From Bacilli bacterium (GTDB taxonomy: Bacteria; Bacillota_I; Bacilli_A; ML615J-28; CAG-698): a stretch of DNA of 52,881 nucleotides. The notes under the pieces are model-generated. The model was not told the DNA's origin and did not search any database. It saw only the letters and a list, made by a program, of their open reading frames with translations. The translations under genes were made by a program, and so were the position numbers. Positions 1-52,881 of this stretch are shown piece by piece. The stretch spans positions 1-52,881 of the forward strand of contig JAFSVH010000059.1 in the NCBI GenBank assembly GCA_017450215.1. Reading direction: 5' to 3'. Numbering within the stretch: the first letter of the stretch is position 1; every line of letters begins with the position of its first letter.

Positions 1-269
1 AGATTGTTAATTCTTTCATTACAGTAAAAGACATTAAAGATGATTGCTTATATGATAGAAGATTATCTAATGGAATGATAGAAGGATACAATACCACTAT
101 AGAGCAACTTCAATTTAATGCAAAAGGATATAGCAATTTTTGGAGAATGAGAAATAGAATAATTTATGTTATTAACAAAGATTATAAAATAATTGATGAT
201 AAACCTATTCCTGTAAAAAAAGAGAATAGAGTGCCTAAAAACAAAAAAGAAAACAAAAATAAAGAATAA
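1..269 (+). CDS. ISL3-type transposase, C-terminal end (runs off left edge)
   Basis: The frame is open from the first complete codon at position 3, so the gene begins outside the window. The visible 88 residues contain RRLSNGMIEGYN followed by AKGYSNFWRMRNRI. This is the pattern of the end of the DDE domain in ISL3-family transposases, where a conserved 'SNG-x-EG-x-N' precedes 'GY-x-NF-x-x-x-RNRI'. The catalytic acidic residues would lie outside the window except for the Glu of MIEG. The tail is Lys-rich and ends in TAA. The family call rests on this short motif only; the element may or may not be intact to the left. Confidence 0.7.
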   Translation, partial: IVNSFITVKDIKDDCLYDRRLSNGMIEGYNTTIEQLQFNAKGYSNFWRMRNRIIYVINKDYKIIDDKPIPVKKENRVPKNKKENKNKE

Positions 270-299
270 AAGGAGGATAAAAATCCTTGGGTAACAATA

Positions 300-343
300 G
301 TTAAAAATGTCCTAATTGGTTTAAAATGACCAATTAGGACATT
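300..343 (-). terminator. Strong hairpin terminator between transposase and GHL10 lipoprotein
   Basis: A perfect 15-bp stem (306-320 with 329-343) encloses an 8-base loop. Read on the minus strand it is followed by a run of five T, so it fits a Rho-independent terminator for the lipoprotein gene. It may also stop the transposase transcript from the other side. Confidence 0.7.
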
Positions 344-350
344 ATCTTCT

Positions 351-455
351 ATCACTAGAATTCTTGATAATGCTCATCACCCTACTTCTTGAGAGAGAGC
401 ATTTATGCTCATAAAAATAAAATAATAATCTTAAATATCACTAGAATTCTTGATA
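351..455. repeat. 19-bp direct repeat of the lipoprotein gene 3' end
   Basis: ATCACTAGAATTCTTGATA occurs at 351-369 and again at 437-455, 86 bases apart. The second copy is the last codons and stop region of the lipoprotein gene; the first lies beyond the gene. The stretch between holds a small hairpin GAGCA-TTTA-TGCTC near 397-410. This looks like a partial duplication of the gene end. Confidence 0.6.
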
Positions 456-3013
456 GAGCCATTATTATTAGATTCTATTGCATCAGCCATAGTCTTAGGT
501 GCTGCAACTTTAGTTGTCCAATATTTATCATGAATAGTCTTAAGACCAGCATAGGCCATTTGATTACTATTTTGATAAGCATTGACAATAGAGCTATAAG
601 CATAGAATGATACACCTTGGCAGTTTTCTAATTTAGTAGTGTATAATACTTGATTTGCTACTTCTTGAGCTTGTGTGCCCCAAGAATAATTAGAACCATT
701 GTTATTGTTCATATATAATCCAATTCCACTATATAGATTTACTTTATAACCTGCTACTGCTTTATTCCACCAATCCATAACATCAGGGTATCCTGCACTA
801 GCATGAGTTATAGCCCAATAGCTTTGAGGTAGGATGTAATCAATCCATTCATGTCTAATCCAATTTAAAGTATCAGCATATAATGGACTACCATAATGAG
901 CATAACCAGATGTATTAGATCCACTTTCAACACTACCATTACCATTACGATAAATACCTGTAGGTGAGATACCTAATTGAACATGTCTATGATTTTCTAG
1001 ATTGTATGCTGTCATTGCATCATATAATTGCTTAATGAATAAATCTACTTGTCTTCTTCTAAAATTATCAATAGTTTCAGAATTACTTAATTTATATTTA
1101 TTAAATGAAGTAGAATCATCAACACCACTAATATAGAAATAATCATCAAAATGAATAGCATCAACATCATATTGCTCCATTACTTCTAAGCAAATATTTG
1201 TAATATAATCTCTTACTTCTGGAATAGCTGGATCTAAGATTACACCACCACTACTATTCATAAGCATATTATTAACATTACTAGCTGGGTTATTTGGATA
1301 ATTCTCCCAAGTTTTAGCCGTTTCAGCAAGTGATGTAGCACCACTTGATACAATACGATAAGGGTTTAACCATGCATGGAATTGAATACCACGCTTATGA
1401 CATTCACCAATAAACCATTCTAAATAATCCCATTCTTCAAATGATTCATAAGTTCCATAGCTACTCTTAATATAAGTCATCTTAGTCTTATAGAAGGCTT
1501 GATTATGAGTTCTAATATGGAAAATAATACAATTCATATTGAAATATTCTAATACATCTAAAACATCATTCAACCTGCTCATCATTGTCTCTTTATTAGT
1601 AGATGGTGACCAGTCACCAGCAAAACTACTAATCCAACAAGCACGAAGTTGCTCTTCTTTTTGTAAATAGAAATCAGGAATTAAAACAGTCGTATTAGAA
1701 TTACGATATTTAACTGCTTTACCATCATATTCAAGAGGTATCAAATTAACAATTGTGTTATCTTGCCACTTAGCAACTAAAGTAATGTTAAAGTTGAAGA
1801 AATATTTATTAGATGTAAATAATACATCATTATAATACCAACCTAATAATCTATATCCATCTTTAACAGATTCTTCAAGTTCTATTGTAGAACCAACTTC
1901 AACCTCAAGTGGTTCAACTGGACTTCCACCATTAGAATCAAAAGTAATTGTATAAACATTTTTATTCTTCCAATTAGCAGTTAATTCTAAATCATAATAC
2001 ATATCACTAGTAATCTTAGTAATCTTATTACCATATTGATCAGTCCAACCATCAAACAATGGACTAAGTGGGGTAATAATATCAGTTTCAACTCCACTGT
2101 TATAAGTACTAATATAACTAATAGCAATATTAGGATAACCATAGAATACATCTTCTCCACCATACAAATCTATATATTGTTCTGGATTAGAAACAATATA
2201 ACGATAGAAATCTAAAGCACCATAATAATAATCATTACCACCAAAACGTTTATTTTCTTTACAAATATCATTCTTTACATAATCAGCTAAAACACCCCAT
2301 TTAGCTTTATATGTAGGATTGTTAAAGAAATAATTTGGATTATCAGAATCTAAATCATTATTATGAAGTAATCTATTAACTAAACCAACACTACCACCAA
2401 TATATTCACTCCATGATCCAGTTAAATCACCATTATCATCATAAATGAATTTATTTAATGATTCTTCAGGATTAACAAATTCATAAAATGCTTTTAAGAA
2501 GCCAATTACAAATTCAGTTTTAGAATTATAATCCCATCTACCGCCATTTAAATCGTATGTAATGCTGTATTGTTCTTTAATCTCACTATAGACAGCTTTA
2601 ACTGTCATGTCACTTGTGACATTAGTAAAATTCTTATCCCAAGATGAGAATTTTAACCCAGCTTTATCACTTACATTTGGAGCAGTTGCACTTTGTCCTT
2701 CTAAAACAGTTTCTTCTTTTAAGACAGTACCATCATCATCAACAAATGTAACTTTATAATATATTTCAACTTTAGGTTCACTTCTATCATAACCACAAAC
2801 AGTACAAACATCTTCAACAAAATTATGTCTACCTTGCTTGTATGTTTCATTACAAGTTGGATCAGTACATTTCTTAAAATGGTATTCTTCATCATAGCTC
2901 CATTCTTCTTCAAATGAATGTATATGATCAATCTTTATTTCACAGCCAATTAGGATTGATAAAAGAGCAAAACACACAACTAATAAACCTAATAATTTAA
3001 TTTTTATCTTCAT
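431..3013 (-). CDS. Lipoprotein with InlB repeats and a GHL10/DigH-like glycosyl hydrolase domain
   Basis: This 860-residue protein starts with a lipoprotein signal peptide (lipobox LIGC, Cys24) and is predicted to be anchored outside the membrane. A short Cys/His segment follows (about 40-75, ending CTVCGY). Then come InlB-type repeats (VTFVDDDG..., ITYDLNGG..., ITFDSNGG... each ending in an aromatic-rich strand) to about residue 415. From about 455 to 800 is a GHL10-type domain (DUF187 family) with RACWISSF, FHIRTHNQAFY, HAWLNPYR and VDAIHFDDYFY, where the DD pair is a candidate catalytic site. Members such as E. coli DigH cleave peptidoglycan glycan stripped of peptides. The ribosome site GAGGTAATTAT supports the start. 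Substrate is inferred from the family. Confidence 0.85.
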   Translation of the reverse strand: MKIKIKLLGLLVVCFALLSILIGCEIKIDHIHSFEEEWSYDEEYHFKKCTDPTCNETYKQGRHNFVEDVCTVCGYDRSEPKVEIYYKVTFVDDDGTVLKEETVLEGQSATAPNVSDKAGLKFSSWDKNFTNVTSDMTVKAVYSEIKEQYSITYDLNGGRWDYNSKTEFVIGFLKAFYEFVNPEESLNKFIYDDNGDLTGSWSEYIGGSVGLVNRLLHNNDLDSDNPNYFFNNPTYKAKWGVLADYVKNDICKENKRFGGNDYYYGALDFYRYIVSNPEQYIDLYGGEDVFYGYPNIAISYISTYNSGVETDIITPLSPLFDGWTDQYGNKITKITSDMYYDLELTANWKNKNVYTITFDSNGGSPVEPLEVEVGSTIELEESVKDGYRLLGWYYNDVLFTSNKYFFNFNITLVAKWQDNTIVNLIPLEYDGKAVKYRNSNTTVLIPDFYLQKEEQLRACWISSFAGDWSPSTNKETMMSRLNDVLDVLEYFNMNCIIFHIRTHNQAFYKTKMTYIKSSYGTYESFEEWDYLEWFIGECHKRGIQFHAWLNPYRIVSSGATSLAETAKTWENYPNNPASNVNNMLMNSSGGVILDPAIPEVRDYITNICLEVMEQYDVDAIHFDDYFYISGVDDSTSFNKYKLSNSETIDNFRRRQVDLFIKQLYDAMTAYNLENHRHVQLGISPTGIYRNGNGSVESGSNTSGYAHYGSPLYADTLNWIRHEWIDYILPQSYWAITHASAGYPDVMDWWNKAVAGYKVNLYSGIGLYMNNNNGSNYSWGTQAQEVANQVLYTTKLENCQGVSFYAYSSIVNAYQNSNQMAYAGLKTIHDKYWTTKVAAPKTMADAIESNNNGSIKNSSDI

Positions 3014-3042
3014 ATAATTACCTCAATTCTATCTTCATACTC

Positions 3043-3071
3043 ATTTTACAATAAACATTCAATAATCACAA
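3043..3071 (-). promoter_or_regulatory. Promoter of the GHL10 lipoprotein
   Basis: On the minus strand TTGTGA and TAAAAT are separated by exactly 17 bases, 30 bases upstream of the start codon at 3013. Confidence 0.6.
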
Positions 3072-3079
3072 ATAAAACA

Positions 3080-4516
3080 CTAATGGAATAAATCATTAAT
3101 TGTTAAAACATATTGATATAATGATGAATAATCATTTTTTCTTAAACCAAATGTAGTAATTAATGTATTTCTAATAATCTGCTTTTTATTTAAAAAATTG
3201 GATAAAGCTTTTCCTTTTCTTAATAATTTAAAATAATCTTCTTTATTTAGTAAATATTCATCACCATAAAACTTCATCTCACATAGATTCACTATATTAT
3301 CTTTTCTATCGATTATTAAATCTATTTGCGATTCAATTTTTCCATCTACAATATAAATGAACGGATAAAACACAGAACCGATAGCACTAATTTTAAGAGC
3401 CTCCTTAATCTGATGAATGTGATTAAAACAAACATTTTCAAATGATAAACCACGCCAAGAAACAATTTTCATGGATTCATAATTTACTTCAAAAAGATTC
3501 TCATCAAAGACTTCATTATTATCAACGAAATTTAAATAAAATAGACAAAACGGATCAATTAACTTATAATACATAGTTTTTCTATCTGAGGTTACAGGTC
3601 TATATTTAGTAATAAAGCCACTTGATGATAAAGCATTAAATAAATTTGTTGTTAGTTCACCTTCTTCAAGATTCAGTTCTTTAATAATCTCAGTTCTTGA
3701 ATATCCAATACTTTTCTTAAATAATAATTTTACAATCTTCATTATCAATTCAGGAGATTTAAAAGAAGATTTAAACAGTTTGTTAAATTCATCTCTTAAT
3801 GGTGCACCTCTTCTATAAAATATATTATCTATATTTTGAGGTAAAGAATATCTAGCATCAATGTAATCTAAATAAAAAGGAATGCCACCAAAAACCATAT
3901 ATGATTGAATTATGTCATATCTTGAAAATGAAATATTCTTTTCTTGAAAAAATTCTTCGCATTCTTTTAATGTGAAAGGAAGTAATTCAACTTCTTTTGT
4001 AATTCTATTATATAGTCCAGCATAATTGTTTAACATTTTCTTTGTCATCCAGGCATTAGCACTTCCACAAATAATTAGCATTATATTTTTATCATTAGCC
4101 CAACTATTCCAAAATGATTCTAGTGCATTAACGAATTTAGAGCCATATGTATCAAGCCATGGTAGTTCATCAATGAAGACCACTTTTCTTTCATCTTTTG
4201 ATACTTCAAGCAAATCTTCTAATGCATAAAAAGCTTGAAACCAGTTAGAGATTTCTCTATTGCCATCATAGCCATATCGAGATAAAGACTCTTTGAAATG
4301 GTTTAATTGATCAATAGTTGTAATTCTCTCATTTGTATCTTCATTTATAATAGAAAGTGCTGTATGCTTAAAAGTATATTTAGATGAGAATAATTTGTTA
4401 ATTAAAAATGTTTTTCCAACTCTTCTTCTTCCAAACACGCAAACAAACTCTGGATTATTCGATTCAAAAATTCTTGTTAATTCTTCTACTTCTCTTTTTC
4501 TTCCGATTAATCGCAT
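3080..4516 (-). CDS. Archaeal-type P-loop ATPase with C-terminal DUF234-like region
   Basis: This 478-residue cytoplasmic protein opens with LIGRKREVEEL and a Walker A motif GRRRVGKT (residues 29-36). Walker B is KVVFIDELPWL near 113-123, and LIICGSANAWM is a sensor-like strand. These are features of the 'archaeal ATPase' (ATPase_2) family. The C-terminal half carries a winged-helix-like stretch and a DUF234/nuclease-like segment with EMKFYGDEY and IDLIIDR, typical of this family. Function in the cell is unknown; the genes are patchily distributed and often solitary. It stands alone here between its own promoter with repeats and the lipoprotein promoter. The start is supported by TAGGAGGG upstream. 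Confidence 0.85.
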   Translation of the reverse strand: MRLIGRKREVEELTRIFESNNPEFVCVFGRRRVGKTFLINKLFSSKYTFKHTALSIINEDTNERITTIDQLNHFKESLSRYGYDGNREISNWFQAFYALEDLLEVSKDERKVVFIDELPWLDTYGSKFVNALESFWNSWANDKNIMLIICGSANAWMTKKMLNNYAGLYNRITKEVELLPFTLKECEEFFQEKNISFSRYDIIQSYMVFGGIPFYLDYIDARYSLPQNIDNIFYRRGAPLRDEFNKLFKSSFKSPELIMKIVKLLFKKSIGYSRTEIIKELNLEEGELTTNLFNALSSSGFITKYRPVTSDRKTMYYKLIDPFCLFYLNFVDNNEVFDENLFEVNYESMKIVSWRGLSFENVCFNHIHQIKEALKISAIGSVFYPFIYIVDGKIESQIDLIIDRKDNIVNLCEMKFYGDEYLLNKEDYFKLLRKGKALSNFLNKKQIIRNTLITTFGLRKNDYSSLYQYVLTINDLFH

Positions 4517-4543
4517 AATAACCCTCCTACTTTTTACATATAC

Positions 4544-4572
4544 ATTTTATCACAACTAATAAAACTTAGCAA
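4544..4572 (-). promoter_or_regulatory. Promoter of the DUF234-type ATPase
   Basis: Minus-strand TTGCTA and TAAAAT are spaced by 17 bases. The -35 box abuts the inverted-repeat units at 4574-4684, so the repeats are placed where an operator would be. Confidence 0.6.
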
Positions 4573-4573
4573 C

Positions 4574-4684
4574 AAAAATCCGAAGTTTCGGAAGAAATTT
4601 GTCGTGAAACTTCGGAATTTGGCACTAAAACAGGGTAAAAATCCGAAGTTTCGGAAGAAATTTGCCGTGAAACTTCGGAATTTG
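4574..4684. repeat. Two copies of a 48-bp palindromic unit (four CCGAAGTTTC boxes)
   Basis: Units at 4574-4621 and 4637-4684 differ by one base. Each holds CCGAAGTTTC and its reverse complement GAAACTTCGG, 16 bases apart, so the boxes lie at 4580-4589, 4606-4615, 4643-4652 and 4669-4678. The start-to-start distance of units is 63 bases. The GC-rich boxes stand out from the AT-rich surroundings and lie just upstream of the ATPase promoter. They could be an operator or a mobile-repeat remnant. Confidence 0.85.
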
Positions 4685-4700
4685 ATTTTTAAAAGGCAAA

Positions 4701-4723
4701 ATAAAAAACTCCTAAAAGGAGTT
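4701..4723 (-). terminator. Terminator of rpmG
   Basis: AACTCCT and AGGAGTT form a 7-bp stem with a 3-base loop (4707-4723), followed on the minus strand by TTTTTTAT. Confidence 0.8.
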
Positions 4724-4768
4724 ATTTATTGAATAATTATAATAATTAAGATTAATCAATTATTTAAA

Positions 4769-4936
4769 TTATTTCTTAGTCTTTTCTTTGTGTAAAGTTT
4801 GTTTTTTACATTTTGGACAATACTTCATTAATTCAAGACGTTCAGTTGTTGTCTTCTTATTCTTTTCTGTTAAGTAATTTTCACTATTACATTCAGTACA
4901 TCTTAATAAGAAAGTAACACGTTTTTCACTAGCCAT
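4769..4936 (-). CDS. rpmG: 50S ribosomal protein L33
   Basis: A 55-residue gene missed by length cut-offs. It encodes [20 protein letters not shown] with a second Cys pair YCPKCKKQT, giving the CxxC...CxxC zinc-binding form of L33 (C+ type), and a basic C-terminus. L33 sits in the large ribosomal subunit near the E site. The start follows TAGGAGGAATAAT, and the gene has its own promoter and terminator, so it is a single-gene unit. Length and motifs match the family fully. Confidence 0.95.
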
Positions 4937-5008
4937 ATTATTCCTCCTAATATGATTTATTAATTAATAATTAATATATTAATTACTTAAATCACTCTTA
5001 CCTTTACG

Positions 5009-5037
5009 ATTATACTCTTTTTATACTATATTTGCAA
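5009..5037 (-). promoter_or_regulatory. Promoter of rpmG
   Basis: Minus-strand TTGCAA and TATAAT are spaced by 17 bases, about 70 bases before the rpmG start. Confidence 0.65.
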
Positions 5038-5151
5038 GAAAAAAATAATATATGTTTTATTCTAATAAGAAAGAATAGAGATAATTAGATTAAATTAACC
5101 TTATAATTAATTATAATAATCATAAATATCAGAACTTATGATTAAAATCAC

Positions 5152-5180
5152 TTGTCATATATTTCCTACTATGTTATAAT
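5152..5180 (+). promoter_or_regulatory. Promoter of the HTH gene and ispG
   Basis: TTGTCA and a perfect TATAAT are spaced by 17 bases, 25 bases upstream of the start codon at 5206. No other promoter is evident before ispG. Confidence 0.75.
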
Positions 5181-5205
5181 CTTATAAGAATGTGAGGGAT
5201 ATGTA

Positions 5206-5655
5206 ATGGAATATAATTCAAATATTGAAATGATTATAGTTAAGGAAGATAAAGTTAACATTGTTAAGTTAACCAGAGATGAAAAGAAAAAATTGAAGAT
5301 TGTGAAAAGATTGCTTCAAGGTGAATTCAATGGAACTAAAGCAGCACAAATGTTAAAGGTGACAACACGTCAAGTAAGAAATCTAAAACGTCAAGTTTTA
5401 AATGAAGGTGATGAAGGTGTTGTACATAAAAACAAATATAATAAACCTGCTAATACATACGATGAAGAAATCAGACAAGCAATAGCAAGATTATATCGTA
5501 GAGAATACAAAGGAATGAACTTCACTGAATTTGCAAAAGAAATACAAGAAAAATATAATTTTGAACAATCAAGAAGTACAATTTATAATATCTTAAGAGA
5601 AAAACATATTCGTTCTCCACAAAGAAAAAAGAATCTAAAGAAAAAATCAAAATAA
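5206..5655 (+). CDS. HTH DNA-binding protein resembling the N-terminus of an ISNCY/IS1202-type transposase
   Basis: This 149-residue basic protein has a helix-turn-helix (about 30-60: LQGEFNGTKAAQMLKVTTRQ, then VRNLKRQ). HKNKYNKPAN and a second helical DNA-binding region ending RSTIYNILREKHIRSPQRK follow. This order matches the first third of ISNCY-type transposases, which then continue into a DDE integrase core. Here the frame stops in a Lys run exactly where the core would begin, and no core follows. It has a good promoter and ribosome site and ends 12 bases before ispG, so it is probably expressed with it. It could be a captured DNA-binding domain acting as a regulator, or a harmless remnant. 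Function is unknown. Confidence 0.7.
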   Translation: MEYNSNIEMIIVKEDKVNIVKLTRDEKKKLKIVKRLLQGEFNGTKAAQMLKVTTRQVRNLKRQVLNEGDEGVVHKNKYNKPANTYDEEIRQAIARLYRREYKGMNFTEFAKEIQEKYNFEQSRSTIYNILREKHIRSPQRKKNLKKKSK

Positions 5656-5667
5656 TATGGAGTTAAT

Positions 5668-6735
5668 ATGAGACGTCTAACAAGAGAAATAACAATAGGT
5701 AAAGATTCTTCTTCTAGAATTAAAATAGGAGGGAATAATAAAATAGCCATACAAAGTATGACCACAACAAAGACTAAAGATGTTGCTTCTACTGTTAAAC
5801 AAATCAAAGAACTTGAAAAATTAGGCTGCAACATCATTCGTGTTGCAGTTTTTGATTTAAATGATGCAAAAGCAATAAAAGAAATAAAAGAGCAAATCAA
5901 TATTCCAATTGTTGCTGATATTCATTTTGATTATAAATTAGCTTTAGCATCAATTGAAGCTGGAATTGATAAATTAAGAATCAATCCTGGTAATATCGGT
6001 TCTATTGATAAAATTAAACAAGTAGTAGATAAATGTAAAGAAAAACAAATCCCAATTAGAATTGGAGTTAATATGGGTAGTTTAGATAAAGAAATCGAAG
6101 CTACATACGGAAGAAATGCAAGAGGTCTTGTTGAAAGTGCAAGAAAGCATGTAAAAATCTTAGAAAATTTAGATTTTCATGATATTGTATTATCATTAAA
6201 AGCTAGTGATGTATTAACAACAATTAAAGCCTACAAAATAGCTAGTGAAGAATTTGATTATCCTCTTCACATTGGTGTGACTGAAGCAGGACTAACCTTC
6301 AATGGTCTAATTAAGTCAGGGATTGCTTTAGGAGATCTTTTACTTAATGGAATTGGTGACACAATTAGAATATCATTAACTGATGATCCTAAATATGAAG
6401 TACTAGCTGCAAAAGAATTATTAGCTAATTTAAATTTATATGATAAAATCACTTTAACATCTTGTCCTACCTGTGGTAGAACTCAAACCGACTTAATTCC
6501 ATTAGTTAATGAAATGCAAGATTTCATTAACACATTACCAAATGTAAAATTACATGTAGCAATGATGGGTTGTGCTGTCAATGGTCCAGGTGAAGCAAAA
6601 GATGCAGATATAGGTATTGCTTGTGGAAAAGATGAAGCATTATTGTTTAAAAAAGGTGAAATCATTAAAAAAGTAAAAAAAGATGAAATAATACCAACAT
6701 TAAAACAAGAAATATTAAATATGATAGAAAAATAG
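5668..6735 (+). CDS. ispG: 4-hydroxy-3-methylbut-2-enyl diphosphate synthase (flavodoxin/ferredoxin)
   Basis: This is the penultimate enzyme of the MEP isoprenoid pathway. It converts methylerythritol cyclodiphosphate to HMBPP with a [4Fe-4S] cluster. The 355-residue length is normal for the bacterial two-domain form. The N-terminal TIM barrel is shown by IQSMTTTKTKD and RVAVFDLNDA, and VADIHFDYKLAL and RINPGNIG are family signatures. The cluster ligands are in SCPTCGRTQTDL and MGCAVNGPGEA near the C-terminus. The gene follows the HTH gene by 12 bases and ends at a strong hairpin. It implies that the organism makes isoprenoids through the MEP route. Confidence 0.97.
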   Translation: MRRLTREITIGKDSSSRIKIGGNNKIAIQSMTTTKTKDVASTVKQIKELEKLGCNIIRVAVFDLNDAKAIKEIKEQINIPIVADIHFDYKLALASIEAGIDKLRINPGNIGSIDKIKQVVDKCKEKQIPIRIGVNMGSLDKEIEATYGRNARGLVESARKHVKILENLDFHDIVLSLKASDVLTTIKAYKIASEEFDYPLHIGVTEAGLTFNGLIKSGIALGDLLLNGIGDTIRISLTDDPKYEVLAAKELLANLNLYDKITLTSCPTCGRTQTDLIPLVNEMQDFINTLPNVKLHVAMMGCAVNGPGEAKDADIGIACGKDEALLFKKGEIIKKVKKDEIIPTLKQEILNMIEK

Positions 6736-6739
6736 AATT

Positions 6740-6778
6740 AATCCTCCTTAATAGTCAAATTAAGGAGGATTATCTTTA
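6740..6778 (+). terminator. Terminator after ispG
   Basis: A 13-bp perfect stem (6740-6752 with 6759-6771) with a 6-base loop is followed by a T-rich stretch. Confidence 0.8.
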
Positions 6779-6815
6779 TTTTATAATAAATAGTAACGAA
6801 ATAATACAAATATTA

Positions 6816-7868
6816 TTAATTAAAATATTCAACTAATTGAACAAAATTTTTAAATCTTGGTAAAACAAACACTAATTTTCCGTATCCATTTCTTTTGATT
6901 ATGTTTTTCTCAATCAATCTACTTCTATAATTTTGATAATTACTTTCAGTCATATTTAGAGATTTTGCAATGTCTTTAGCTTGACCATCTTCATTTTTCG
7001 CAATAGCAATGCATACATTCTTTTCCATATTTGTTAAATCACTCCAAATAACATTATATCCATTATTACGTAGATAAGAATCATATTTAAATAATAATTC
7101 ATCATTAACTTCTTTTTTATCGCTTTCATAAAGAAGAAAACCTAAAACCTGATAAGCAAAAGCATAACCACTAGTCAATTTTGAGAAAGCAGCTGCCTGA
7201 ATAAAAGATACATTTAATATTTTTTGGTATTCTTTCGCAATTTCTACTTCATCTAAAGGTAATAATTCAATTTTAGGAGTTCGTGATAAAAAGCTAGATG
7301 AATCACTACTAATCAAAGCATTGATATTATGATTCAATCCTGTCATAAGCAAGAACAAATCATAATTCTTGCCTATCATTGATTGATAAAAATTAGCGAA
7401 TTTTTTCATATTATTAGTTAATGATACTTCATCGATAGTTATCAATACTTTCTTCTTATTCGCATTTGCTTTTTTTAATAATTGTTCAAAGATTATTTCT
7501 GTATTAGTTATTTTACTTTCATTCTTGATTTCTAATGATATAAATTTTGAACTAATATTCAAGGTCCAATCAAGGAATAATTTTGATTTTTTTCCTTCGA
7601 AAATAAGTTTTTCTGATAATGGACCAATCAATTCATCTTGAGAATTACCATCAATAACTATCCATTCTTTTCTTTGTCTAAGTTCTTCTGCTATTTTTCG
7701 AAGTAATACAGTTTTACCAGATCCTCTAATACCAGTAATAATATAAGCATATGTAGTAGGATTATTCATATTAAAAGTATTAATAATCTCTTGATATTGA
7801 CTATAACGTTCAATAATACTATATGGTGCTTTTCCAAACATTAAATTAAACGGATTATTATTTTTCAT
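6816..7868 (-). CDS. P-loop ATPase with C-terminal winged helix
   Basis: This 350-residue protein has Walker A GIRGSGKT (46-53) and Walker B VLITIDEVS near 140. LLMTGLNHN is a sensor-like strand, and ELLPLDEVEIAKEY is typical of ORC/Cdc6-like and archaeal-type AAA ATPases. Residues about 280-340 form a likely winged helix (WSDLTNMEKNVCIAIAK, then AKDIAKSLNMTESNYQNYR), so it may bind DNA. It stands alone, read from a promoter embedded in an array of GTTGCA boxes, which suggests self-regulation. It differs from the ATPase at 3080-4516 by lacking the DUF234-like tail. The cellular role is unknown. Confidence 0.8.
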   Translation of the reverse strand: MKNNNPFNLMFGKAPYSIIERYSQYQEIINTFNMNNPTTYAYIITGIRGSGKTVLLRKIAEELRQRKEWIVIDGNSQDELIGPLSEKLIFEGKKSKLFLDWTLNISSKFISLEIKNESKITNTEIIFEQLLKKANANKKKVLITIDEVSLTNNMKKFANFYQSMIGKNYDLFLLMTGLNHNINALISSDSSSFLSRTPKIELLPLDEVEIAKEYQKILNVSFIQAAAFSKLTSGYAFAYQVLGFLLYESDKKEVNDELLFKYDSYLRNNGYNVIWSDLTNMEKNVCIAIAKNEDGQAKDIAKSLNMTESNYQNYRSRLIEKNIIKRNGYGKLVFVLPRFKNFVQLVEYFN

Positions 7869-7933
7869 TTATAACCTCCAATAGTTTTAAAATAATAATG
7901 AATATAAAAATCTATACAACTTATAAAATATTG

Positions 7934-8056
7934 TGCAACTTTTCAAAACTTGTGCAAGTTTGTGCAACTTTATGCAACTTTACAAAACTTGTGCAACTTT
8001 ATGCAACTTTGTGCAACTTCAATAACATTATATAACTTTGTGCAACTTTATGCAAC
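7934..8056. repeat. Phased array of TGCAAC (GTTGCA) boxes upstream of the ATPase
   Basis: Exact TGCAAC boxes begin at 7934, 7963, 7973, 7992, 8002, 8012, 8041 and 8051, with a variant TGCAAG at 7953. Most lie within the phrase TGTGCAACTTT. Neighbour spacings are 10, 19 or 29 bases, close to whole helical turns, so the boxes face one side of the DNA. The array spans the promoter and leader of the gene that starts at 7868. There are no CRISPR-like unique spacers. Confidence 0.85.
8027..8055 (-). promoter_or_regulatory. ATPase promoter inside the GTTGCA array
   Basis: TTGCAT (itself part of a repeat box) and TATAAT are spaced by 17 bases on the minus strand, leaving a leader of about 150 bases before the start codon that carries further boxes. 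Confidence 0.6.
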
Positions 8057-8102
8057 TTTTTTTAAAAAATAAATATTTATAATTTATAATTTAATTTATA
8101 TA

Positions 8103-8134
8103 TAAAAAATGTAATCACTATTAAAGTGATTACA
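8103..8134 (-). terminator. Terminator of the 8163 lipoprotein
   Basis: TGTAATCACT pairs with AGTGATTACA (8110-8119, 8125-8134), with a TTTTTTATA tail on the minus strand. Confidence 0.75.
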
Positions 8135-8162
8135 ATTAATATATTAATTATAAAAATAATTA

Positions 8163-8636
8163 TTAATAGAATGGTGTCCAATTAGGATCATTTACTTTAT
8201 ACACTAATTTACTACCATCAGTTTCTACAGTATAATGGTCAATGATTAATTCTTCATTGATATATAGTTCAACATCTTGACTAATTTTATATGATTCATT
8301 AGTTACAGTAATAGTAACTACCATATATTGATAATTCTTTTCATTAGTCACTGCTGCATTACATATATCACTTTCAAAATCTGTACTATATTGTTCTGTA
8401 TCAAGGTTAATGATAAGTTTAATAATATTATTGTTACTATCTACAGTAACAAAATCTTTATCTACATGGTCACCTGTATTGTGATTATCATTAGGATCTT
8501 TATCATCAGGATCTTTATCATCACCACCATCACCGATTTTAATTCCACCCCAATCATCTTTAATCTTGATTTCACAAGATGTAATTAAAAATAAGCAAAG
8601 AATAGAAAATATAATTACTACTAATTTTTTAGTCAT
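8163..8636 (-). CDS. Small lipoprotein with acidic linker
   Basis: The protein begins MTKKLVVIIF with lipobox ITSC and a mature Cys about residue 21. An Asp/Gly/Pro-rich linker (GDGGDDKDPDDKDPND) and a roughly 95-residue beta-rich domain follow. The ATG at 8636 is preferred over the in-frame GTG nine bases upstream because AAAGGTGATTAAT forms the ribosome site. The C-terminus VNDPNWTPFY resembles the end of the lipoprotein at 27610-28245 (IDDLMWSPFV), so the two may be distant paralogs. No enzymatic motif is visible and the function is unknown. It has its own promoter and terminator. Confidence 0.75.
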   Translation of the reverse strand: MTKKLVVIIFSILCLFLITSCEIKIKDDWGGIKIGDGGDDKDPDDKDPNDNHNTGDHVDKDFVTVDSNNNIIKLIINLDTEQYSTDFESDICNAAVTNEKNYQYMVVTITVTNESYKISQDVELYINEELIIDHYTVETDGSKLVYKVNDPNWTPFY

Positions 8637-8665
8637 ATTAATCACCTTTAATTATTTATACATAC

Positions 8666-8694
8666 ATTATAATAAATTATTTATATAATGTCTA
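8666..8694 (-). promoter_or_regulatory. Promoter of the small lipoprotein
   Basis: TAGACA and TATAAT spaced by 17 bases on the minus strand, 30 bases before the start codon. Confidence 0.6.
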
Positions 8695-8739
8695 TAATAA
8701 GATATTAAATCAAGATAATAAATCTAGATAATGAATTAA

Positions 8740-8797
8740 TATAATAAAGAAGTGTATAAACTATCAATTATTGAAATTTGTTTATACACTTCTTCTT
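8740..8797 (-). terminator. Terminator after the GH18/amidase region
   Basis: A 15-bp stem (8747-8761 with 8780-8794) with an 18-base loop lies about 70 bases beyond the stop at 8866. Confidence 0.6.
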
Positions 8798-8865
8798 ATT
8801 AATAAATAAATTTAATATATATAAATAAATTATTAATAAATACTAATTTATTTATTCTATTATTT

Positions 8866-11211
8866 TTAATTTGCTGGAACAATTGAAGATAATATTATAC
8901 TTTCACTGACAGCATCCTTTGTAACAGTAACTCTGTAATATACAACTGTATTTGTATCTACACTACCAATTACTCTACCATCATTATCAATTATAGATGG
9001 ACTTAGACTTTCAAATGTAATTGTGTAATCAAAATAATATTTTTTAATTAAGTATTCTGTTTCAACCATCTTCATAAAATCATTCCATAAATTAGCATTT
9101 CTAATTGCATGTGGACAATCCTTACCAGAAAAAGCATTATGATTTAATACTTGCTTTGGAGTTAGATTGTTTCTAACTAGTATTTCAGCAACCAACTTAG
9201 CAGTGTTTTGCCATGTTTGGTAAATATCACTACCACTGTTTACAGTTGTTTCAATACCAATTGAATTCTTATTTCCACCAAAATTAGATACTTTACCATA
9301 AGTACTATTATAATAAGTCTTATTCAAATAATAATTACCATTAGCACCAATTTCCCAATAAATTCCAGCTGGAGTGATTTGATTTGTTGTGTAATTAGTT
9401 GCATCTACTGCTGTACCTGCTATATCAGTATAAGGACGTAGACTTGTAGATACACCATTAATTGCATAATAACCGCTTGCATCAAAGGTAATATTAGGAC
9501 TAGCATTTCCATAAGGACCTGCACTAATGCCTGTATCTTGTAAGCTATATACTCTACCACCACAACCAGCATGAAATGCAGTATAATTCTCACTAATAGT
9601 TTGATAAATACTATCTTCTCCTACTGTATAATGCCAACTAGTGCCTGTATTATTTAACATATAATTTACATTTGCTAAAGCAGTAGATCCAGCTGCAGTA
9701 TTTCCAGTATCATGAATAGTAATAAATTTAAGTGTTGACATAGTACCATAAGAATATTCTCTTGATATTAAATCACTATCATTAACTTTCTTACTAGTAT
9801 TAACACTGATACTATCAGTTGAATAATTACTTACAGAACCATAAATATTTGCATTAACACTTCCACCATAATTTACATTAGTATGTAATACATTATCATT
9901 ATTAGCACCAGCTAATAAACTTAATAAACTATTATTCTTTCTAAATCCTAATTCATTTTCTTCCATTGAATCAATTAAAGCATTGAATAATGTATCTCCA
10001 TCATCTTGTGCATCTTGCCAATACATCATACCAGCAAATCCATTATCAGCTGCATATTTAGTCTTAATAGTAATTGATGCAGGATTATCATAAGTAATGA
10101 ATACTTCTTCACTTGAACTATAAAGGTAAGGAACTTGACAATTACTATCCCAATATTGTTCATATGCTGGATTAGATAAATAATTAGAAACAATATTACT
10201 ATAAGAAATTGAAGAACAAGATTCAGCACTCTTGCCTAATCCAGCTGTACCTGTAAATTTTCTTCCATAGAATGGAATACCAATAATTAATTTCTTAGGA
10301 TTAATTCCAGAATTAGTAACATAATATGTATATGCATTACTAATAGCTTTATAACATGATCCACTCTTATAATTTAAAGCGGATTGATGAGTTGCAACAC
10401 CACTATTATGCATATCATAAGTCATAATACTAATGTAATCGATATATTGAGCTGAATTAGCAAAATCATATCTAGAATAAGTATCAATACCAGTTGCAGC
10501 CATTACCAAGTGATTTGGATTGTTAGCCTTAACTGCAGCTCTTAATTCTTGCATGAACAATGTGAAATTGGCTTTTTCAGCACTTGTAGGGAATTCCCAG
10601 TCAATATCAACACCATCTAAACCATAAGTATTAATTGCACTTACAATATTATTTATTAATGTAGCTCTAAGTGCACTACTTGCAGCTACTGTAGACATAT
10701 CAGATAATTGAGCTGATGTAGTCATACCTAATGATAAAATAGCATAAGTTCCATTATTATGTGCTCTTGTTACTCTAGATGGTAAATATGATCCAATTGT
10801 AGCAATATTACTTATAGCACCATCTGCACTTACATTAGCATGAGCATAAATAACTATATCTAAATTCTCATAAGTATTATCACTTGCACTAGAATTACTA
10901 AAATACATATAACCAATTGAAATACCATCAGTTAAATCTTTATAATATCTTCTAGCTACAATATCATATGTAGTAATTAATGTATCTTCATTATAATGAA
11001 TAGTAGCTGTTAGTGTTACATTTTGATCTACATATGGCTTAGCATATACACCACTATCACTTAGGCCTCTACTATTACTTGAAGACCAAGTAATAGTAGT
11101 ACCATAATTATTATTTATAGTTATTAAATCTAAATCATCATTTATTTCAGTGATAGATCCATATTCATCATCTAAAGAATCTAATGTGAAATTAAGTCTA
11201 TCACCAGAAGT
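8866..11211 (-). CDS. Ig-like + GH18 + N-acetylmuramoyl-L-alanine amidase region, cut off from its N-terminus by an in-frame TGA
   Basis: This open stretch of 781 codons continues in the same frame as the gene at 11212-13647, right after its TGA stop. It begins with an Ig-like fold (TTITWSSSNSRGLSDSGVYA, NVTLTATIHYNEDT). The GH18 domain follows, with the catalytic DxxDxDxE in LDGVDIDWEF and barrel strands YISIMTYDMH and AGMMYWQDAQDD. An Amidase_2 domain (FITIHDTGNTAAGS, WHYTVGEDSIYQ, NHNAFSGKDCPHA) and a final Ig-like tail complete it. GH18 plus amidase would cut both glycan and stem peptide of peptidoglycan. The first ATG (10908) lies inside the first GH18 strand with no signal peptide, so independent translation looks unsuitable for export. 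It is probably the disabled or read-through half of one 1593-residue protein. Confidence 0.75.
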   Translation of the reverse strand, partial: TSGDRLNFTLDSLDDEYGSITEINDDLDLITINNNYGTTITWSSSNSRGLSDSGVYAKPYVDQNVTLTATIHYNEDTLITTYDIVARRYYKDLTDGISIGYMYFSNSSASDNTYENLDIVIYAHANVSADGAISNIATIGSYLPSRVTRAHNNGTYAILSLGMTTSAQLSDMSTVAASSALRATLINNIVSAINTYGLDGVDIDWEFPTSAEKANFTLFMQELRAAVKANNPNHLVMAATGIDTYSRYDFANSAQYIDYISIMTYDMHNSGVATHQSALNYKSGSCYKAISNAYTYYVTNSGINPKKLIIGIPFYGRKFTGTAGLGKSAESCSSISYSNIVSNYLSNPAYEQYWDSNCQVPYLYSSSEEVFITYDNPASITIKTKYAADNGFAGMMYWQDAQDDGDTLFNALIDSMEENELGFRKNNSLLSLLAGANNDNVLHTNVNYGGSVNANIYGSVSNYSTDSISVNTSKKVNDSDLISREYSYGTMSTLKFITIHDTGNTAAGSTALANVNYMLNNTGTSWHYTVGEDSIYQTISENYTAFHAGCGGRVYSLQDTGISAGPYGNASPNITFDASGYYAINGVSTSLRPYTDIAGTAVDATNYTTNQITPAGIYWEIGANGNYYLNKTYYNSTYGKVSNFGGNKNSIGIETTVNSGSDIYQTWQNTAKLVAEILVRNNLTPKQVLNHNAFSGKDCPHAIRNANLWNDFMKMVETEYLIKKYYFDYTITFESLSPSIIDNDGRVIGSVDTNTVVYYRVTVTKDAVSESIILSSIVPAN

Positions 11212-13647
11212 TCAACCTAATGATTCTAAATATGCTGCATAGGCATCTTGAACTTCTTTTAATGTACTATATATAACAGTGTCATTCTTTATATTTTTAA
11301 CATAAGAACCTGAAGTAATCGTTCCACCAGCATAACAATTATTATTTGTAGTACAAGTACCACTACAAGTAATCTTTGTTGCATAAGCAGAATCAGTATA
11401 ATTATATTGATAATTCAAAGTAGCACTTGTGCCATAAACTAATACTGTAGCTGGTTCAAGACTATACCATTGATTATTCATTACAGTGATTACTTTTCCA
11501 GATTGAACATTTTTGAATCCAAATGTACATGTTTGTAATCCGCCACGACCTGAAGCAATATTATTCTTAATATTAACATTTGCATTAGTTGAAGTGAATC
11601 CAACTTGTGTCAACCAGTTATTTGTAGCATAATAGAATTCATTATCCAAAATATTTAAAGTTCCATTCATAGTATAAATACCCATACCATCATTAGTATA
11701 ATCTGTACCTAAAGTTGCGCAATCATTAGTTATATAGTTATTCAAAATATCTAAATTAGTAATATTGTAAAATGCCATATAGTCATTTAAATATGTAACT
11801 TTATTACAATGAACATTGATATAAGTGTTTTTAACAACCAAATTACTAATATGAGCAGAACCACCAATTGCAGCTTTTCTATTACAATCAATTAATGTAG
11901 ATTCAGGTGTACAATTAATATGGCAATGATCAACAATAATGTTATCAGCACCAATCAAAAGATTTCTAGTGAATTCTAGTCCATTAACTTCACAGCCATT
12001 TGCTTTAATATCCATAATACCTGAAATTATTGATGGAGTATTTCTTGCATTTTTACCTAAAATAGTATTATTAGGTCCATAAATCTTAACAGATTTAGTA
12101 ACATTGATATTTTGACTATATGTACCTGCAAATACATAAATAATATCATTATTACTTGCAATGCTAATAGCATCAGCAAGACTAGCTACAATATTGCTAC
12201 CAACTGGATATTCAACTGTATCATAATTTGAATTTAATTCATCACCACATAAAATATATTTACCTGATGCAACATTAGGATTAACTAAAATATCAGCAAC
12301 TTTCCCATCTTTAGTATAAATAGCATTTAAAGCTGTAACATCAGCTGCACCGATATTCAAGTCAAGAGCAACTAGCATTTCCCAACATGCATAAACAGTA
12401 ATATTACCATGACTACCAGCAGGAATAGATGTAATTGGTTCACCAACAGCACCAACATTATCATACCATCCAAGGAATTCACCATTTGCGATAGACATTG
12501 TACCAGCAGCAGGCAATGCTATAGCACCACTTTCAATATTATATGAAGTAATTGGTGAAGCTGAAGTAGCACCAGATTGTAATTCATAAGTAATAGTATA
12601 TTCAATTGGTGTAAATTTTGCATAGAATGTTTCAGCATCATTACCATCTTTTTCAGTAATAGCATCGCCAGTTAATCCAACATTGCCATACCAGCCATCA
12701 AAAGTATAATAATCTTTCTTTACATTTGGTAAAGTATCACCATCTTCTAATAATAATTTTCCATTTAATAATGCATCAATATTATTACCAGCTTTAATTA
12801 TTGCGCCATCAGCACAATCACTAATATATAGATATTGGTATGCTGATAAAGCAGTAATTTTAGCAGGGGCACCAGGTGTATTACTATGACCAGCCAAAAT
12901 ATAATCATAATCAGCAGTTACAGAGGCATTACCTGTTTTTGAATCACCTACCAAGTAAGTAACTTTTTCATAGATATTAGAACTTATTGAAGTTCTCTTA
13001 ATAAAAATTCTATTCCAATAAGAATTACTATAAGCTTTTCCTTTATCTCCTAATGTGATACCTTCACTACCACCAGAACCACCATTATAACGGCCAACAA
13101 CGCCTTCAACATTAGCAACAAATTCTCCACCATTAAATACAAATGTTGAAGAATTATTAATCTTCTTTACAAAATCTAAATCTTTGTAATCATCATTATC
13201 TGCTAATTGATTAGCTACATATGTAATATTTCTAGTACAAGATGATGCAGCATATGTTTTTTCACCATCAACATCAACATAAGCTAATGCTGTAATATTT
13301 TGGTCATATCCACTTGATGGAATATTTACAACAGATAAATAAAACTTTCCTTCACCATCTAATGTTTCACCTGCTTCTCTAGCGATAGCTTTACTAGTTC
13401 CATATAATGTAATCATTTGTTCTTTAGTATAACTACCTTTTGAAAGCAAGAAACCATATTTAATAGTTGTACCTGTAAATTCACCAGTAACTTGACCAGC
13501 AAATCTTAATCCCATTGGATCAACAGTTCTAATTGATGCACCATCAACAGTTGCAACAGTAGCATCATCTGCTTTTACATTTTGAGGTATGAAAGCAAAT
13601 AAACATACTGCTAAAATAGCAATAATGAATAAATAAAACTTCTTCAT
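11212..13647 (-). CDS. Secreted InlB-repeat / beta-helix surface protein
   Basis: This 811-residue protein has a signal peptide (hydrophobic 5-20, cleavage near VKA-DD). A conserved N-terminal domain beginning VDGASIRTVDPMGLRFAGQV, with YGFLLSKGSYTKEQ, follows. Next are InlB-type repeats (YYTFDGWYGNVG, ITYELQSG, GEFLGWYDNVG; about 320-420). From about 500 to 770 is a right-handed beta-helix (IIYVFAGTYSQNINV, NVVKNTYINV-like turns), as in pectate-lyase-like or adhesin folds. No anchor motif is present. It is a paralog of 13923-16376. The start follows GGAGGT, which lies in the last codons of the small peptide gene upstream, so translation is probably coupled. Its TGA stop opens in frame into the GH18/amidase region. 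The role is likely adhesion or glycan binding (inferred). Confidence 0.8.
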   Translation of the reverse strand: MKKFYLFIIAILAVCLFAFIPQNVKADDATVATVDGASIRTVDPMGLRFAGQVTGEFTGTTIKYGFLLSKGSYTKEQMITLYGTSKAIAREAGETLDGEGKFYLSVVNIPSSGYDQNITALAYVDVDGEKTYAASSCTRNITYVANQLADNDDYKDLDFVKKINNSSTFVFNGGEFVANVEGVVGRYNGGSGGSEGITLGDKGKAYSNSYWNRIFIKRTSISSNIYEKVTYLVGDSKTGNASVTADYDYILAGHSNTPGAPAKITALSAYQYLYISDCADGAIIKAGNNIDALLNGKLLLEDGDTLPNVKKDYYTFDGWYGNVGLTGDAITEKDGNDAETFYAKFTPIEYTITYELQSGATSASPITSYNIESGAIALPAAGTMSIANGEFLGWYDNVGAVGEPITSIPAGSHGNITVYACWEMLVALDLNIGAADVTALNAIYTKDGKVADILVNPNVASGKYILCGDELNSNYDTVEYPVGSNIVASLADAISIASNNDIIYVFAGTYSQNINVTKSVKIYGPNNTILGKNARNTPSIISGIMDIKANGCEVNGLEFTRNLLIGADNIIVDHCHINCTPESTLIDCNRKAAIGGSAHISNLVVKNTYINVHCNKVTYLNDYMAFYNITNLDILNNYITNDCATLGTDYTNDGMGIYTMNGTLNILDNEFYYATNNWLTQVGFTSTNANVNIKNNIASGRGGLQTCTFGFKNVQSGKVITVMNNQWYSLEPATVLVYGTSATLNYQYNYTDSAYATKITCSGTCTTNNNCYAGGTITSGSYVKNIKNDTVIYSTLKEVQDAYAAYLESLG

Positions 13648-13650
13648 AAA

Positions 13651-13761
13651 TCAACCTCCATAAGGGATTTCTTCATAATTAGTTGTAGTGCTTGTTTTAA
13701 TAATGTCTTCTTCATTAATTAAAACAAGTTCAATTTGCGGCAATTTAAATTCTTTTTTCAT
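13651..13761 (-). CDS. 36-residue peptide encoded just upstream of the surface protein
   Basis: This short gene has a strong ribosome site (GGGAGGAATTATAG) before ATG. The product starts MKKEFKLPQIELVLINEEDI and ends in NYEEIPYGG. It aligns without gaps to the 34-residue peptide at 16430-16534: 16 identical positions, including P8, I10-E11, D19-I20-I21, T23-S24 and I32-P33. The last codons GGA GGT form the ribosome site of the following gene, and the TGA stop lies one codon before that gene's ATG. It has no signal peptide. It may be a leader peptide, a modified-peptide precursor or a regulator; none of these is shown. Confidence 0.75.
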   Translation of the reverse strand: MKKEFKLPQIELVLINEEDIIKTSTTTNYEEIPYGG

Positions 13762-13828
13762 CTATAATTCCTCCCATATAAAAGAACTTATTAACGGCTG
13801 AAAACGTTTTTTAGCCATTATTAATATC

Positions 13829-13858
13829 ATTATACCCCCCCCCGACCCTTTCAGTCAA
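13829..13858 (-). promoter_or_regulatory. Promoter with a nine-G tract in the spacer (candidate phase-variable switch)
   Basis: On the minus strand TTGACT (13853-13858) and TATAAT (13829-13834) are separated by 18 bases. Nine of these are consecutive G (13835-13843), abutting the -10 box. The other strong promoters in the window have 16-17 bases. Loss of one G would give the usual 17. Such tracts slip in replication and switch promoters on and off in other bacteria. It drives the 36-residue peptide and the surface protein. Confidence 0.8.
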
Positions 13859-13865
13859 TTTGAAA

Positions 13866-13904
13866 AAAAAGAAAAAGAAAATGAAAGTTTTTCATTTCAT
13901 TTTC
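13866..13904 (-). terminator. Terminator of the 821-residue surface protein gene
   Basis: GAAAATGAAA pairs with TTTCATTTTC (13877-13886, 13895-13904), followed on the minus strand by a long T-rich tail. It separates this gene from the poly-G promoter. Confidence 0.7.
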
Positions 13905-13922
13905 TTCCTTTTTCACAAATTC

Positions 13923-16376
13923 CTATTCAGGTATATAACTTGGTACATCATTTGCATCAAGATATGTATTAGTTATAGCATTTGTTGTTTGAACCGTTAT
14001 TGAAGTTGGGGCAGTTGCAAAATAATTATAACGAATCACAAAATTGCCATCACTAAGAGCACTAGTAATATATTTTGTGAAACTACCACTAATTTCATCC
14101 ATAAATTTATTATATTCAAAAATAATTCTATTATCACTAAGTGTACCAACAACACTAATTGCTAAACCAGCAAGAGAATTTTCAATTGTATTATAAGAAA
14201 TTAATACATCACAAGTACTAGGTACATTTCTAATGTAAATGTTATAAGAATTAGATGTACCATTATTAGTAATAGTATTATCTCTTATAATTACGCTACT
14301 ACAAGTATTACCACTAGTAGCTGTACCTAACCTAATTGCATATGAATCAAAGCCATCAATTGTATTTCCTTGAATCAATACAGTTCCTGAAATTTTTTGA
14401 AGATAAATACCTTCTACATATACTGGACTATCTTCTGTATCAATATAACCATGAATTTCATTATTAGTAATTGTTATATTTGTAATAACATTTGTTCCAC
14501 CATAACAGAAACGAGATGTAGATGAGAAATTAGCATAACAATCACTAATAATTAATGATGTGAATTTAGCTGCACAAGTAATAAAATCAGTTCCAACTGC
14601 ACCACTATATGTTGATTTAATACATTTAATAGTAGTTGCTTTTCTAAGTGAGAATTTACCACTTGTAGATAAATCAAATCCATTAATTTCACAGCCATCT
14701 TTATTTGTTGTGATTGTTCCAGTTATTACAGCTTCTGTATATCTAGAATTAGAACCAGAAACATCAGCATTAGGTCCTAATAATTTTACATTTTGTGTAA
14801 ATGTAAATGATTCATTATATGTACCACTAAATACATAAATAACATCATCAGCACTAGCTGCTCTAATAGCATCATCTATTGTACTATATAATGCTCCATC
14901 ACCTACTGTATATGTATTACCATTGATAGTGAAAGTACCATCAGTGAATGTAGATTTTACAAATTTATTAGGAGAATAAGTTGTAATAACACTTAAATCT
15001 TCTGGATTTAAGCTTACAACGCTAGAATCAAAGATATTCCATACAGCATATAAGCTGATATTACCATGAGAATTAAGTGGAATAGTAAGAATCGCATCTC
15101 CATTTCCTTCAGGGTTATTATACCAACCAACAAATTCACCATTTTCGATTGACATAAGGTCAGTTCTAGGTAAAGTAATAGTTGGTGTTTCATAATTATA
15201 ACTTGTTACTAATGATACAGGTGTAGATCCACCTTGTAAATCATAAGAAACAGTATAATCAACAGGTGTGAATTTTGCATAATATGTTTTACCTGCATCG
15301 CCTGAATGACTAGTATATACAGTACCACTTAGATTTTCATATTCACACCAACCATCAAATTCATAATATGTTTTTGATAAAATTGGTAAATCATCACCAT
15401 CTTTATAATAAGAATGAGATGTATAGAATAATTCAGGCTGCATTGATACTTTAATTTCATTATCAACATTGTCTAATGTTGGTGTTGTGAAAGAAAAATA
15501 ATAATCGAATAAATCATCACCTAAATCAATCAAATCTTTAATCTTATTATAATTAGCTAATGTAGTATTATTTACAGCTAATACATAATCATATTCTTCT
15601 AAAACAGATGCATTACTTGATGATGCAATATCATCAAGACTTGGATCTAAGCTAAGTAAAGCAGCTTTATAAGCTACAACCTTATAACATCTTAATTCAT
15701 TATCATATTTTAAGAATATTCTAGCAAATGTATGATCAGAACCATTATTTACATTTTCATCATCACAAATATTGATTTTATCATCATCAATACCAGCATT
15801 AAAACGAGATGCATTAAATACATCATCAAATTCAAGTGTTCCACCATTGAAGTTGAAATTTGATGTATAAACAATCTTTTTCACATATTCTAAATCACTA
15901 TATCTAGGATCACTAATTAAAGCAGATGCTACTTCATAAATATTTCTAACACAAGATGCATCAGCATAATACTTAACACCATCAATTGAAACATAAGCAA
16001 GAGCACTTAAATTAGTTCCATAATCACTTGCTGGGAAATTGACAACAGACACAAAGAATTCATCATTTCCATTCTTCTCTTCACAATCAATAGCAACAGC
16101 TCTTGATAGTGCGTATTTTGCAATTATTTCATCTTTAGTGCAATTACCTTTAGTAAGTAAGAACCCATAATTCACATCATCACTACCATAATCTCCACTA
16201 GAAACACCACAGAAACGCAATCCCATTGGGTCAGCTGTTCTAATTGATGCACCATCTACAGTCTCTATTGTATATAAAGGATCAGCTTTAATAGAGATAT
16301 TAAAAGAGAATATTGTAACAGAAATAATAAAAATTAAAGAACATAATATATATTTAAATAATTTTGATAACTTCAT
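13923..16376 (-). CDS. Secreted InlB-repeat / beta-helix surface protein, paralog of the neighbour
   Basis: The start is placed at the ATG at 16376 (MKLSKLFKYILCSL) because GGTGATGAAT upstream is the ribosome site; an in-frame ATG also exists at 16388. A signal peptide ends near IKA-DP. The N-terminal domain VDGASIRTADPMGLRFCGVS matches the neighbour closely. InlB-type repeats follow (YYEFDGWCEYENLSG, VSYDLQGGSTPVS, NGEFVGWYNNPEGNG), then a beta-helix (VIYVFSGTYNESFTF, then repeated N-turns to the end). It stops after the helix with no GH18 or amidase part and no visible anchor motif. It is preceded by a related short peptide gene and its own normal promoter. Probably an adhesin or glycan-binding surface protein. 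Confidence 0.8.
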   Translation of the reverse strand: MKLSKLFKYILCSLIFIISVTIFSFNISIKADPLYTIETVDGASIRTADPMGLRFCGVSSGDYGSDDVNYGFLLTKGNCTKDEIIAKYALSRAVAIDCEEKNGNDEFFVSVVNFPASDYGTNLSALAYVSIDGVKYYADASCVRNIYEVASALISDPRYSDLEYVKKIVYTSNFNFNGGTLEFDDVFNASRFNAGIDDDKINICDDENVNNGSDHTFARIFLKYDNELRCYKVVAYKAALLSLDPSLDDIASSSNASVLEEYDYVLAVNNTTLANYNKIKDLIDLGDDLFDYYFSFTTPTLDNVDNEIKVSMQPELFYTSHSYYKDGDDLPILSKTYYEFDGWCEYENLSGTVYTSHSGDAGKTYYAKFTPVDYTVSYDLQGGSTPVSLVTSYNYETPTITLPRTDLMSIENGEFVGWYNNPEGNGDAILTIPLNSHGNISLYAVWNIFDSSVVSLNPEDLSVITTYSPNKFVKSTFTDGTFTINGNTYTVGDGALYSTIDDAIRAASADDVIYVFSGTYNESFTFTQNVKLLGPNADVSGSNSRYTEAVITGTITTNKDGCEINGFDLSTSGKFSLRKATTIKCIKSTYSGAVGTDFITCAAKFTSLIISDCYANFSSTSRFCYGGTNVITNITITNNEIHGYIDTEDSPVYVEGIYLQKISGTVLIQGNTIDGFDSYAIRLGTATSGNTCSSVIIRDNTITNNGTSNSYNIYIRNVPSTCDVLISYNTIENSLAGLAISVVGTLSDNRIIFEYNKFMDEISGSFTKYITSALSDGNFVIRYNYFATAPTSITVQTTNAITNTYLDANDVPSYIPE

Positions 16377-16429
16377 ATTCATCACCATTTTTATAATTTA
16401 TTAATTCTTAATTATCTTAATTATCTTAA

Positions 16430-16534
16430 TTATTCAGGAATTCCATCAAATGGAACAGTTGGACTAGTAACAATTATATCTTTATTATCAATTTTGATAA
16501 TTTCTATTTCTGGTTTTTTTAATTCCTTATTCAT
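16430..16534 (-). CDS. 34-residue peptide encoded upstream of the second surface protein
   Basis: It starts after TGGGAGGTTTT and reads MNKELKKPEIEIIKIDNKDI, then IVTS and an end of PFDGIPE. It is homologous along its whole length to the peptide at 13651-13761, although the DNA has diverged. It has a Lys-rich start, a P-x-I-E core, D-I-I and T-S, and no hydrophobic segment. The surface protein starts about 55 bases after its TAA, past a short TAATTATCT tandem repeat (16409-16433). Two independent copies in the same position argue for a real gene. Function is unknown. Confidence 0.75.
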   Translation of the reverse strand: MNKELKKPEIEIIKIDNKDIIVTSPTVPFDGIPE

Positions 16535-16568
16535 AAAACCTCCCATTATTTTATAAAAAATCATTTTC

Positions 16569-16597
16569 ATTTTACAATAACATAGCACTTATGTCAA
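16569..16597 (-). promoter_or_regulatory. Promoter of the 34-residue peptide and second surface protein
   Basis: TTGACA and TAAAAT are spaced by 17 bases on the minus strand, with an ordinary AT-rich spacer, in contrast with the poly-G promoter of the paralog. Confidence 0.7.
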
Positions 16598-16624
16598 ATA
16601 TATAAAGAATATAATTAAATATGA

Positions 16625-17986
16625 TTAGTCATTTGAATATTCATTATCAGCATTTTCTTTAGCTTTTTGTTTATGAATATTCTTAAAAAACATCTCATCA
16701 ATTTTTCTTCTCTTCATATATTTTAATTTTCTTTCAATCTTATCAAGTCTTTTCTTCTTATAACCAGGTTTAACCTTTTTAGGCATTGGTGTTCTTAAAT
16801 GAACATCTTCTTCTATTTTCTTGACTCTGTTTGATTTATGTGGATTAGTGCGTTTATTGGTTTTAATTAATTCGTCATTAACTAAATTCATATAAACACA
16901 ATTTAATCCTTTTTTCTTTAAATCAAGCATATATTTATCATCATCAAAATCATAAAAAGAAATAGCAGTACCACTATAATCAAATCTACCAGTTCTACCT
17001 ACTCGATGAATAAAGAATTCTAAATCACTTGGTAATTCATAATTAATAACGTGACTTACACCATTAATGTCTAAACCACGAGAAGCAATATCACTTGCTA
17101 CAACATATTGAACATTGCCATCTTTAATTCTCTTTAATACTTGTTTTCTCTCTCTTGCTTCTAAGTCACCAGTAAGTTTAGTAACTTTATAATTATTGCT
17201 ACCTAAAAATGAAGCAATTTCATCTACTTTATTTTTAGTATTTGCAAATATTAATACTAAAAATGGAGTAAATGTTTTAAGTAAAGCTAGTAATAATTCA
17301 TTTTTATCTTTATTCTTTGTTGGAATAAAGATATATTCTGTATTATCTTTACCAATCTTAGTAAGTGATAAATCAATTAATTCATGCTTAATGAAATATT
17401 TATTTAAGAAACTTACTAATGAAGAAGGGATCGTTGCTGAAAAGGAAGCAACATTAATTAGATTATCAAATACAGCAAATACTTTATCTAAATATTCAAT
17501 TTCTTCTTTTTCAAAAACCATATCTGCTTCATCAATGATAACTGTTTTAGCTGTATATATCTTTAAAACATTAGTATCAATTGATAAATCTTTAATTTTA
17601 CCGATAGTACCTACAACAATTTGTGGTTGACTAGTATCTAATCTTTTAATTTCTACTTCTCTATCAGTTCCACCAACATAAAGTCTAACATCAAAATCAC
17701 TAAATTTAGTGATTTTGATGATTTCATCATAAAGTTGAGTTGCAAGTTCTCTTGTTGGTGATATTATCACCACTTGAACTTCCTTTTTTTCTTCATCAAG
17801 ATTTTGTAAAATCGGAAGTAAAAACGCATGAGTCTTACCACTTCCAGTCTCACTCTTACCGATAACAGATTCCCACTTTAATAATCTTGGAATTACTTCA
17901 TCTTGTATCTTTGTTGCTTCAATAAATCCTATAGAAACTAAACCCTTATTAATATAATCTTTAAAATGGTAATTTACAAATTTCAT
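16625..17986 (-). CDS. DEAD-box RNA helicase
   Basis: An ATP-dependent RNA helicase of 453 residues. All core motifs are present in order: Q-motif region (IGFIEATKIQDEVIP), motif I SETGSGKTHAFLLP, Ia SPTRELATQ, II IIDEADMVFE, III FSATIPSS, V ASDIASRGLDING and VI HRVGRTGRF. The tail is rich in Lys/Arg, as in helicases acting on ribosomal RNA or cold-structured mRNA (CshB-like). Its ATG overlaps the TGA of mtaB (ATGA), so it is translationally coupled to the rRNA/tRNA modification genes rsmE-mtaB. This supports a role in ribosome assembly or RNA turnover. The exact subfamily is not certain. Confidence 0.93.
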   Translation of the reverse strand: MKFVNYHFKDYINKGLVSIGFIEATKIQDEVIPRLLKWESVIGKSETGSGKTHAFLLPILQNLDEEKKEVQVVIISPTRELATQLYDEIIKITKFSDFDVRLYVGGTDREVEIKRLDTSQPQIVVGTIGKIKDLSIDTNVLKIYTAKTVIIDEADMVFEKEEIEYLDKVFAVFDNLINVASFSATIPSSLVSFLNKYFIKHELIDLSLTKIGKDNTEYIFIPTKNKDKNELLLALLKTFTPFLVLIFANTKNKVDEIASFLGSNNYKVTKLTGDLEARERKQVLKRIKDGNVQYVVASDIASRGLDINGVSHVINYELPSDLEFFIHRVGRTGRFDYSGTAISFYDFDDDKYMLDLKKKGLNCVYMNLVNDELIKTNKRTNPHKSNRVKKIEEDVHLRTPMPKKVKPGYKKKRLDKIERKLKYMKRRKIDEMFFKNIHKQKAKENADNEYSND

Positions 17987-19359
17987 ATAAGTTCACCTAT
18001 ACTTTCAGGATATAAAGCTTTAGTCATTCTTACCATAACTAAATCATTGCTTTTTTTATCACCTTTAAATTTAATCTCAATATAATTAGACGAATGACCA
18101 TAGCAATATCCATTCTTACAACGTTCAACAATAACTTCTAAAACTTTACCTTCAAATCTTTGTCGATATTCTAAAGCTTTTTTATTATTAAGATCTAATA
18201 ACATCTTAACTCTATATTTCTTCACAATATCATTAACTTGATTCTTAAATTCCCAAGCAACAGTTCTAGGTCTCCTAGAATAAGGGAAAACATGAATCTC
18301 ACCGAAATTAATTGAATCAATTAATTTTAATGATTCTTCAAAATCTTCATTACTTTCTCCACTAAAGCCTGTTAAAATATCAGAAGTAATATTAATATCT
18401 GGAAAATATAATCTAATTAAATTAACTTTATCTAAATATCCCTTAATATCATATTTTCTTTTCATCCTCTTCAAGGTGTTATCTGAGCCACCTTGAAGTG
18501 GCATGTGAAAATGAAGACAGAAATGATTTTTATGTTCATACATAAATTTGATTAATTCTTCACTTACTTCAGTTTGTTCAATTGAAGATATTCTAATTCT
18601 ACCTAGACCTTCAATTTTCACTACTTCTTTCAATAAATCAACTAAAGTTAAACCCTTTTCTAAGCCATAAGCACCTGTATTAATGCCAGTTAAGACTATC
18701 TCTTTCATTCCAGAAATTGTAAGTCTCTTGATTTCATCAACACATTCATTAATATCTCTACTTCGGTTATGACCTCTAGCATAAGGTATTGTGCAATAAG
18801 CACAATAATTATCACAGCCATCTTGAATTTTCACAAATCCTCTTGTCTTTTCATTAAATCTTTTAACTTTTAATTCTTCATAGCTTTCTTTTAATAAAGC
18901 ATCTTCATGAAGAATCATTGGTTTATATTCATCTCTATTAGAATTATTATTATCAAAATAATTAATAATTGCTTTACCTAATTTATTCCTATTAGTTGTG
19001 CCAGTAATAATACAACTAATGTTTTTATTATTGATCCTATTATATTCATTAAAGATATTAATAATGTCTTCAACAATAAGTTCAGCATAGCACCCCATTA
19101 CAACAAATAAAGCATCATCATTCCTTTTAATTGCTTCTCTGATAATCTTTCTACTTTTAGCATCTCCAGTCAAAGTAACTGAACAAGTATTAATTATATA
19201 ACAATCACAAATAGAATTAAAATCTGTAATGATAAACCCATTATCTTCAAGTTCATTACTTATAGCTTCGCTTTCATAAAGATTAACCTTACAACCTAAA
19301 GAATAATAACTAAATTTAATATTATTATGATTATTATTATTTTTAATATTATTATTCAT
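17983..19359 (-). CDS. mtaB: tRNA (N6-threonylcarbamoyladenosine-C2)-methylthiotransferase
   Basis: A radical-SAM methylthiotransferase converting t6A37 to ms2t6A37 in ANN-decoding tRNAs. The N-terminal UPF0004 part has SYYSLGCKVNLYESE, NTCSVTLTGDAKSRK and VMGCYAE, giving three Cys for the second cluster. The radical-SAM motif is CDNYCAYCTIPYARG, followed by a TRAM-like tail. The start is placed at ATG 19359 because GTGGAG lies 8 bases upstream. That ATG overlaps the stop of rsmE by 8 bases, and 24 bases of upstream open frame are not needed. It sits between rsmE and a helicase, as in the B. subtilis dnaK-region order rsmE-mtaB. Confidence 0.93.
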   Translation of the reverse strand: MNNNIKNNNNHNNIKFSYYSLGCKVNLYESEAISNELEDNGFIITDFNSICDCYIINTCSVTLTGDAKSRKIIREAIKRNDDALFVVMGCYAELIVEDIINIFNEYNRINNKNISCIITGTTNRNKLGKAIINYFDNNNSNRDEYKPMILHEDALLKESYEELKVKRFNEKTRGFVKIQDGCDNYCAYCTIPYARGHNRSRDINECVDEIKRLTISGMKEIVLTGINTGAYGLEKGLTLVDLLKEVVKIEGLGRIRISSIEQTEVSEELIKFMYEHKNHFCLHFHMPLQGGSDNTLKRMKRKYDIKGYLDKVNLIRLYFPDINITSDILTGFSGESNEDFEESLKLIDSINFGEIHVFPYSRRPRTVAWEFKNQVNDIVKKYRVKMLLDLNNKKALEYRQRFEGKVLEVIVERCKNGYCYGHSSNYIEIKFKGDKKSNDLVMVRMTKALYPESIGELI

Positions 19360-20122
19360 GATTATTCTCCACTTCATAAGCAAGAATAGACATAATAGAT
19401 AAAGGAGCAGTTTCAGTTCTTAATACTCTTTTACCTAATGAAATAGGAATAGCTTTAGTATTCATAATAGCATCTATCTCTTTTTTACTATATCCACTTT
19501 CAGGTCCTATAATAACTAATATATTATTAATATTAGGATAATTATCAATCAAATTAGCTTTTAATACTTCTTTTATATTATTTTGATCTTTAAACTCAAC
19601 ATGACAGAATAATACTAAATCATAATCATCAATAGATTTAATTAGATTATTAAAGAAAATCGGATTATAAACATTCATCAAATTAATCCTTTGCGATTGT
19701 TCACTAGCTTCTTTAATAATTCTATTTAATCTATCTAATCTATTATTATTCTTTTTATCAGTCATCTTATCATCATATTTAATAATGGATTTATCCATTA
19801 TTACTGGTTGATAATTATTACAACCCAACTCTACTAATCTTCTTATAACTTCTTCTGTTTTATCTCGATTGATTAAGCCTTGTGCTATTGTGATATTTTT
19901 ATTAAGTTCATTCTTGCTTTCAACATTCCCAATTATCTTTGCTTGAACTGTATCACTAATTTCTATTATTTCACATAAGAATAATTCTTGATTATCAGTA
20001 AATACTAGAATGTTTTCACCAATCTTCATTCTCATCACATTCTTAATGTGATGAACATCATTACCTTCAATCAAGACAATACTTTTATTAATTTTATTTT
20101 TATTAACTAAATATCTTTGCAT
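19352..20122 (-). CDS. rsmE: 16S rRNA (uracil-1498-N3)-methyltransferase
   Basis: This SPOUT-class enzyme methylates U1498 of 16S rRNA. The protein begins MQRYLVNKN in the typical way, with DVHHIKNVMRMKIGE (N-terminal PUA-like part). The C-terminal knot has NNILVIIGPESGYSKKEID and SLGKRVLRTETAPL. The start at 20122 is favoured by AAGGAATTAATT, whereas the open frame extends 26 codons further without a good site. The length of 256 residues suits the family. It is followed by the overlapping mtaB. In related Bacilli prmA precedes rsmE; here prmA is absent and a toxin-antitoxin pair lies in its place. Confidence 0.93.
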   Translation of the reverse strand: MQRYLVNKNKINKSIVLIEGNDVHHIKNVMRMKIGENILVFTDNQELFLCEIIEISDTVQAKIIGNVESKNELNKNITIAQGLINRDKTEEVIRRLVELGCNNYQPVIMDKSIIKYDDKMTDKKNNNRLDRLNRIIKEASEQSQRINLMNVYNPIFFNNLIKSIDDYDLVLFCHVEFKDQNNIKEVLKANLIDNYPNINNILVIIGPESGYSKKEIDAIMNTKAIPISLGKRVLRTETAPLSIMSILAYEVENNHE

Positions 20123-20209
20123 AATTAATTCCTTAATATTCGTTTTATTATTTTTTATTTTATCAATAATTGTCGTTTTTTTCAATAATAAATAATACAA
20201 GTGTTTAAT

Positions 20210-20265
20210 ATGATGAAAAACTGCAAATGAAAAATGGCAAAAATGATGAAAAACTGCAAATAAAA
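20210..20265. repeat. Direct repeat upstream of rsmE
   Basis: ATGATGAAAAACTGCAAAT occurs at 20210-20228 and 20243-20261, 33 bases apart. It lies between the start of rsmE and the terminator of the toxin-antitoxin pair, so it may be a regulatory site or a small duplication. Confidence 0.6.
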
Positions 20266-20302
20266 ATCTATGATAATCATATTAATATCAATTATCATAG
20301 AT
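20258..20302 (-). terminator. Terminator of the ADP-ribosyltransferase toxin-antitoxin pair
   Basis: ATCTATGATAAT pairs with ATTATCATAGAT (20266-20277, 20291-20302), followed on the minus strand by TTTTTA. Confidence 0.7.
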
Positions 20303-20350
20303 AAATTTATCATAGATAAATTATTATAAATTAAAAACTAAGTAATGTGA

Positions 20351-20992
20351 TTATTTCTCTAATAAATCTTCAATCCTACAATTAAATATTTTAGAAATAG
20401 CATATAGGGTTTCAGCACTTGCTTTATTTATATCTTTTTGTCTTTGTTCATACATTTGAATTGAACGAAGACTTACTTTAGAATATTCAGATAATTCTTT
20501 TTGTGTATAACCACATATTTTTCTAAATCTTTTTAAATTTGTATCTTTAAAATGTTCTTTAATTCTTTCATCAACAATTTGTACAAATTTAGTAATATCT
20601 GCTTCATGTAATGTGTAATACATTATTGAAAATTCTTCATAAGATATTGCTTCAAATATATTATCAAAACTACGATCTGAATACCATTGATAATAAGCAA
20701 TAGACCAACCAATCCAATAGTGAGCAGAACGAACATAATTATTTATATACTCTATTTCAGGATATTTGCCAGTTGTTTCATAAATAATATCCATTGCTAT
20801 TTCAACACCACTTTTTCCAGCAATTATAGCAGGTTCTCCTACTTCAAATTTTTTACTAATTTCACTTACTAAAAACATGTTAATAAAATCTTTACTTGGT
20901 ATTTCACATGAATTAATAGCATAATCAAATGCTTCACCAAGTTTAGTCATTGCACTATTAAGATATATTTTTTGGTATGCGTGGATCATCAT
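20351..20992 (-). CDS. Antitoxin-like regulator with C-terminal XRE helix-turn-helix
   Basis: This 213-residue protein is partner to the upstream DUF3990 gene. The N-terminal part (KSGVEIAMDIIYETTG, then YWIGWSIAYYQWYSDRSFDN) is a module seen next to DUF3990 genes. The C-terminal 65 residues are an XRE-type HTH (LKRFRKICGYTQKELSEYSK, VSLRSIQMYEQRQ). The start overlaps the end of the toxin gene by 35 bases and follows AGAGGAAATATT. Antitoxin and autoregulator functions are inferred from pairing, overlap and the operator-like inverted repeat in the promoter at 21705. Confidence 0.8.
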   Translation of the reverse strand: MMIHAYQKIYLNSAMTKLGEAFDYAINSCEIPSKDFINMFLVSEISKKFEVGEPAIIAGKSGVEIAMDIIYETTGKYPEIEYINNYVRSAHYWIGWSIAYYQWYSDRSFDNIFEAISYEEFSIMYYTLHEADITKFVQIVDERIKEHFKDTNLKRFRKICGYTQKELSEYSKVSLRSIQMYEQRQKDINKASAETLYAISKIFNCRIEDLLEK

Positions 20993-21680
20993 TTTTAATA
21001 TTTCCTCTTATTATATCTTGGACAAACAAGCCATCTGCAACTTCATCCAATATCTTTTCATATTCTTTTAATGCTTCAGAATCTCTATTTTTTCTTAAAT
21101 GAAAATATATTTCTTTCTTTGCTTTTTCACTACAAATAAATTTTATTTTTGAAAAAGCATATGGAGATTTAATAACAATTTGTTCTCCTAATTGACCTAG
21201 TCTTAAAGCATTCGATAATTGTTCAAGAGTTATTGTATTATTGATAAATGCTAAAGCATAATCAAAATATGAATCATCTGCTCTATATCCAATTATAAGA
21301 TCATAAGCATTAACATTAATATTAAAATTATCAATTAAATAATTTCTCGCTTTTTTAGCTACAGGATTATTTAAAGTAAATACTCTATTATTTAAAAGGA
21401 TTGCAATCCAATTTAAAACTGTATATTCCTTTGAATTAAGATTTAATATTCTTAAATTATTAATATCCAAACAATATTTATTAGAGAACCCATCACTTAT
21501 AGATGATACTGCACATTCTTTTGAAAGGTTAATATCTTGAGTGCAATAAAAACCATAGCCAAAATCGTTATTCTTTTTACCACCACCATAAAATGGAGTT
21601 TCAATAATATCTTTAGATCCATGATATAGAATTAAATAATTATCAGTTGATAATTCATCTTTTGATAAATTTTCATCCAT
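20958..21680 (-). CDS. DUF3990 ADP-ribosyltransferase-like toxin
   Basis: This 240-residue protein has the DUF3990 pattern: LYHGSKD (His20), NDFGYGFYCTQD (38-49) and LGEQIVIKSPYAF with Glu166. These correspond in order to the conserved His, aromatic/Gly strand and late Glu of ADP-ribosyltransferase folds. No signal peptide is present, so it acts in the cytoplasm. With the overlapping HTH gene it forms a candidate toxin-antitoxin pair with its own promoter. It is inserted between dnaJ and rsmE, where related Bacilli carry prmA. Enzymatic activity and target are inferred. Confidence 0.8.
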   Translation of the reverse strand: MDENLSKDELSTDNYLILYHGSKDIIETPFYGGGKKNNDFGYGFYCTQDINLSKECAVSSISDGFSNKYCLDINNLRILNLNSKEYTVLNWIAILLNNRVFTLNNPVAKKARNYLIDNFNINVNAYDLIIGYRADDSYFDYALAFINNTITLEQLSNALRLGQLGEQIVIKSPYAFSKIKFICSEKAKKEIYFHLRKNRDSEALKEYEKILDEVADGLFVQDIIRGNIKNDDPRIPKNIS

Positions 21681-21704
21681 AGTTAATTCCTCCTAGACAA
21701 CAAC

Positions 21705-21733
21705 ATTGTATCACTATAGCGATAGTAAGTCAA
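21705..21733 (-). promoter_or_regulatory. Toxin-antitoxin promoter with inverted repeat
   Basis: TTGACT and TACAAT are spaced by 17 bases on the minus strand. The spacer holds ACTAT-AGCG-ATAGT (21713-21726), a likely operator for the HTH partner. Confidence 0.65.
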
Positions 21734-21754
21734 TATGTAGATAACATTAATATA

Positions 21755-21800
21755 TGATAAAAGACTGGTAATAATGTGATAATGCATATATACCAGCCTT
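21755..21800 (-). terminator. Terminator after dnaJ
   Basis: AAGACTGGTA (21761-21770) pairs with TACCAGCCTT (21791-21800) with one mismatch, followed by CTTTTATC on the minus strand. It ends the heat-shock operon before the toxin-antitoxin promoter. Confidence 0.5.
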
Positions 21801-21804
21801 ATTA

Positions 21805-22917
21805 TTATCTCTTAAAATATTTCTTAATCTTATCAAAGAAAGATTCATTATTCTCATTTGTTTTACTAAGTCTTGTCAATAAATCTTTTTGTTCACTTGT
21901 TAATTTAGTAGGAGTAACAACATTAACAATAACATATAAATGTCCTGTCGTGTTAGTTCTACTATCAGTAATACCTTTACCACCAATCTTGAATTTAGTT
22001 CCAGTTTGAGTTCCAGCAGGTATCTTTAATGTACATGAATTACCTAATGTAGGTACTTCAATGTTACCACCTAAAGCTGCTTGAGAGAAAGTAATTGGCA
22101 TTTCAAGATATAAATTCAAGCCATCACGTTCAAAAATTTCATGCTTTCTAACATTAACTTGAATATATAAATCACCAGCCATACCACCATTGATTCCACC
22201 TTCACCACGACCAGAAACTGTCAAAGTTTGACCATCTTCAACACCAGATGGAATTCTAACTTTGAATTTAGATAATACTTTAACTCTTCCTTCACCTTTA
22301 CATGTAGAACACTTATTCTTGATTGTTCTACCAGCACCACCACATTCAGGACAAGCAGTTTCAGTTCTAATACGACCAAATAAAGAATTTTGTTCAACAG
22401 TAACTCTACCAGTACCATGACATCTAGCACAACTAGATATATCATTTTTACTCATAGCTCCTGTACCACTACAATCTTTACATGTATCATATTTAGATAT
22501 ACTTACTTCTTTTTCAACACCAAATGCTGCCTCTTCAAAAGTAAGATTTAAAGAATATTTTAAATCTCTACCTCTTACAGGACCATTTGGATTCCTTTGT
22601 GTACGTGTTCCACCACCAAAGAATGATGAGAAAATATCTTCAAAGCCACCGAAGCCAGATGAGAATCCACCAAAACCAGAAGCTCCATTAAATTGATTTG
22701 GTCCTTCATGACCAAATTGATTATATTGCTCACGTTTTTGAGGATCACTTAATACATCATAAGCTTCCTGTACTTCTTTAAATTTTTCTTCAGCATTTGC
22801 TTCTGTACTTACATCAGGGTGATATTTTTTAGCTAACTGACGATAAGCTTTTTTAATCTCATCATCAGTAGCATTTTTACTAACACCCAAGACTTCATAA
22901 TAATCTCTTTTGGCCAT
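21805..22917 (-). CDS. dnaJ: Chaperone protein DnaJ
   Basis: DnaJ (Hsp40) stimulates DnaK ATPase and hands over unfolded substrates. The 370-residue protein has the J domain with HPD (KKYHPDV, near 32-34), a Gly/Phe region ([20 protein letters not shown]), four CxxCxGxG zinc motifs ([32 protein letters not shown]) and the client-binding C-terminal domains. It is therefore a full type I DnaJ. It lies 25 bases after dnaK in the hrcA-grpE-dnaK-dnaJ operon and is the last gene before the terminator. Confidence 0.98.
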
Positions 22918-22942
22918 TAGTTAATTCCTTTAGATTTATTAA

Positions 22943-24787
<1,845 letters not shown>

Positions 24788-24811
24788 TTAATTTTTATAT
24801 ATATTTATTTA

Positions 24812-25552
24812 TTATTTATTATCAGAACCATCTTCTTTTGGTTCTTTATTATTTTCATTTTCTTCTTTTTTATTCACTTTTACAAGCGATGTACATAAGA
24901 CTCTATCTTTATAAGTATATCCACCCCTTAATTCAGCTAGAATCACGTTTTCTTCATAATCACTATTCCAATCAGTCTGTAATACATGATGATATTTAGG
25001 ATCAAATTTGTCTCCTACTTTCACCACAATCTTCTTAACACCTTCATCATTCAATATGTTTTTGAAATTATTATTAATCATTTCAAAACCAATTAAATAA
25101 TTCTTTAAAGTAGGATCATTAGTAGGCATATTAACTACTTTATCAAATAAATCTAATTCACCAACTAATTTCTCTAATAATCTTTGATTACCATATTTAA
25201 CCAAAGTATCCTTTTCAGCTTCAATTCTCTTTTTAAAATTGATTTCATCAGCTTTAACCATCAAATTAGCATTCTTAAGATTTTTATTTTCTTCTTCTAA
25301 TTCACTAATCTTCTTTTCAAGTTCATCAATCTTCTTATGAAGCTTTTTGATTTTCTTGTTTCCATCATTATTAGTTTCATTAGTTTCTTTATTATCTTTA
25401 TCATCTTTATTTTCTTTATTTAATTGTTTATGCTCATCTGATAATTTATCTGAAGATTCATCTATTGATAAATCATTTGATATATCTTTATCTAATTTAT
25501 CTAAAGATGTATCTTTTTCTAAATCTTCTTCAAATCTATATCTATTATTCAT
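24812..25552 (-). CDS. grpE: Nucleotide exchange factor GrpE
   Basis: GrpE releases ADP from DnaK. The C-terminal part has the long coiled coil (KIDELEKKISELEEENKNLK) and the beta domain with HHVLQTDWNSDYEENVILAE and GYTYKDRVLCTSLVKV. The ATG at 25552 (MNNRYRFEED) follows AAAGGGGAATGGA and is preferred over the upstream in-frame codon at 25573. The N-terminal 70 residues are a Lys/Asp/Ser/Asn-rich disordered tail, which makes the protein longer (246 residues) than most GrpE. It is the second gene of the operon. Confidence 0.97.
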   Translation of the reverse strand: MNNRYRFEEDLEKDTSLDKLDKDISNDLSIDESSDKLSDEHKQLNKENKDDKDNKETNETNNDGNKKIKKLHKKIDELEKKISELEEENKNLKNANLMVKADEINFKKRIEAEKDTLVKYGNQRLLEKLVGELDLFDKVVNMPTNDPTLKNYLIGFEMINNNFKNILNDEGVKKIVVKVGDKFDPKYHHVLQTDWNSDYEENVILAELRGGYTYKDRVLCTSLVKVNKKEENENNKEPKEDGSDNK

Positions 25553-25579
25553 TCCATTCCCCTTTCTAAACAATTAATC

Positions 25580-26602
25580 TTAGAAATTCCTCATATTTCT
25601 TGCAATGTATTCAAGTAATGGAATAACTTTCGAATATTCCATTCTCTTAGGTCCTACAATTGCTATAGCACCTTTATATCCATCTTTTGATGAATAAGGC
25701 ACTGTAATCATTGTACAATCTTCCATTGCTTTAACTTCCAAATCACGACCAATCTTAACAGTTAAATCGTTATTATTAAAGTCAATCAATCTCAAGATTT
25801 CTTTTTCTTCCATTGCACGATAAATATCACGAACTTTATTAACATCTTTAAATTCAGGATAATCCATCAAATTACTTTGACCTGATAAGAAATATTCATT
25901 TTCAACCATTTTACTAATAGTATTAACAAATACTCCTAAAATTCTATCATGATATTCAATTCTATCTTTGATTCTGCCACTAGTGAAAGCTTCTCTTAAT
26001 TTTCGATCAATATCATGAATTGATACATCCTTTAGATTCTCATTTAATATTGAAACAACTTTATCAATATCATCAATATCGATAGTATCAGGAATTAATA
26101 TCTTCTTACTTTCAACATAGCCTTGATTTGTAACTAATAATAAAACACCTAAATTATAATCAATTTGTACAAATTGAATCTTTTTGATAATAGCATCTTC
26201 ACTACTATTACCAAGTACAATTGAAGTATAATTAGTAAGTTCAGAAACTAAAGACATTGTCTCCTGAATAGCTTGCTCTCTACTGATACGATTACGTTCA
26301 AATATCTCATCAATTAGAGGGAATTCATAACTAGTTTGTTTTTGTTTTTCCTCATCCATCATGAGTTTAACATAAATCTTATAACCAGCTTCTGTAGGAA
26401 CTCTACCACTAGAGATATGTTCTTTTTCAATTAAGCCAAGTTCTTCAAGTCTAGCCATATCATTACGAATGGTTGCTGAAGAATAAAGGAAATCTTTATC
26501 TTCAGTAATAGTCTTAGAACCAACCGGTTCAACAGTCTTTACATATTCTTCAATTATCTTTTTTAAAATTTTCTTTTGTCTTTCAGTCAGTAAATCATAC
26601 AT
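25580..26602 (-). CDS. hrcA: Heat-inducible transcription repressor HrcA
   Basis: HrcA binds CIRCE and represses the heat-shock operon until unfolded protein titrates GroEL. The N-terminal winged helix is shown by LLTERQKKILKKIIEEYVKT, VEPVGSKTI, SSATIRNDMARLEELG and SSGRVPTEAGYK. The GAF-like and dimerisation parts follow to SKDGYKGAIAIVGPKRMEYS. The start is the ATG at 26602, with AGGTGAATATT upstream; the GTG nine bases earlier overlaps that site. It is the first gene of its own operon, so control is autogenous. Confidence 0.98.
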   Translation of the reverse strand: MYDLLTERQKKILKKIIEEYVKTVEPVGSKTITEDKDFLYSSATIRNDMARLEELGLIEKEHISSGRVPTEAGYKIYVKLMMDEEKQKQTSYEFPLIDEIFERNRISREQAIQETMSLVSELTNYTSIVLGNSSEDAIIKKIQFVQIDYNLGVLLLVTNQGYVESKKILIPDTIDIDDIDKVVSILNENLKDVSIHDIDRKLREAFTSGRIKDRIEYHDRILGVFVNTISKMVENEYFLSGQSNLMDYPEFKDVNKVRDIYRAMEEKEILRLIDFNNNDLTVKIGRDLEVKAMEDCTMITVPYSSKDGYKGAIAIVGPKRMEYSKVIPLLEYIARNMRNF

Positions 26603-26638
26603 AATATTCACCTATTTAAAAACTTTTCTCTTAACGAA

Positions 26639-26647
26639 TTAGCACTC
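26639..26647. promoter_or_regulatory. Extra CIRCE-like half site in the hrcA leader
   Basis: TTAGCACTC, a perfect left arm of CIRCE, occurs in the leader about 40 bases before the hrcA start. The expected GAGTGCTAA partner 9 bases away is missing. Confidence 0.5.
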
Positions 26648-26666
26648 TAACTCATTAACTGATACC

Positions 26667-26694
26667 ATTATAGCACAATATTTAGCACTGTCAA
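26667..26694 (-). promoter_or_regulatory. Heat-shock operon promoter
   Basis: Perfect TTGACA and TATAAT spaced by 16 bases on the minus strand. The -35 box lies inside the CIRCE element. Confidence 0.85.
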
Positions 26695-26708
26695 GTGTTA
26701 AGTGCTAA
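26682..26708. promoter_or_regulatory. CIRCE operator (HrcA binding site)
   Basis: TTAGCACTG-N9-AAGTGCTAA matches the consensus TTAGCACTC-N9-GAGTGCTAA except for the innermost base of each arm. It overlaps the -35 region of the hrcA promoter, a normal site for HrcA repression. Confidence 0.93.
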
Positions 26709-26752
26709 AATATTTATTTTTTTATTATTTTCTTAAGATTCGTTTATTAAAT

Positions 26753-26788
26753 AAAAAAAGATTATATATTGAAAAGCAATATATAATC
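26753..26788 (-). terminator. Terminator of the PIN toxin gene
   Basis: GATTATATATTG pairs with CAATATATAATC (26760-26771, 26777-26788), followed on the minus strand by seven T. The stem core is shared with the terminator at 27559-27593. Confidence 0.85.
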
Positions 26789-26789
26789 A

Positions 26790-27194
26790 TTATTCAAAAA
26801 ACTCAATTGGACTAACAACATTATTTCGTGAATGTTTAAAATCAGAAACATTTCTTGTTAAAATAAAATCAACTTTTATTCTTGATGCAATTGCATCAAC
26901 AACAGCATCTTCATAATCATTAATTTTTGAACAAAGAGCTTCTATTATGCTATCCTCATTAACTTCAGTTATGATAAGAAACTCCATCATCTTTTTAATA
27001 GCATCAATAGCGATTTCTCTACTTCCGGTTTTCTTTTTAACGACATAATAAACATCTGTTACAGAAGCTGATGAAAAATATAACCTATCACCATTAACGA
27101 TTGCTTTTTCTAAAGCAACATGGGATTCCTTATAAAAATCCTCTCGCTCTAGAAGAATATCAAGTATCACATTTGTATCAACTAAAATTTTCAT
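26790..27194 (-). CDS. PIN-domain toxin (VapC-like)
   Basis: This 134-residue PIN-family ribonuclease has the acidic active-site pattern: ILVDTNVILDILL (Asp6), Glu/Asp in EDFYKES, DYEDAVVDAIA and TRNVSDF. Such toxins cut RNA and stop growth unless held by the antitoxin. Its ATG overlaps the TGA stop of the Phd-like gene (ATGA), giving coupled translation with antitoxin first. The pair lies just upstream of the heat-shock operon, with its own promoter and terminator. The specific RNA target cannot be told from sequence. Confidence 0.9.
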   Translation of the reverse strand: MKILVDTNVILDILLEREDFYKESHVALEKAIVNGDRLYFSSASVTDVYYVVKKKTGSREIAIDAIKKMMEFLIITEVNEDSIIEALCSKINDYEDAVVDAIASRIKVDFILTRNVSDFKHSRNNVVSPIEFFE

Positions 27195-27412
27195 TGTCTC
27201 CTCAATCTCTCTTTCTTAATTTCATCCAAAGAAACATCTTCTTTTCCCTTAGCAATTCCAACCAAACTTCTAAGCGCAGCAATCTTATTTGATTGTGGAA
27301 TAGTAAGTTTAGCAATTATTTTGCCATTTTTAGTAATAAAAACATCTTCATTAGAAACCAATTCCAAATATTTTCCAAGGTTCATTTTAAATTCTGTTGC
27401 AGTTATGATCAT
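27191..27412 (-). CDS. Phd/YefM-family antitoxin
   Basis: This 73-residue protein begins MIITATEFKMNLGKYLELV, with VFITKNGKIIAKLTIP. This is the standard Phd/YefM DNA-binding fold. The flexible tail KEDVSLDEIKKERLRRQ would wrap the PIN toxin. It is read first and overlaps the toxin gene by four bases. Palindromic sites in its promoter (27448-27479) suggest that it represses its own operon alone or with the toxin. Confidence 0.9.
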   Translation of the reverse strand: MIITATEFKMNLGKYLELVSNEDVFITKNGKIIAKLTIPQSNKIAALRSLVGIAKGKEDVSLDEIKKERLRRQ

Positions 27413-27436
27413 ATTTATAATCCTCCATACAATTCA

Positions 27437-27479
27437 ATTATATTACAAATCGTACGATTGTCAATAAAATCGAACGAAA
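27437..27479 (-). promoter_or_regulatory. Promoter and palindromic operators of the Phd/PIN pair
   Basis: TTGACA (27459-27464) and TATAAT (27437-27442) are spaced by 16 bases on the minus strand. The spacer carries the perfect palindrome AATCGTACGATT (27448-27459), and a degenerate copy AATCGAACGAAA lies at 27468-27479, upstream of -35. Twenty-base spacing of the two sites suits cooperative binding. Confidence 0.8.
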
Positions 27480-27558
27480 TTATTTAATTGATTTTGACTA
27501 TATATAACTGCCCTCCATATAATATTTACATAAAAAAACAAAAATTTATTATTCAAAA

Positions 27559-27593
27559 TAAAAAATTATATATTGCACAAAGCAATATATAAT
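27559..27593 (-). terminator. Terminator of the 27610 lipoprotein
   Basis: ATTATATATTG pairs with CAATATATAAT (27565-27575, 27583-27593), followed by a T run on the minus strand. Arms are the same as in the terminator at 26753-26788. Confidence 0.8.
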
Positions 27594-27609
27594 TCTTAGT
27601 AGAACATTA

Positions 27610-28245
27610 TTATACAAATGGTGACCACATTAAATCATCAATAACATAACTAACAGATGTATCACTTACTGTTAATTTATTATAATCAATTTCTTGTTTT
27701 ATGAATTCACCATTTTCTTTTAAGTAATAATTAAAAGCTAGTCCACTTCTTTGTAATTCATAATTAGAATCTATATTAATTAGGATTGTTGAAGTGAGGT
27801 AATCAGATGAAGTTGAAATTGAATAATCAAGTCCTCCTAATACATTAGCTTCACATTTTAATTCATATTTTTGATTAACTACTTCTAAATAAACATTGAT
27901 TTCTTTAATACGATAATGGCTTCTTTCACCTTTTAAGACATTAATATTAAAACTATATTCTTTATCTTTATAATTTAATTTAATTAAATGCGAACCAATT
28001 AAATTGAATTTATCAAGATTTTCTTGATCAAGATATTCAGCTAACAATGGATATCTATTGATAGTACCATCACTTAACTTTTCAATAATCTTAATATCTT
28101 CAATCTCAAAATCATAAGCTGTTATCTCTTCGGGAATTGTTTGAAGATCAATGTATGTTGAAACAACATCATTAGATGTACAACCTACAAGATAAATAGA
28201 TAAAATAAATATAATCAAAACAAATGGAATAATTATTCTTTTCAT
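27610..28245 (-). CDS. Lipoprotein of unknown function
   Basis: The ATG at 28245 (MKRIIIPFVLIIF) follows GAGGTTAAT; the frame opens earlier at a GTG. The lipobox YLVGC gives a mature Cys at about residue 22. The mature part is about 190 residues and beta-rich. One region (ITAYDFEIEDIKIIEKLSDG) resembles a bacterial Ig-like fold, and the end is SYVIDDLMWSPFV. The W-[ST]-P-F ending is shared with the lipoprotein at 8163-8636. No catalytic motif is seen. It is a single gene with its own terminator. Confidence 0.7.
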   Translation of the reverse strand: MKRIIIPFVLIIFILSIYLVGCTSNDVVSTYIDLQTIPEEITAYDFEIEDIKIIEKLSDGTINRYPLLAEYLDQENLDKFNLIGSHLIKLNYKDKEYSFNINVLKGERSHYRIKEINVYLEVVNQKYELKCEANVLGGLDYSISTSSDYLTSTILINIDSNYELQRSGLAFNYYLKENGEFIKQEIDYNKLTVSDTSVSYVIDDLMWSPFV

Positions 28246-28319
28246 ATTAACCTCTTTAAATTTCACTTATCCATTTTAACATATTCTTAATAAAAATAAT
28301 AGTCAAAAATATTAAATGA

Positions 28320-28348
28320 TTGTTTTCACAATCAAATTAATGTAAAAT
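28320..28348 (+). promoter_or_regulatory. Promoter of the 28392 membrane protein
   Basis: TTGTTT and TAAAAT spaced by 17 bases, about 43 bases before the start codon. The -35 region overlaps a small hairpin (GATTG...CAATC). Confidence 0.45.
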
Positions 28349-28391
28349 ATAGTCATAAAAATATAATTTTTAAAGAGAGGAAAAAGAAAAA

Positions 28392-28973
28392 ATGAAAAAA
28401 TTAAACATAAGCGCACCTTTATTATCATTAATAATAGGAACATTAATATTATTATTTGCACTTACAATAATTGGTTTAAGCACTGCATCTACTATCATAA
28501 GTATCTTTGGCATTGTAATTGGCATATCTTATATAGCATTTGGAATAATTGCTGTATTAGATATTAATATAAAAGCACTTGAAATAATAAATTCAATTGT
28601 TTACATCTCTGCTTTCCCACTATTTATGTTTGTTTATTACCTAACAATAACAATAGTTAATGCAGCAGGATTAAGTCCAACAGCTTGGATATTATCTATT
28701 CTTCTTCTAATATCAGCATCATTAATAGTTGTTTTAGATATAGTTGGTAAATTTGTAAATGAAGAAATCTTATTTAAAATCAAGAGATTAGCAATAATGG
28801 TATTCATCGGTTTATTAGTAGTTTTATTAGTATTCCCAATTAATGGTGGAATAGCAGCAATTGGTGATGTTTTAATATTAGATGTATTATATATTGTTTG
28901 TTATTTCTTAATAGTAAAATTAACAATTAACGATGAAAATAGAAACAATAATATTTATAATGATTTGCAATAA
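28392..28973 (+). CDS. Multi-spanning membrane protein of unknown function
   Basis: This 193-residue, very hydrophobic protein has about six membrane segments (roughly 8-30, 33-55, 68-90, 98-118, 132-152, 158-178) and a short polar Asn/Asp-rich tail. The layout resembles small DUF308-like membrane proteins, but no diagnostic motif was recognised. AAAGAGAGGAAAAAG supports the start. It is one of very few plus-strand genes in the window and converges on the gene at 29058, sharing a bidirectional terminator with it. Confidence 0.7.
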   Translation: MKKLNISAPLLSLIIGTLILLFALTIIGLSTASTIISIFGIVIGISYIAFGIIAVLDINIKALEIINSIVYISAFPLFMFVYYLTITIVNAAGLSPTAWILSILLLISASLIVVLDIVGKFVNEEILFKIKRLAIMVFIGLLVVLLVFPINGGIAAIGDVLILDVLYIVCYFLIVKLTINDENRNNNIYNDLQ

Positions 28974-29000
28974 TAATTATTTTTATAATAATCATTAAGT

Positions 29001-29044
29001 AAAAAGGATTTATATTAGTCAAACCAATATAAATCCTTTTATTA
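29001..29044. terminator. Bidirectional terminator between convergent genes
   Basis: AAAAGGATTTATATT (29002-29016) pairs with AATATAAATCCTTTT (29026-29040), a 15-bp perfect stem with T-rich tails on both strands. Confidence 0.8.
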
Positions 29045-29057
29045 TTGTATTATTAAA

Positions 29058-30002
29058 TTATTGTTGTTGATTTTGATTAATAGTCTTTGGTCTTTTAATT
29101 GAATTAATCAATGAATAAATTGAAAAACCAGCTGCAATAGCATAGAATAATCCATACATTAAAATATCATGTCTGAACGAACTAGCAAAATCACTATTTT
29201 TAGATAGAAGATACAAGAATGCATCAAACCATACTAAATCCATATGAGCTTCTTGCATATAAGCATTTGCAAACAGCATATAAATTATTAAAACAAAACC
29301 TACCATAAATATTAAAGTAGTAATTAAGCTCATTGCAATCATAACACCATTAGGTTTACCACCAAATTTCTTATATAAAAATATTCCAAAGAATATAGAA
29401 ATAATAGATGAAACTGATGAAACAAAGCCTAAATAATTAAGGATAATACTAATAACAAGACCTGTAAGAGCTCCAAGTAATATTCCTAAGAAACCTCTCA
29501 AATAATTATTAGGTGCATTAACAAAATCTTCATTAACTTGTTCAATTTTTTTATTTATATCATTTAATGCTTCATACGTCATTTTAATTTTAATACCATT
29601 ATTCAAATAATTAATGTTACTATTTTCTTCATCTAGTTCAACACCAGTTAAAGGGCATATATCTTTTTTAGGTGCTTCTAATGATTCTAATGTACTTAAA
29701 ATTATTCCCATTACTTCATCATATTTTTTAGCAAAGCCTTTACCACTCATAGCACCAATCACAACGAACACACCAAATTCAAAAAAATTAGCTTGAACCA
29801 TTGATAATTTACGTTGTTTTATTTGAGTTACAAATAATTGCTTCTTTACATCATTTAAATATGTTGAAAAGAAGAAAATTGGTCCATTTGTCATAGGTCC
29901 TTCAAATACATTTACTTCATAATCATTAATAAAGCCATATGCTAAATGCTTATCTATTTGAAAATCATATCTATTTAATACTTCAATAACATGTTTATTC
30001 AT
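29058..30002 (-). CDS. Membrane protein with cytoplasmic N-terminal domain
   Basis: The start is the ATG at 30002 (MNKHVIEVLNRYDFQIDKHL) after TTGGAGGATATT; a TTG twelve bases earlier is in frame but overlaps the ribosome site. Residues 1-150 are soluble with CPLTGVELDEE, whose single Cys gives no metal site. Then about four membrane segments follow (FLGILLGALTGLVISIIL, VSSIISIFFGIFLY, ITTLIFMVGFVLIIYMLF, LMYGLFYAIAAGFSIYSL) and a Gln-rich end. The family is not recognised. It has its own promoter. Confidence 0.7.
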   Translation of the reverse strand: MNKHVIEVLNRYDFQIDKHLAYGFINDYEVNVFEGPMTNGPIFFFSTYLNDVKKQLFVTQIKQRKLSMVQANFFEFGVFVVIGAMSGKGFAKKYDEVMGIILSTLESLEAPKKDICPLTGVELDEENSNINYLNNGIKIKMTYEALNDINKKIEQVNEDFVNAPNNYLRGFLGILLGALTGLVISIILNYLGFVSSVSSIISIFFGIFLYKKFGGKPNGVMIAMSLITTLIFMVGFVLIIYMLFANAYMQEAHMDLVWFDAFLYLLSKNSDFASSFRHDILMYGLFYAIAAGFSIYSLINSIKRPKTINQNQQQ

Positions 30003-30022
30003 AATATCCTCCAACTCTATCC

Positions 30023-30051
30023 ATTATATCATAATAAAGAGAAACAATCAA
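30023..30051 (-). promoter_or_regulatory. Promoter of the 29058 membrane protein
   Basis: TTGATT and TATAAT are spaced by 17 bases on the minus strand, about 20 bases before the start. Confidence 0.6.
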
Positions 30052-30189
30052 ATAATTAAATAGATAAATTAGATAAATAAGAATTTAAACAACTTTATTA
30101 TAATTATCGGGTTTTTAATGTATATTCAATTGAATAAATGCAGATATAAGAAGAATAAAATTTTGAATATTTTTACTATAATTACTAAG

Positions 30190-30432
30190 TTGTTTATTAA
30201 AATGTAAACTATACTTTACATTTTTGGTATTGAAAATGTAATTTTTGATAAAATAATTACATTTTCTAACTAATTAAAGATGTGTAGAAACAAATATTTT
30301 CATCTTTTTTAGATAGTAGTATTGACTAAAAACCTTAATTTACAATCATCAAAAAGACCTAACTAATCTATATTTTACAATAAAGTACTTGACATAGGGA
30401 GTACTTTATTGACTAGTTAGGTCTTCTTTTTA
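30190..30432. other. Hairpin-rich intergenic segment
   Basis: The 545-base gap 30003-30547 holds no convincing gene. It contains three hairpins: AAAATGTAAA/TTTACATTTT (30199-30224), AAAATGTAATT/AATTACATTTT (30233-30265) and a two-tier structure. In the last, AAGACCTAACTA pairs with TAGTTAGGTCTT (30354-30365, 30414-30425) around an inner 12-bp stem CAATAAAGTACT/AGTACTTTATTG (30378-30389, 30400-30411). T runs flank the last one on both strands, so it can act as a terminator for the gene at 30548. The remainder may be a structured RNA or a small decayed repeat element. Confidence 0.6.
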
Positions 30433-30547
30433 TCTATCAATATAATTGTTGATTGAATCGCAATATTATCAATAATATTATATTTTAATTTTAAACTTAT
30501 AAACGTAAAAATCTAAGATTATATTCCTAAAAATAGTTTGAGTATAA

Positions 30548-31726
30548 TTACCAGTTAAATTGATAAGGATATGCAAATACTTCATATGAAGCAACATCAT
30601 TAGCAGAAAAGTTTCTAAATGCAAAAGGTGTAACACTAAATCCAACTTTTTCTCCTACTTCTAAACCATTTAATAAATATGTATTAGCGTTACATATTAA
30701 TTTTCCGTTTGCATCAAATAATAATACCACAACTTCAACCAAACTTCCTTTTTCTCTAGTGTTATTCTCTACTCTTCCAATAACTTTAACACCATATATT
30801 TGATCAGTAGTAATAGATACGTCACTAATATCATATCTTATCACATCATTAGTTGCTTTTTTTATATTACAATGAGGTACAACTTTAACATTAGTTTCTG
30901 AAAAACTTCTTGATGTAGCAGTATAATAATATCCTGTCTCACCTGGTTTTAAATATTCAGGGTAACCACTAATCATTGATTTAGTTTCTAATAATGATCC
31001 GGTTGATGATTCAATATCTACTGATATATCATCTAAATATAAATCTGCTGTACCTGTATTTGTAACAGGAACTGCAATCTTCATCCATTTAGAACCAAAA
31101 CTATCTGTCCATATATCTATTGTTGCTTCACCTACTTCATACTTCACTGTCTTTGGAATTTCATTCCATTTAGCATATAAAGTTAAAGATTTTGTTATTT
31201 TACTAGAGAAATCAAATTCAAAAAAATATGATGTGCTAGTATACCATCCACCAAATATATATCCATCTTTAGTTGGATCTGCGGGTTTTGATATTGTTCC
31301 TTTATATTCTATTATTTGGTCTTCAATAATCTCATTGCCACCATTTAATTCAAATGATATTGTGTATGATTCGATTGACCATTTAGCATATATTGTTATA
31401 TTGCTAGTAACATTTGTATTAAAATCATATTCATTATTACCTGCTTCATCAATATACCATCCAACAAAAGAATATCCAGTTTTAGTTGGGTTTGATGGCT
31501 TAGAAGCAGTTTTACCATCTTCAACTCTCTGTGAAGATATTGATGAACCACTATTTGTATTAAACTTTACTGTGTAATAAGTTGTATTATCTTGCGGTGT
31601 ATCTCCTGTATTATCACTTATATTTGGTGTTACACTTCCACTATCAGTATTTTCTAAATCACAACTAGCTAACAAAAATAATGATAGCAATAATAAAATT
31701 CCTAAAAATAATTTAATTTTTTTCAT
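30548..31726 (-). CDS. Lipoprotein with two InlB repeats and a FxLYD-like domain
   Basis: This 392-residue protein has a lipobox LASC (Cys22) and a Ser/Thr/Asp-rich linker. Two InlB-type repeats follow (VKFNTNSGSSISSQRVEDGK to TIYAKW, and ISFELNGGNEIIEDQ to TLYAKW; about 50-190). The C-terminal part is beta-rich and ends in a FxLYD-like domain (IYGVKVIGRVENNTREKGS, VVVLLFDANGKLICN). The start follows AAGGAGGAAAATTAA. It is probably displayed on the cell surface; the repeats usually mediate spacing or protein contacts. No enzymatic part is seen. Confidence 0.8.
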   Translation of the reverse strand: MKKIKLFLGILLLLSLFLLASCDLENTDSGSVTPNISDNTGDTPQDNTTYYTVKFNTNSGSSISSQRVEDGKTASKPSNPTKTGYSFVGWYIDEAGNNEYDFNTNVTSNITIYAKWSIESYTISFELNGGNEIIEDQIIEYKGTISKPADPTKDGYIFGGWYTSTSYFFEFDFSSKITKSLTLYAKWNEIPKTVKYEVGEATIDIWTDSFGSKWMKIAVPVTNTGTADLYLDDISVDIESSTGSLLETKSMISGYPEYLKPGETGYYYTATSRSFSETNVKVVPHCNIKKATNDVIRYDISDVSITTDQIYGVKVIGRVENNTREKGSLVEVVVLLFDANGKLICNANTYLLNGLEVGEKVGFSVTPFAFRNFSANDVASYEVFAYPYQFNW

Positions 31727-31849
31727 TTAATTTTCCTCCTTAAATTCTGCTTTTTTATAATTTATTTCAATTAGGATACAATTTTCAATTTTTATAAAAT
31801 ATCTTGATCGAAGACTTTAGTATTGTTTTTTTATATCTTAAATTTCATC

Positions 31850-32402
31850 TTAAATTTTCACATAAGTGAAACCACTATTCATATAAAATTCAACTAATAT
31901 GAATTCTTTAACTCCTACATTAGAATAATAATAACTTAATCCAATAACAATTTTATTATTTCTTTCTTCAACATTCTTTTAATGCATAATTATCTACTTT
32001 ACACTTAAACCTGTTACTTTCTCTAGTTTTTTAATCATACTTTTCAATTTAGTTTGATGTTAAATTTGTTCGCTTCGAAAAAACAATACCAATAATATAT
32101 TTCCTTTTCCCTGGTTAAATTGTTTAAAATAATTATGCCTTCAGTGCCTATCCACCATTTATACATTCTATGAAGAATCCATTTTCAACTTTCTAATACA
32201 ATTCTTACAATTTTTTTAAAAAAATAGTTTAAAACCACAAAAAAACGAAATCTAACAGCATTATCAAATTCTTTTACGAAACATAGACAAATAATTCTAT
32301 TTTTTCGTGTCATTCTTTTCCTTCAATTGTAATTACTTTTGCTCTTGAATCTAAATTTTTTATTCTACCTATTTCAATTCTATTAACTTCATCACGAATC
32401 AT
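31850..32402 (-). pseudogene. Decayed gene with frameshifts
   Basis: The 836-base gap between 31727 and 32562 has no intact gene. A good ribosome site (AGGAGATATCTT) precedes an ATG at 32402 that opens MIRDEVNRIEIGRIKNLDSR and stops after 30 codons. Further left on the same strand are protein-like stretches in changing frames, such as SMIKKLEKVTGLSVK, VDNYALKE and NNKIVIGLSYYYSNVGVKEF, ending at a TAA at 31850. This is what an abandoned coding region with several frameshifts and stops looks like. The family is not recognised. A TA dinucleotide run lies just upstream (about 32455-32471). Confidence 0.45.
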
Positions 32403-32492
32403 AAGATATCTCCTTCAAAATTTGTAAATTATGACCTAATTTTAACATATATAATATATATATATATATATCAAGCATTTTCTAATTCTTTA

Positions 32493-32538
32493 TATAAAAA
32501 ATCTGACAAGTATCACACAAAATGATATCTTGTCAGAT
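32493..32538 (-). terminator. Terminator of the PII-like gene
   Basis: ATCTGACAAG-TATCA pairs with TGATA-T-CTTGTCAGAT (32501-32515 with 32523-32538), with a TTTTTTATA tail on the minus strand. Confidence 0.8.
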
Positions 32539-32562
32539 ATTTTAAAATACAAATTAAATTAA

Positions 32563-32874
32563 TTATTTTAAATTTGAAAATCCACTCAAACTTTCAACAT
32601 TCAAACAAACACATAATGCATGAGCATCTGTATCTGGGCCAAGTTCTTCTTCAATTGAATCAACAATTGATTGTTTATTTGATTCATCTAATACAATAAA
32701 TAAGATTTCTTTTTCTCTTTCAATGTATTTTTGAAAGAACATTGTCTCTTCTCCTGTTGCAGTTCCACGTCCAGTTAAAACTGTACCTCCTTTAGCACCA
32801 TGATTTCTAGCTACTGTTATGCATTCATCAGCATAACCTGCATTACAAATTATAACTGCTAAGAATTTATTCAT
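32563..32874 (-). CDS. PII-like signalling protein
   Basis: This 103-residue protein of the PII fold has VARNHGAKGGTVLTGRGTA, the T-loop region with the Gly-rich nucleotide-binding turn, and EKEILFIVLDESNKQSIVDS in the second half. It matches the Firmicutes PII-like family rather than GlnB, since the uridylylated Tyr loop is absent. These proteins usually sense nucleotides and control a neighbouring transporter. No transporter is next to it here, so the partner is unknown. It lies 70 bases after the giant lipoprotein gene with no clear terminator between, so the two may share a transcript. Confidence 0.8.
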   Translation of the reverse strand: MNKFLAVIICNAGYADECITVARNHGAKGGTVLTGRGTATGEETMFFQKYIEREKEILFIVLDESNKQSIVDSIEEELGPDTDAHALCVCLNVESLSGFSNLK

Positions 32875-32944
32875 AATAATCCTCCGATTATAAATATAAT
32901 TATAAATATAAATTTAAATATAATAATTATTATATTAAATATTA

Positions 32945-35900
32945 TTATTTAGCGTTTCTTGTTCCAATTACTAATACAGAACATTCTTGAGATGCAGTTT
33001 CATTACCTTTAGTAACTGTAATAGTATAGTTAACTTGTGTAGTTGCTCTAGGACCATTTCCTACAACTCTACCAGTATTATCTAATACATCAGGGTTACT
33101 AGATGTGAACGTAATAGTGTAATCCTTATAATTCTTTTGAATTTCATATTCAATAGCAACCATTTCTTCAAACATACCAGTTAAATGAGCTTCTCTCATT
33201 GTTTGTGGACAGTTCTTACCAGATAAGTTATTATGGTAAACCATACGATCTAATGTTAGATTATATTCTAATAATTTGCTTGCTACAAATTTAGCAGTGT
33301 ATTGCCATGTTAGGTATACATCACTACCTTTATTAACTGCAGTTTCAATAGCGATTGAACTATATCCACCGTATGAAGCAATCTTACCATAAGTCTTATT
33401 GTAATATGTGCCAATGAAATAATGATTATTTTCACCAATAATAGTTACGATTCCACTATCAACAATATCAGCTGTTGTTAAAGTTTCACCATTAGGGCCT
33501 TTAGGAGCAGCACAAGTAGTCTTTGTGCCATTAACTACATAATAGCCACCATCAATAGTAACTGTAGCACGTTTACCTGCTTCAGTAGCAGTAACACCAG
33601 TATCAATTAAACCAGTAATTGTTTCAGATCCATCTCCTGCATGCCATGCAACATATTTATCTTCTAATTGTTGATAAATACCATCATTACCAATAGTGTA
33701 ATGCCAACTAGCATTATCATTACCTAAATTAGTACACCATTTAGAATTTTGATAAGCAGTTGATCCAGGTGCAGCAGAACCTGTATCATGAACTGTAACT
33801 AATTTAATTTCATCATGAATTTCCCAATCAGTATGGCCTTCATTCCAACCAATATTTTGAGCACTCTTGCTCATCATATTAGGTGTAATTGTTGGAAGAA
33901 CACCAGCAAAGTATTTATTTGCTGAACCATATACATAATGAGGAACATGTTCATATCCTGATTCATAACCAGCATATTCAATTTTTTCATACATTATAAC
34001 ACCATTATTAGCTTCAACTAATAATTTTAATAATGCATTAGCATTTAATTCATCACCAACAACACTAAATCCAACTGTTGCAGTAACATCAACATCTTTA
34101 ATCTTGCAAGTAATAGTAACAACTCCTTTTCCTTTAGCAGTAACTAAACCATTGCTATCTACTGTAGCGATATTATTATCACTACTAGTCCATTCTACAG
34201 TAGCTCCTTCTTTTGCATTGTCAAGGATACATTCAATTTGAATAGTATCATTAACATTTAAAATACCATTACCTTCATATCTTAATTCTAAAACATTGTA
34301 TTCTTTTACAACGAAAACTGCATCGCTTCTAATAGCAGGATTCTTATCATAGATAGCAACAACCTTAGTTGTACCAGACTTAAGTGGAATAATCATTCCA
34401 TTTTTAATTTGTAAAATTGAAGGATCTTCAATAATATAAGTAATACCCTTATAGAATACATCACCACTAGGTGAGAATAAGATTTCAATTTCCTTTGCTT
34501 CACCAGCATATAAATCTTCATCATCCATTAATAAAATATCTGTTGCATATTCTTCAAATTCATAACCAAATTCTAAATCATCAACAGCATCACTAATATC
34601 AAGAGGTCCTTTATCACTTTCATTGATTTGGAACTTGCTTTGATCAGGTTCAATAATATTGCCTTTACCATCTAAAAATGTATTATATTTAGCATCAAGA
34701 CCACCAATGTATGATGTATTATTTTGAGCAGATACATAATAATATGAAGATGGAACATCAATAAATACGTTGTACCAAGCATCAATATTAGCAGGTGAAG
34801 AAATTCTATTGAAGTAAATAGCAGTCTTAACCTTTTCAAACTTATTGTATTCAACTTTAATACATACATATTTATCTGCATTGTTCATATTACCAAGATG
34901 AATAGCTTCTTCTTTGATATTCTTGAATTCATTATTCATGAAATAAACTTCAGCTGTTTCACTACCAAGTGGTAAAGCACTTAACCAATTTACATAAATA
35001 CCATAACCGCAATTATCGAATTTATTAGAAACAAATGCATCATATTGACCACTCAATCCTTTATCTGTATCATTAACATAGAATGCTTTTGATTTAATAT
35101 TAACAAATACATTATCATTAATCATTACATCATAGCAGTTATCAATATAAACTAATGCTTCAGCATTGAATGCTGTATCGCCTTCAAATTTATTACCACT
35201 AAATACTAAATTATGACTATATCCACTACTTCCTTCAACAAAGTATACAAAGCCCTTTCCACTAGCCATGTTAGATTTAACATAGTTATTTAAGAAATTG
35301 AAGCCATTTAAGTTAGTTGTAGTATTTTGAGCTGTACCATCATCACCTTTTTCATTGATGATTTGAGCACTACCTTCAAAGATAATACCATCAATAGTAA
35401 AATCTTCTAAGCCTTTAGCTAATGTAATCTTACCAGTGAAGATTGCAGCATCAGGGTCAACCTCAGTTAATTCGCCACTACCACCATAAGCAAGTGAACG
35501 GATTGTTAAACCATTAATAGCAATTCTAACATTTTCATTATATGTTCCTGGAAGTAAGTAAATAACATCACCACTCTTACTAGCTTCAATTGCACTAGCT
35601 AAAGTAGCATATTTATCTTTAGTATATCTATCGCTTTCACCAACTAATTTAACTTCATCACTAGTCATATCTAAATTGAAGATAGAAATTGCCTTTTCTA
35701 CATCAGCTTTACTAATATTATTATATTTATAAGCAGCACCTTCAAATGTATCATCATCAACTACTTCATAATCAAAATAGTTATTACTGAAATCACATAG
35801 TTTAAATACATCATCATTAGTTGTAGCATCATTTAAGATATTAACCATTGATGCATCATTCCAATTAATGAATTCATTGTAATTACAATTAACTTTAATT

Positions 35901-38329
35901 GTATCATCAGTGAAGTCATTGAAACGAAGTCTAATGCAACCCCAATAATTATCAACATTCATATCTGTGTTATCAAAAATATTATAAGAAATATTATATA
36001 ATGAATTACACTTAACACCACCAGTTGTACGTAGGTCAACTGCTGTATTAGTCATTGAATAGAATTTATTACCAACTACTTCTAAATATACACTTCCCAT
36101 TACAGAGAATTGAACACCAGCTTGACTAGATGTATTAAATTCATTATTTCTAATGTTAACATATCCAGTAGGGAATCCTTTAGCAGTACGAATATAGTCA
36201 AAGTTTCCAGTTCCTTGGAAAATACAATTAACTACTTCTAAGCCATTCAATTCACCTTCACAACGTACAGATCTTGGAGCTTTTGTATTGATAAATTTAC
36301 AATTCAAAACTTTTAAGTTAGATACTTTCTTATCAAAGTAAATAGTACCACGTGAAGCATCAACACTTGATGCATCGAAAATACATGAATCAAATGTGAT
36401 ATTAGCATTATTATCAACACCATAGAATTCACCACTACCAGTTTGATGTAAATGATAGAATGTTACATTCTTAACACCATCAGCTAATGTGAACACACCA
36501 GTTAATGTAGCAACATTATCTTCTAATTCTTCAAAACGAACATTGCTTACATTTAATGTATAATTGCCATAATCACCACTAGCTAAATATACTCTAGTGT
36601 TAGCTTCTAAATTAGCATCACTTAATGACTTAAATACTGTAGTACCATAAACAAACATTGATTCCATATAACCAATATTAGTTCCATCTACTACATTTGT
36701 AAGTGATGGGTCAATAATAATAGTCTTAGTATAATTAATAGCATCTAATACAGTTACATCAATTTCAGCTTTAACTGAAGTTCCAGCTGCAGTTGCAGTG
36801 AACTTAACACTTCCAGCTTTAAGTGGAGTGATTAAGCCTGCATCATTGATAGTTGCAACAGTATCATCACTAGATGTCCAAACAACATCTTGTGCAGCTT
36901 GAGTTGAAAGAACTAATGCTTTGAAATATTCATTTCTTCCAACATATAATGTATCATAACCAAAAATCTTAACATCAGTAATATCAGCTTCAATTGTAAT
37001 AGCTTTAACAGCTTTTACATTTGGATCACTTGATTGTGCAGTTACATTAACTACACCAGCAGCCTTAGCAACAAATTTACCATTTTGGTCGATTGATGCC
37101 ATAACTTCATTATCAACACTCCAAACAATTGAATCATTACTTCCAACTGGAGCAACACTAGCAGTCAAATTAATTTCGGCACCAATTTTCAAAACGCTAG
37201 TTGCTTCATTAATAGTTACACTTGTTGGACTTGGTTTAGTTACAGTGATTGTATATTCACTACTTACAGAATTTTCAATATCAGCTTGATCTGCCTTATA
37301 AGTAATCTTTACTGTACCTTCTTTAACACCAGTAACAACACCATCACTAACAGTAGCAATAGTATCATCTGATGAAGTCCATGTAGCTGTTACAACAGCA
37401 TTTTCAGGAGTTAATGCTGCTTCTAATTTAATTGTTTCACCAACACCAACTGATGTAGGTCCACTTAATACTACACTTGTTAATTTAGGATTTGTTACTT
37501 TTACATCCAATGTAGCAGTAACAGGATTTAATGAATCATCATCTAAAACGCAAGTAATCTTTACATCACCAAGTTTTAAACTTTTTAAAACACCATTTCT
37601 AATACTAGCATTACTATTATCAACGCTCCAAACAAAGGAAGCATCTGTAATTTCAGGGCTTAGCTTTGGAGTATAAGTAGCACTAGCACCAAGTTCTAAT
37701 GTTAAAGGTCCTTCAATTGTTAATGTGTATTCAACAGTTGCAGGTTCAGTTACTTCTAAATCAAATGTAGCACTTACAGTCTTGCCATCAGCACTAGTAT
37801 ATGAACAAGTAACAGTTGCACTACCTTTCTTAAGACCGGTAACAACACCATCAGCCACACTAGCATTATCGCCACTTACACTCCAACTGAATGTAGCACC
37901 GCTAACTGCAGGACTTAATGTAGGCGTAATAGTAATAGTATTACCAACTTCTACTTCACTAGCAGAACCAGCTAATGTTAATTTATATTCAGTAACTTCT
38001 TCATCTTTAGTAACATTTACTTTAAATGTTGCTTTAAGATCTTTTTGTTCTTTAACACTAACTGTAATTGTTGCTTCACCTTCACCAACAGCTTTTAAAA
38101 CAGCATTAGAGATAGTAGCAACATTATTATCGCTAGATTCCCAACTTAATGTTGCACCTTCAGTCAATGAATATGTAACAGTAAGTTCATCTCCTACTTT
38201 CATTTCCACTGTTGCATTGAATTTATCATCTAATTTAAATTCATAAGTGCTTGTATTATCACAAGCAACAGCAAGAAGTGAAAAAACCAAAGCAAGAGCA
38301 ATTAAAAACAATCTTTTAATACCTTTCAT
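32945..38329 (-). CDS. Giant lipoprotein: Ig-like (BIG2) repeats, beta-helix and N-acetylmuramoyl-L-alanine amidase
   Basis: This 1794-residue protein has a lipobox AVAC (Cys23). About six BIG2-type Ig domains fill roughly 30-530 (recurring VWSVD/TWTSSDD, ATVSDGVVTGVKEG). A long right-handed beta-helix follows (about 560-1240) with two GTYNE/SGDYG-type entry strands and many N-rich turns. Two more Ig domains come next (TVEWTSSDNNIATVDSNGLV). An Amidase_2 domain (LVTVHDTGSAAPGS, WHYTIGNDGIYQQ, YHNNLSGKNCPQT) with the same long insertion as in 8866-11211 precedes a last Ig-like tail. The amidase cuts the lactyl-peptide bond of peptidoglycan; Ig and beta-helix parts suggest a long surface stalk. 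It is read from a clear promoter. Confidence 0.88.
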   Translation of the reverse strand: MKGIKRLFLIALALVFSLLAVACDNTSTYEFKLDDKFNATVEMKVGDELTVTYSLTEGATLSWESSDNNVATISNAVLKAVGEGEATITVSVKEQKDLKATFKVNVTKDEEVTEYKLTLAGSASEVEVGNTITITPTLSPAVSGATFSWSVSGDNASVADGVVTGLKKGSATVTCSYTSADGKTVSATFDLEVTEPATVEYTLTIEGPLTLELGASATYTPKLSPEITDASFVWSVDNSNASIRNGVLKSLKLGDVKITCVLDDDSLNPVTATLDVKVTNPKLTSVVLSGPTSVGVGETIKLEAALTPENAVVTATWTSSDDTIATVSDGVVTGVKEGTVKITYKADQADIENSVSSEYTITVTKPSPTSVTINEATSVLKIGAEINLTASVAPVGSNDSIVWSVDNEVMASIDQNGKFVAKAAGVVNVTAQSSDPNVKAVKAITIEADITDVKIFGYDTLYVGRNEYFKALVLSTQAAQDVVWTSSDDTVATINDAGLITPLKAGSVKFTATAAGTSVKAEIDVTVLDAINYTKTIIIDPSLTNVVDGTNIGYMESMFVYGTTVFKSLSDANLEANTRVYLASGDYGNYTLNVSNVRFEELEDNVATLTGVFTLADGVKNVTFYHLHQTGSGEFYGVDNNANITFDSCIFDASSVDASRGTIYFDKKVSNLKVLNCKFINTKAPRSVRCEGELNGLEVVNCIFQGTGNFDYIRTAKGFPTGYVNIRNNEFNTSSQAGVQFSVMGSVYLEVVGNKFYSMTNTAVDLRTTGGVKCNSLYNISYNIFDNTDMNVDNYWGCIRLRFNDFTDDTIKVNCNYNEFINWNDASMVNILNDATTNDDVFKLCDFSNNYFDYEVVDDDTFEGAAYKYNNISKADVEKAISIFNLDMTSDEVKLVGESDRYTKDKYATLASAIEASKSGDVIYLLPGTYNENVRIAINGLTIRSLAYGGSGELTEVDPDAAIFTGKITLAKGLEDFTIDGIIFEGSAQIINEKGDDGTAQNTTTNLNGFNFLNNYVKSNMASGKGFVYFVEGSSGYSHNLVFSGNKFEGDTAFNAEALVYIDNCYDVMINDNVFVNIKSKAFYVNDTDKGLSGQYDAFVSNKFDNCGYGIYVNWLSALPLGSETAEVYFMNNEFKNIKEEAIHLGNMNNADKYVCIKVEYNKFEKVKTAIYFNRISSPANIDAWYNVFIDVPSSYYYVSAQNNTSYIGGLDAKYNTFLDGKGNIIEPDQSKFQINESDKGPLDISDAVDDLEFGYEFEEYATDILLMDDEDLYAGEAKEIEILFSPSGDVFYKGITYIIEDPSILQIKNGMIIPLKSGTTKVVAIYDKNPAIRSDAVFVVKEYNVLELRYEGNGILNVNDTIQIECILDNAKEGATVEWTSSDNNIATVDSNGLVTAKGKGVVTITCKIKDVDVTATVGFSVVGDELNANALLKLLVEANNGVIMYEKIEYAGYESGYEHVPHYVYGSANKYFAGVLPTITPNMMSKSAQNIGWNEGHTDWEIHDEIKLVTVHDTGSAAPGSTAYQNSKWCTNLGNDNASWHYTIGNDGIYQQLEDKYVAWHAGDGSETITGLIDTGVTATEAGKRATVTIDGGYYVVNGTKTTCAAPKGPNGETLTTADIVDSGIVTIIGENNHYFIGTYYNKTYGKIASYGGYSSIAIETAVNKGSDVYLTWQYTAKFVASKLLEYNLTLDRMVYHNNLSGKNCPQTMREAHLTGMFEEMVAIEYEIQKNYKDYTITFTSSNPDVLDNTGRVVGNGPRATTQVNYTITVTKGNETASQECSVLVIGTRNAK

Positions 38330-38402
38330 TTTTTCTTTTACCTCTCTTATTTATAATATTTATTTTTATAAATACCTATTTTTTCAGTTACCTGATACTC
38401 TT

Positions 38403-38431
38403 ATTTTACTCTCTCTCAAACAATATTTCAA
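38403..38431 (-). promoter_or_regulatory. Promoter of the giant lipoprotein
   Basis: TTGAAA and TAAAAT spaced by 17 bases on the minus strand, about 75 bases before the start. Confidence 0.65.
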
Positions 38432-38491
38432 TATATTCTATTCTTTTACCAATAATGAAAAATATATAAACACATAAATAAAGATATGTTT

Positions 38492-38520
38492 TTAAAAAAA
38501 ACCACATTTTACATGTGGTT
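38492..38520 (-). terminator. Terminator overlapping the end of the nuclease gene
   Basis: AACCACAT pairs with ATGTGGTT (38500-38507, 38513-38520), followed by eight T on the minus strand. The nuclease stop codon lies at the edge of the stem. Confidence 0.8.
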
Positions 38521-39643
38521 ATTCTAATATATCTATCTTCCTAGTTGTTATTTTTGAATCATCACAAAGAACTAGCCAAGGTATAAATCCTTCTTCAAGA
38601 TTACTATTATATAAAGTTAGTCCACCAATAAAAGAATAATACTTATTTTGAATAATGCTAGCAAATGAAGGAGCATTAATAGTATCTCTAAATACTTTAG
38701 CACTTAACATCTCCCCAAATGGTAGAATTAATCTTAAATAATATGAATTATATTTCTTATTGCAATTAGCTTTCTGGAATATTCTCACATCTTCTACTCT
38801 CACAACTAGCCCAATATTATTCATTATTTCTTCAATTGTCTCAACTGTCTTAATTTCAATAATATTATCTTTAGATAATACTTCAACACCTCTAATATTA
38901 ATTAATTGCTTACCATAAGTTTCATCAAAGGATGCTTGGCAAGAAAATGAAATTAAATCACCTTTATTAAGACCACTTATATCATATTTAGTATTATAAA
39001 CATAAGTACCTATATATTTATCATCTATTTTTTCTTGAATAAAAAATGAACTTCCTACTTTAGCACTAATAACACCTTTAGTTTTAATTGTTCTTCCATC
39101 AGAATATTCATCAATTTTATCTAAAATTTCTTTTAATGTATATTCATCACTAATCTTGAAATTAGATGTATCTAAATCTTTATCATATAAATTAATACCT
39201 TTTATTTTTGCTTCGTTATTAGCTTCAATAAAAGCATCTTTATATTTAGTTACATTATCAAACAAAAGCAAAGCAGCAAAACCATCTTTAAGTATTAATT
39301 CATTATACAAATAAAAGTCTTCATCTTCTTTCTCTTGAACCCAGATGTATGCTAAAAATCTTTTACCAGTATTATCCTTTTCAGGTACAACATCATCACT
39401 TTCAATAACAATTCTTCTTGCTTTTAATAATTTACTTTTTGCATATTCTCTTGCTTCCTTACCAAGAGGTTCTATCTTTTTAGTAGTTTCAGGAGCGTTA
39501 ATGCCATAATATCTAATATTTAGATTGCCACTAGACGTTTGAAAAAACGAAGAATCCGCATCGATGATTCTAAACAATTTTACTTCTTCAATTCCATCAT
39601 ACATGAAGGATTTACCTTCATACTTCCTTTCTAGCTTTAACAT
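38519..39643 (-). CDS. Staphylococcal-nuclease-like protein with C-terminal OB-fold domains
   Basis: This 374-residue protein has an SNase (thermonuclease) domain at about 15-150. IRYYGINAPETTK carries the expected Arg and catalytic Glu, KRFLAYIWV the second Arg, and LYNELILKDGFAAL is a family strand. No signal peptide is visible, unlike secreted nucleases. Residues about 165-370 look like two OB-fold nucleic-acid binding parts (KTKGVISAKVGSSFFIQEK, LVVRVEDVRIF), seen in YhcR-like nucleases. Cytoplasmic action on DNA or RNA is likely, with calcium dependence inferred from the family. The gene follows the MBL hydrolase gene by 25 bases, perhaps in one transcript. Confidence 0.8.
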   Translation of the reverse strand: MLKLERKYEGKSFMYDGIEEVKLFRIIDADSSFFQTSSGNLNIRYYGINAPETTKKIEPLGKEAREYAKSKLLKARRIVIESDDVVPEKDNTGKRFLAYIWVQEKEDEDFYLYNELILKDGFAALLLFDNVTKYKDAFIEANNEAKIKGINLYDKDLDTSNFKISDEYTLKEILDKIDEYSDGRTIKTKGVISAKVGSSFFIQEKIDDKYIGTYVYNTKYDISGLNKGDLISFSCQASFDETYGKQLINIRGVEVLSKDNIIEIKTVETIEEIMNNIGLVVRVEDVRIFQKANCNKKYNSYYLRLILPFGEMLSAKVFRDTINAPSFASIIQNKYYSFIGGLTLYNSNLEEGFIPWLVLCDDSKITTRKIDILE

Positions 39644-39668
39644 CCTTTTTCACCTACATCATGTTTGT

Positions 39669-40334
39669 TTATAACTTCTTCATATACACATTATTCATCT
39701 TTTCAATTGATAATAATGTGACATCATTATGACCAGGGAAGATTAAATAATCATCATTAATACTTTTAATTCTCTTTAATGTCTTATTCATTTCTCCCAT
39801 AGACCCACTAAATAAATCAGTTCTTCCAATAGAATCTTTAAATAATGTATCACCACTAAACATAATATTATCAAAATTCTTAAATACTGCTCCTTCATAA
39901 TAAACAGTATTATCACCTTGTATTTTATTAAGGTCCTTAATAAGATAGATAACACTACAATCAGTATGTCCAGGTGTTTCCATTACTGTAAAGATATCAT
40001 CAATCAAAGAAGATTCATAAATTATATTATAGTTATTAATATCTAGATTCTTATTCAATCCAAATAAATAGCCACAATTCTTCTCATTATCTTGGATTTT
40101 TAATATAGCATTCTTATGACAATATACTTTAGTATTAAATCTATTATAAATCTCCTTCAAATAAGCAATATGATCAATATGACCATGAGTAATAAGAATA
40201 CCATCTAAATGATCTGTATATTTTCTTAATTGTTTTAAGTTAATCGATGGATCAATCAAATATGCCTTATCATTAATTAATACAAGATAAGAATTTGACA
40301 TAAATTCATCATAATTTAAATTTATTATTCTCAT
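39669..40334 (-). CDS. Metallo-beta-lactamase-fold hydrolase (glyoxalase II-like)
   Basis: This 221-residue protein has the complete dinuclear metal site: THGHIDH, ETPGHTDCS, FSGDTLF and FPGHND. The short length and the GRTDLFSG segment fit the small Firmicutes MBL hydrolases (YqgX-like) that act as glyoxalase II or thioesterase-type enzymes. The substrate is not known from sequence. GAGGT precedes the start. It lies directly upstream of the nuclease gene. Confidence 0.88.
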   Translation of the reverse strand: MRIINLNYDEFMSNSYLVLINDKAYLIDPSINLKQLRKYTDHLDGILITHGHIDHIAYLKEIYNRFNTKVYCHKNAILKIQDNEKNCGYLFGLNKNLDINNYNIIYESSLIDDIFTVMETPGHTDCSVIYLIKDLNKIQGDNTVYYEGAVFKNFDNIMFSGDTLFKDSIGRTDLFSGSMGEMNKTLKRIKSINDDYLIFPGHNDVTLLSIEKMNNVYMKKL

Positions 40335-40524
40335 ACCTCGATTATATCATTTTAAGAAAGCAAAATCAAAAAAGGATTAAAAGATTGTGCATGTTGCATA
40401 TTATAAATATTAAAAATCAATCAAATTTACTAAATTTTCAATTTAAAGGGCTGAAATTTGCTTTATAATCGAATTTTTTAAAAATATGCAGTAATTATAA
40501 ATTTATAAAATCTTTGATATAAAC

Positions 40525-40558
40525 AAAAAAATGAACTAGTTACCTAGTTCACTTTTTT
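40525..40558 (-). terminator. Terminator of the 40593 gene
   Basis: TGAACTAG pairs with CTAGTTCA (40532-40539, 40544-40551), flanked by A and T runs, so it can work in both directions. Confidence 0.75.
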
Positions 40559-40592
40559 AGAATTTAGAATTTTTATTTATATTTCGCTTGTC

Positions 40593-41102
40593 TTATTTAT
40601 TTATTCTTATGACAGGTCTAATTGAATAATCCCAAGGAACATCATTACCATCTCTATCGACAGTTGATGTAACCATTAAATTACCATTGTTATCATATAC
40701 AATTTGAATAATATCCAATACATCTTGATAATTATCAGGTTGTTTATCATCTTTATTAATGTTTATTTTATTAACAATAGAATAATATCTTTCAACATTA
40801 TCACCATTGATACATTCTAAATTTTGACTTAAATACCATTTATAAGGCGTTTTTAAATCATAATTATTTTTATATACTTCATATTCATCAATAGTGAATA
40901 ATCTTACTTCAGTAATTCTAGCTAATTCTTCTTCTTTGAAATATTTATTAATTTCATTGTTTTTAAAGAATTTATCTAAATATAAAGAATTATCACAGCC
41001 AAAAGGATCAACTGATATTAATAATAAATCATCTTCATTATCAAGAATAATCCATTCTATTTTTTTATTTCCAATACTTCCAAATTCATAAATCTTATTC
41101 AT
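40593..41102 (-). CDS. DUF6273-like protein
   Basis: This 169-residue protein has the order FGSIGNKKIEWIILDNEDD, LLLISVDPFGCD and W-x-L region (PYKWYLSQNLE). It ends with YSIRPVIRINK. This is the pattern of DUF6273 modules common in gut Firmicutes, often fused to or near FGE-like and serine/threonine-kinase proteins. There is no signal peptide and no catalytic residue that can be named. It is read with GAGGTAAATT upstream. Function is unknown; the family match is by motif order only. Confidence 0.6.
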   Translation of the reverse strand: MNKIYEFGSIGNKKIEWIILDNEDDLLLISVDPFGCDNSLYLDKFFKNNEINKYFKEEELARITEVRLFTIDEYEVYKNNYDLKTPYKWYLSQNLECINGDNVERYYSIVNKININKDDKQPDNYQDVLDIIQIVYDNNGNLMVTSTVDRDGNDVPWDYSIRPVIRINK

Positions 41103-41156
41103 AATTTACCTCATAGTTTATTGTATAATTTAATTGAACAATTTATTGTGAACAAT

Positions 41157-41732
41157 TTATTGTTTTTTATTCTTTTCAACACTTTCTACAACCTTCTTTG
41201 CGAATTCACCCGGATCTTTTAAAGCAAGTTCATAAAGATTAGCTGCATTATAATCAAGTGAATACATTACATGCTCATTACCATCTTTATCTAGATATTT
41301 AAAGAATAATCTAAATGATATATCAGCATTGTAATATTCTTCTGGAACATCAATAATGCAATTAACTTGATTATGTTTATCAACATCATCAATAGTTATT
41401 TCATGTATATTATCATTACCTAAATATAGTGGATCAATTTTTGATGGAGTGAAAAATGCATAAGCAAAGCCATAACATAAGATATTCTTTCGATTAACTC
41501 CTAAGTCAACATAATTGATAACTCCAGTTAAAATCATACCATCTACACCATCATTACTATATATTTCTCCATTCAGGCAATAAATCCGGTCAGTTGCTTC
41601 TACTTTAGATTTATTACATGAAGATAACATTATTAATGATGTAATCAATGATAATAATATGAAAATAAAAAACATATTTTTAAAAAATATATTTTTAAAT
41701 AATCTATTTTTAAATATTAAATTTTTATCCAT
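41157..41732 (-). CDS. Lipoprotein of unknown function
   Basis: This 191-residue protein has a long basic N-terminus, one hydrophobic segment and the lipobox MLSSC (Cys39). An ATG at codon 20 could be the real start and would give a more usual signal length. The mature domain (VEATDRIYCLNGEIYSNDGV, DVPEEYYNADISFRLFFKYL) is about 150 residues and not recognised. It follows the yqeK-rsfS gene by seven bases, so it is probably the last gene of that operon, an odd neighbour for ribosome factors. Confidence 0.65.
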   Translation of the reverse strand: MDKNLIFKNRLFKNIFFKNMFFIFILLSLITSLIMLSSCNKSKVEATDRIYCLNGEIYSNDGVDGMILTGVINYVDLGVNRKNILCYGFAYAFFTPSKIDPLYLGNDNIHEITIDDVDKHNQVNCIIDVPEEYYNADISFRLFFKYLDKDGNEHVMYSLDYNAANLYELALKDPGEFAKKVVESVEKNKKQ

Positions 41733-41739
41733 AATTCAA

Positions 41740-42723
41740 TTATTCTTGATATAGAGGTAAATGTGCATATAGACGATCTAATGCATATTTATTTCTATCT
41801 TCCTCCTTGAATACATTAACAATAATGTCACCCAAATCAATAAGTGTCCATTCTTCACCAGATTCAACACCTTTAATTTCAAATTCATCTTGTAAATAGC
41901 TAATACAAGCTTGCATTTGTCGATTAGATAAAGCAGTAGAAACAACAATAAAATCAAAGAATGGAGAGAATTCTCTAGCATCATAGACTTTAATATCTTT
42001 TACTAAGTTTTTATCAATACAATCTAAAACTAAAGAAATTTTATCATTACCACTAGAACAATAAATCTTATAATCATTATAAGCATCAATTGTTAATTCA
42101 TCTAAATCTTTGCCTTCTTCTTTTAGTCTTAATACTGTATCACGTAAAAAGATACCAATAGCTTTTTTATAATTCTTCTTTGCTATTCTTCTCATAGTAA
42201 CAAAATAAGGATCAATCCGGTTTTCTTCCACACAATCACTGATGTAAATCAATTCTTGAAGTGGTGTCATATTTTTATCCCCAGTAGTATGAGTCCTAAT
42301 AGCATTAAAGACATCTTCATCATAGAAAGATAATTCATCCATGACAATATAACAACCTAAGCAAGCATGTAATACTTTAAAAGGCTTCTTTAAAATATCT
42401 TTATCAAGATTATACTTTTTCACAATATCTTCATAATCTTTTAATGAAGCAAATTTTGCATAATCATGATAAATTGCTGCATAAGCAATCTTCACTTTGT
42501 CAACATTTAAATGAAATAATTCATTTAATTCAAGCGCCATTTTATAAACACCTAAGGAATGAATATATCTACCTAAATATCTATCTTTATCTACTTTATA
42601 TTTTTTTGCACATTCTTCATATTTCTTAAAAAGATTGTTCTTTAATTCTTCAATGTCAAAATTACTTTCATCGAAGCTAATTCTATTTTCAATTAATTTA
42701 TCTAATTCTGTGACTTTACCCAT
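41740..42723 (-). CDS. Fusion of YqeK (HD-domain Ap4A hydrolase) and ribosomal silencing factor RsfS
   Basis: Residues about 45-215 are a YqeK-type HD domain: YIHSLGVYKMALELN (His55), IYHDYAKF (His86-Asp87), VLHACLG (His119), RTHTTGDKNMTPL (His145) and YISDCVEENR (Asp163). This family hydrolyses diadenosine tetraphosphate. Residues about 226-327 are RsfS (FFDFIVVSTALSNRQMQACI, EWTLIDLGDIIVNVF), which binds L14 and blocks subunit joining in starvation. In B. subtilis these are adjacent genes yqeK and yqeL. Here there is one frame with a Ser/Gly turn at the joint and no stop. It follows yqeH by 12 bases. Confidence 0.92.
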   Translation of the reverse strand: MGKVTELDKLIENRISFDESNFDIEELKNNLFKKYEECAKKYKVDKDRYLGRYIHSLGVYKMALELNELFHLNVDKVKIAYAAIYHDYAKFASLKDYEDIVKKYNLDKDILKKPFKVLHACLGCYIVMDELSFYDEDVFNAIRTHTTGDKNMTPLQELIYISDCVEENRIDPYFVTMRRIAKKNYKKAIGIFLRDTVLRLKEEGKDLDELTIDAYNDYKIYCSSGNDKISLVLDCIDKNLVKDIKVYDAREFSPFFDFIVVSTALSNRQMQACISYLQDEFEIKGVESGEEWTLIDLGDIIVNVFKEEDRNKYALDRLYAHLPLYQE

Positions 42724-42735
42724 TCAATTCTCCTA

Positions 42736-43887
42736 TTAATACATTGATTCTCTTATCACAATTCCAACATTTTCAAAATAATGAATTTTAATTTCTCCTT
42801 CAAGGAGGACAGTTAAAAAGCCAAGACCACTAATGCATATATCTTTCTTTTCACCATTTAATTTATATATCTTTGTTTTTATTTTACCTAATTTAATTCT
42901 TTCTTCTTCATTAGGTACAATCAAACAATCATCTTTATGATTCAAATAAAAATCATCTGCATTTTCTAGTTTTGTACGATGTATTACTAAATTATTACTA
43001 AAATTAGTAATTATAGATGCTTTATTAGTAGTTTTTAAAATATCTAATCTTAAAAAGCCTGCAATAAATAATGATTGATTTGGATTCAATTGATAAGTTT
43101 TAGGCTTAATATAAGATTTAGGTCTAACATAATCTAAAGATGATTTAGATAAATAATAAACAACATTCTTATTATTAATAATACCTGGAGTATCAATTAA
43201 ATTAACATCATCATTGAGCGGAATTACAATATTATTAAGTGTTGTATTGATATTACCACTTACAGTAATAATATCATCTTCATTAGTATATAATTTAATA
43301 ATTTTATTGATAATAGTACTTTTACCAACATTACTCATTCCAACAAAATAAACATCCTTTTTCTTTTCATTTAGTTCATTAATTTTATTAATTAATCTCT
43401 TAATATCATCATCTTTAAATGATGATATTAAAATACAATCTTTCACATTAACCCCAATTTGCTTTATATGACGTCTAACATAATCATATATCTTATTTTG
43501 ATTAATGCTATTAATGAATAAATCCATTTTATTAACAACTAATAAAATATCTTTAGAATTAAAGATTGTATTAATTCCATTAATAATAGAACCATCTAAA
43601 TCAATTCCATCAACAATATTAACAATGAAACCTTTAGCTTTTTTAATTCTTTCTAAATTAGCTAAATATTCATTATAATCTTTTTCAATAATTAAATCTT
43701 TATTGTAATGCTTTAAATCAAAGCATCTCTTACAATAGAAATCCTTATTCTCTTTTTCATGCTTAAGTAATACATTAATATCAATATAACCTTCTTTTAA
43801 TGGGTTACTAGATTGTATTTTAGCACCACAGCCAATACAAAAATAATCATGATTGTGATTATCATGTTTAATATCTTTTTTAGTCAT
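42736..43887 (-). CDS. yqeH: Circularly permuted GTPase, 30S ribosome biogenesis
   Basis: YqeH-type GTPase needed for 30S assembly. The N-terminal zinc finger is CIGCGAKIQ with YCKRCFDLKHYN. The GTPase motifs are in permuted order: VVNKMDLF (G4), then ISSFKDDDI (G5), GMSNVGKSTIINK (G1) and LIDTPGI (G3). The C-terminal domain follows. The ATG at 43887 (MTKKDIKHDNH) overlaps the end of yqeG by 8 bases; a TTG nine bases upstream is an alternative start. It sits in the order yqeG-yqeH-yqeK-rsfS, as in Bacilli. Confidence 0.95.
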   Translation of the reverse strand: MTKKDIKHDNHNHDYFCIGCGAKIQSSNPLKEGYIDINVLLKHEKENKDFYCKRCFDLKHYNKDLIIEKDYNEYLANLERIKKAKGFIVNIVDGIDLDGSIINGINTIFNSKDILLVVNKMDLFINSINQNKIYDYVRRHIKQIGVNVKDCILISSFKDDDIKRLINKINELNEKKKDVYFVGMSNVGKSTIINKIIKLYTNEDDIITVSGNINTTLNNIVIPLNDDVNLIDTPGIINNKNVVYYLSKSSLDYVRPKSYIKPKTYQLNPNQSLFIAGFLRLDILKTTNKASIITNFSNNLVIHRTKLENADDFYLNHKDDCLIVPNEEERIKLGKIKTKIYKLNGEKKDICISGLGFLTVLLEGEIKIHYFENVGIVIRESMY

Positions 43888-44464
43888 GATTATCAATTAT
43901 CTCCTTATAAATACTAGGATATTTATTACGCATTCTCTTAAGCAATATTCTTTCATTCATTCTATTAAGCTTAGTATACCATTTTTCAGTTTTCTTCTTG
44001 ATTGGTCTAACTAAAATGCAATCAATATTTGATTTATTGCTTCCTAAGCAATCAGTAATCAATTGATCTCCAATTGATAAGATTTGCTTTGGTGTAATTT
44101 CAGGTATTTCTTTTTTCACATCTTGATTCACCCATTTATAACATCTTTTAAACGGTTTAAAAGAATGAGCCATCCATTTAATATTGATATTTTCTTTATC
44201 AAGTTCATCACAAAATATCTTAACACGTTTAGGATGATTATTAGATGCTATATAAATAATAAAACCTATTTCAATTAATTCTTTTAATTTATTTTTTATA
44301 TTATCATTTGGTACTTCCTCATCATATGGTACAAGTGTATTATCTAGGTCAATAATTAACACTTTCTTTCCAGATTTATAATAATTTGATAATGGAATAT
44401 CATCAAATGTATTATAGCAACTAAATGGAAGTACATTTTTTAAATTTATAAAATACCCTAGCAT
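43880..44464 (-). CDS. yqeG: YqeG-family HAD phosphatase
   Basis: This 194-residue HAD (IIIA) phosphatase has the nucleophile motif LIIDLDNTLVPYDEEVP, motif II IYIASNNHPKRV, and motif IV SIGDQLITDCLGSN. It also has the family end TEKWYTKLNRMNERILLKR. The substrate is unknown. In Bacilli it precedes yqeH, as here. The start follows GGAGGC. First gene of the yqeG-yqeH-yqeK/rsfS operon. Confidence 0.93.
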   Translation of the reverse strand: MLGYFINLKNVLPFSCYNTFDDIPLSNYYKSGKKVLIIDLDNTLVPYDEEVPNDNIKNKLKELIEIGFIIYIASNNHPKRVKIFCDELDKENINIKWMAHSFKPFKRCYKWVNQDVKKEIPEITPKQILSIGDQLITDCLGSNKSNIDCILVRPIKKKTEKWYTKLNRMNERILLKRMRNKYPSIYKEIIDNHD

Positions 44465-44536
44465 TAAAGCCTCCAGAATAAATAAAATTATTAATAAATA
44501 TTAAATCAATATTAAATATTAAAATAATATTAAATA

Positions 44537-44582
44537 ATAACCTAACATTTAATGAAAGCATTATATGTTAGGTTATCATATT
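44537..44582 (-). terminator. Terminator of the ROK-like kinase gene
   Basis: ATAACCTAACAT pairs with ATGTTAGGTTAT (44537-44548, 44565-44576), 12 bp. The T-rich tail is clearer on the plus strand, so the direction is uncertain. Confidence 0.6.
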
Positions 44583-44586
44583 TTTA

Positions 44587-45993
44587 TTATGCTTCTAAAA
44601 CAGGAAGTGAAGCAGCAGCAATAGATTGACCTACTCTTCTATTCTTGTCATCAGGCATATGAATATTTACTTTTGCAGCGATGTCACGGAAGTCTTTTTC
44701 AAGAACATGTCTAGCACGAGCTACGATTAAGTTTCCACCTTTACCACTTACAACACGACCAAGTAATAAGATGTGCTTGAAATCATAGAAATGAGCATAA
44801 TAAGGAATTGTATAACCAAGATAAGTTCCTAAATCTAAGAAAATATCTTCAGCTAATTTTCTTTCTTCAGCGTTTCCATTTTCAATCATATCTTGAACAT
44901 ATTTAAGCTTACGTGCTGGGCTCCAATCAGCATCAAATTTAACGCCTGCAGCTTCAGCAAGTTTGATAATTCCATCTTGTGAGAAATATTTAACACCACA
45001 ACCATAGTCACCGCTCCATTCATCAACCATAGCATCTTTGTTATAGTCAACTGGAACAAATGCTAATTCATTTAACCAACCTAGTAATGAACCTTCTGGA
45101 GTGATATATCCAGCAGCTTCACTAGTACCCATAGCAATACCTAATACACCACTATTAGTATTAAGTTCCATTGCACCAGCTAAAGCAGTAACATCACCAT
45201 CATTAGCAACAACTAGTGGGATCTTCTTGTTATATTTCTTTTCTAATTCTTTAACACAATTGATGTAAATATCTTTAACATGAGCTTTATAATCTTCTCT
45301 TGACACTTTCAAGAATAGAGATGCAACCATGATCTTGTTATCAACTACAATACCAGCTGTTGATACACCAACTGCATCAACTGTAGGCATGTATTTACTT
45401 GCAATATTAAGTGATTCCATAATACCATCAAAATGATATTTAGGATCAGAATTAATTTTAGGGAACCATACAGTTTCTTCACTGTATTTAACATCACCAT
45501 TAACGCTTGCTGAAACCTTACGGTCACTACCACCAGCATCAAAACCAATTCTACATCCATTTAATCCCTTACTCATCTTAATATTTTCAGGATTAAATTC
45601 AGGAATCTCTTCATATTTACAAGGAATAACTGTTACTGGTTTTTCATATACATCTGCCATGAAGAAATAATCAAAGCTTCTCTTCCCTTTTTCGCTATAA
45701 TCTTCTTCTAATTTTTTAGCTACATAATCACTACCAGCGATATAAATTTTATATCCTCCAGCCATCCATAATAAAGCTTTTACGATTCTTTCGCAATAAT
45801 CATAATTTTCTTCATCATGTCCAGTACCATCTTTAAATACATTAGTTTTATAAATATAATTGTATCCTTTAGATCTTTCTAGACAAATAACTAATTCACT
45901 AGAATCTTTAGAATCTTGAACAGCTTTTTCAAACTTTCTCATTTCAAGAATAGCTGGTTTAAATTTTGAATCAAATTTTGGAATATATTTCAT
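44587..45993 (-). CDS. ROK-like / hexokinase-fold sugar kinase
   Basis: The start is the ATG at 45993 (MKYIPKFDSKFKPAILEM) after AAGGAGGCTATA; 16 codons of upstream open frame lack a ribosome site. The protein of 468 residues has the actin-like ATPase fold: GCRIGFDAGGSDRKVSASV (phosphate 1), DAVGVSTAGIV, LVVANDGDVTALAG (catalytic Asp region), VLGIAMGTSEAAGY (phosphate 2) and ILLLGRVVSGKGG (adenosine). The N-terminal 160 residues are an added domain. The substrate is not known; members of this long type occur in Firmicutes without a defined sugar. Single gene with its own terminator. Confidence 0.8.
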   Translation of the reverse strand: MKYIPKFDSKFKPAILEMRKFEKAVQDSKDSSELVICLERSKGYNYIYKTNVFKDGTGHDEENYDYCERIVKALLWMAGGYKIYIAGSDYVAKKLEEDYSEKGKRSFDYFFMADVYEKPVTVIPCKYEEIPEFNPENIKMSKGLNGCRIGFDAGGSDRKVSASVNGDVKYSEETVWFPKINSDPKYHFDGIMESLNIASKYMPTVDAVGVSTAGIVVDNKIMVASLFLKVSREDYKAHVKDIYINCVKELEKKYNKKIPLVVANDGDVTALAGAMELNTNSGVLGIAMGTSEAAGYITPEGSLLGWLNELAFVPVDYNKDAMVDEWSGDYGCGVKYFSQDGIIKLAEAAGVKFDADWSPARKLKYVQDMIENGNAEERKLAEDIFLDLGTYLGYTIPYYAHFYDFKHILLLGRVVSGKGGNLIVARARHVLEKDFRDIAAKVNIHMPDDKNRRVGQSIAAASLPVLEA

Positions 45994-46084
45994 TATAGCC
46001 TCCTTAAAAATTTCGCTAATATCCACTTTAATCAATCCCATTATATCACGTTAAATAGTTAAAAACAATAAAAACGATCTAACA

Positions 46085-46129
46085 ATATAAAAAGTTAGTA
46101 AAGAGAATTATATCATCCATACTAACTTT
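46085..46129 (-). terminator. Terminator of greA
   Basis: AAAGTTAGTA pairs with TACTAACTTT (46091-46100, 46120-46129), followed on the minus strand by TTTTTATA. Confidence 0.75.
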
Positions 46130-46141
46130 ATTAATAAAATC

Positions 46142-46618
46142 TTATTTAATGTTTAAAATCTTAACTTTGAATGAATCATTTTCAGTTTTAACTTCAACAA
46201 CGTCATTAACTTTTGCTGAAAGGATAGCTAAGCCTAAAGGTGATTCATTAGAAATCTTACCTTCAACTGGATTAGATTCAAGTGAACCAACGATAGTAAC
46301 TTCTAATTCATCATCGTCATCTAAATATCTAATTTTAACTGTCTTACCTAAATTAGATACATTATCATCTACTTTCCTGTTTTCAACATCGATGATAACA
46401 TGATTCTTGATGATATTTTCTAATTCTCTAATTCTTCCTTCGATTTCTGCTTGGCGATTTCTTGCAGCATCGTAGTCAGCATTTTCAGATAAGTCACCTT
46501 GTGCTCTTGCATCTTTTAAATCTTGAATATTCTTCACACGTTCAACATCTTTAAGATTTTGTAATTCTTCTTGATATTTCTTTAAACCTTCTTGAGTTAA
46601 TGAATATTTCTTATTCAT
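46142..46618 (-). CDS. greA: Transcription elongation factor GreA
   Basis: GreA rescues backtracked RNA polymerase by stimulating transcript cleavage. The 158-residue protein has the coiled coil (LTQEGLKKYQEELQNLKDVE) with the acidic tip ARAQGDLSENADYDAAR. The C-terminal FKBP-like domain has ESNPVEGKISNESPLGLAIL. The start follows AGGAGGATTGT. It lies downstream of trmR-trhP1-trhP2, as in B. subtilis, but with a carboxypeptidase gene in between instead of udk. Confidence 0.97.
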   Translation of the reverse strand: MNKKYSLTQEGLKKYQEELQNLKDVERVKNIQDLKDARAQGDLSENADYDAARNRQAEIEGRIRELENIIKNHVIIDVENRKVDDNVSNLGKTVKIRYLDDDDELEVTIVGSLESNPVEGKISNESPLGLAILSAKVNDVVEVKTENDSFKVKILNIK

Positions 46619-46694
46619 ACAATCCTCCTATAAACAATAACATAAAGCATTATACCAAAATAAACCTTATTTTTCAAGTTAAATTATTAACAAT

Positions 46695-48491
46695 TTAATT
46701 AGATTTAAATGCTAAATTATATAATAAATGAGTATCGTTATATCTAGCAGCACTAGAATAAGCAAACATGGTAGCAGCAATGACAAATCTACCATCAATT
46801 TCAACACCTGATACTAAGCAAATCATAGCTTCACCCGTATATCCTGTCTTCATTCCAACTGCACCTTGATAATAATAATCACTTGTTCTTTGAATCAATG
46901 CATTACCATTAGAGAAATTGTATGTTTGACCATTAGCAAGTTTAACTTGCTTATAGCTTGTACTTACCACTTCAGCAACGCCACCAAAATTAAAAGCATA
47001 TTTTGCAATACTTACCATATCATTAGCGGTAACATAATGATAAGTTAATCTATCGTCCCAGCTACCATCTTTTTTATAATAGCCATTTCCATCTGGAACC
47101 ATGAAATGAGAACCGATCGCACCAGCTTCTTTTGCAACTTCATTCATATAATCAGCAAACCTATCTGCTTTTTCTCTTGCGGTGTAAGTATTACCAGGTT
47201 CGTGAACATCAACTGTCAAAGCAGCAACACAATATGCAGCATCATTGCCAGAAGGAAGCATTAAAGCATATAATAATTCTCTCAATGTCCAAGTTTGACC
47301 CTTTACAACACCTGCAGTAGATGGACCTGGAGCTTCGAATGTTAAATCGTATTCATCACCTATCACATGAGTATCTTCCATCTTAGCATATTTTAAAGCT
47401 GCCATAGCAGTAATAATCTTTGTTGTAGATGCAGGATAACATTTAGATGCACCATTCTTGTTATATAATTCTTTATGATATGTCATATCATAAAGAGAAG
47501 CAAAACCAGATGATAGAGGAACTGAACTAAGTTCATGTACATTATCTTCATCCATTTGGCGATCAAAATAAATTCTTCTAGCAGTATTAACACTATAAGT
47601 ATTTAAATTAATCGTAACACCAGCTTTCATCTTTTCATAATAAGTATCATATTCACTATAATCTTTCTTCAAACCAACAACAAAACCATCATAATAAACA
47701 TCACTAATATCAATTCTATCTTTATTAATTATTCCAATTATTTTATTTACTTCTTTTTTAATATCGTATCTTACACTATATAAAGTATAACCACTTAAAT
47801 CATAAAGAGATAAATCACCATAATAGGCAGGAGAAACTGTAAAGACATTTCCTAAATCATAATTATCTTTATATTCATATTTATAATTAAGAATAGTATC
47901 AATTGTCATTGGGAAACCTAATTTATCAGTTGTTTCATGGTATTTAGAATAAATCTTAGTATCACTACCAATATATTGTCTTACATCATATTTAATAGTT
48001 CTAGCTTCATCTTCAAACCAACCATCAAATACCATTCCATCTCTTACTTCATAAGTATAACCAGAAAATACAGTTTCTAAGAATGATGCAATAATATTAC
48101 CAGCCTGAACCTGATAAGTAGTACCATCAACAACTAAATTATAAACCTTAGGGCCTTTATTAATGACATTGACTGTCATCTCATCTTCTAAGATTATTCC
48201 ATCAATATTAACTTCTACTTTCACAACTGTTGAACCAAGTTTTAAGCCAGTTACAATAGTATCATCAACAGCTAAAACATCTTCATCAATAGCAGTTAAA
48301 ACAATATTATATTTTGATGCATCAAAATTATAAGAAAATTCTAATTCAGTTTCTTCATTTAAATATAAATCTATTTCCTTTTCACTAAAGGCAATTTTAT
48401 AATCATTGTTATTACCACTATCACAAGATATTAAGACAAATAGAAAAAATACAAAAATTAGAATAAAAATTGTTCTTTTAAGTTTCATCAT
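46695..48491 (-). CDS. D-alanyl-D-alanine carboxypeptidase (S11) lipoprotein with Ig/InlB-like N-terminal part
   Basis: This 598-residue protein has a lipobox LISC (Cys23). A bacterial Ig-like domain (about 30-110, DVLAVDDTIVTGLKLGS) and an InlB-like repeat (about 115-185, GMVFDGWFEDEARTIKYD) come first. From about 320 is the penicillin-binding S11 domain with all three motifs: S355-TTK358 in PASTTKI, S414-G-N416 in PSGNDAA and KTG (548-550) in VGMKTGYTGEA. It trims the terminal D-Ala from pentapeptides and so limits cross-linking. It is longer than typical DacA because of the surface repeats. It lies eight bases after trhP2 and is probably in that transcript. Confidence 0.92.
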   Translation of the reverse strand: MMKLKRTIFILIFVFFLFVLISCDSGNNNDYKIAFSEKEIDLYLNEETELEFSYNFDASKYNIVLTAIDEDVLAVDDTIVTGLKLGSTVVKVEVNIDGIILEDEMTVNVINKGPKVYNLVVDGTTYQVQAGNIIASFLETVFSGYTYEVRDGMVFDGWFEDEARTIKYDVRQYIGSDTKIYSKYHETTDKLGFPMTIDTILNYKYEYKDNYDLGNVFTVSPAYYGDLSLYDLSGYTLYSVRYDIKKEVNKIIGIINKDRIDISDVYYDGFVVGLKKDYSEYDTYYEKMKAGVTINLNTYSVNTARRIYFDRQMDEDNVHELSSVPLSSGFASLYDMTYHKELYNKNGASKCYPASTTKIITAMAALKYAKMEDTHVIGDEYDLTFEAPGPSTAGVVKGQTWTLRELLYALMLPSGNDAAYCVAALTVDVHEPGNTYTAREKADRFADYMNEVAKEAGAIGSHFMVPDGNGYYKKDGSWDDRLTYHYVTANDMVSIAKYAFNFGGVAEVVSTSYKQVKLANGQTYNFSNGNALIQRTSDYYYQGAVGMKTGYTGEAMICLVSGVEIDGRFVIAATMFAYSSAARYNDTHLLYNLAFKSN

Positions 48492-48498
48492 ATTTCAC

Positions 48499-49749
48499 CT
48501 ACTTCTTGTCAATTAACAATCTTATTAAGATTGTGTCTTTATAACCTTTTAAAACATTGACTAATTCTTCATCAATAATTATGATTTCTTCTTCTGCATG
48601 TCTTGCAGCATCCACTTCTTCATATTTATTATTATATATTCTTTTCACAACGTAATTATATTGCTTATCTCTATTAAAGAAAGAAATAGTGTCATTAACA
48701 GCGAAATAATTTCTTTGAGTTAATCTCACTTCATTCTTTTCTAAATCAATATATTTAATCCTTCCAACAAATTCTTTTGTTGGATGATCATTAGAATCAT
48801 ATAATTGTTCATTTGTAGTAATAGTGCCATCTAAGAAACCATGAGAAGTTAATCTATTTTCAGCTCGATTGATTTCATCATTTACTTCATTCATTAGTTT
48901 TTCGTTATCTTTATTTTCATAAATTGCATCAATCAATTTACGATAGCTTCTTACGATTGTTGCAATGTAATATTCACTCTTCATTCTTCCTTCAATCTTG
49001 AGTGAATCAACACCTGCTTCAATTAAAGCTCTTATGTAATTAACACTTGATAAATCACGTGAAGCAAAATTAAAATAACAATCTTTATTTAATTTCTCAC
49101 TACCACCAAATTCATACAAATCATAATTCCATCTACATGAATGTGCACAACCTCCACGATTAGCATCACGATTCACCATATGATTAGATAACATACAACG
49201 ACCAGAAAAACTAGAACACATTCCACCATGAATGAATACTTCTAAGCCAACATTAATATTCTTTTCATTTAATTTATTTCTTATATTCTTAATATCATTA
49301 ATGCTTGCTTCTCTAGCCAATACAACTCTTTTTGCACCCATCTCATAATAGCCTTCACAAGCTAAAGAATTCAAAACACTAGCTTGAGTAGAAATATGTG
49401 CTTCCATCCTTTTACAATTTTTAATACATTCATCAATTATATAAATTGATGAAGCAATAATAGCATCAACACCGATATTTTCTAATTCTTTTAAATATTC
49501 AACTAATCTATTACCTTCATTAATTTCATCATTATGAGGAAGCACATTACATGTAACATAAACCTTGCTTCCTTTATTATGAGCATAAATTACACCTTCT
49601 TTAATATCATCAATACTAAAATTATTAGCTCTAGCTCTTAAACTAAACTCTTTACCACCAATATAAACAGCATCAGCACCAAAATCAACAGCAACCTTTA
49701 ATTTATCAAGTGAGCCAGCTGGAGCAAGTAATTCAATTCTATTCATCAT
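48499..49749 (-). CDS. trhP2: U32 family tRNA hydroxylation protein P (second subunit/paralog)
   Basis: This 416-residue U32 protein, homolog of B. subtilis YrrO/TrhP2, acts in prephenate-dependent hydroxylation of U34 in tRNA. The TIM-barrel part begins IELLAPAGSLDKLKVAVDFG, ADAVYIGGKEFSLRARANN. The signature EVFIHGGMCSSFSGRCMLSN and GGCAHSCRW supply the cluster Cys residues. A C-terminal beta domain follows (RIKYIDLEKNEVRLTQRN). It starts two bases after trhP1 ends, with the ribosome site in the last trhP1 codons. The gene symbol is assigned by homology and order. Confidence 0.93.
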   Translation of the reverse strand: MMNRIELLAPAGSLDKLKVAVDFGADAVYIGGKEFSLRARANNFSIDDIKEGVIYAHNKGSKVYVTCNVLPHNDEINEGNRLVEYLKELENIGVDAIIASSIYIIDECIKNCKRMEAHISTQASVLNSLACEGYYEMGAKRVVLAREASINDIKNIRNKLNEKNINVGLEVFIHGGMCSSFSGRCMLSNHMVNRDANRGGCAHSCRWNYDLYEFGGSEKLNKDCYFNFASRDLSSVNYIRALIEAGVDSLKIEGRMKSEYYIATIVRSYRKLIDAIYENKDNEKLMNEVNDEINRAENRLTSHGFLDGTITTNEQLYDSNDHPTKEFVGRIKYIDLEKNEVRLTQRNYFAVNDTISFFNRDKQYNYVVKRIYNNKYEEVDAARHAEEEIIIIDEELVNVLKGYKDTILIRLLIDKK

Positions 49750-49751
49750 AA

Positions 49752-50612
49752 TTACTCACCACCTTGAAGAATCAAATTCTTCTTATACAAGAAACTTGTA
49801 AAATAATCATTAACATCAAAGACTTCACTTAAGTCTTTGATTTTTCCATCTCTATATTTCACAAAACCATCAATCATCTTCTTATTCTCGCATGAATCAA
49901 TAAAGAAATTAGATAAATAAATAAAATCACACTTTAATAAATCGACACCCAAAGCAAGCATCTTCTTAGATGAATAAATAACACTATAGTCCTCACCTTC
50001 ATATATTTTATATAAATCATCACGAAGTTCTTCAATAAGATCATAAACATGATTCTTCTTTAAATCAATATAACCATCTTTATCCTTTATATATTCATTA
50101 TATAAAGATAATACTTCTCTTTTAGTATAAAAAATTGGAAAATAGCCATAAGCAAGTAAACCAACCTTACCAACTTTCATATTTTGATTAATTTCATCGA
50201 GTGATAATTCATTAGACATTAAACAAGATATACCTTGTTTTACAAAGAATTCTAAATCCTTTGAAGAGCAAAGATAAGTCTGAGCAAAATAATATAATTT
50301 ATTAAGCTTATTTAATTTTTTAAAATAATAATAAATACTAAAATCAGTAAAGATAAATTTAACAAAATCAAAGTTAATATAATTATTAATAAAGCCAATA
50401 ACTTCATCAATATTATCTTCATCAATAATCTTATCTATTCTAAAAATTAGTTCTTTTTTATTGTCTTTTATCCAATCTGTTATTTTTTTTATCAAATCTG
50501 AATCATATAAAGGATTAGGACTAATTGAATATTTAGTATTTACAATTAGTCCATCAATATCTTTATAATCACAAAATGATAAATTATTCAATTCAACCAA
50601 AATTTTCATCAT
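49752..50612 (-). CDS. trhP1: U32-like TrhP1 (YrrN) partner of tRNA U34 hydroxylation
   Basis: This 286-residue protein is shorter and more diverged than its neighbour. It has LSFCDYKDIDGLIV, YYFAQTYLCSSKDLEFFVKQ and VGLLAYGYFPIFYTKREVLS, typical of the shorter YrrN-type U32 paralog. It lies between trmR and trhP2 in the same order as yrrM-yrrN-yrrO. It begins two codons after the TGA stop of trmR and in the same frame. The call rests on weak motifs plus synteny; catalytic Cys residues of U32 are mostly absent. Confidence 0.8.
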   Translation of the reverse strand: MMKILVELNNLSFCDYKDIDGLIVNTKYSISPNPLYDSDLIKKITDWIKDNKKELIFRIDKIIDEDNIDEVIGFINNYINFDFVKFIFTDFSIYYYFKKLNKLNKLYYFAQTYLCSSKDLEFFVKQGISCLMSNELSLDEINQNMKVGKVGLLAYGYFPIFYTKREVLSLYNEYIKDKDGYIDLKKNHVYDLIEELRDDLYKIYEGEDYSVIYSSKKMLALGVDLLKCDFIYLSNFFIDSCENKKMIDGFVKYRDGKIKDLSEVFDVNDYFTSFLYKKNLILQGGE

Positions 50613-50615
50613 TAA

Positions 50616-51248
50616 TCACCTTAACTTTTTACTAACACTAACACCATCACCCAATTCGTAAAAGACAGTTTCATAATCATTATTATTTTTTAAATATTCT
50701 AAGAAATTATTAACTTTTCTCATTAAAGCCTTCAAATCTCTACTCATCGAATAATCTCCTTCTTGGTATTTTTTCACAAAGCCATGGAAAGAAAGATTAT
50801 CACAAATAATAACTCCACCTACTTTTAATAATTTTGAAAATTTTTCAAAAAATTTAATATATTGGGCTTTAGCTGCATCAATGAATATCAAATCATAATC
50901 ATTAAATAACAGTGCTTCATCAGCAGTTAAAGCATCAGAATAAATTACCTTTATTCTATTATTTAATCCTGCTTCATTTACATTGTTTAAAGCAATATTA
51001 TACATTTCAAGATTTCTTTCAATAGTATGAACAATAATATCTTCATCTACACTAGCCATATTAATTGCACAATAGCCTATAGCACAACCAATTTCTAATA
51101 GTCTTTTCGCATTATTCTTTTTAATTGTTTCTATTATAATATCAAGTCCATCATCTAAAACAATAGGAACATTATTCTTGATTGCATAATCTTTAATTGT
51201 ATTTATAAAATTATTTAATTCTACACTTTTATTAATGTCTTTAATCAT
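50616..51248 (-). CDS. trmR: tRNA 5-hydroxyuridine O-methyltransferase
   Basis: This 210-residue class I SAM-dependent O-methyltransferase is a homolog of B. subtilis YrrM/TrmR. It methylates 5-hydroxyuridine at tRNA position 34 to 5-methoxyuridine. SAM-binding motifs are RLLEIGCAIGYCAINMA and VHTIERNLEMY. Metal/SAM acid motif is DLIFIDAAKAQYIKF, with GGVIICDNLSFHGFV. It is followed by the two U32 genes that make its substrate, so the whole wobble-modification pathway is in one operon. The stop is TGA, then one codon, then the ATG of trhP1. Confidence 0.92.
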   Translation of the reverse strand: MIKDINKSVELNNFINTIKDYAIKNNVPIVLDDGLDIIIETIKKNNAKRLLEIGCAIGYCAINMASVDEDIIVHTIERNLEMYNIALNNVNEAGLNNRIKVIYSDALTADEALLFNDYDLIFIDAAKAQYIKFFEKFSKLLKVGGVIICDNLSFHGFVKKYQEGDYSMSRDLKALMRKVNNFLEYLKNNNDYETVFYELGDGVSVSKKLR

Positions 51249-51256
51249 TATTACAC

Positions 51257-52792
51257 CTATTTTATATCATTGATTATACAATAATACTGTGTATTCTTCA
51301 AGACATTTTGACTGTTCAAGCAATATAGATAAGCATCTTTATAACGAGAAAGTAATCCAAGCAAATATAAATAACGCATATCAATATAACATTTATAAAT
51401 CAAGAATTGATAATTATTATAAAAATATAAGAATCTATATTTAATAAAATTAGCAATAAAAGCAGGATCTTTTTGTTCTAATTCTATACTCATTAAATCA
51501 ATAAAGCTAATATGTATTATATAATCAAGGTGTAAATCAAATTGTTTACTAACACTATCTTCATCAAAACTTTCATATTTGTTTTCTAAAACATATTCTT
51601 CATCATTTAATTTATTCTTAATTTTCAATTTATCTCTATATTCATCAAATTTATTCTTAAATTCTAAAACAACTCTTTTGTTCTTTTTCTCTTCTCTTTT
51701 AATCATTAAGGTAGCTAAACCAAATAAAGCAACAAATTTATAAATAAAAGAATCATAAATATTATCAATGATCATTTTATTGATAACATCTTCTAACAAT
51801 CTAATACTTTCTATTAAGTGATTATTAGTTAATAATAAATAGGCTTTAGTATATAAATAATCATAATTACAACTAGGTAATATATCTTTTTCATTAATAT
51901 TTATTATATGCTTATAGCTTTCACTTTCTATTACATCTTCATTATCTATTCTTTCTTCAAAATCTTCACAAATTAATTTTGTCATCTTAATTTTGAATTG
52001 TTTCGACTCAGGAAAATATGAATCGAAATATGATTTTAATTTTAAATATTCATATTTATATCTTTCTTTATTTAGATTAACCATTGTATAGAATTTAATC
52101 TCTTGAATTAACATTCTCAGTTCGACATTCTTTATATTAAACATATTTAACATTAATAAATATTGATAGCACTTGCGGTACTGCATTGTATGCTTAAAAT
52201 ATATAGTCATGACAAATAACATAAATATTACTTCTTCTGTTGATAAAGTATTTTTTACTTCATTAACCTTAAGCATTATTCGATTAAATTCTTTTAAATC
52301 ACATCTTAAAACACAAGCAAATGCTTTACATAATTCTTCTCCAGCGACAAATACTTGTTTTTGAAGTGAACCAACTATATCTATTATTTCATCAATATCA
52401 TCATTCAAATAATGCTTTAATATTTTTTCAATTGTATTAATTGGTTTAATTTCTTCAAGTTCACGATAATTCAAATTTAATCTTTCGCAGATTTTAGTTG
52501 CATAATATGAATTAGGTACACTCACTTGATTTCTTTCTAATTTGGATAGGTAAGCTAAACAACAAATGTGATTACTTACTTCTTCTAAAGTCAAATCAAG
52601 TTCTTTTCTTCTATTTTTAATTGCAGTGCCAATAAAATTTAGTTCAACTGCTCCTCCTTTTGATGCAACTCGAGAAGCAAATTCATTAATTCCTTCTAAA
52701 TCTACTAATAAATAATTTTCTTGTAAAGAAGGTACAATTTCAGATAAATAATCCTTTGTTATAAAGCTATTAAAAAAGTTTTTTTCATTCAT
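51257..52792 (-). CDS. XRE-type HTH regulator with long helical C-terminal domain
   Basis: This 511-residue protein has an XRE helix-turn-helix at about 54-107 (IGTAIKNRRKELDLTLEEVS, then YLSKLERNQVSVPNS). About 400 residues of mainly helical sequence follow, with TPR-like spacing of Tyr/Leu pairs (YKHIININEKDILPS, YDYLYTKAYLLLTNNHLIES). This layout matches Rgg/PlcR-like regulators, which sense peptides through a TPR domain, although it is longer. It lies eight bases before trmR, so it may control or simply ride with the tRNA-modification genes. AAAGGAGATTTTTAAAT is the ribosome site. Ligand and targets are unknown. Confidence 0.75.
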   Translation of the reverse strand: MNEKNFFNSFITKDYLSEIVPSLQENYLLVDLEGINEFASRVASKGGAVELNFIGTAIKNRRKELDLTLEEVSNHICCLAYLSKLERNQVSVPNSYYATKICERLNLNYRELEEIKPINTIEKILKHYLNDDIDEIIDIVGSLQKQVFVAGEELCKAFACVLRCDLKEFNRIMLKVNEVKNTLSTEEVIFMLFVMTIYFKHTMQYRKCYQYLLMLNMFNIKNVELRMLIQEIKFYTMVNLNKERYKYEYLKLKSYFDSYFPESKQFKIKMTKLICEDFEERIDNEDVIESESYKHIININEKDILPSCNYDYLYTKAYLLLTNNHLIESIRLLEDVINKMIIDNIYDSFIYKFVALFGLATLMIKREEKKNKRVVLEFKNKFDEYRDKLKIKNKLNDEEYVLENKYESFDEDSVSKQFDLHLDYIIHISFIDLMSIELEQKDPAFIANFIKYRFLYFYNNYQFLIYKCYIDMRYLYLLGLLSRYKDAYLYCLNSQNVLKNTQYYCIINDIK

Positions 52793-52881
52793 ATTTAAAA
52801 ATCTCCTTTATAAATATTTACAAAGATAATAAGAAAATTACTTGTTTATTTTTATTTTTTTAAAGTTTTTATCTTAAATTA

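Follow-up and report, generated by a model that had tools for sequence, protein, structure and literature searches.

The locus analysed here lies in a window of 52,881 nucleotides, by which we mean the whole stretch of DNA studied, and consists of a promoter read on the minus strand and, behind it, a leader peptide and a long surface-protein frame. The promoter has the form TTGACT-GAAAGGGTC-GGGGGGGGG-TATAAT at 13858-13829, with a spacer of 18 bases whose 3' end is made of nine G; on the plus strand, the C9 at 13835-13843 is this same tract. In this respect the sequence confirmed the original prediction, which had described a minus-strand TTGACT/TATAAT pair separated by 18 bases, with nine G abutting the -10 box. 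The features, listed along the minus strand, are the following:

13862..13912, minus strand: terminator-like hairpin and T tract, upstream border of the cassette; found in all three copies, with differing upstream genes (z -3.2)
13853..13858, minus strand: -35 box TTGACT, the same in all three cassette copies
13844..13852, minus strand: non-G part of the spacer, 9 bases, the commonest length in the set of related sites
13835..13843, minus strand: G9 tract forming the 3' half of the spacer, candidate slippage site; G8 in the paralog on contig C96
13829..13834, minus strand: -10 box TATAAT, assigned by sequence, directly 3' of the G tract, as at 78 sites of the class
13764..13822, minus strand: predicted 5' UTR with a hairpin GGCTAAAAAACGTTTTCAGCC and then a stem AGUUCUUUU pairing the ribosome-binding site GGAGGAAUU (z -3.2)
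13651..13761, minus strand: leader peptide of 36 residues, MKKEFKLPQIELVLINEEDIIKTSTTTNYEEIPYGG, the first 24 being the same in the C96 and C103 cassettes
11212..13647, minus strand: secreted protein, 811 aa up to an in-frame TGA, with signal peptide, N-terminal domain, Listeria-Bacteroides repeat and predicted beta-helix
8866..11211, minus strand: frame continued past the TGA, with aBig_2, glycosyl hydrolase family 18 (GH18) and Amidase_2

As in promoters of the porA type, the G9 tract is a homopolymer of at least eight bases flanked by a recognisable -35 and a recognisable -10 box whose spacing is near-functional. No such tract is present in the ordinary promoter of the adjacent paralog (13923-16388). 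A scan of the window for consensus promoters found 50, compared with 51 expected from shuffled sequences, hence with no excess, and Rfam gave sub-threshold matches or none, for the promoter region as for the window as a whole. The terminator-like hairpin, taken as 13858-13920, showed a weak Rfam similarity to the Streptococcus SpF43 sRNA (24.3 bits against a gathering value of 70), which is probably a composition effect. An invertible promoter was also considered and rejected, as no strong inverted pair was found close around 13829-13858; the nearest inverted repeat to the promoter is the terminator hairpin, and the distant bracketing pairs reach only 75-81%.

The two products that had been placed behind the promoter, a 36-residue peptide and a protein with a signal peptide, are real ORFs. 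The latter had been described as a beta-helix protein, and structure prediction agrees: AlphaFold modelled the last 342 residues of this 811-aa part as a fold rich in strands, with moderate confidence (pLDDT 68), and the PDB entries that resemble it best are tailspikes, the adhesin PfbA and enzymes with a right-handed beta-helix. This is probably not the complete protein, since the frame runs past the TGA into GH18 and Amidase_2. The in-frame TGA at 11212-11214 (minus strand) splits, in fact, an apparent single frame of 1593 residues. Because aBig_2 is situated upstream of the start codon of the next ORF, and because a paralog on contig C94 carries within one ORF both GH18 and the N-terminal domain, which has five members in the genome, the two ORFs look like one surface hydrolase cut by a nonsense codon. 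Judged from sequence, the 811-aa part is probably the N-terminal half of this longer enzyme and 8866..11211 its C-terminal half. The TGA may be either a nonsense mutation or a site of recoding; an altered genetic code was rejected, as neighbouring genes, DnaK and DnaJ among them, give full-length products under table 11.

At a GC content of 27%, the window has a single G/C run longer than 4, the G9, the next longest being 4; matches to G7 number 3, compared with a mean of 0.22 in dinucleotide shuffles. In the whole host genome (2.05 Mb, 141 contigs) there are just two G/C runs of at least eight, both directly 5' of TATAAT. Per genome, a simple Markov expectation is about 0.4-0.7 runs of at least eight and 0.06-0.1 of at least nine, figures that bear out the earlier statement that nine consecutive G would be unlikely by chance.

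The second run is a G8 at C96:31678, in a 17-base spacer of a near-identical paralogous cassette, where a terminator-like hairpin and T tract, TTGACT, the same non-G spacer part, G8, TATAAT, a 5' UTR hairpin, a ribosome-binding site and a leader peptide follow one another. A third copy, on contig C103, has kept all the cassette parts around a spacer, GAATTTGTATTGGTGGGT, of 18 bases without the tract, which is thus not required. Since the upstream genes differ among the three copies, the cassette begins at the hairpin, which probably insulates the promoter against read-through, and two further surface-protein genes stand behind the C96 and C103 cassettes. Just upstream of the C96 copy there is an AbiEii-like nucleotidyltransferase gene (392-1425 of L001), interrupted near 760. 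The fold of the 5' UTR is a prediction, made on near-identical copies that give no covariation support; the stem pairing the ribosome-binding site of the leader peptide, together with the second hairpin, could provide translational control besides the promoter. Contigs C96 and C103 end, and contigs C82 and C37 start, inside the common repeat. C82 and C37 (L027 and L028, from base 159) carry two surface proteins with near-identical leader peptides; over their first ~57 residues the proteins are also near-identical, and beyond that point they diverge, a pattern that suggests recombination at the level of the cassette. The exact cassette pattern was searched in viral contigs for strain variants, and none was found.

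The promoter form recurs in relatives. G7 followed by TATAAT was present in 4 of 28 genomes of the family, and G8 followed by TATAAT in 29 out of 395 genomes from the class, with 78 places in total, versus 1 place for the reversed pattern, a control that accounts for base composition only. When a -35 (TTGAC) was required in a sample of the phylum, 30 sites were found versus 0 in the control, and by both counts the enrichment of the tract at promoters is beyond chance. With their flanks, 76 distinct sites were retrieved, picked without regard to the -35. A -35 matching TTGACA at five or more of six bases occurred at spacers of 17 (10 sites), 18 (18), 19 (20) and 20 (7), so that 55 of 74 sites have a -35 at a spacer of 16-20 (all of them at 17-20), whereas 200 shuffles averaged 2.4 such sites and never exceeded 8; none occurred at spacers 13, 14, 16 and 21-23, and a few at 10-12 and 15. 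The usual form in the set is TTGACA-N9-G8..11-TATAAT, the non-G part being mostly of 9 bases and the tract of 8-11. Among named GTDB species, with TTGAC required, at least 118 stretches were found, and the 85 analysed sites of this TTGAC-selected scan have spacers nearly all of 15-20, where 11-21 were permitted. The carriers comprise many Bacilli MAGs from rabbit gut, together with Anaeroplasmataceae, Clostridia and Saccharibacteria, as well as Streptobacillus and Helicobacter, with up to nine such tracts in one genome (G347).

A different arrangement was observed in a genome of the same genus (G001:C87 near 5790; L210/L031), where a G9 is placed downstream of another good promoter, at a distance of ~45 nt, within a hairpin CCUCUCCCGAA/UUCGGGGGGGG; UAUAAUUUUUUU comes next, and then the genes for a leader peptide and for a related surface protein. 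This G9 may act via RNA folding or termination, and not via promoter spacing.

As for the genes controlled, an N-terminal export-type hydrophobic segment, recognised by a crude hydrophobicity rule, was found in 48 of 70 first ORFs downstream of the tract and in 19 of 65 ORFs located elsewhere in these stretches (p = 6e-6). Together with the signal peptide and domains of the protein described here, this upholds the expectation that the target is of a secreted or surface type.

The length of the tract was then considered. Before TATAAT, the pure tracts of the 29 genomes are bimodal (G5, 8; G6, 2; G7, 1; G8 or longer, 78), and since G5-7 are rare and G8-11 common, the lengths jump into the range where slippage is expected. 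In homologous promoters, tract length was unequal in 6 of 16 independent close pairs, versus 7.5% per flanking base. A tandem array (G372:C6:8343-27036; L191-L192) contains seven secreted-protein genes with their own poly-G promoters, six with G9 and one with G8; the array also has one G6 site, possibly a locked copy. In another group (G318), four tracts are G10 and one is G9, and three sister-species groups have equal lengths (G8/G8/G8, G10/G10 and G8/G8), from which it follows that the tract is not changing freely between species. Taken over species and copies, and on assemblies only, whose calls of tract length may err, the comparison gives unequal lengths in paralogs and in some species and equal ones in some sister species.

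The 78 to 1 enrichment, the spacers of ~17-20, the bimodal tracts, the G8/G9 paralogs and the exported targets make length switching the best reading of these data. We therefore consider it likely, from sequence comparison, that G9 is a slippage-variable promoter spacer of an exported protein, of the porA, vlp or PPA1880 kind. The design, with 8 to 11 G, returns at dozens of genes in gut bacteria related to this one, so that it is probably an on/off or dimmer switch driven by slippage. The original prediction had placed a switch in this promoter spacer, and that part is retained on comparative evidence; it had also regarded 18 bases as an off-optimum state, and that part is weak, because the tract-free paralog on C103 is also at 18 and spacers of 17-19 are the commonest in the set. 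As C103 is at 18, and as spacers of either 17 or 18 can be used, ON or intermediate is the probable state of the assembled G9 allele, and G10-G11 are probably weaker. As G8 and G9 correspond to 17 and 18 bases, both usable, one step may alter expression only modestly.

The strongest competitor, which we nevertheless regard as unlikely, is a fixed and tuned promoter, in which a G-rich spacer sets strength or DNA shape, length changes are rare and nothing is switched. The equal lengths in some sister species, the near-optimal spacers of 17-18 and the tract-free 18-base paralog would all agree with it, but a fixed spacer does not need a pure homopolymer of 8-11, nor does it account for G5-7 being rarer than G8-11 and for length differences exceeding those of the flanking bases in the close pairs. 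Distinctly less probable is control by a distance-dependent activator, in which the tract would change how far a regulator site stands from the -10, and not the spacing seen by sigma. The Bordetella fim promoters are of this activator-dependent kind, the type having no functional -35 and an activator site upstream of the C-stretch. The conserved cassette, in which palindromic elements flank the promoter, could accommodate a regulator; unlike fim, however, the promoter here has a consensus-like -35 at the right distance (TTGACT at 18 bases), as do most relatives (TTGACA at 17-20), and most relatives have no other flanking motif in common. We give slightly less credit still to duplication of an expression cassette, with the G tract as a neutral passenger and variation arising by recombination between cassettes: the three copies, the contig breaks within their common repeat and the shared N-termini with divergent bodies of C82/C37 fit this well, but the same tract design stands in unrelated promoters of many genera, and neutral tracts would not accumulate 78 to 1 before TATAAT. 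A chance homopolymer has a negligible probability: a single nine-G run could arise in a large genome, but the position of both long runs before TATAAT, the -35 spacing and the length distribution speak against it and the class-wide enrichment already contradicts it.

Under the preferred reading, that of length switching, the promoter would be of the sigma-A type and the G9 in its spacer a tract prone to slippage. Slippage at replication would add or delete G and so set the distance between the -35 and -10 boxes, at 17 bases for G8, 18 for G9, 19 for G10 and 20 for G11, and this distance would determine how strongly the sigma factor-RNA polymerase complex uses the promoter. The promoter would drive the operon of leader peptide and surface protein, whose expression would hang mainly on it, since the upstream terminator would stop read-through; in this way the terminator-like hairpin would prevent read-through from masking the switch. 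The expected outcome is a stochastic, heritable and reversible alternation between high and low, that is phase-variable, expression of the exported protein. The slippage rate, the dependence of transcription on length, the length corresponding to ON and the benefit to the cell are elements that we infer; the anatomy, the enrichment at promoters, the limited range of spacers, the unequal lengths of homologous copies and the exported targets are shown by the sequences.

Gram-negative pathogens and mycoplasmas provide the best-known cases of phase variation by homopolymer slippage, whereas phase variation in gut commensals is known mostly from invertible promoters. For gut Firmicutes or Anaeroplasma, the open-access literature yielded nothing on point about phase variation through poly-G promoters. 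With somewhat less assurance than for the single locus, though still on the favourable side, we propose a widespread phase-variation regime in uncultured gut Bacilli/Anaeroplasmataceae, in which several independent surface-protein or lipoprotein promoters per genome would have the TTGACA-N9-G8..11-TATAAT form and poly-G slippage, with up to nine switches, would sample combinations of surface proteins. If the tracts do switch, uncultured gut Bacilli, including relatives of Anaeroplasma, would own genome-wide contingency loci for surface proteins and lipoproteins. The promoter form being regular enough for searching, such loci would be readable in existing metagenome reads, and the expression state could be inferred from tract length without culture.

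Among known systems, the Bordetella fim promoters, offered originally as the parallel, are not the nearest. In fim2, fim3 and fimX, the length of a homopolymeric C-stretch in the promoter changes the transcription of a surface structure, and in the threshold model the distance under debate is that from the activator site to the -10 (PMC1891110); porA, PPA1880 and vlp/Vmm are closer. In porA of Neisseria meningitidis a poly-G lies between the -35 and the -10, and one G more or less alters transcription (PMC3899988), the length changing at about 1e-3 (PMC2667671). Common to both is a surface-protein promoter whose spacer contains poly-G, but porA is a single locus of a Gram-negative pathogen, whereas here a repeated design, with the tract abutting TATAAT, is known from sequence in uncultured gut Bacilli/Anaeroplasmataceae. 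PPA1880 of Cutibacterium (Propionibacterium) acnes, a secreted putative adhesin, likewise carries a run of G within its promoter spacer, which measures 18, 20 and 23 bases in strains having 11, 13 and 15 G, respectively; only the 18-base strain secretes the protein, a length mechanism being proposed from a correlation over three strains only (PMC3224659). It differs in being a single gene of an Actinobacterium. Mycoplasma hyorhinis vlp and M. mycoides Vmm, variable surface lipoproteins whose promoter regions contain a slippage tract (PMC10502178), are taxonomically nearer, several carriers of the G tracts being Anaeroplasmataceae; the tract is poly-A in vlp and a dinucleotide repeat in the spacer in Vmm, and not poly-G. 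Finally, the pilus of Bifidobacterium breve shares with our locus G-tract slippage in a Gram-positive gut commensal, but there the tract lies in the coding sequence and causes a frameshift, other promoter-spacer G tracts being merely mentioned (PMC9187656), whereas here it lies in the promoter spacer.
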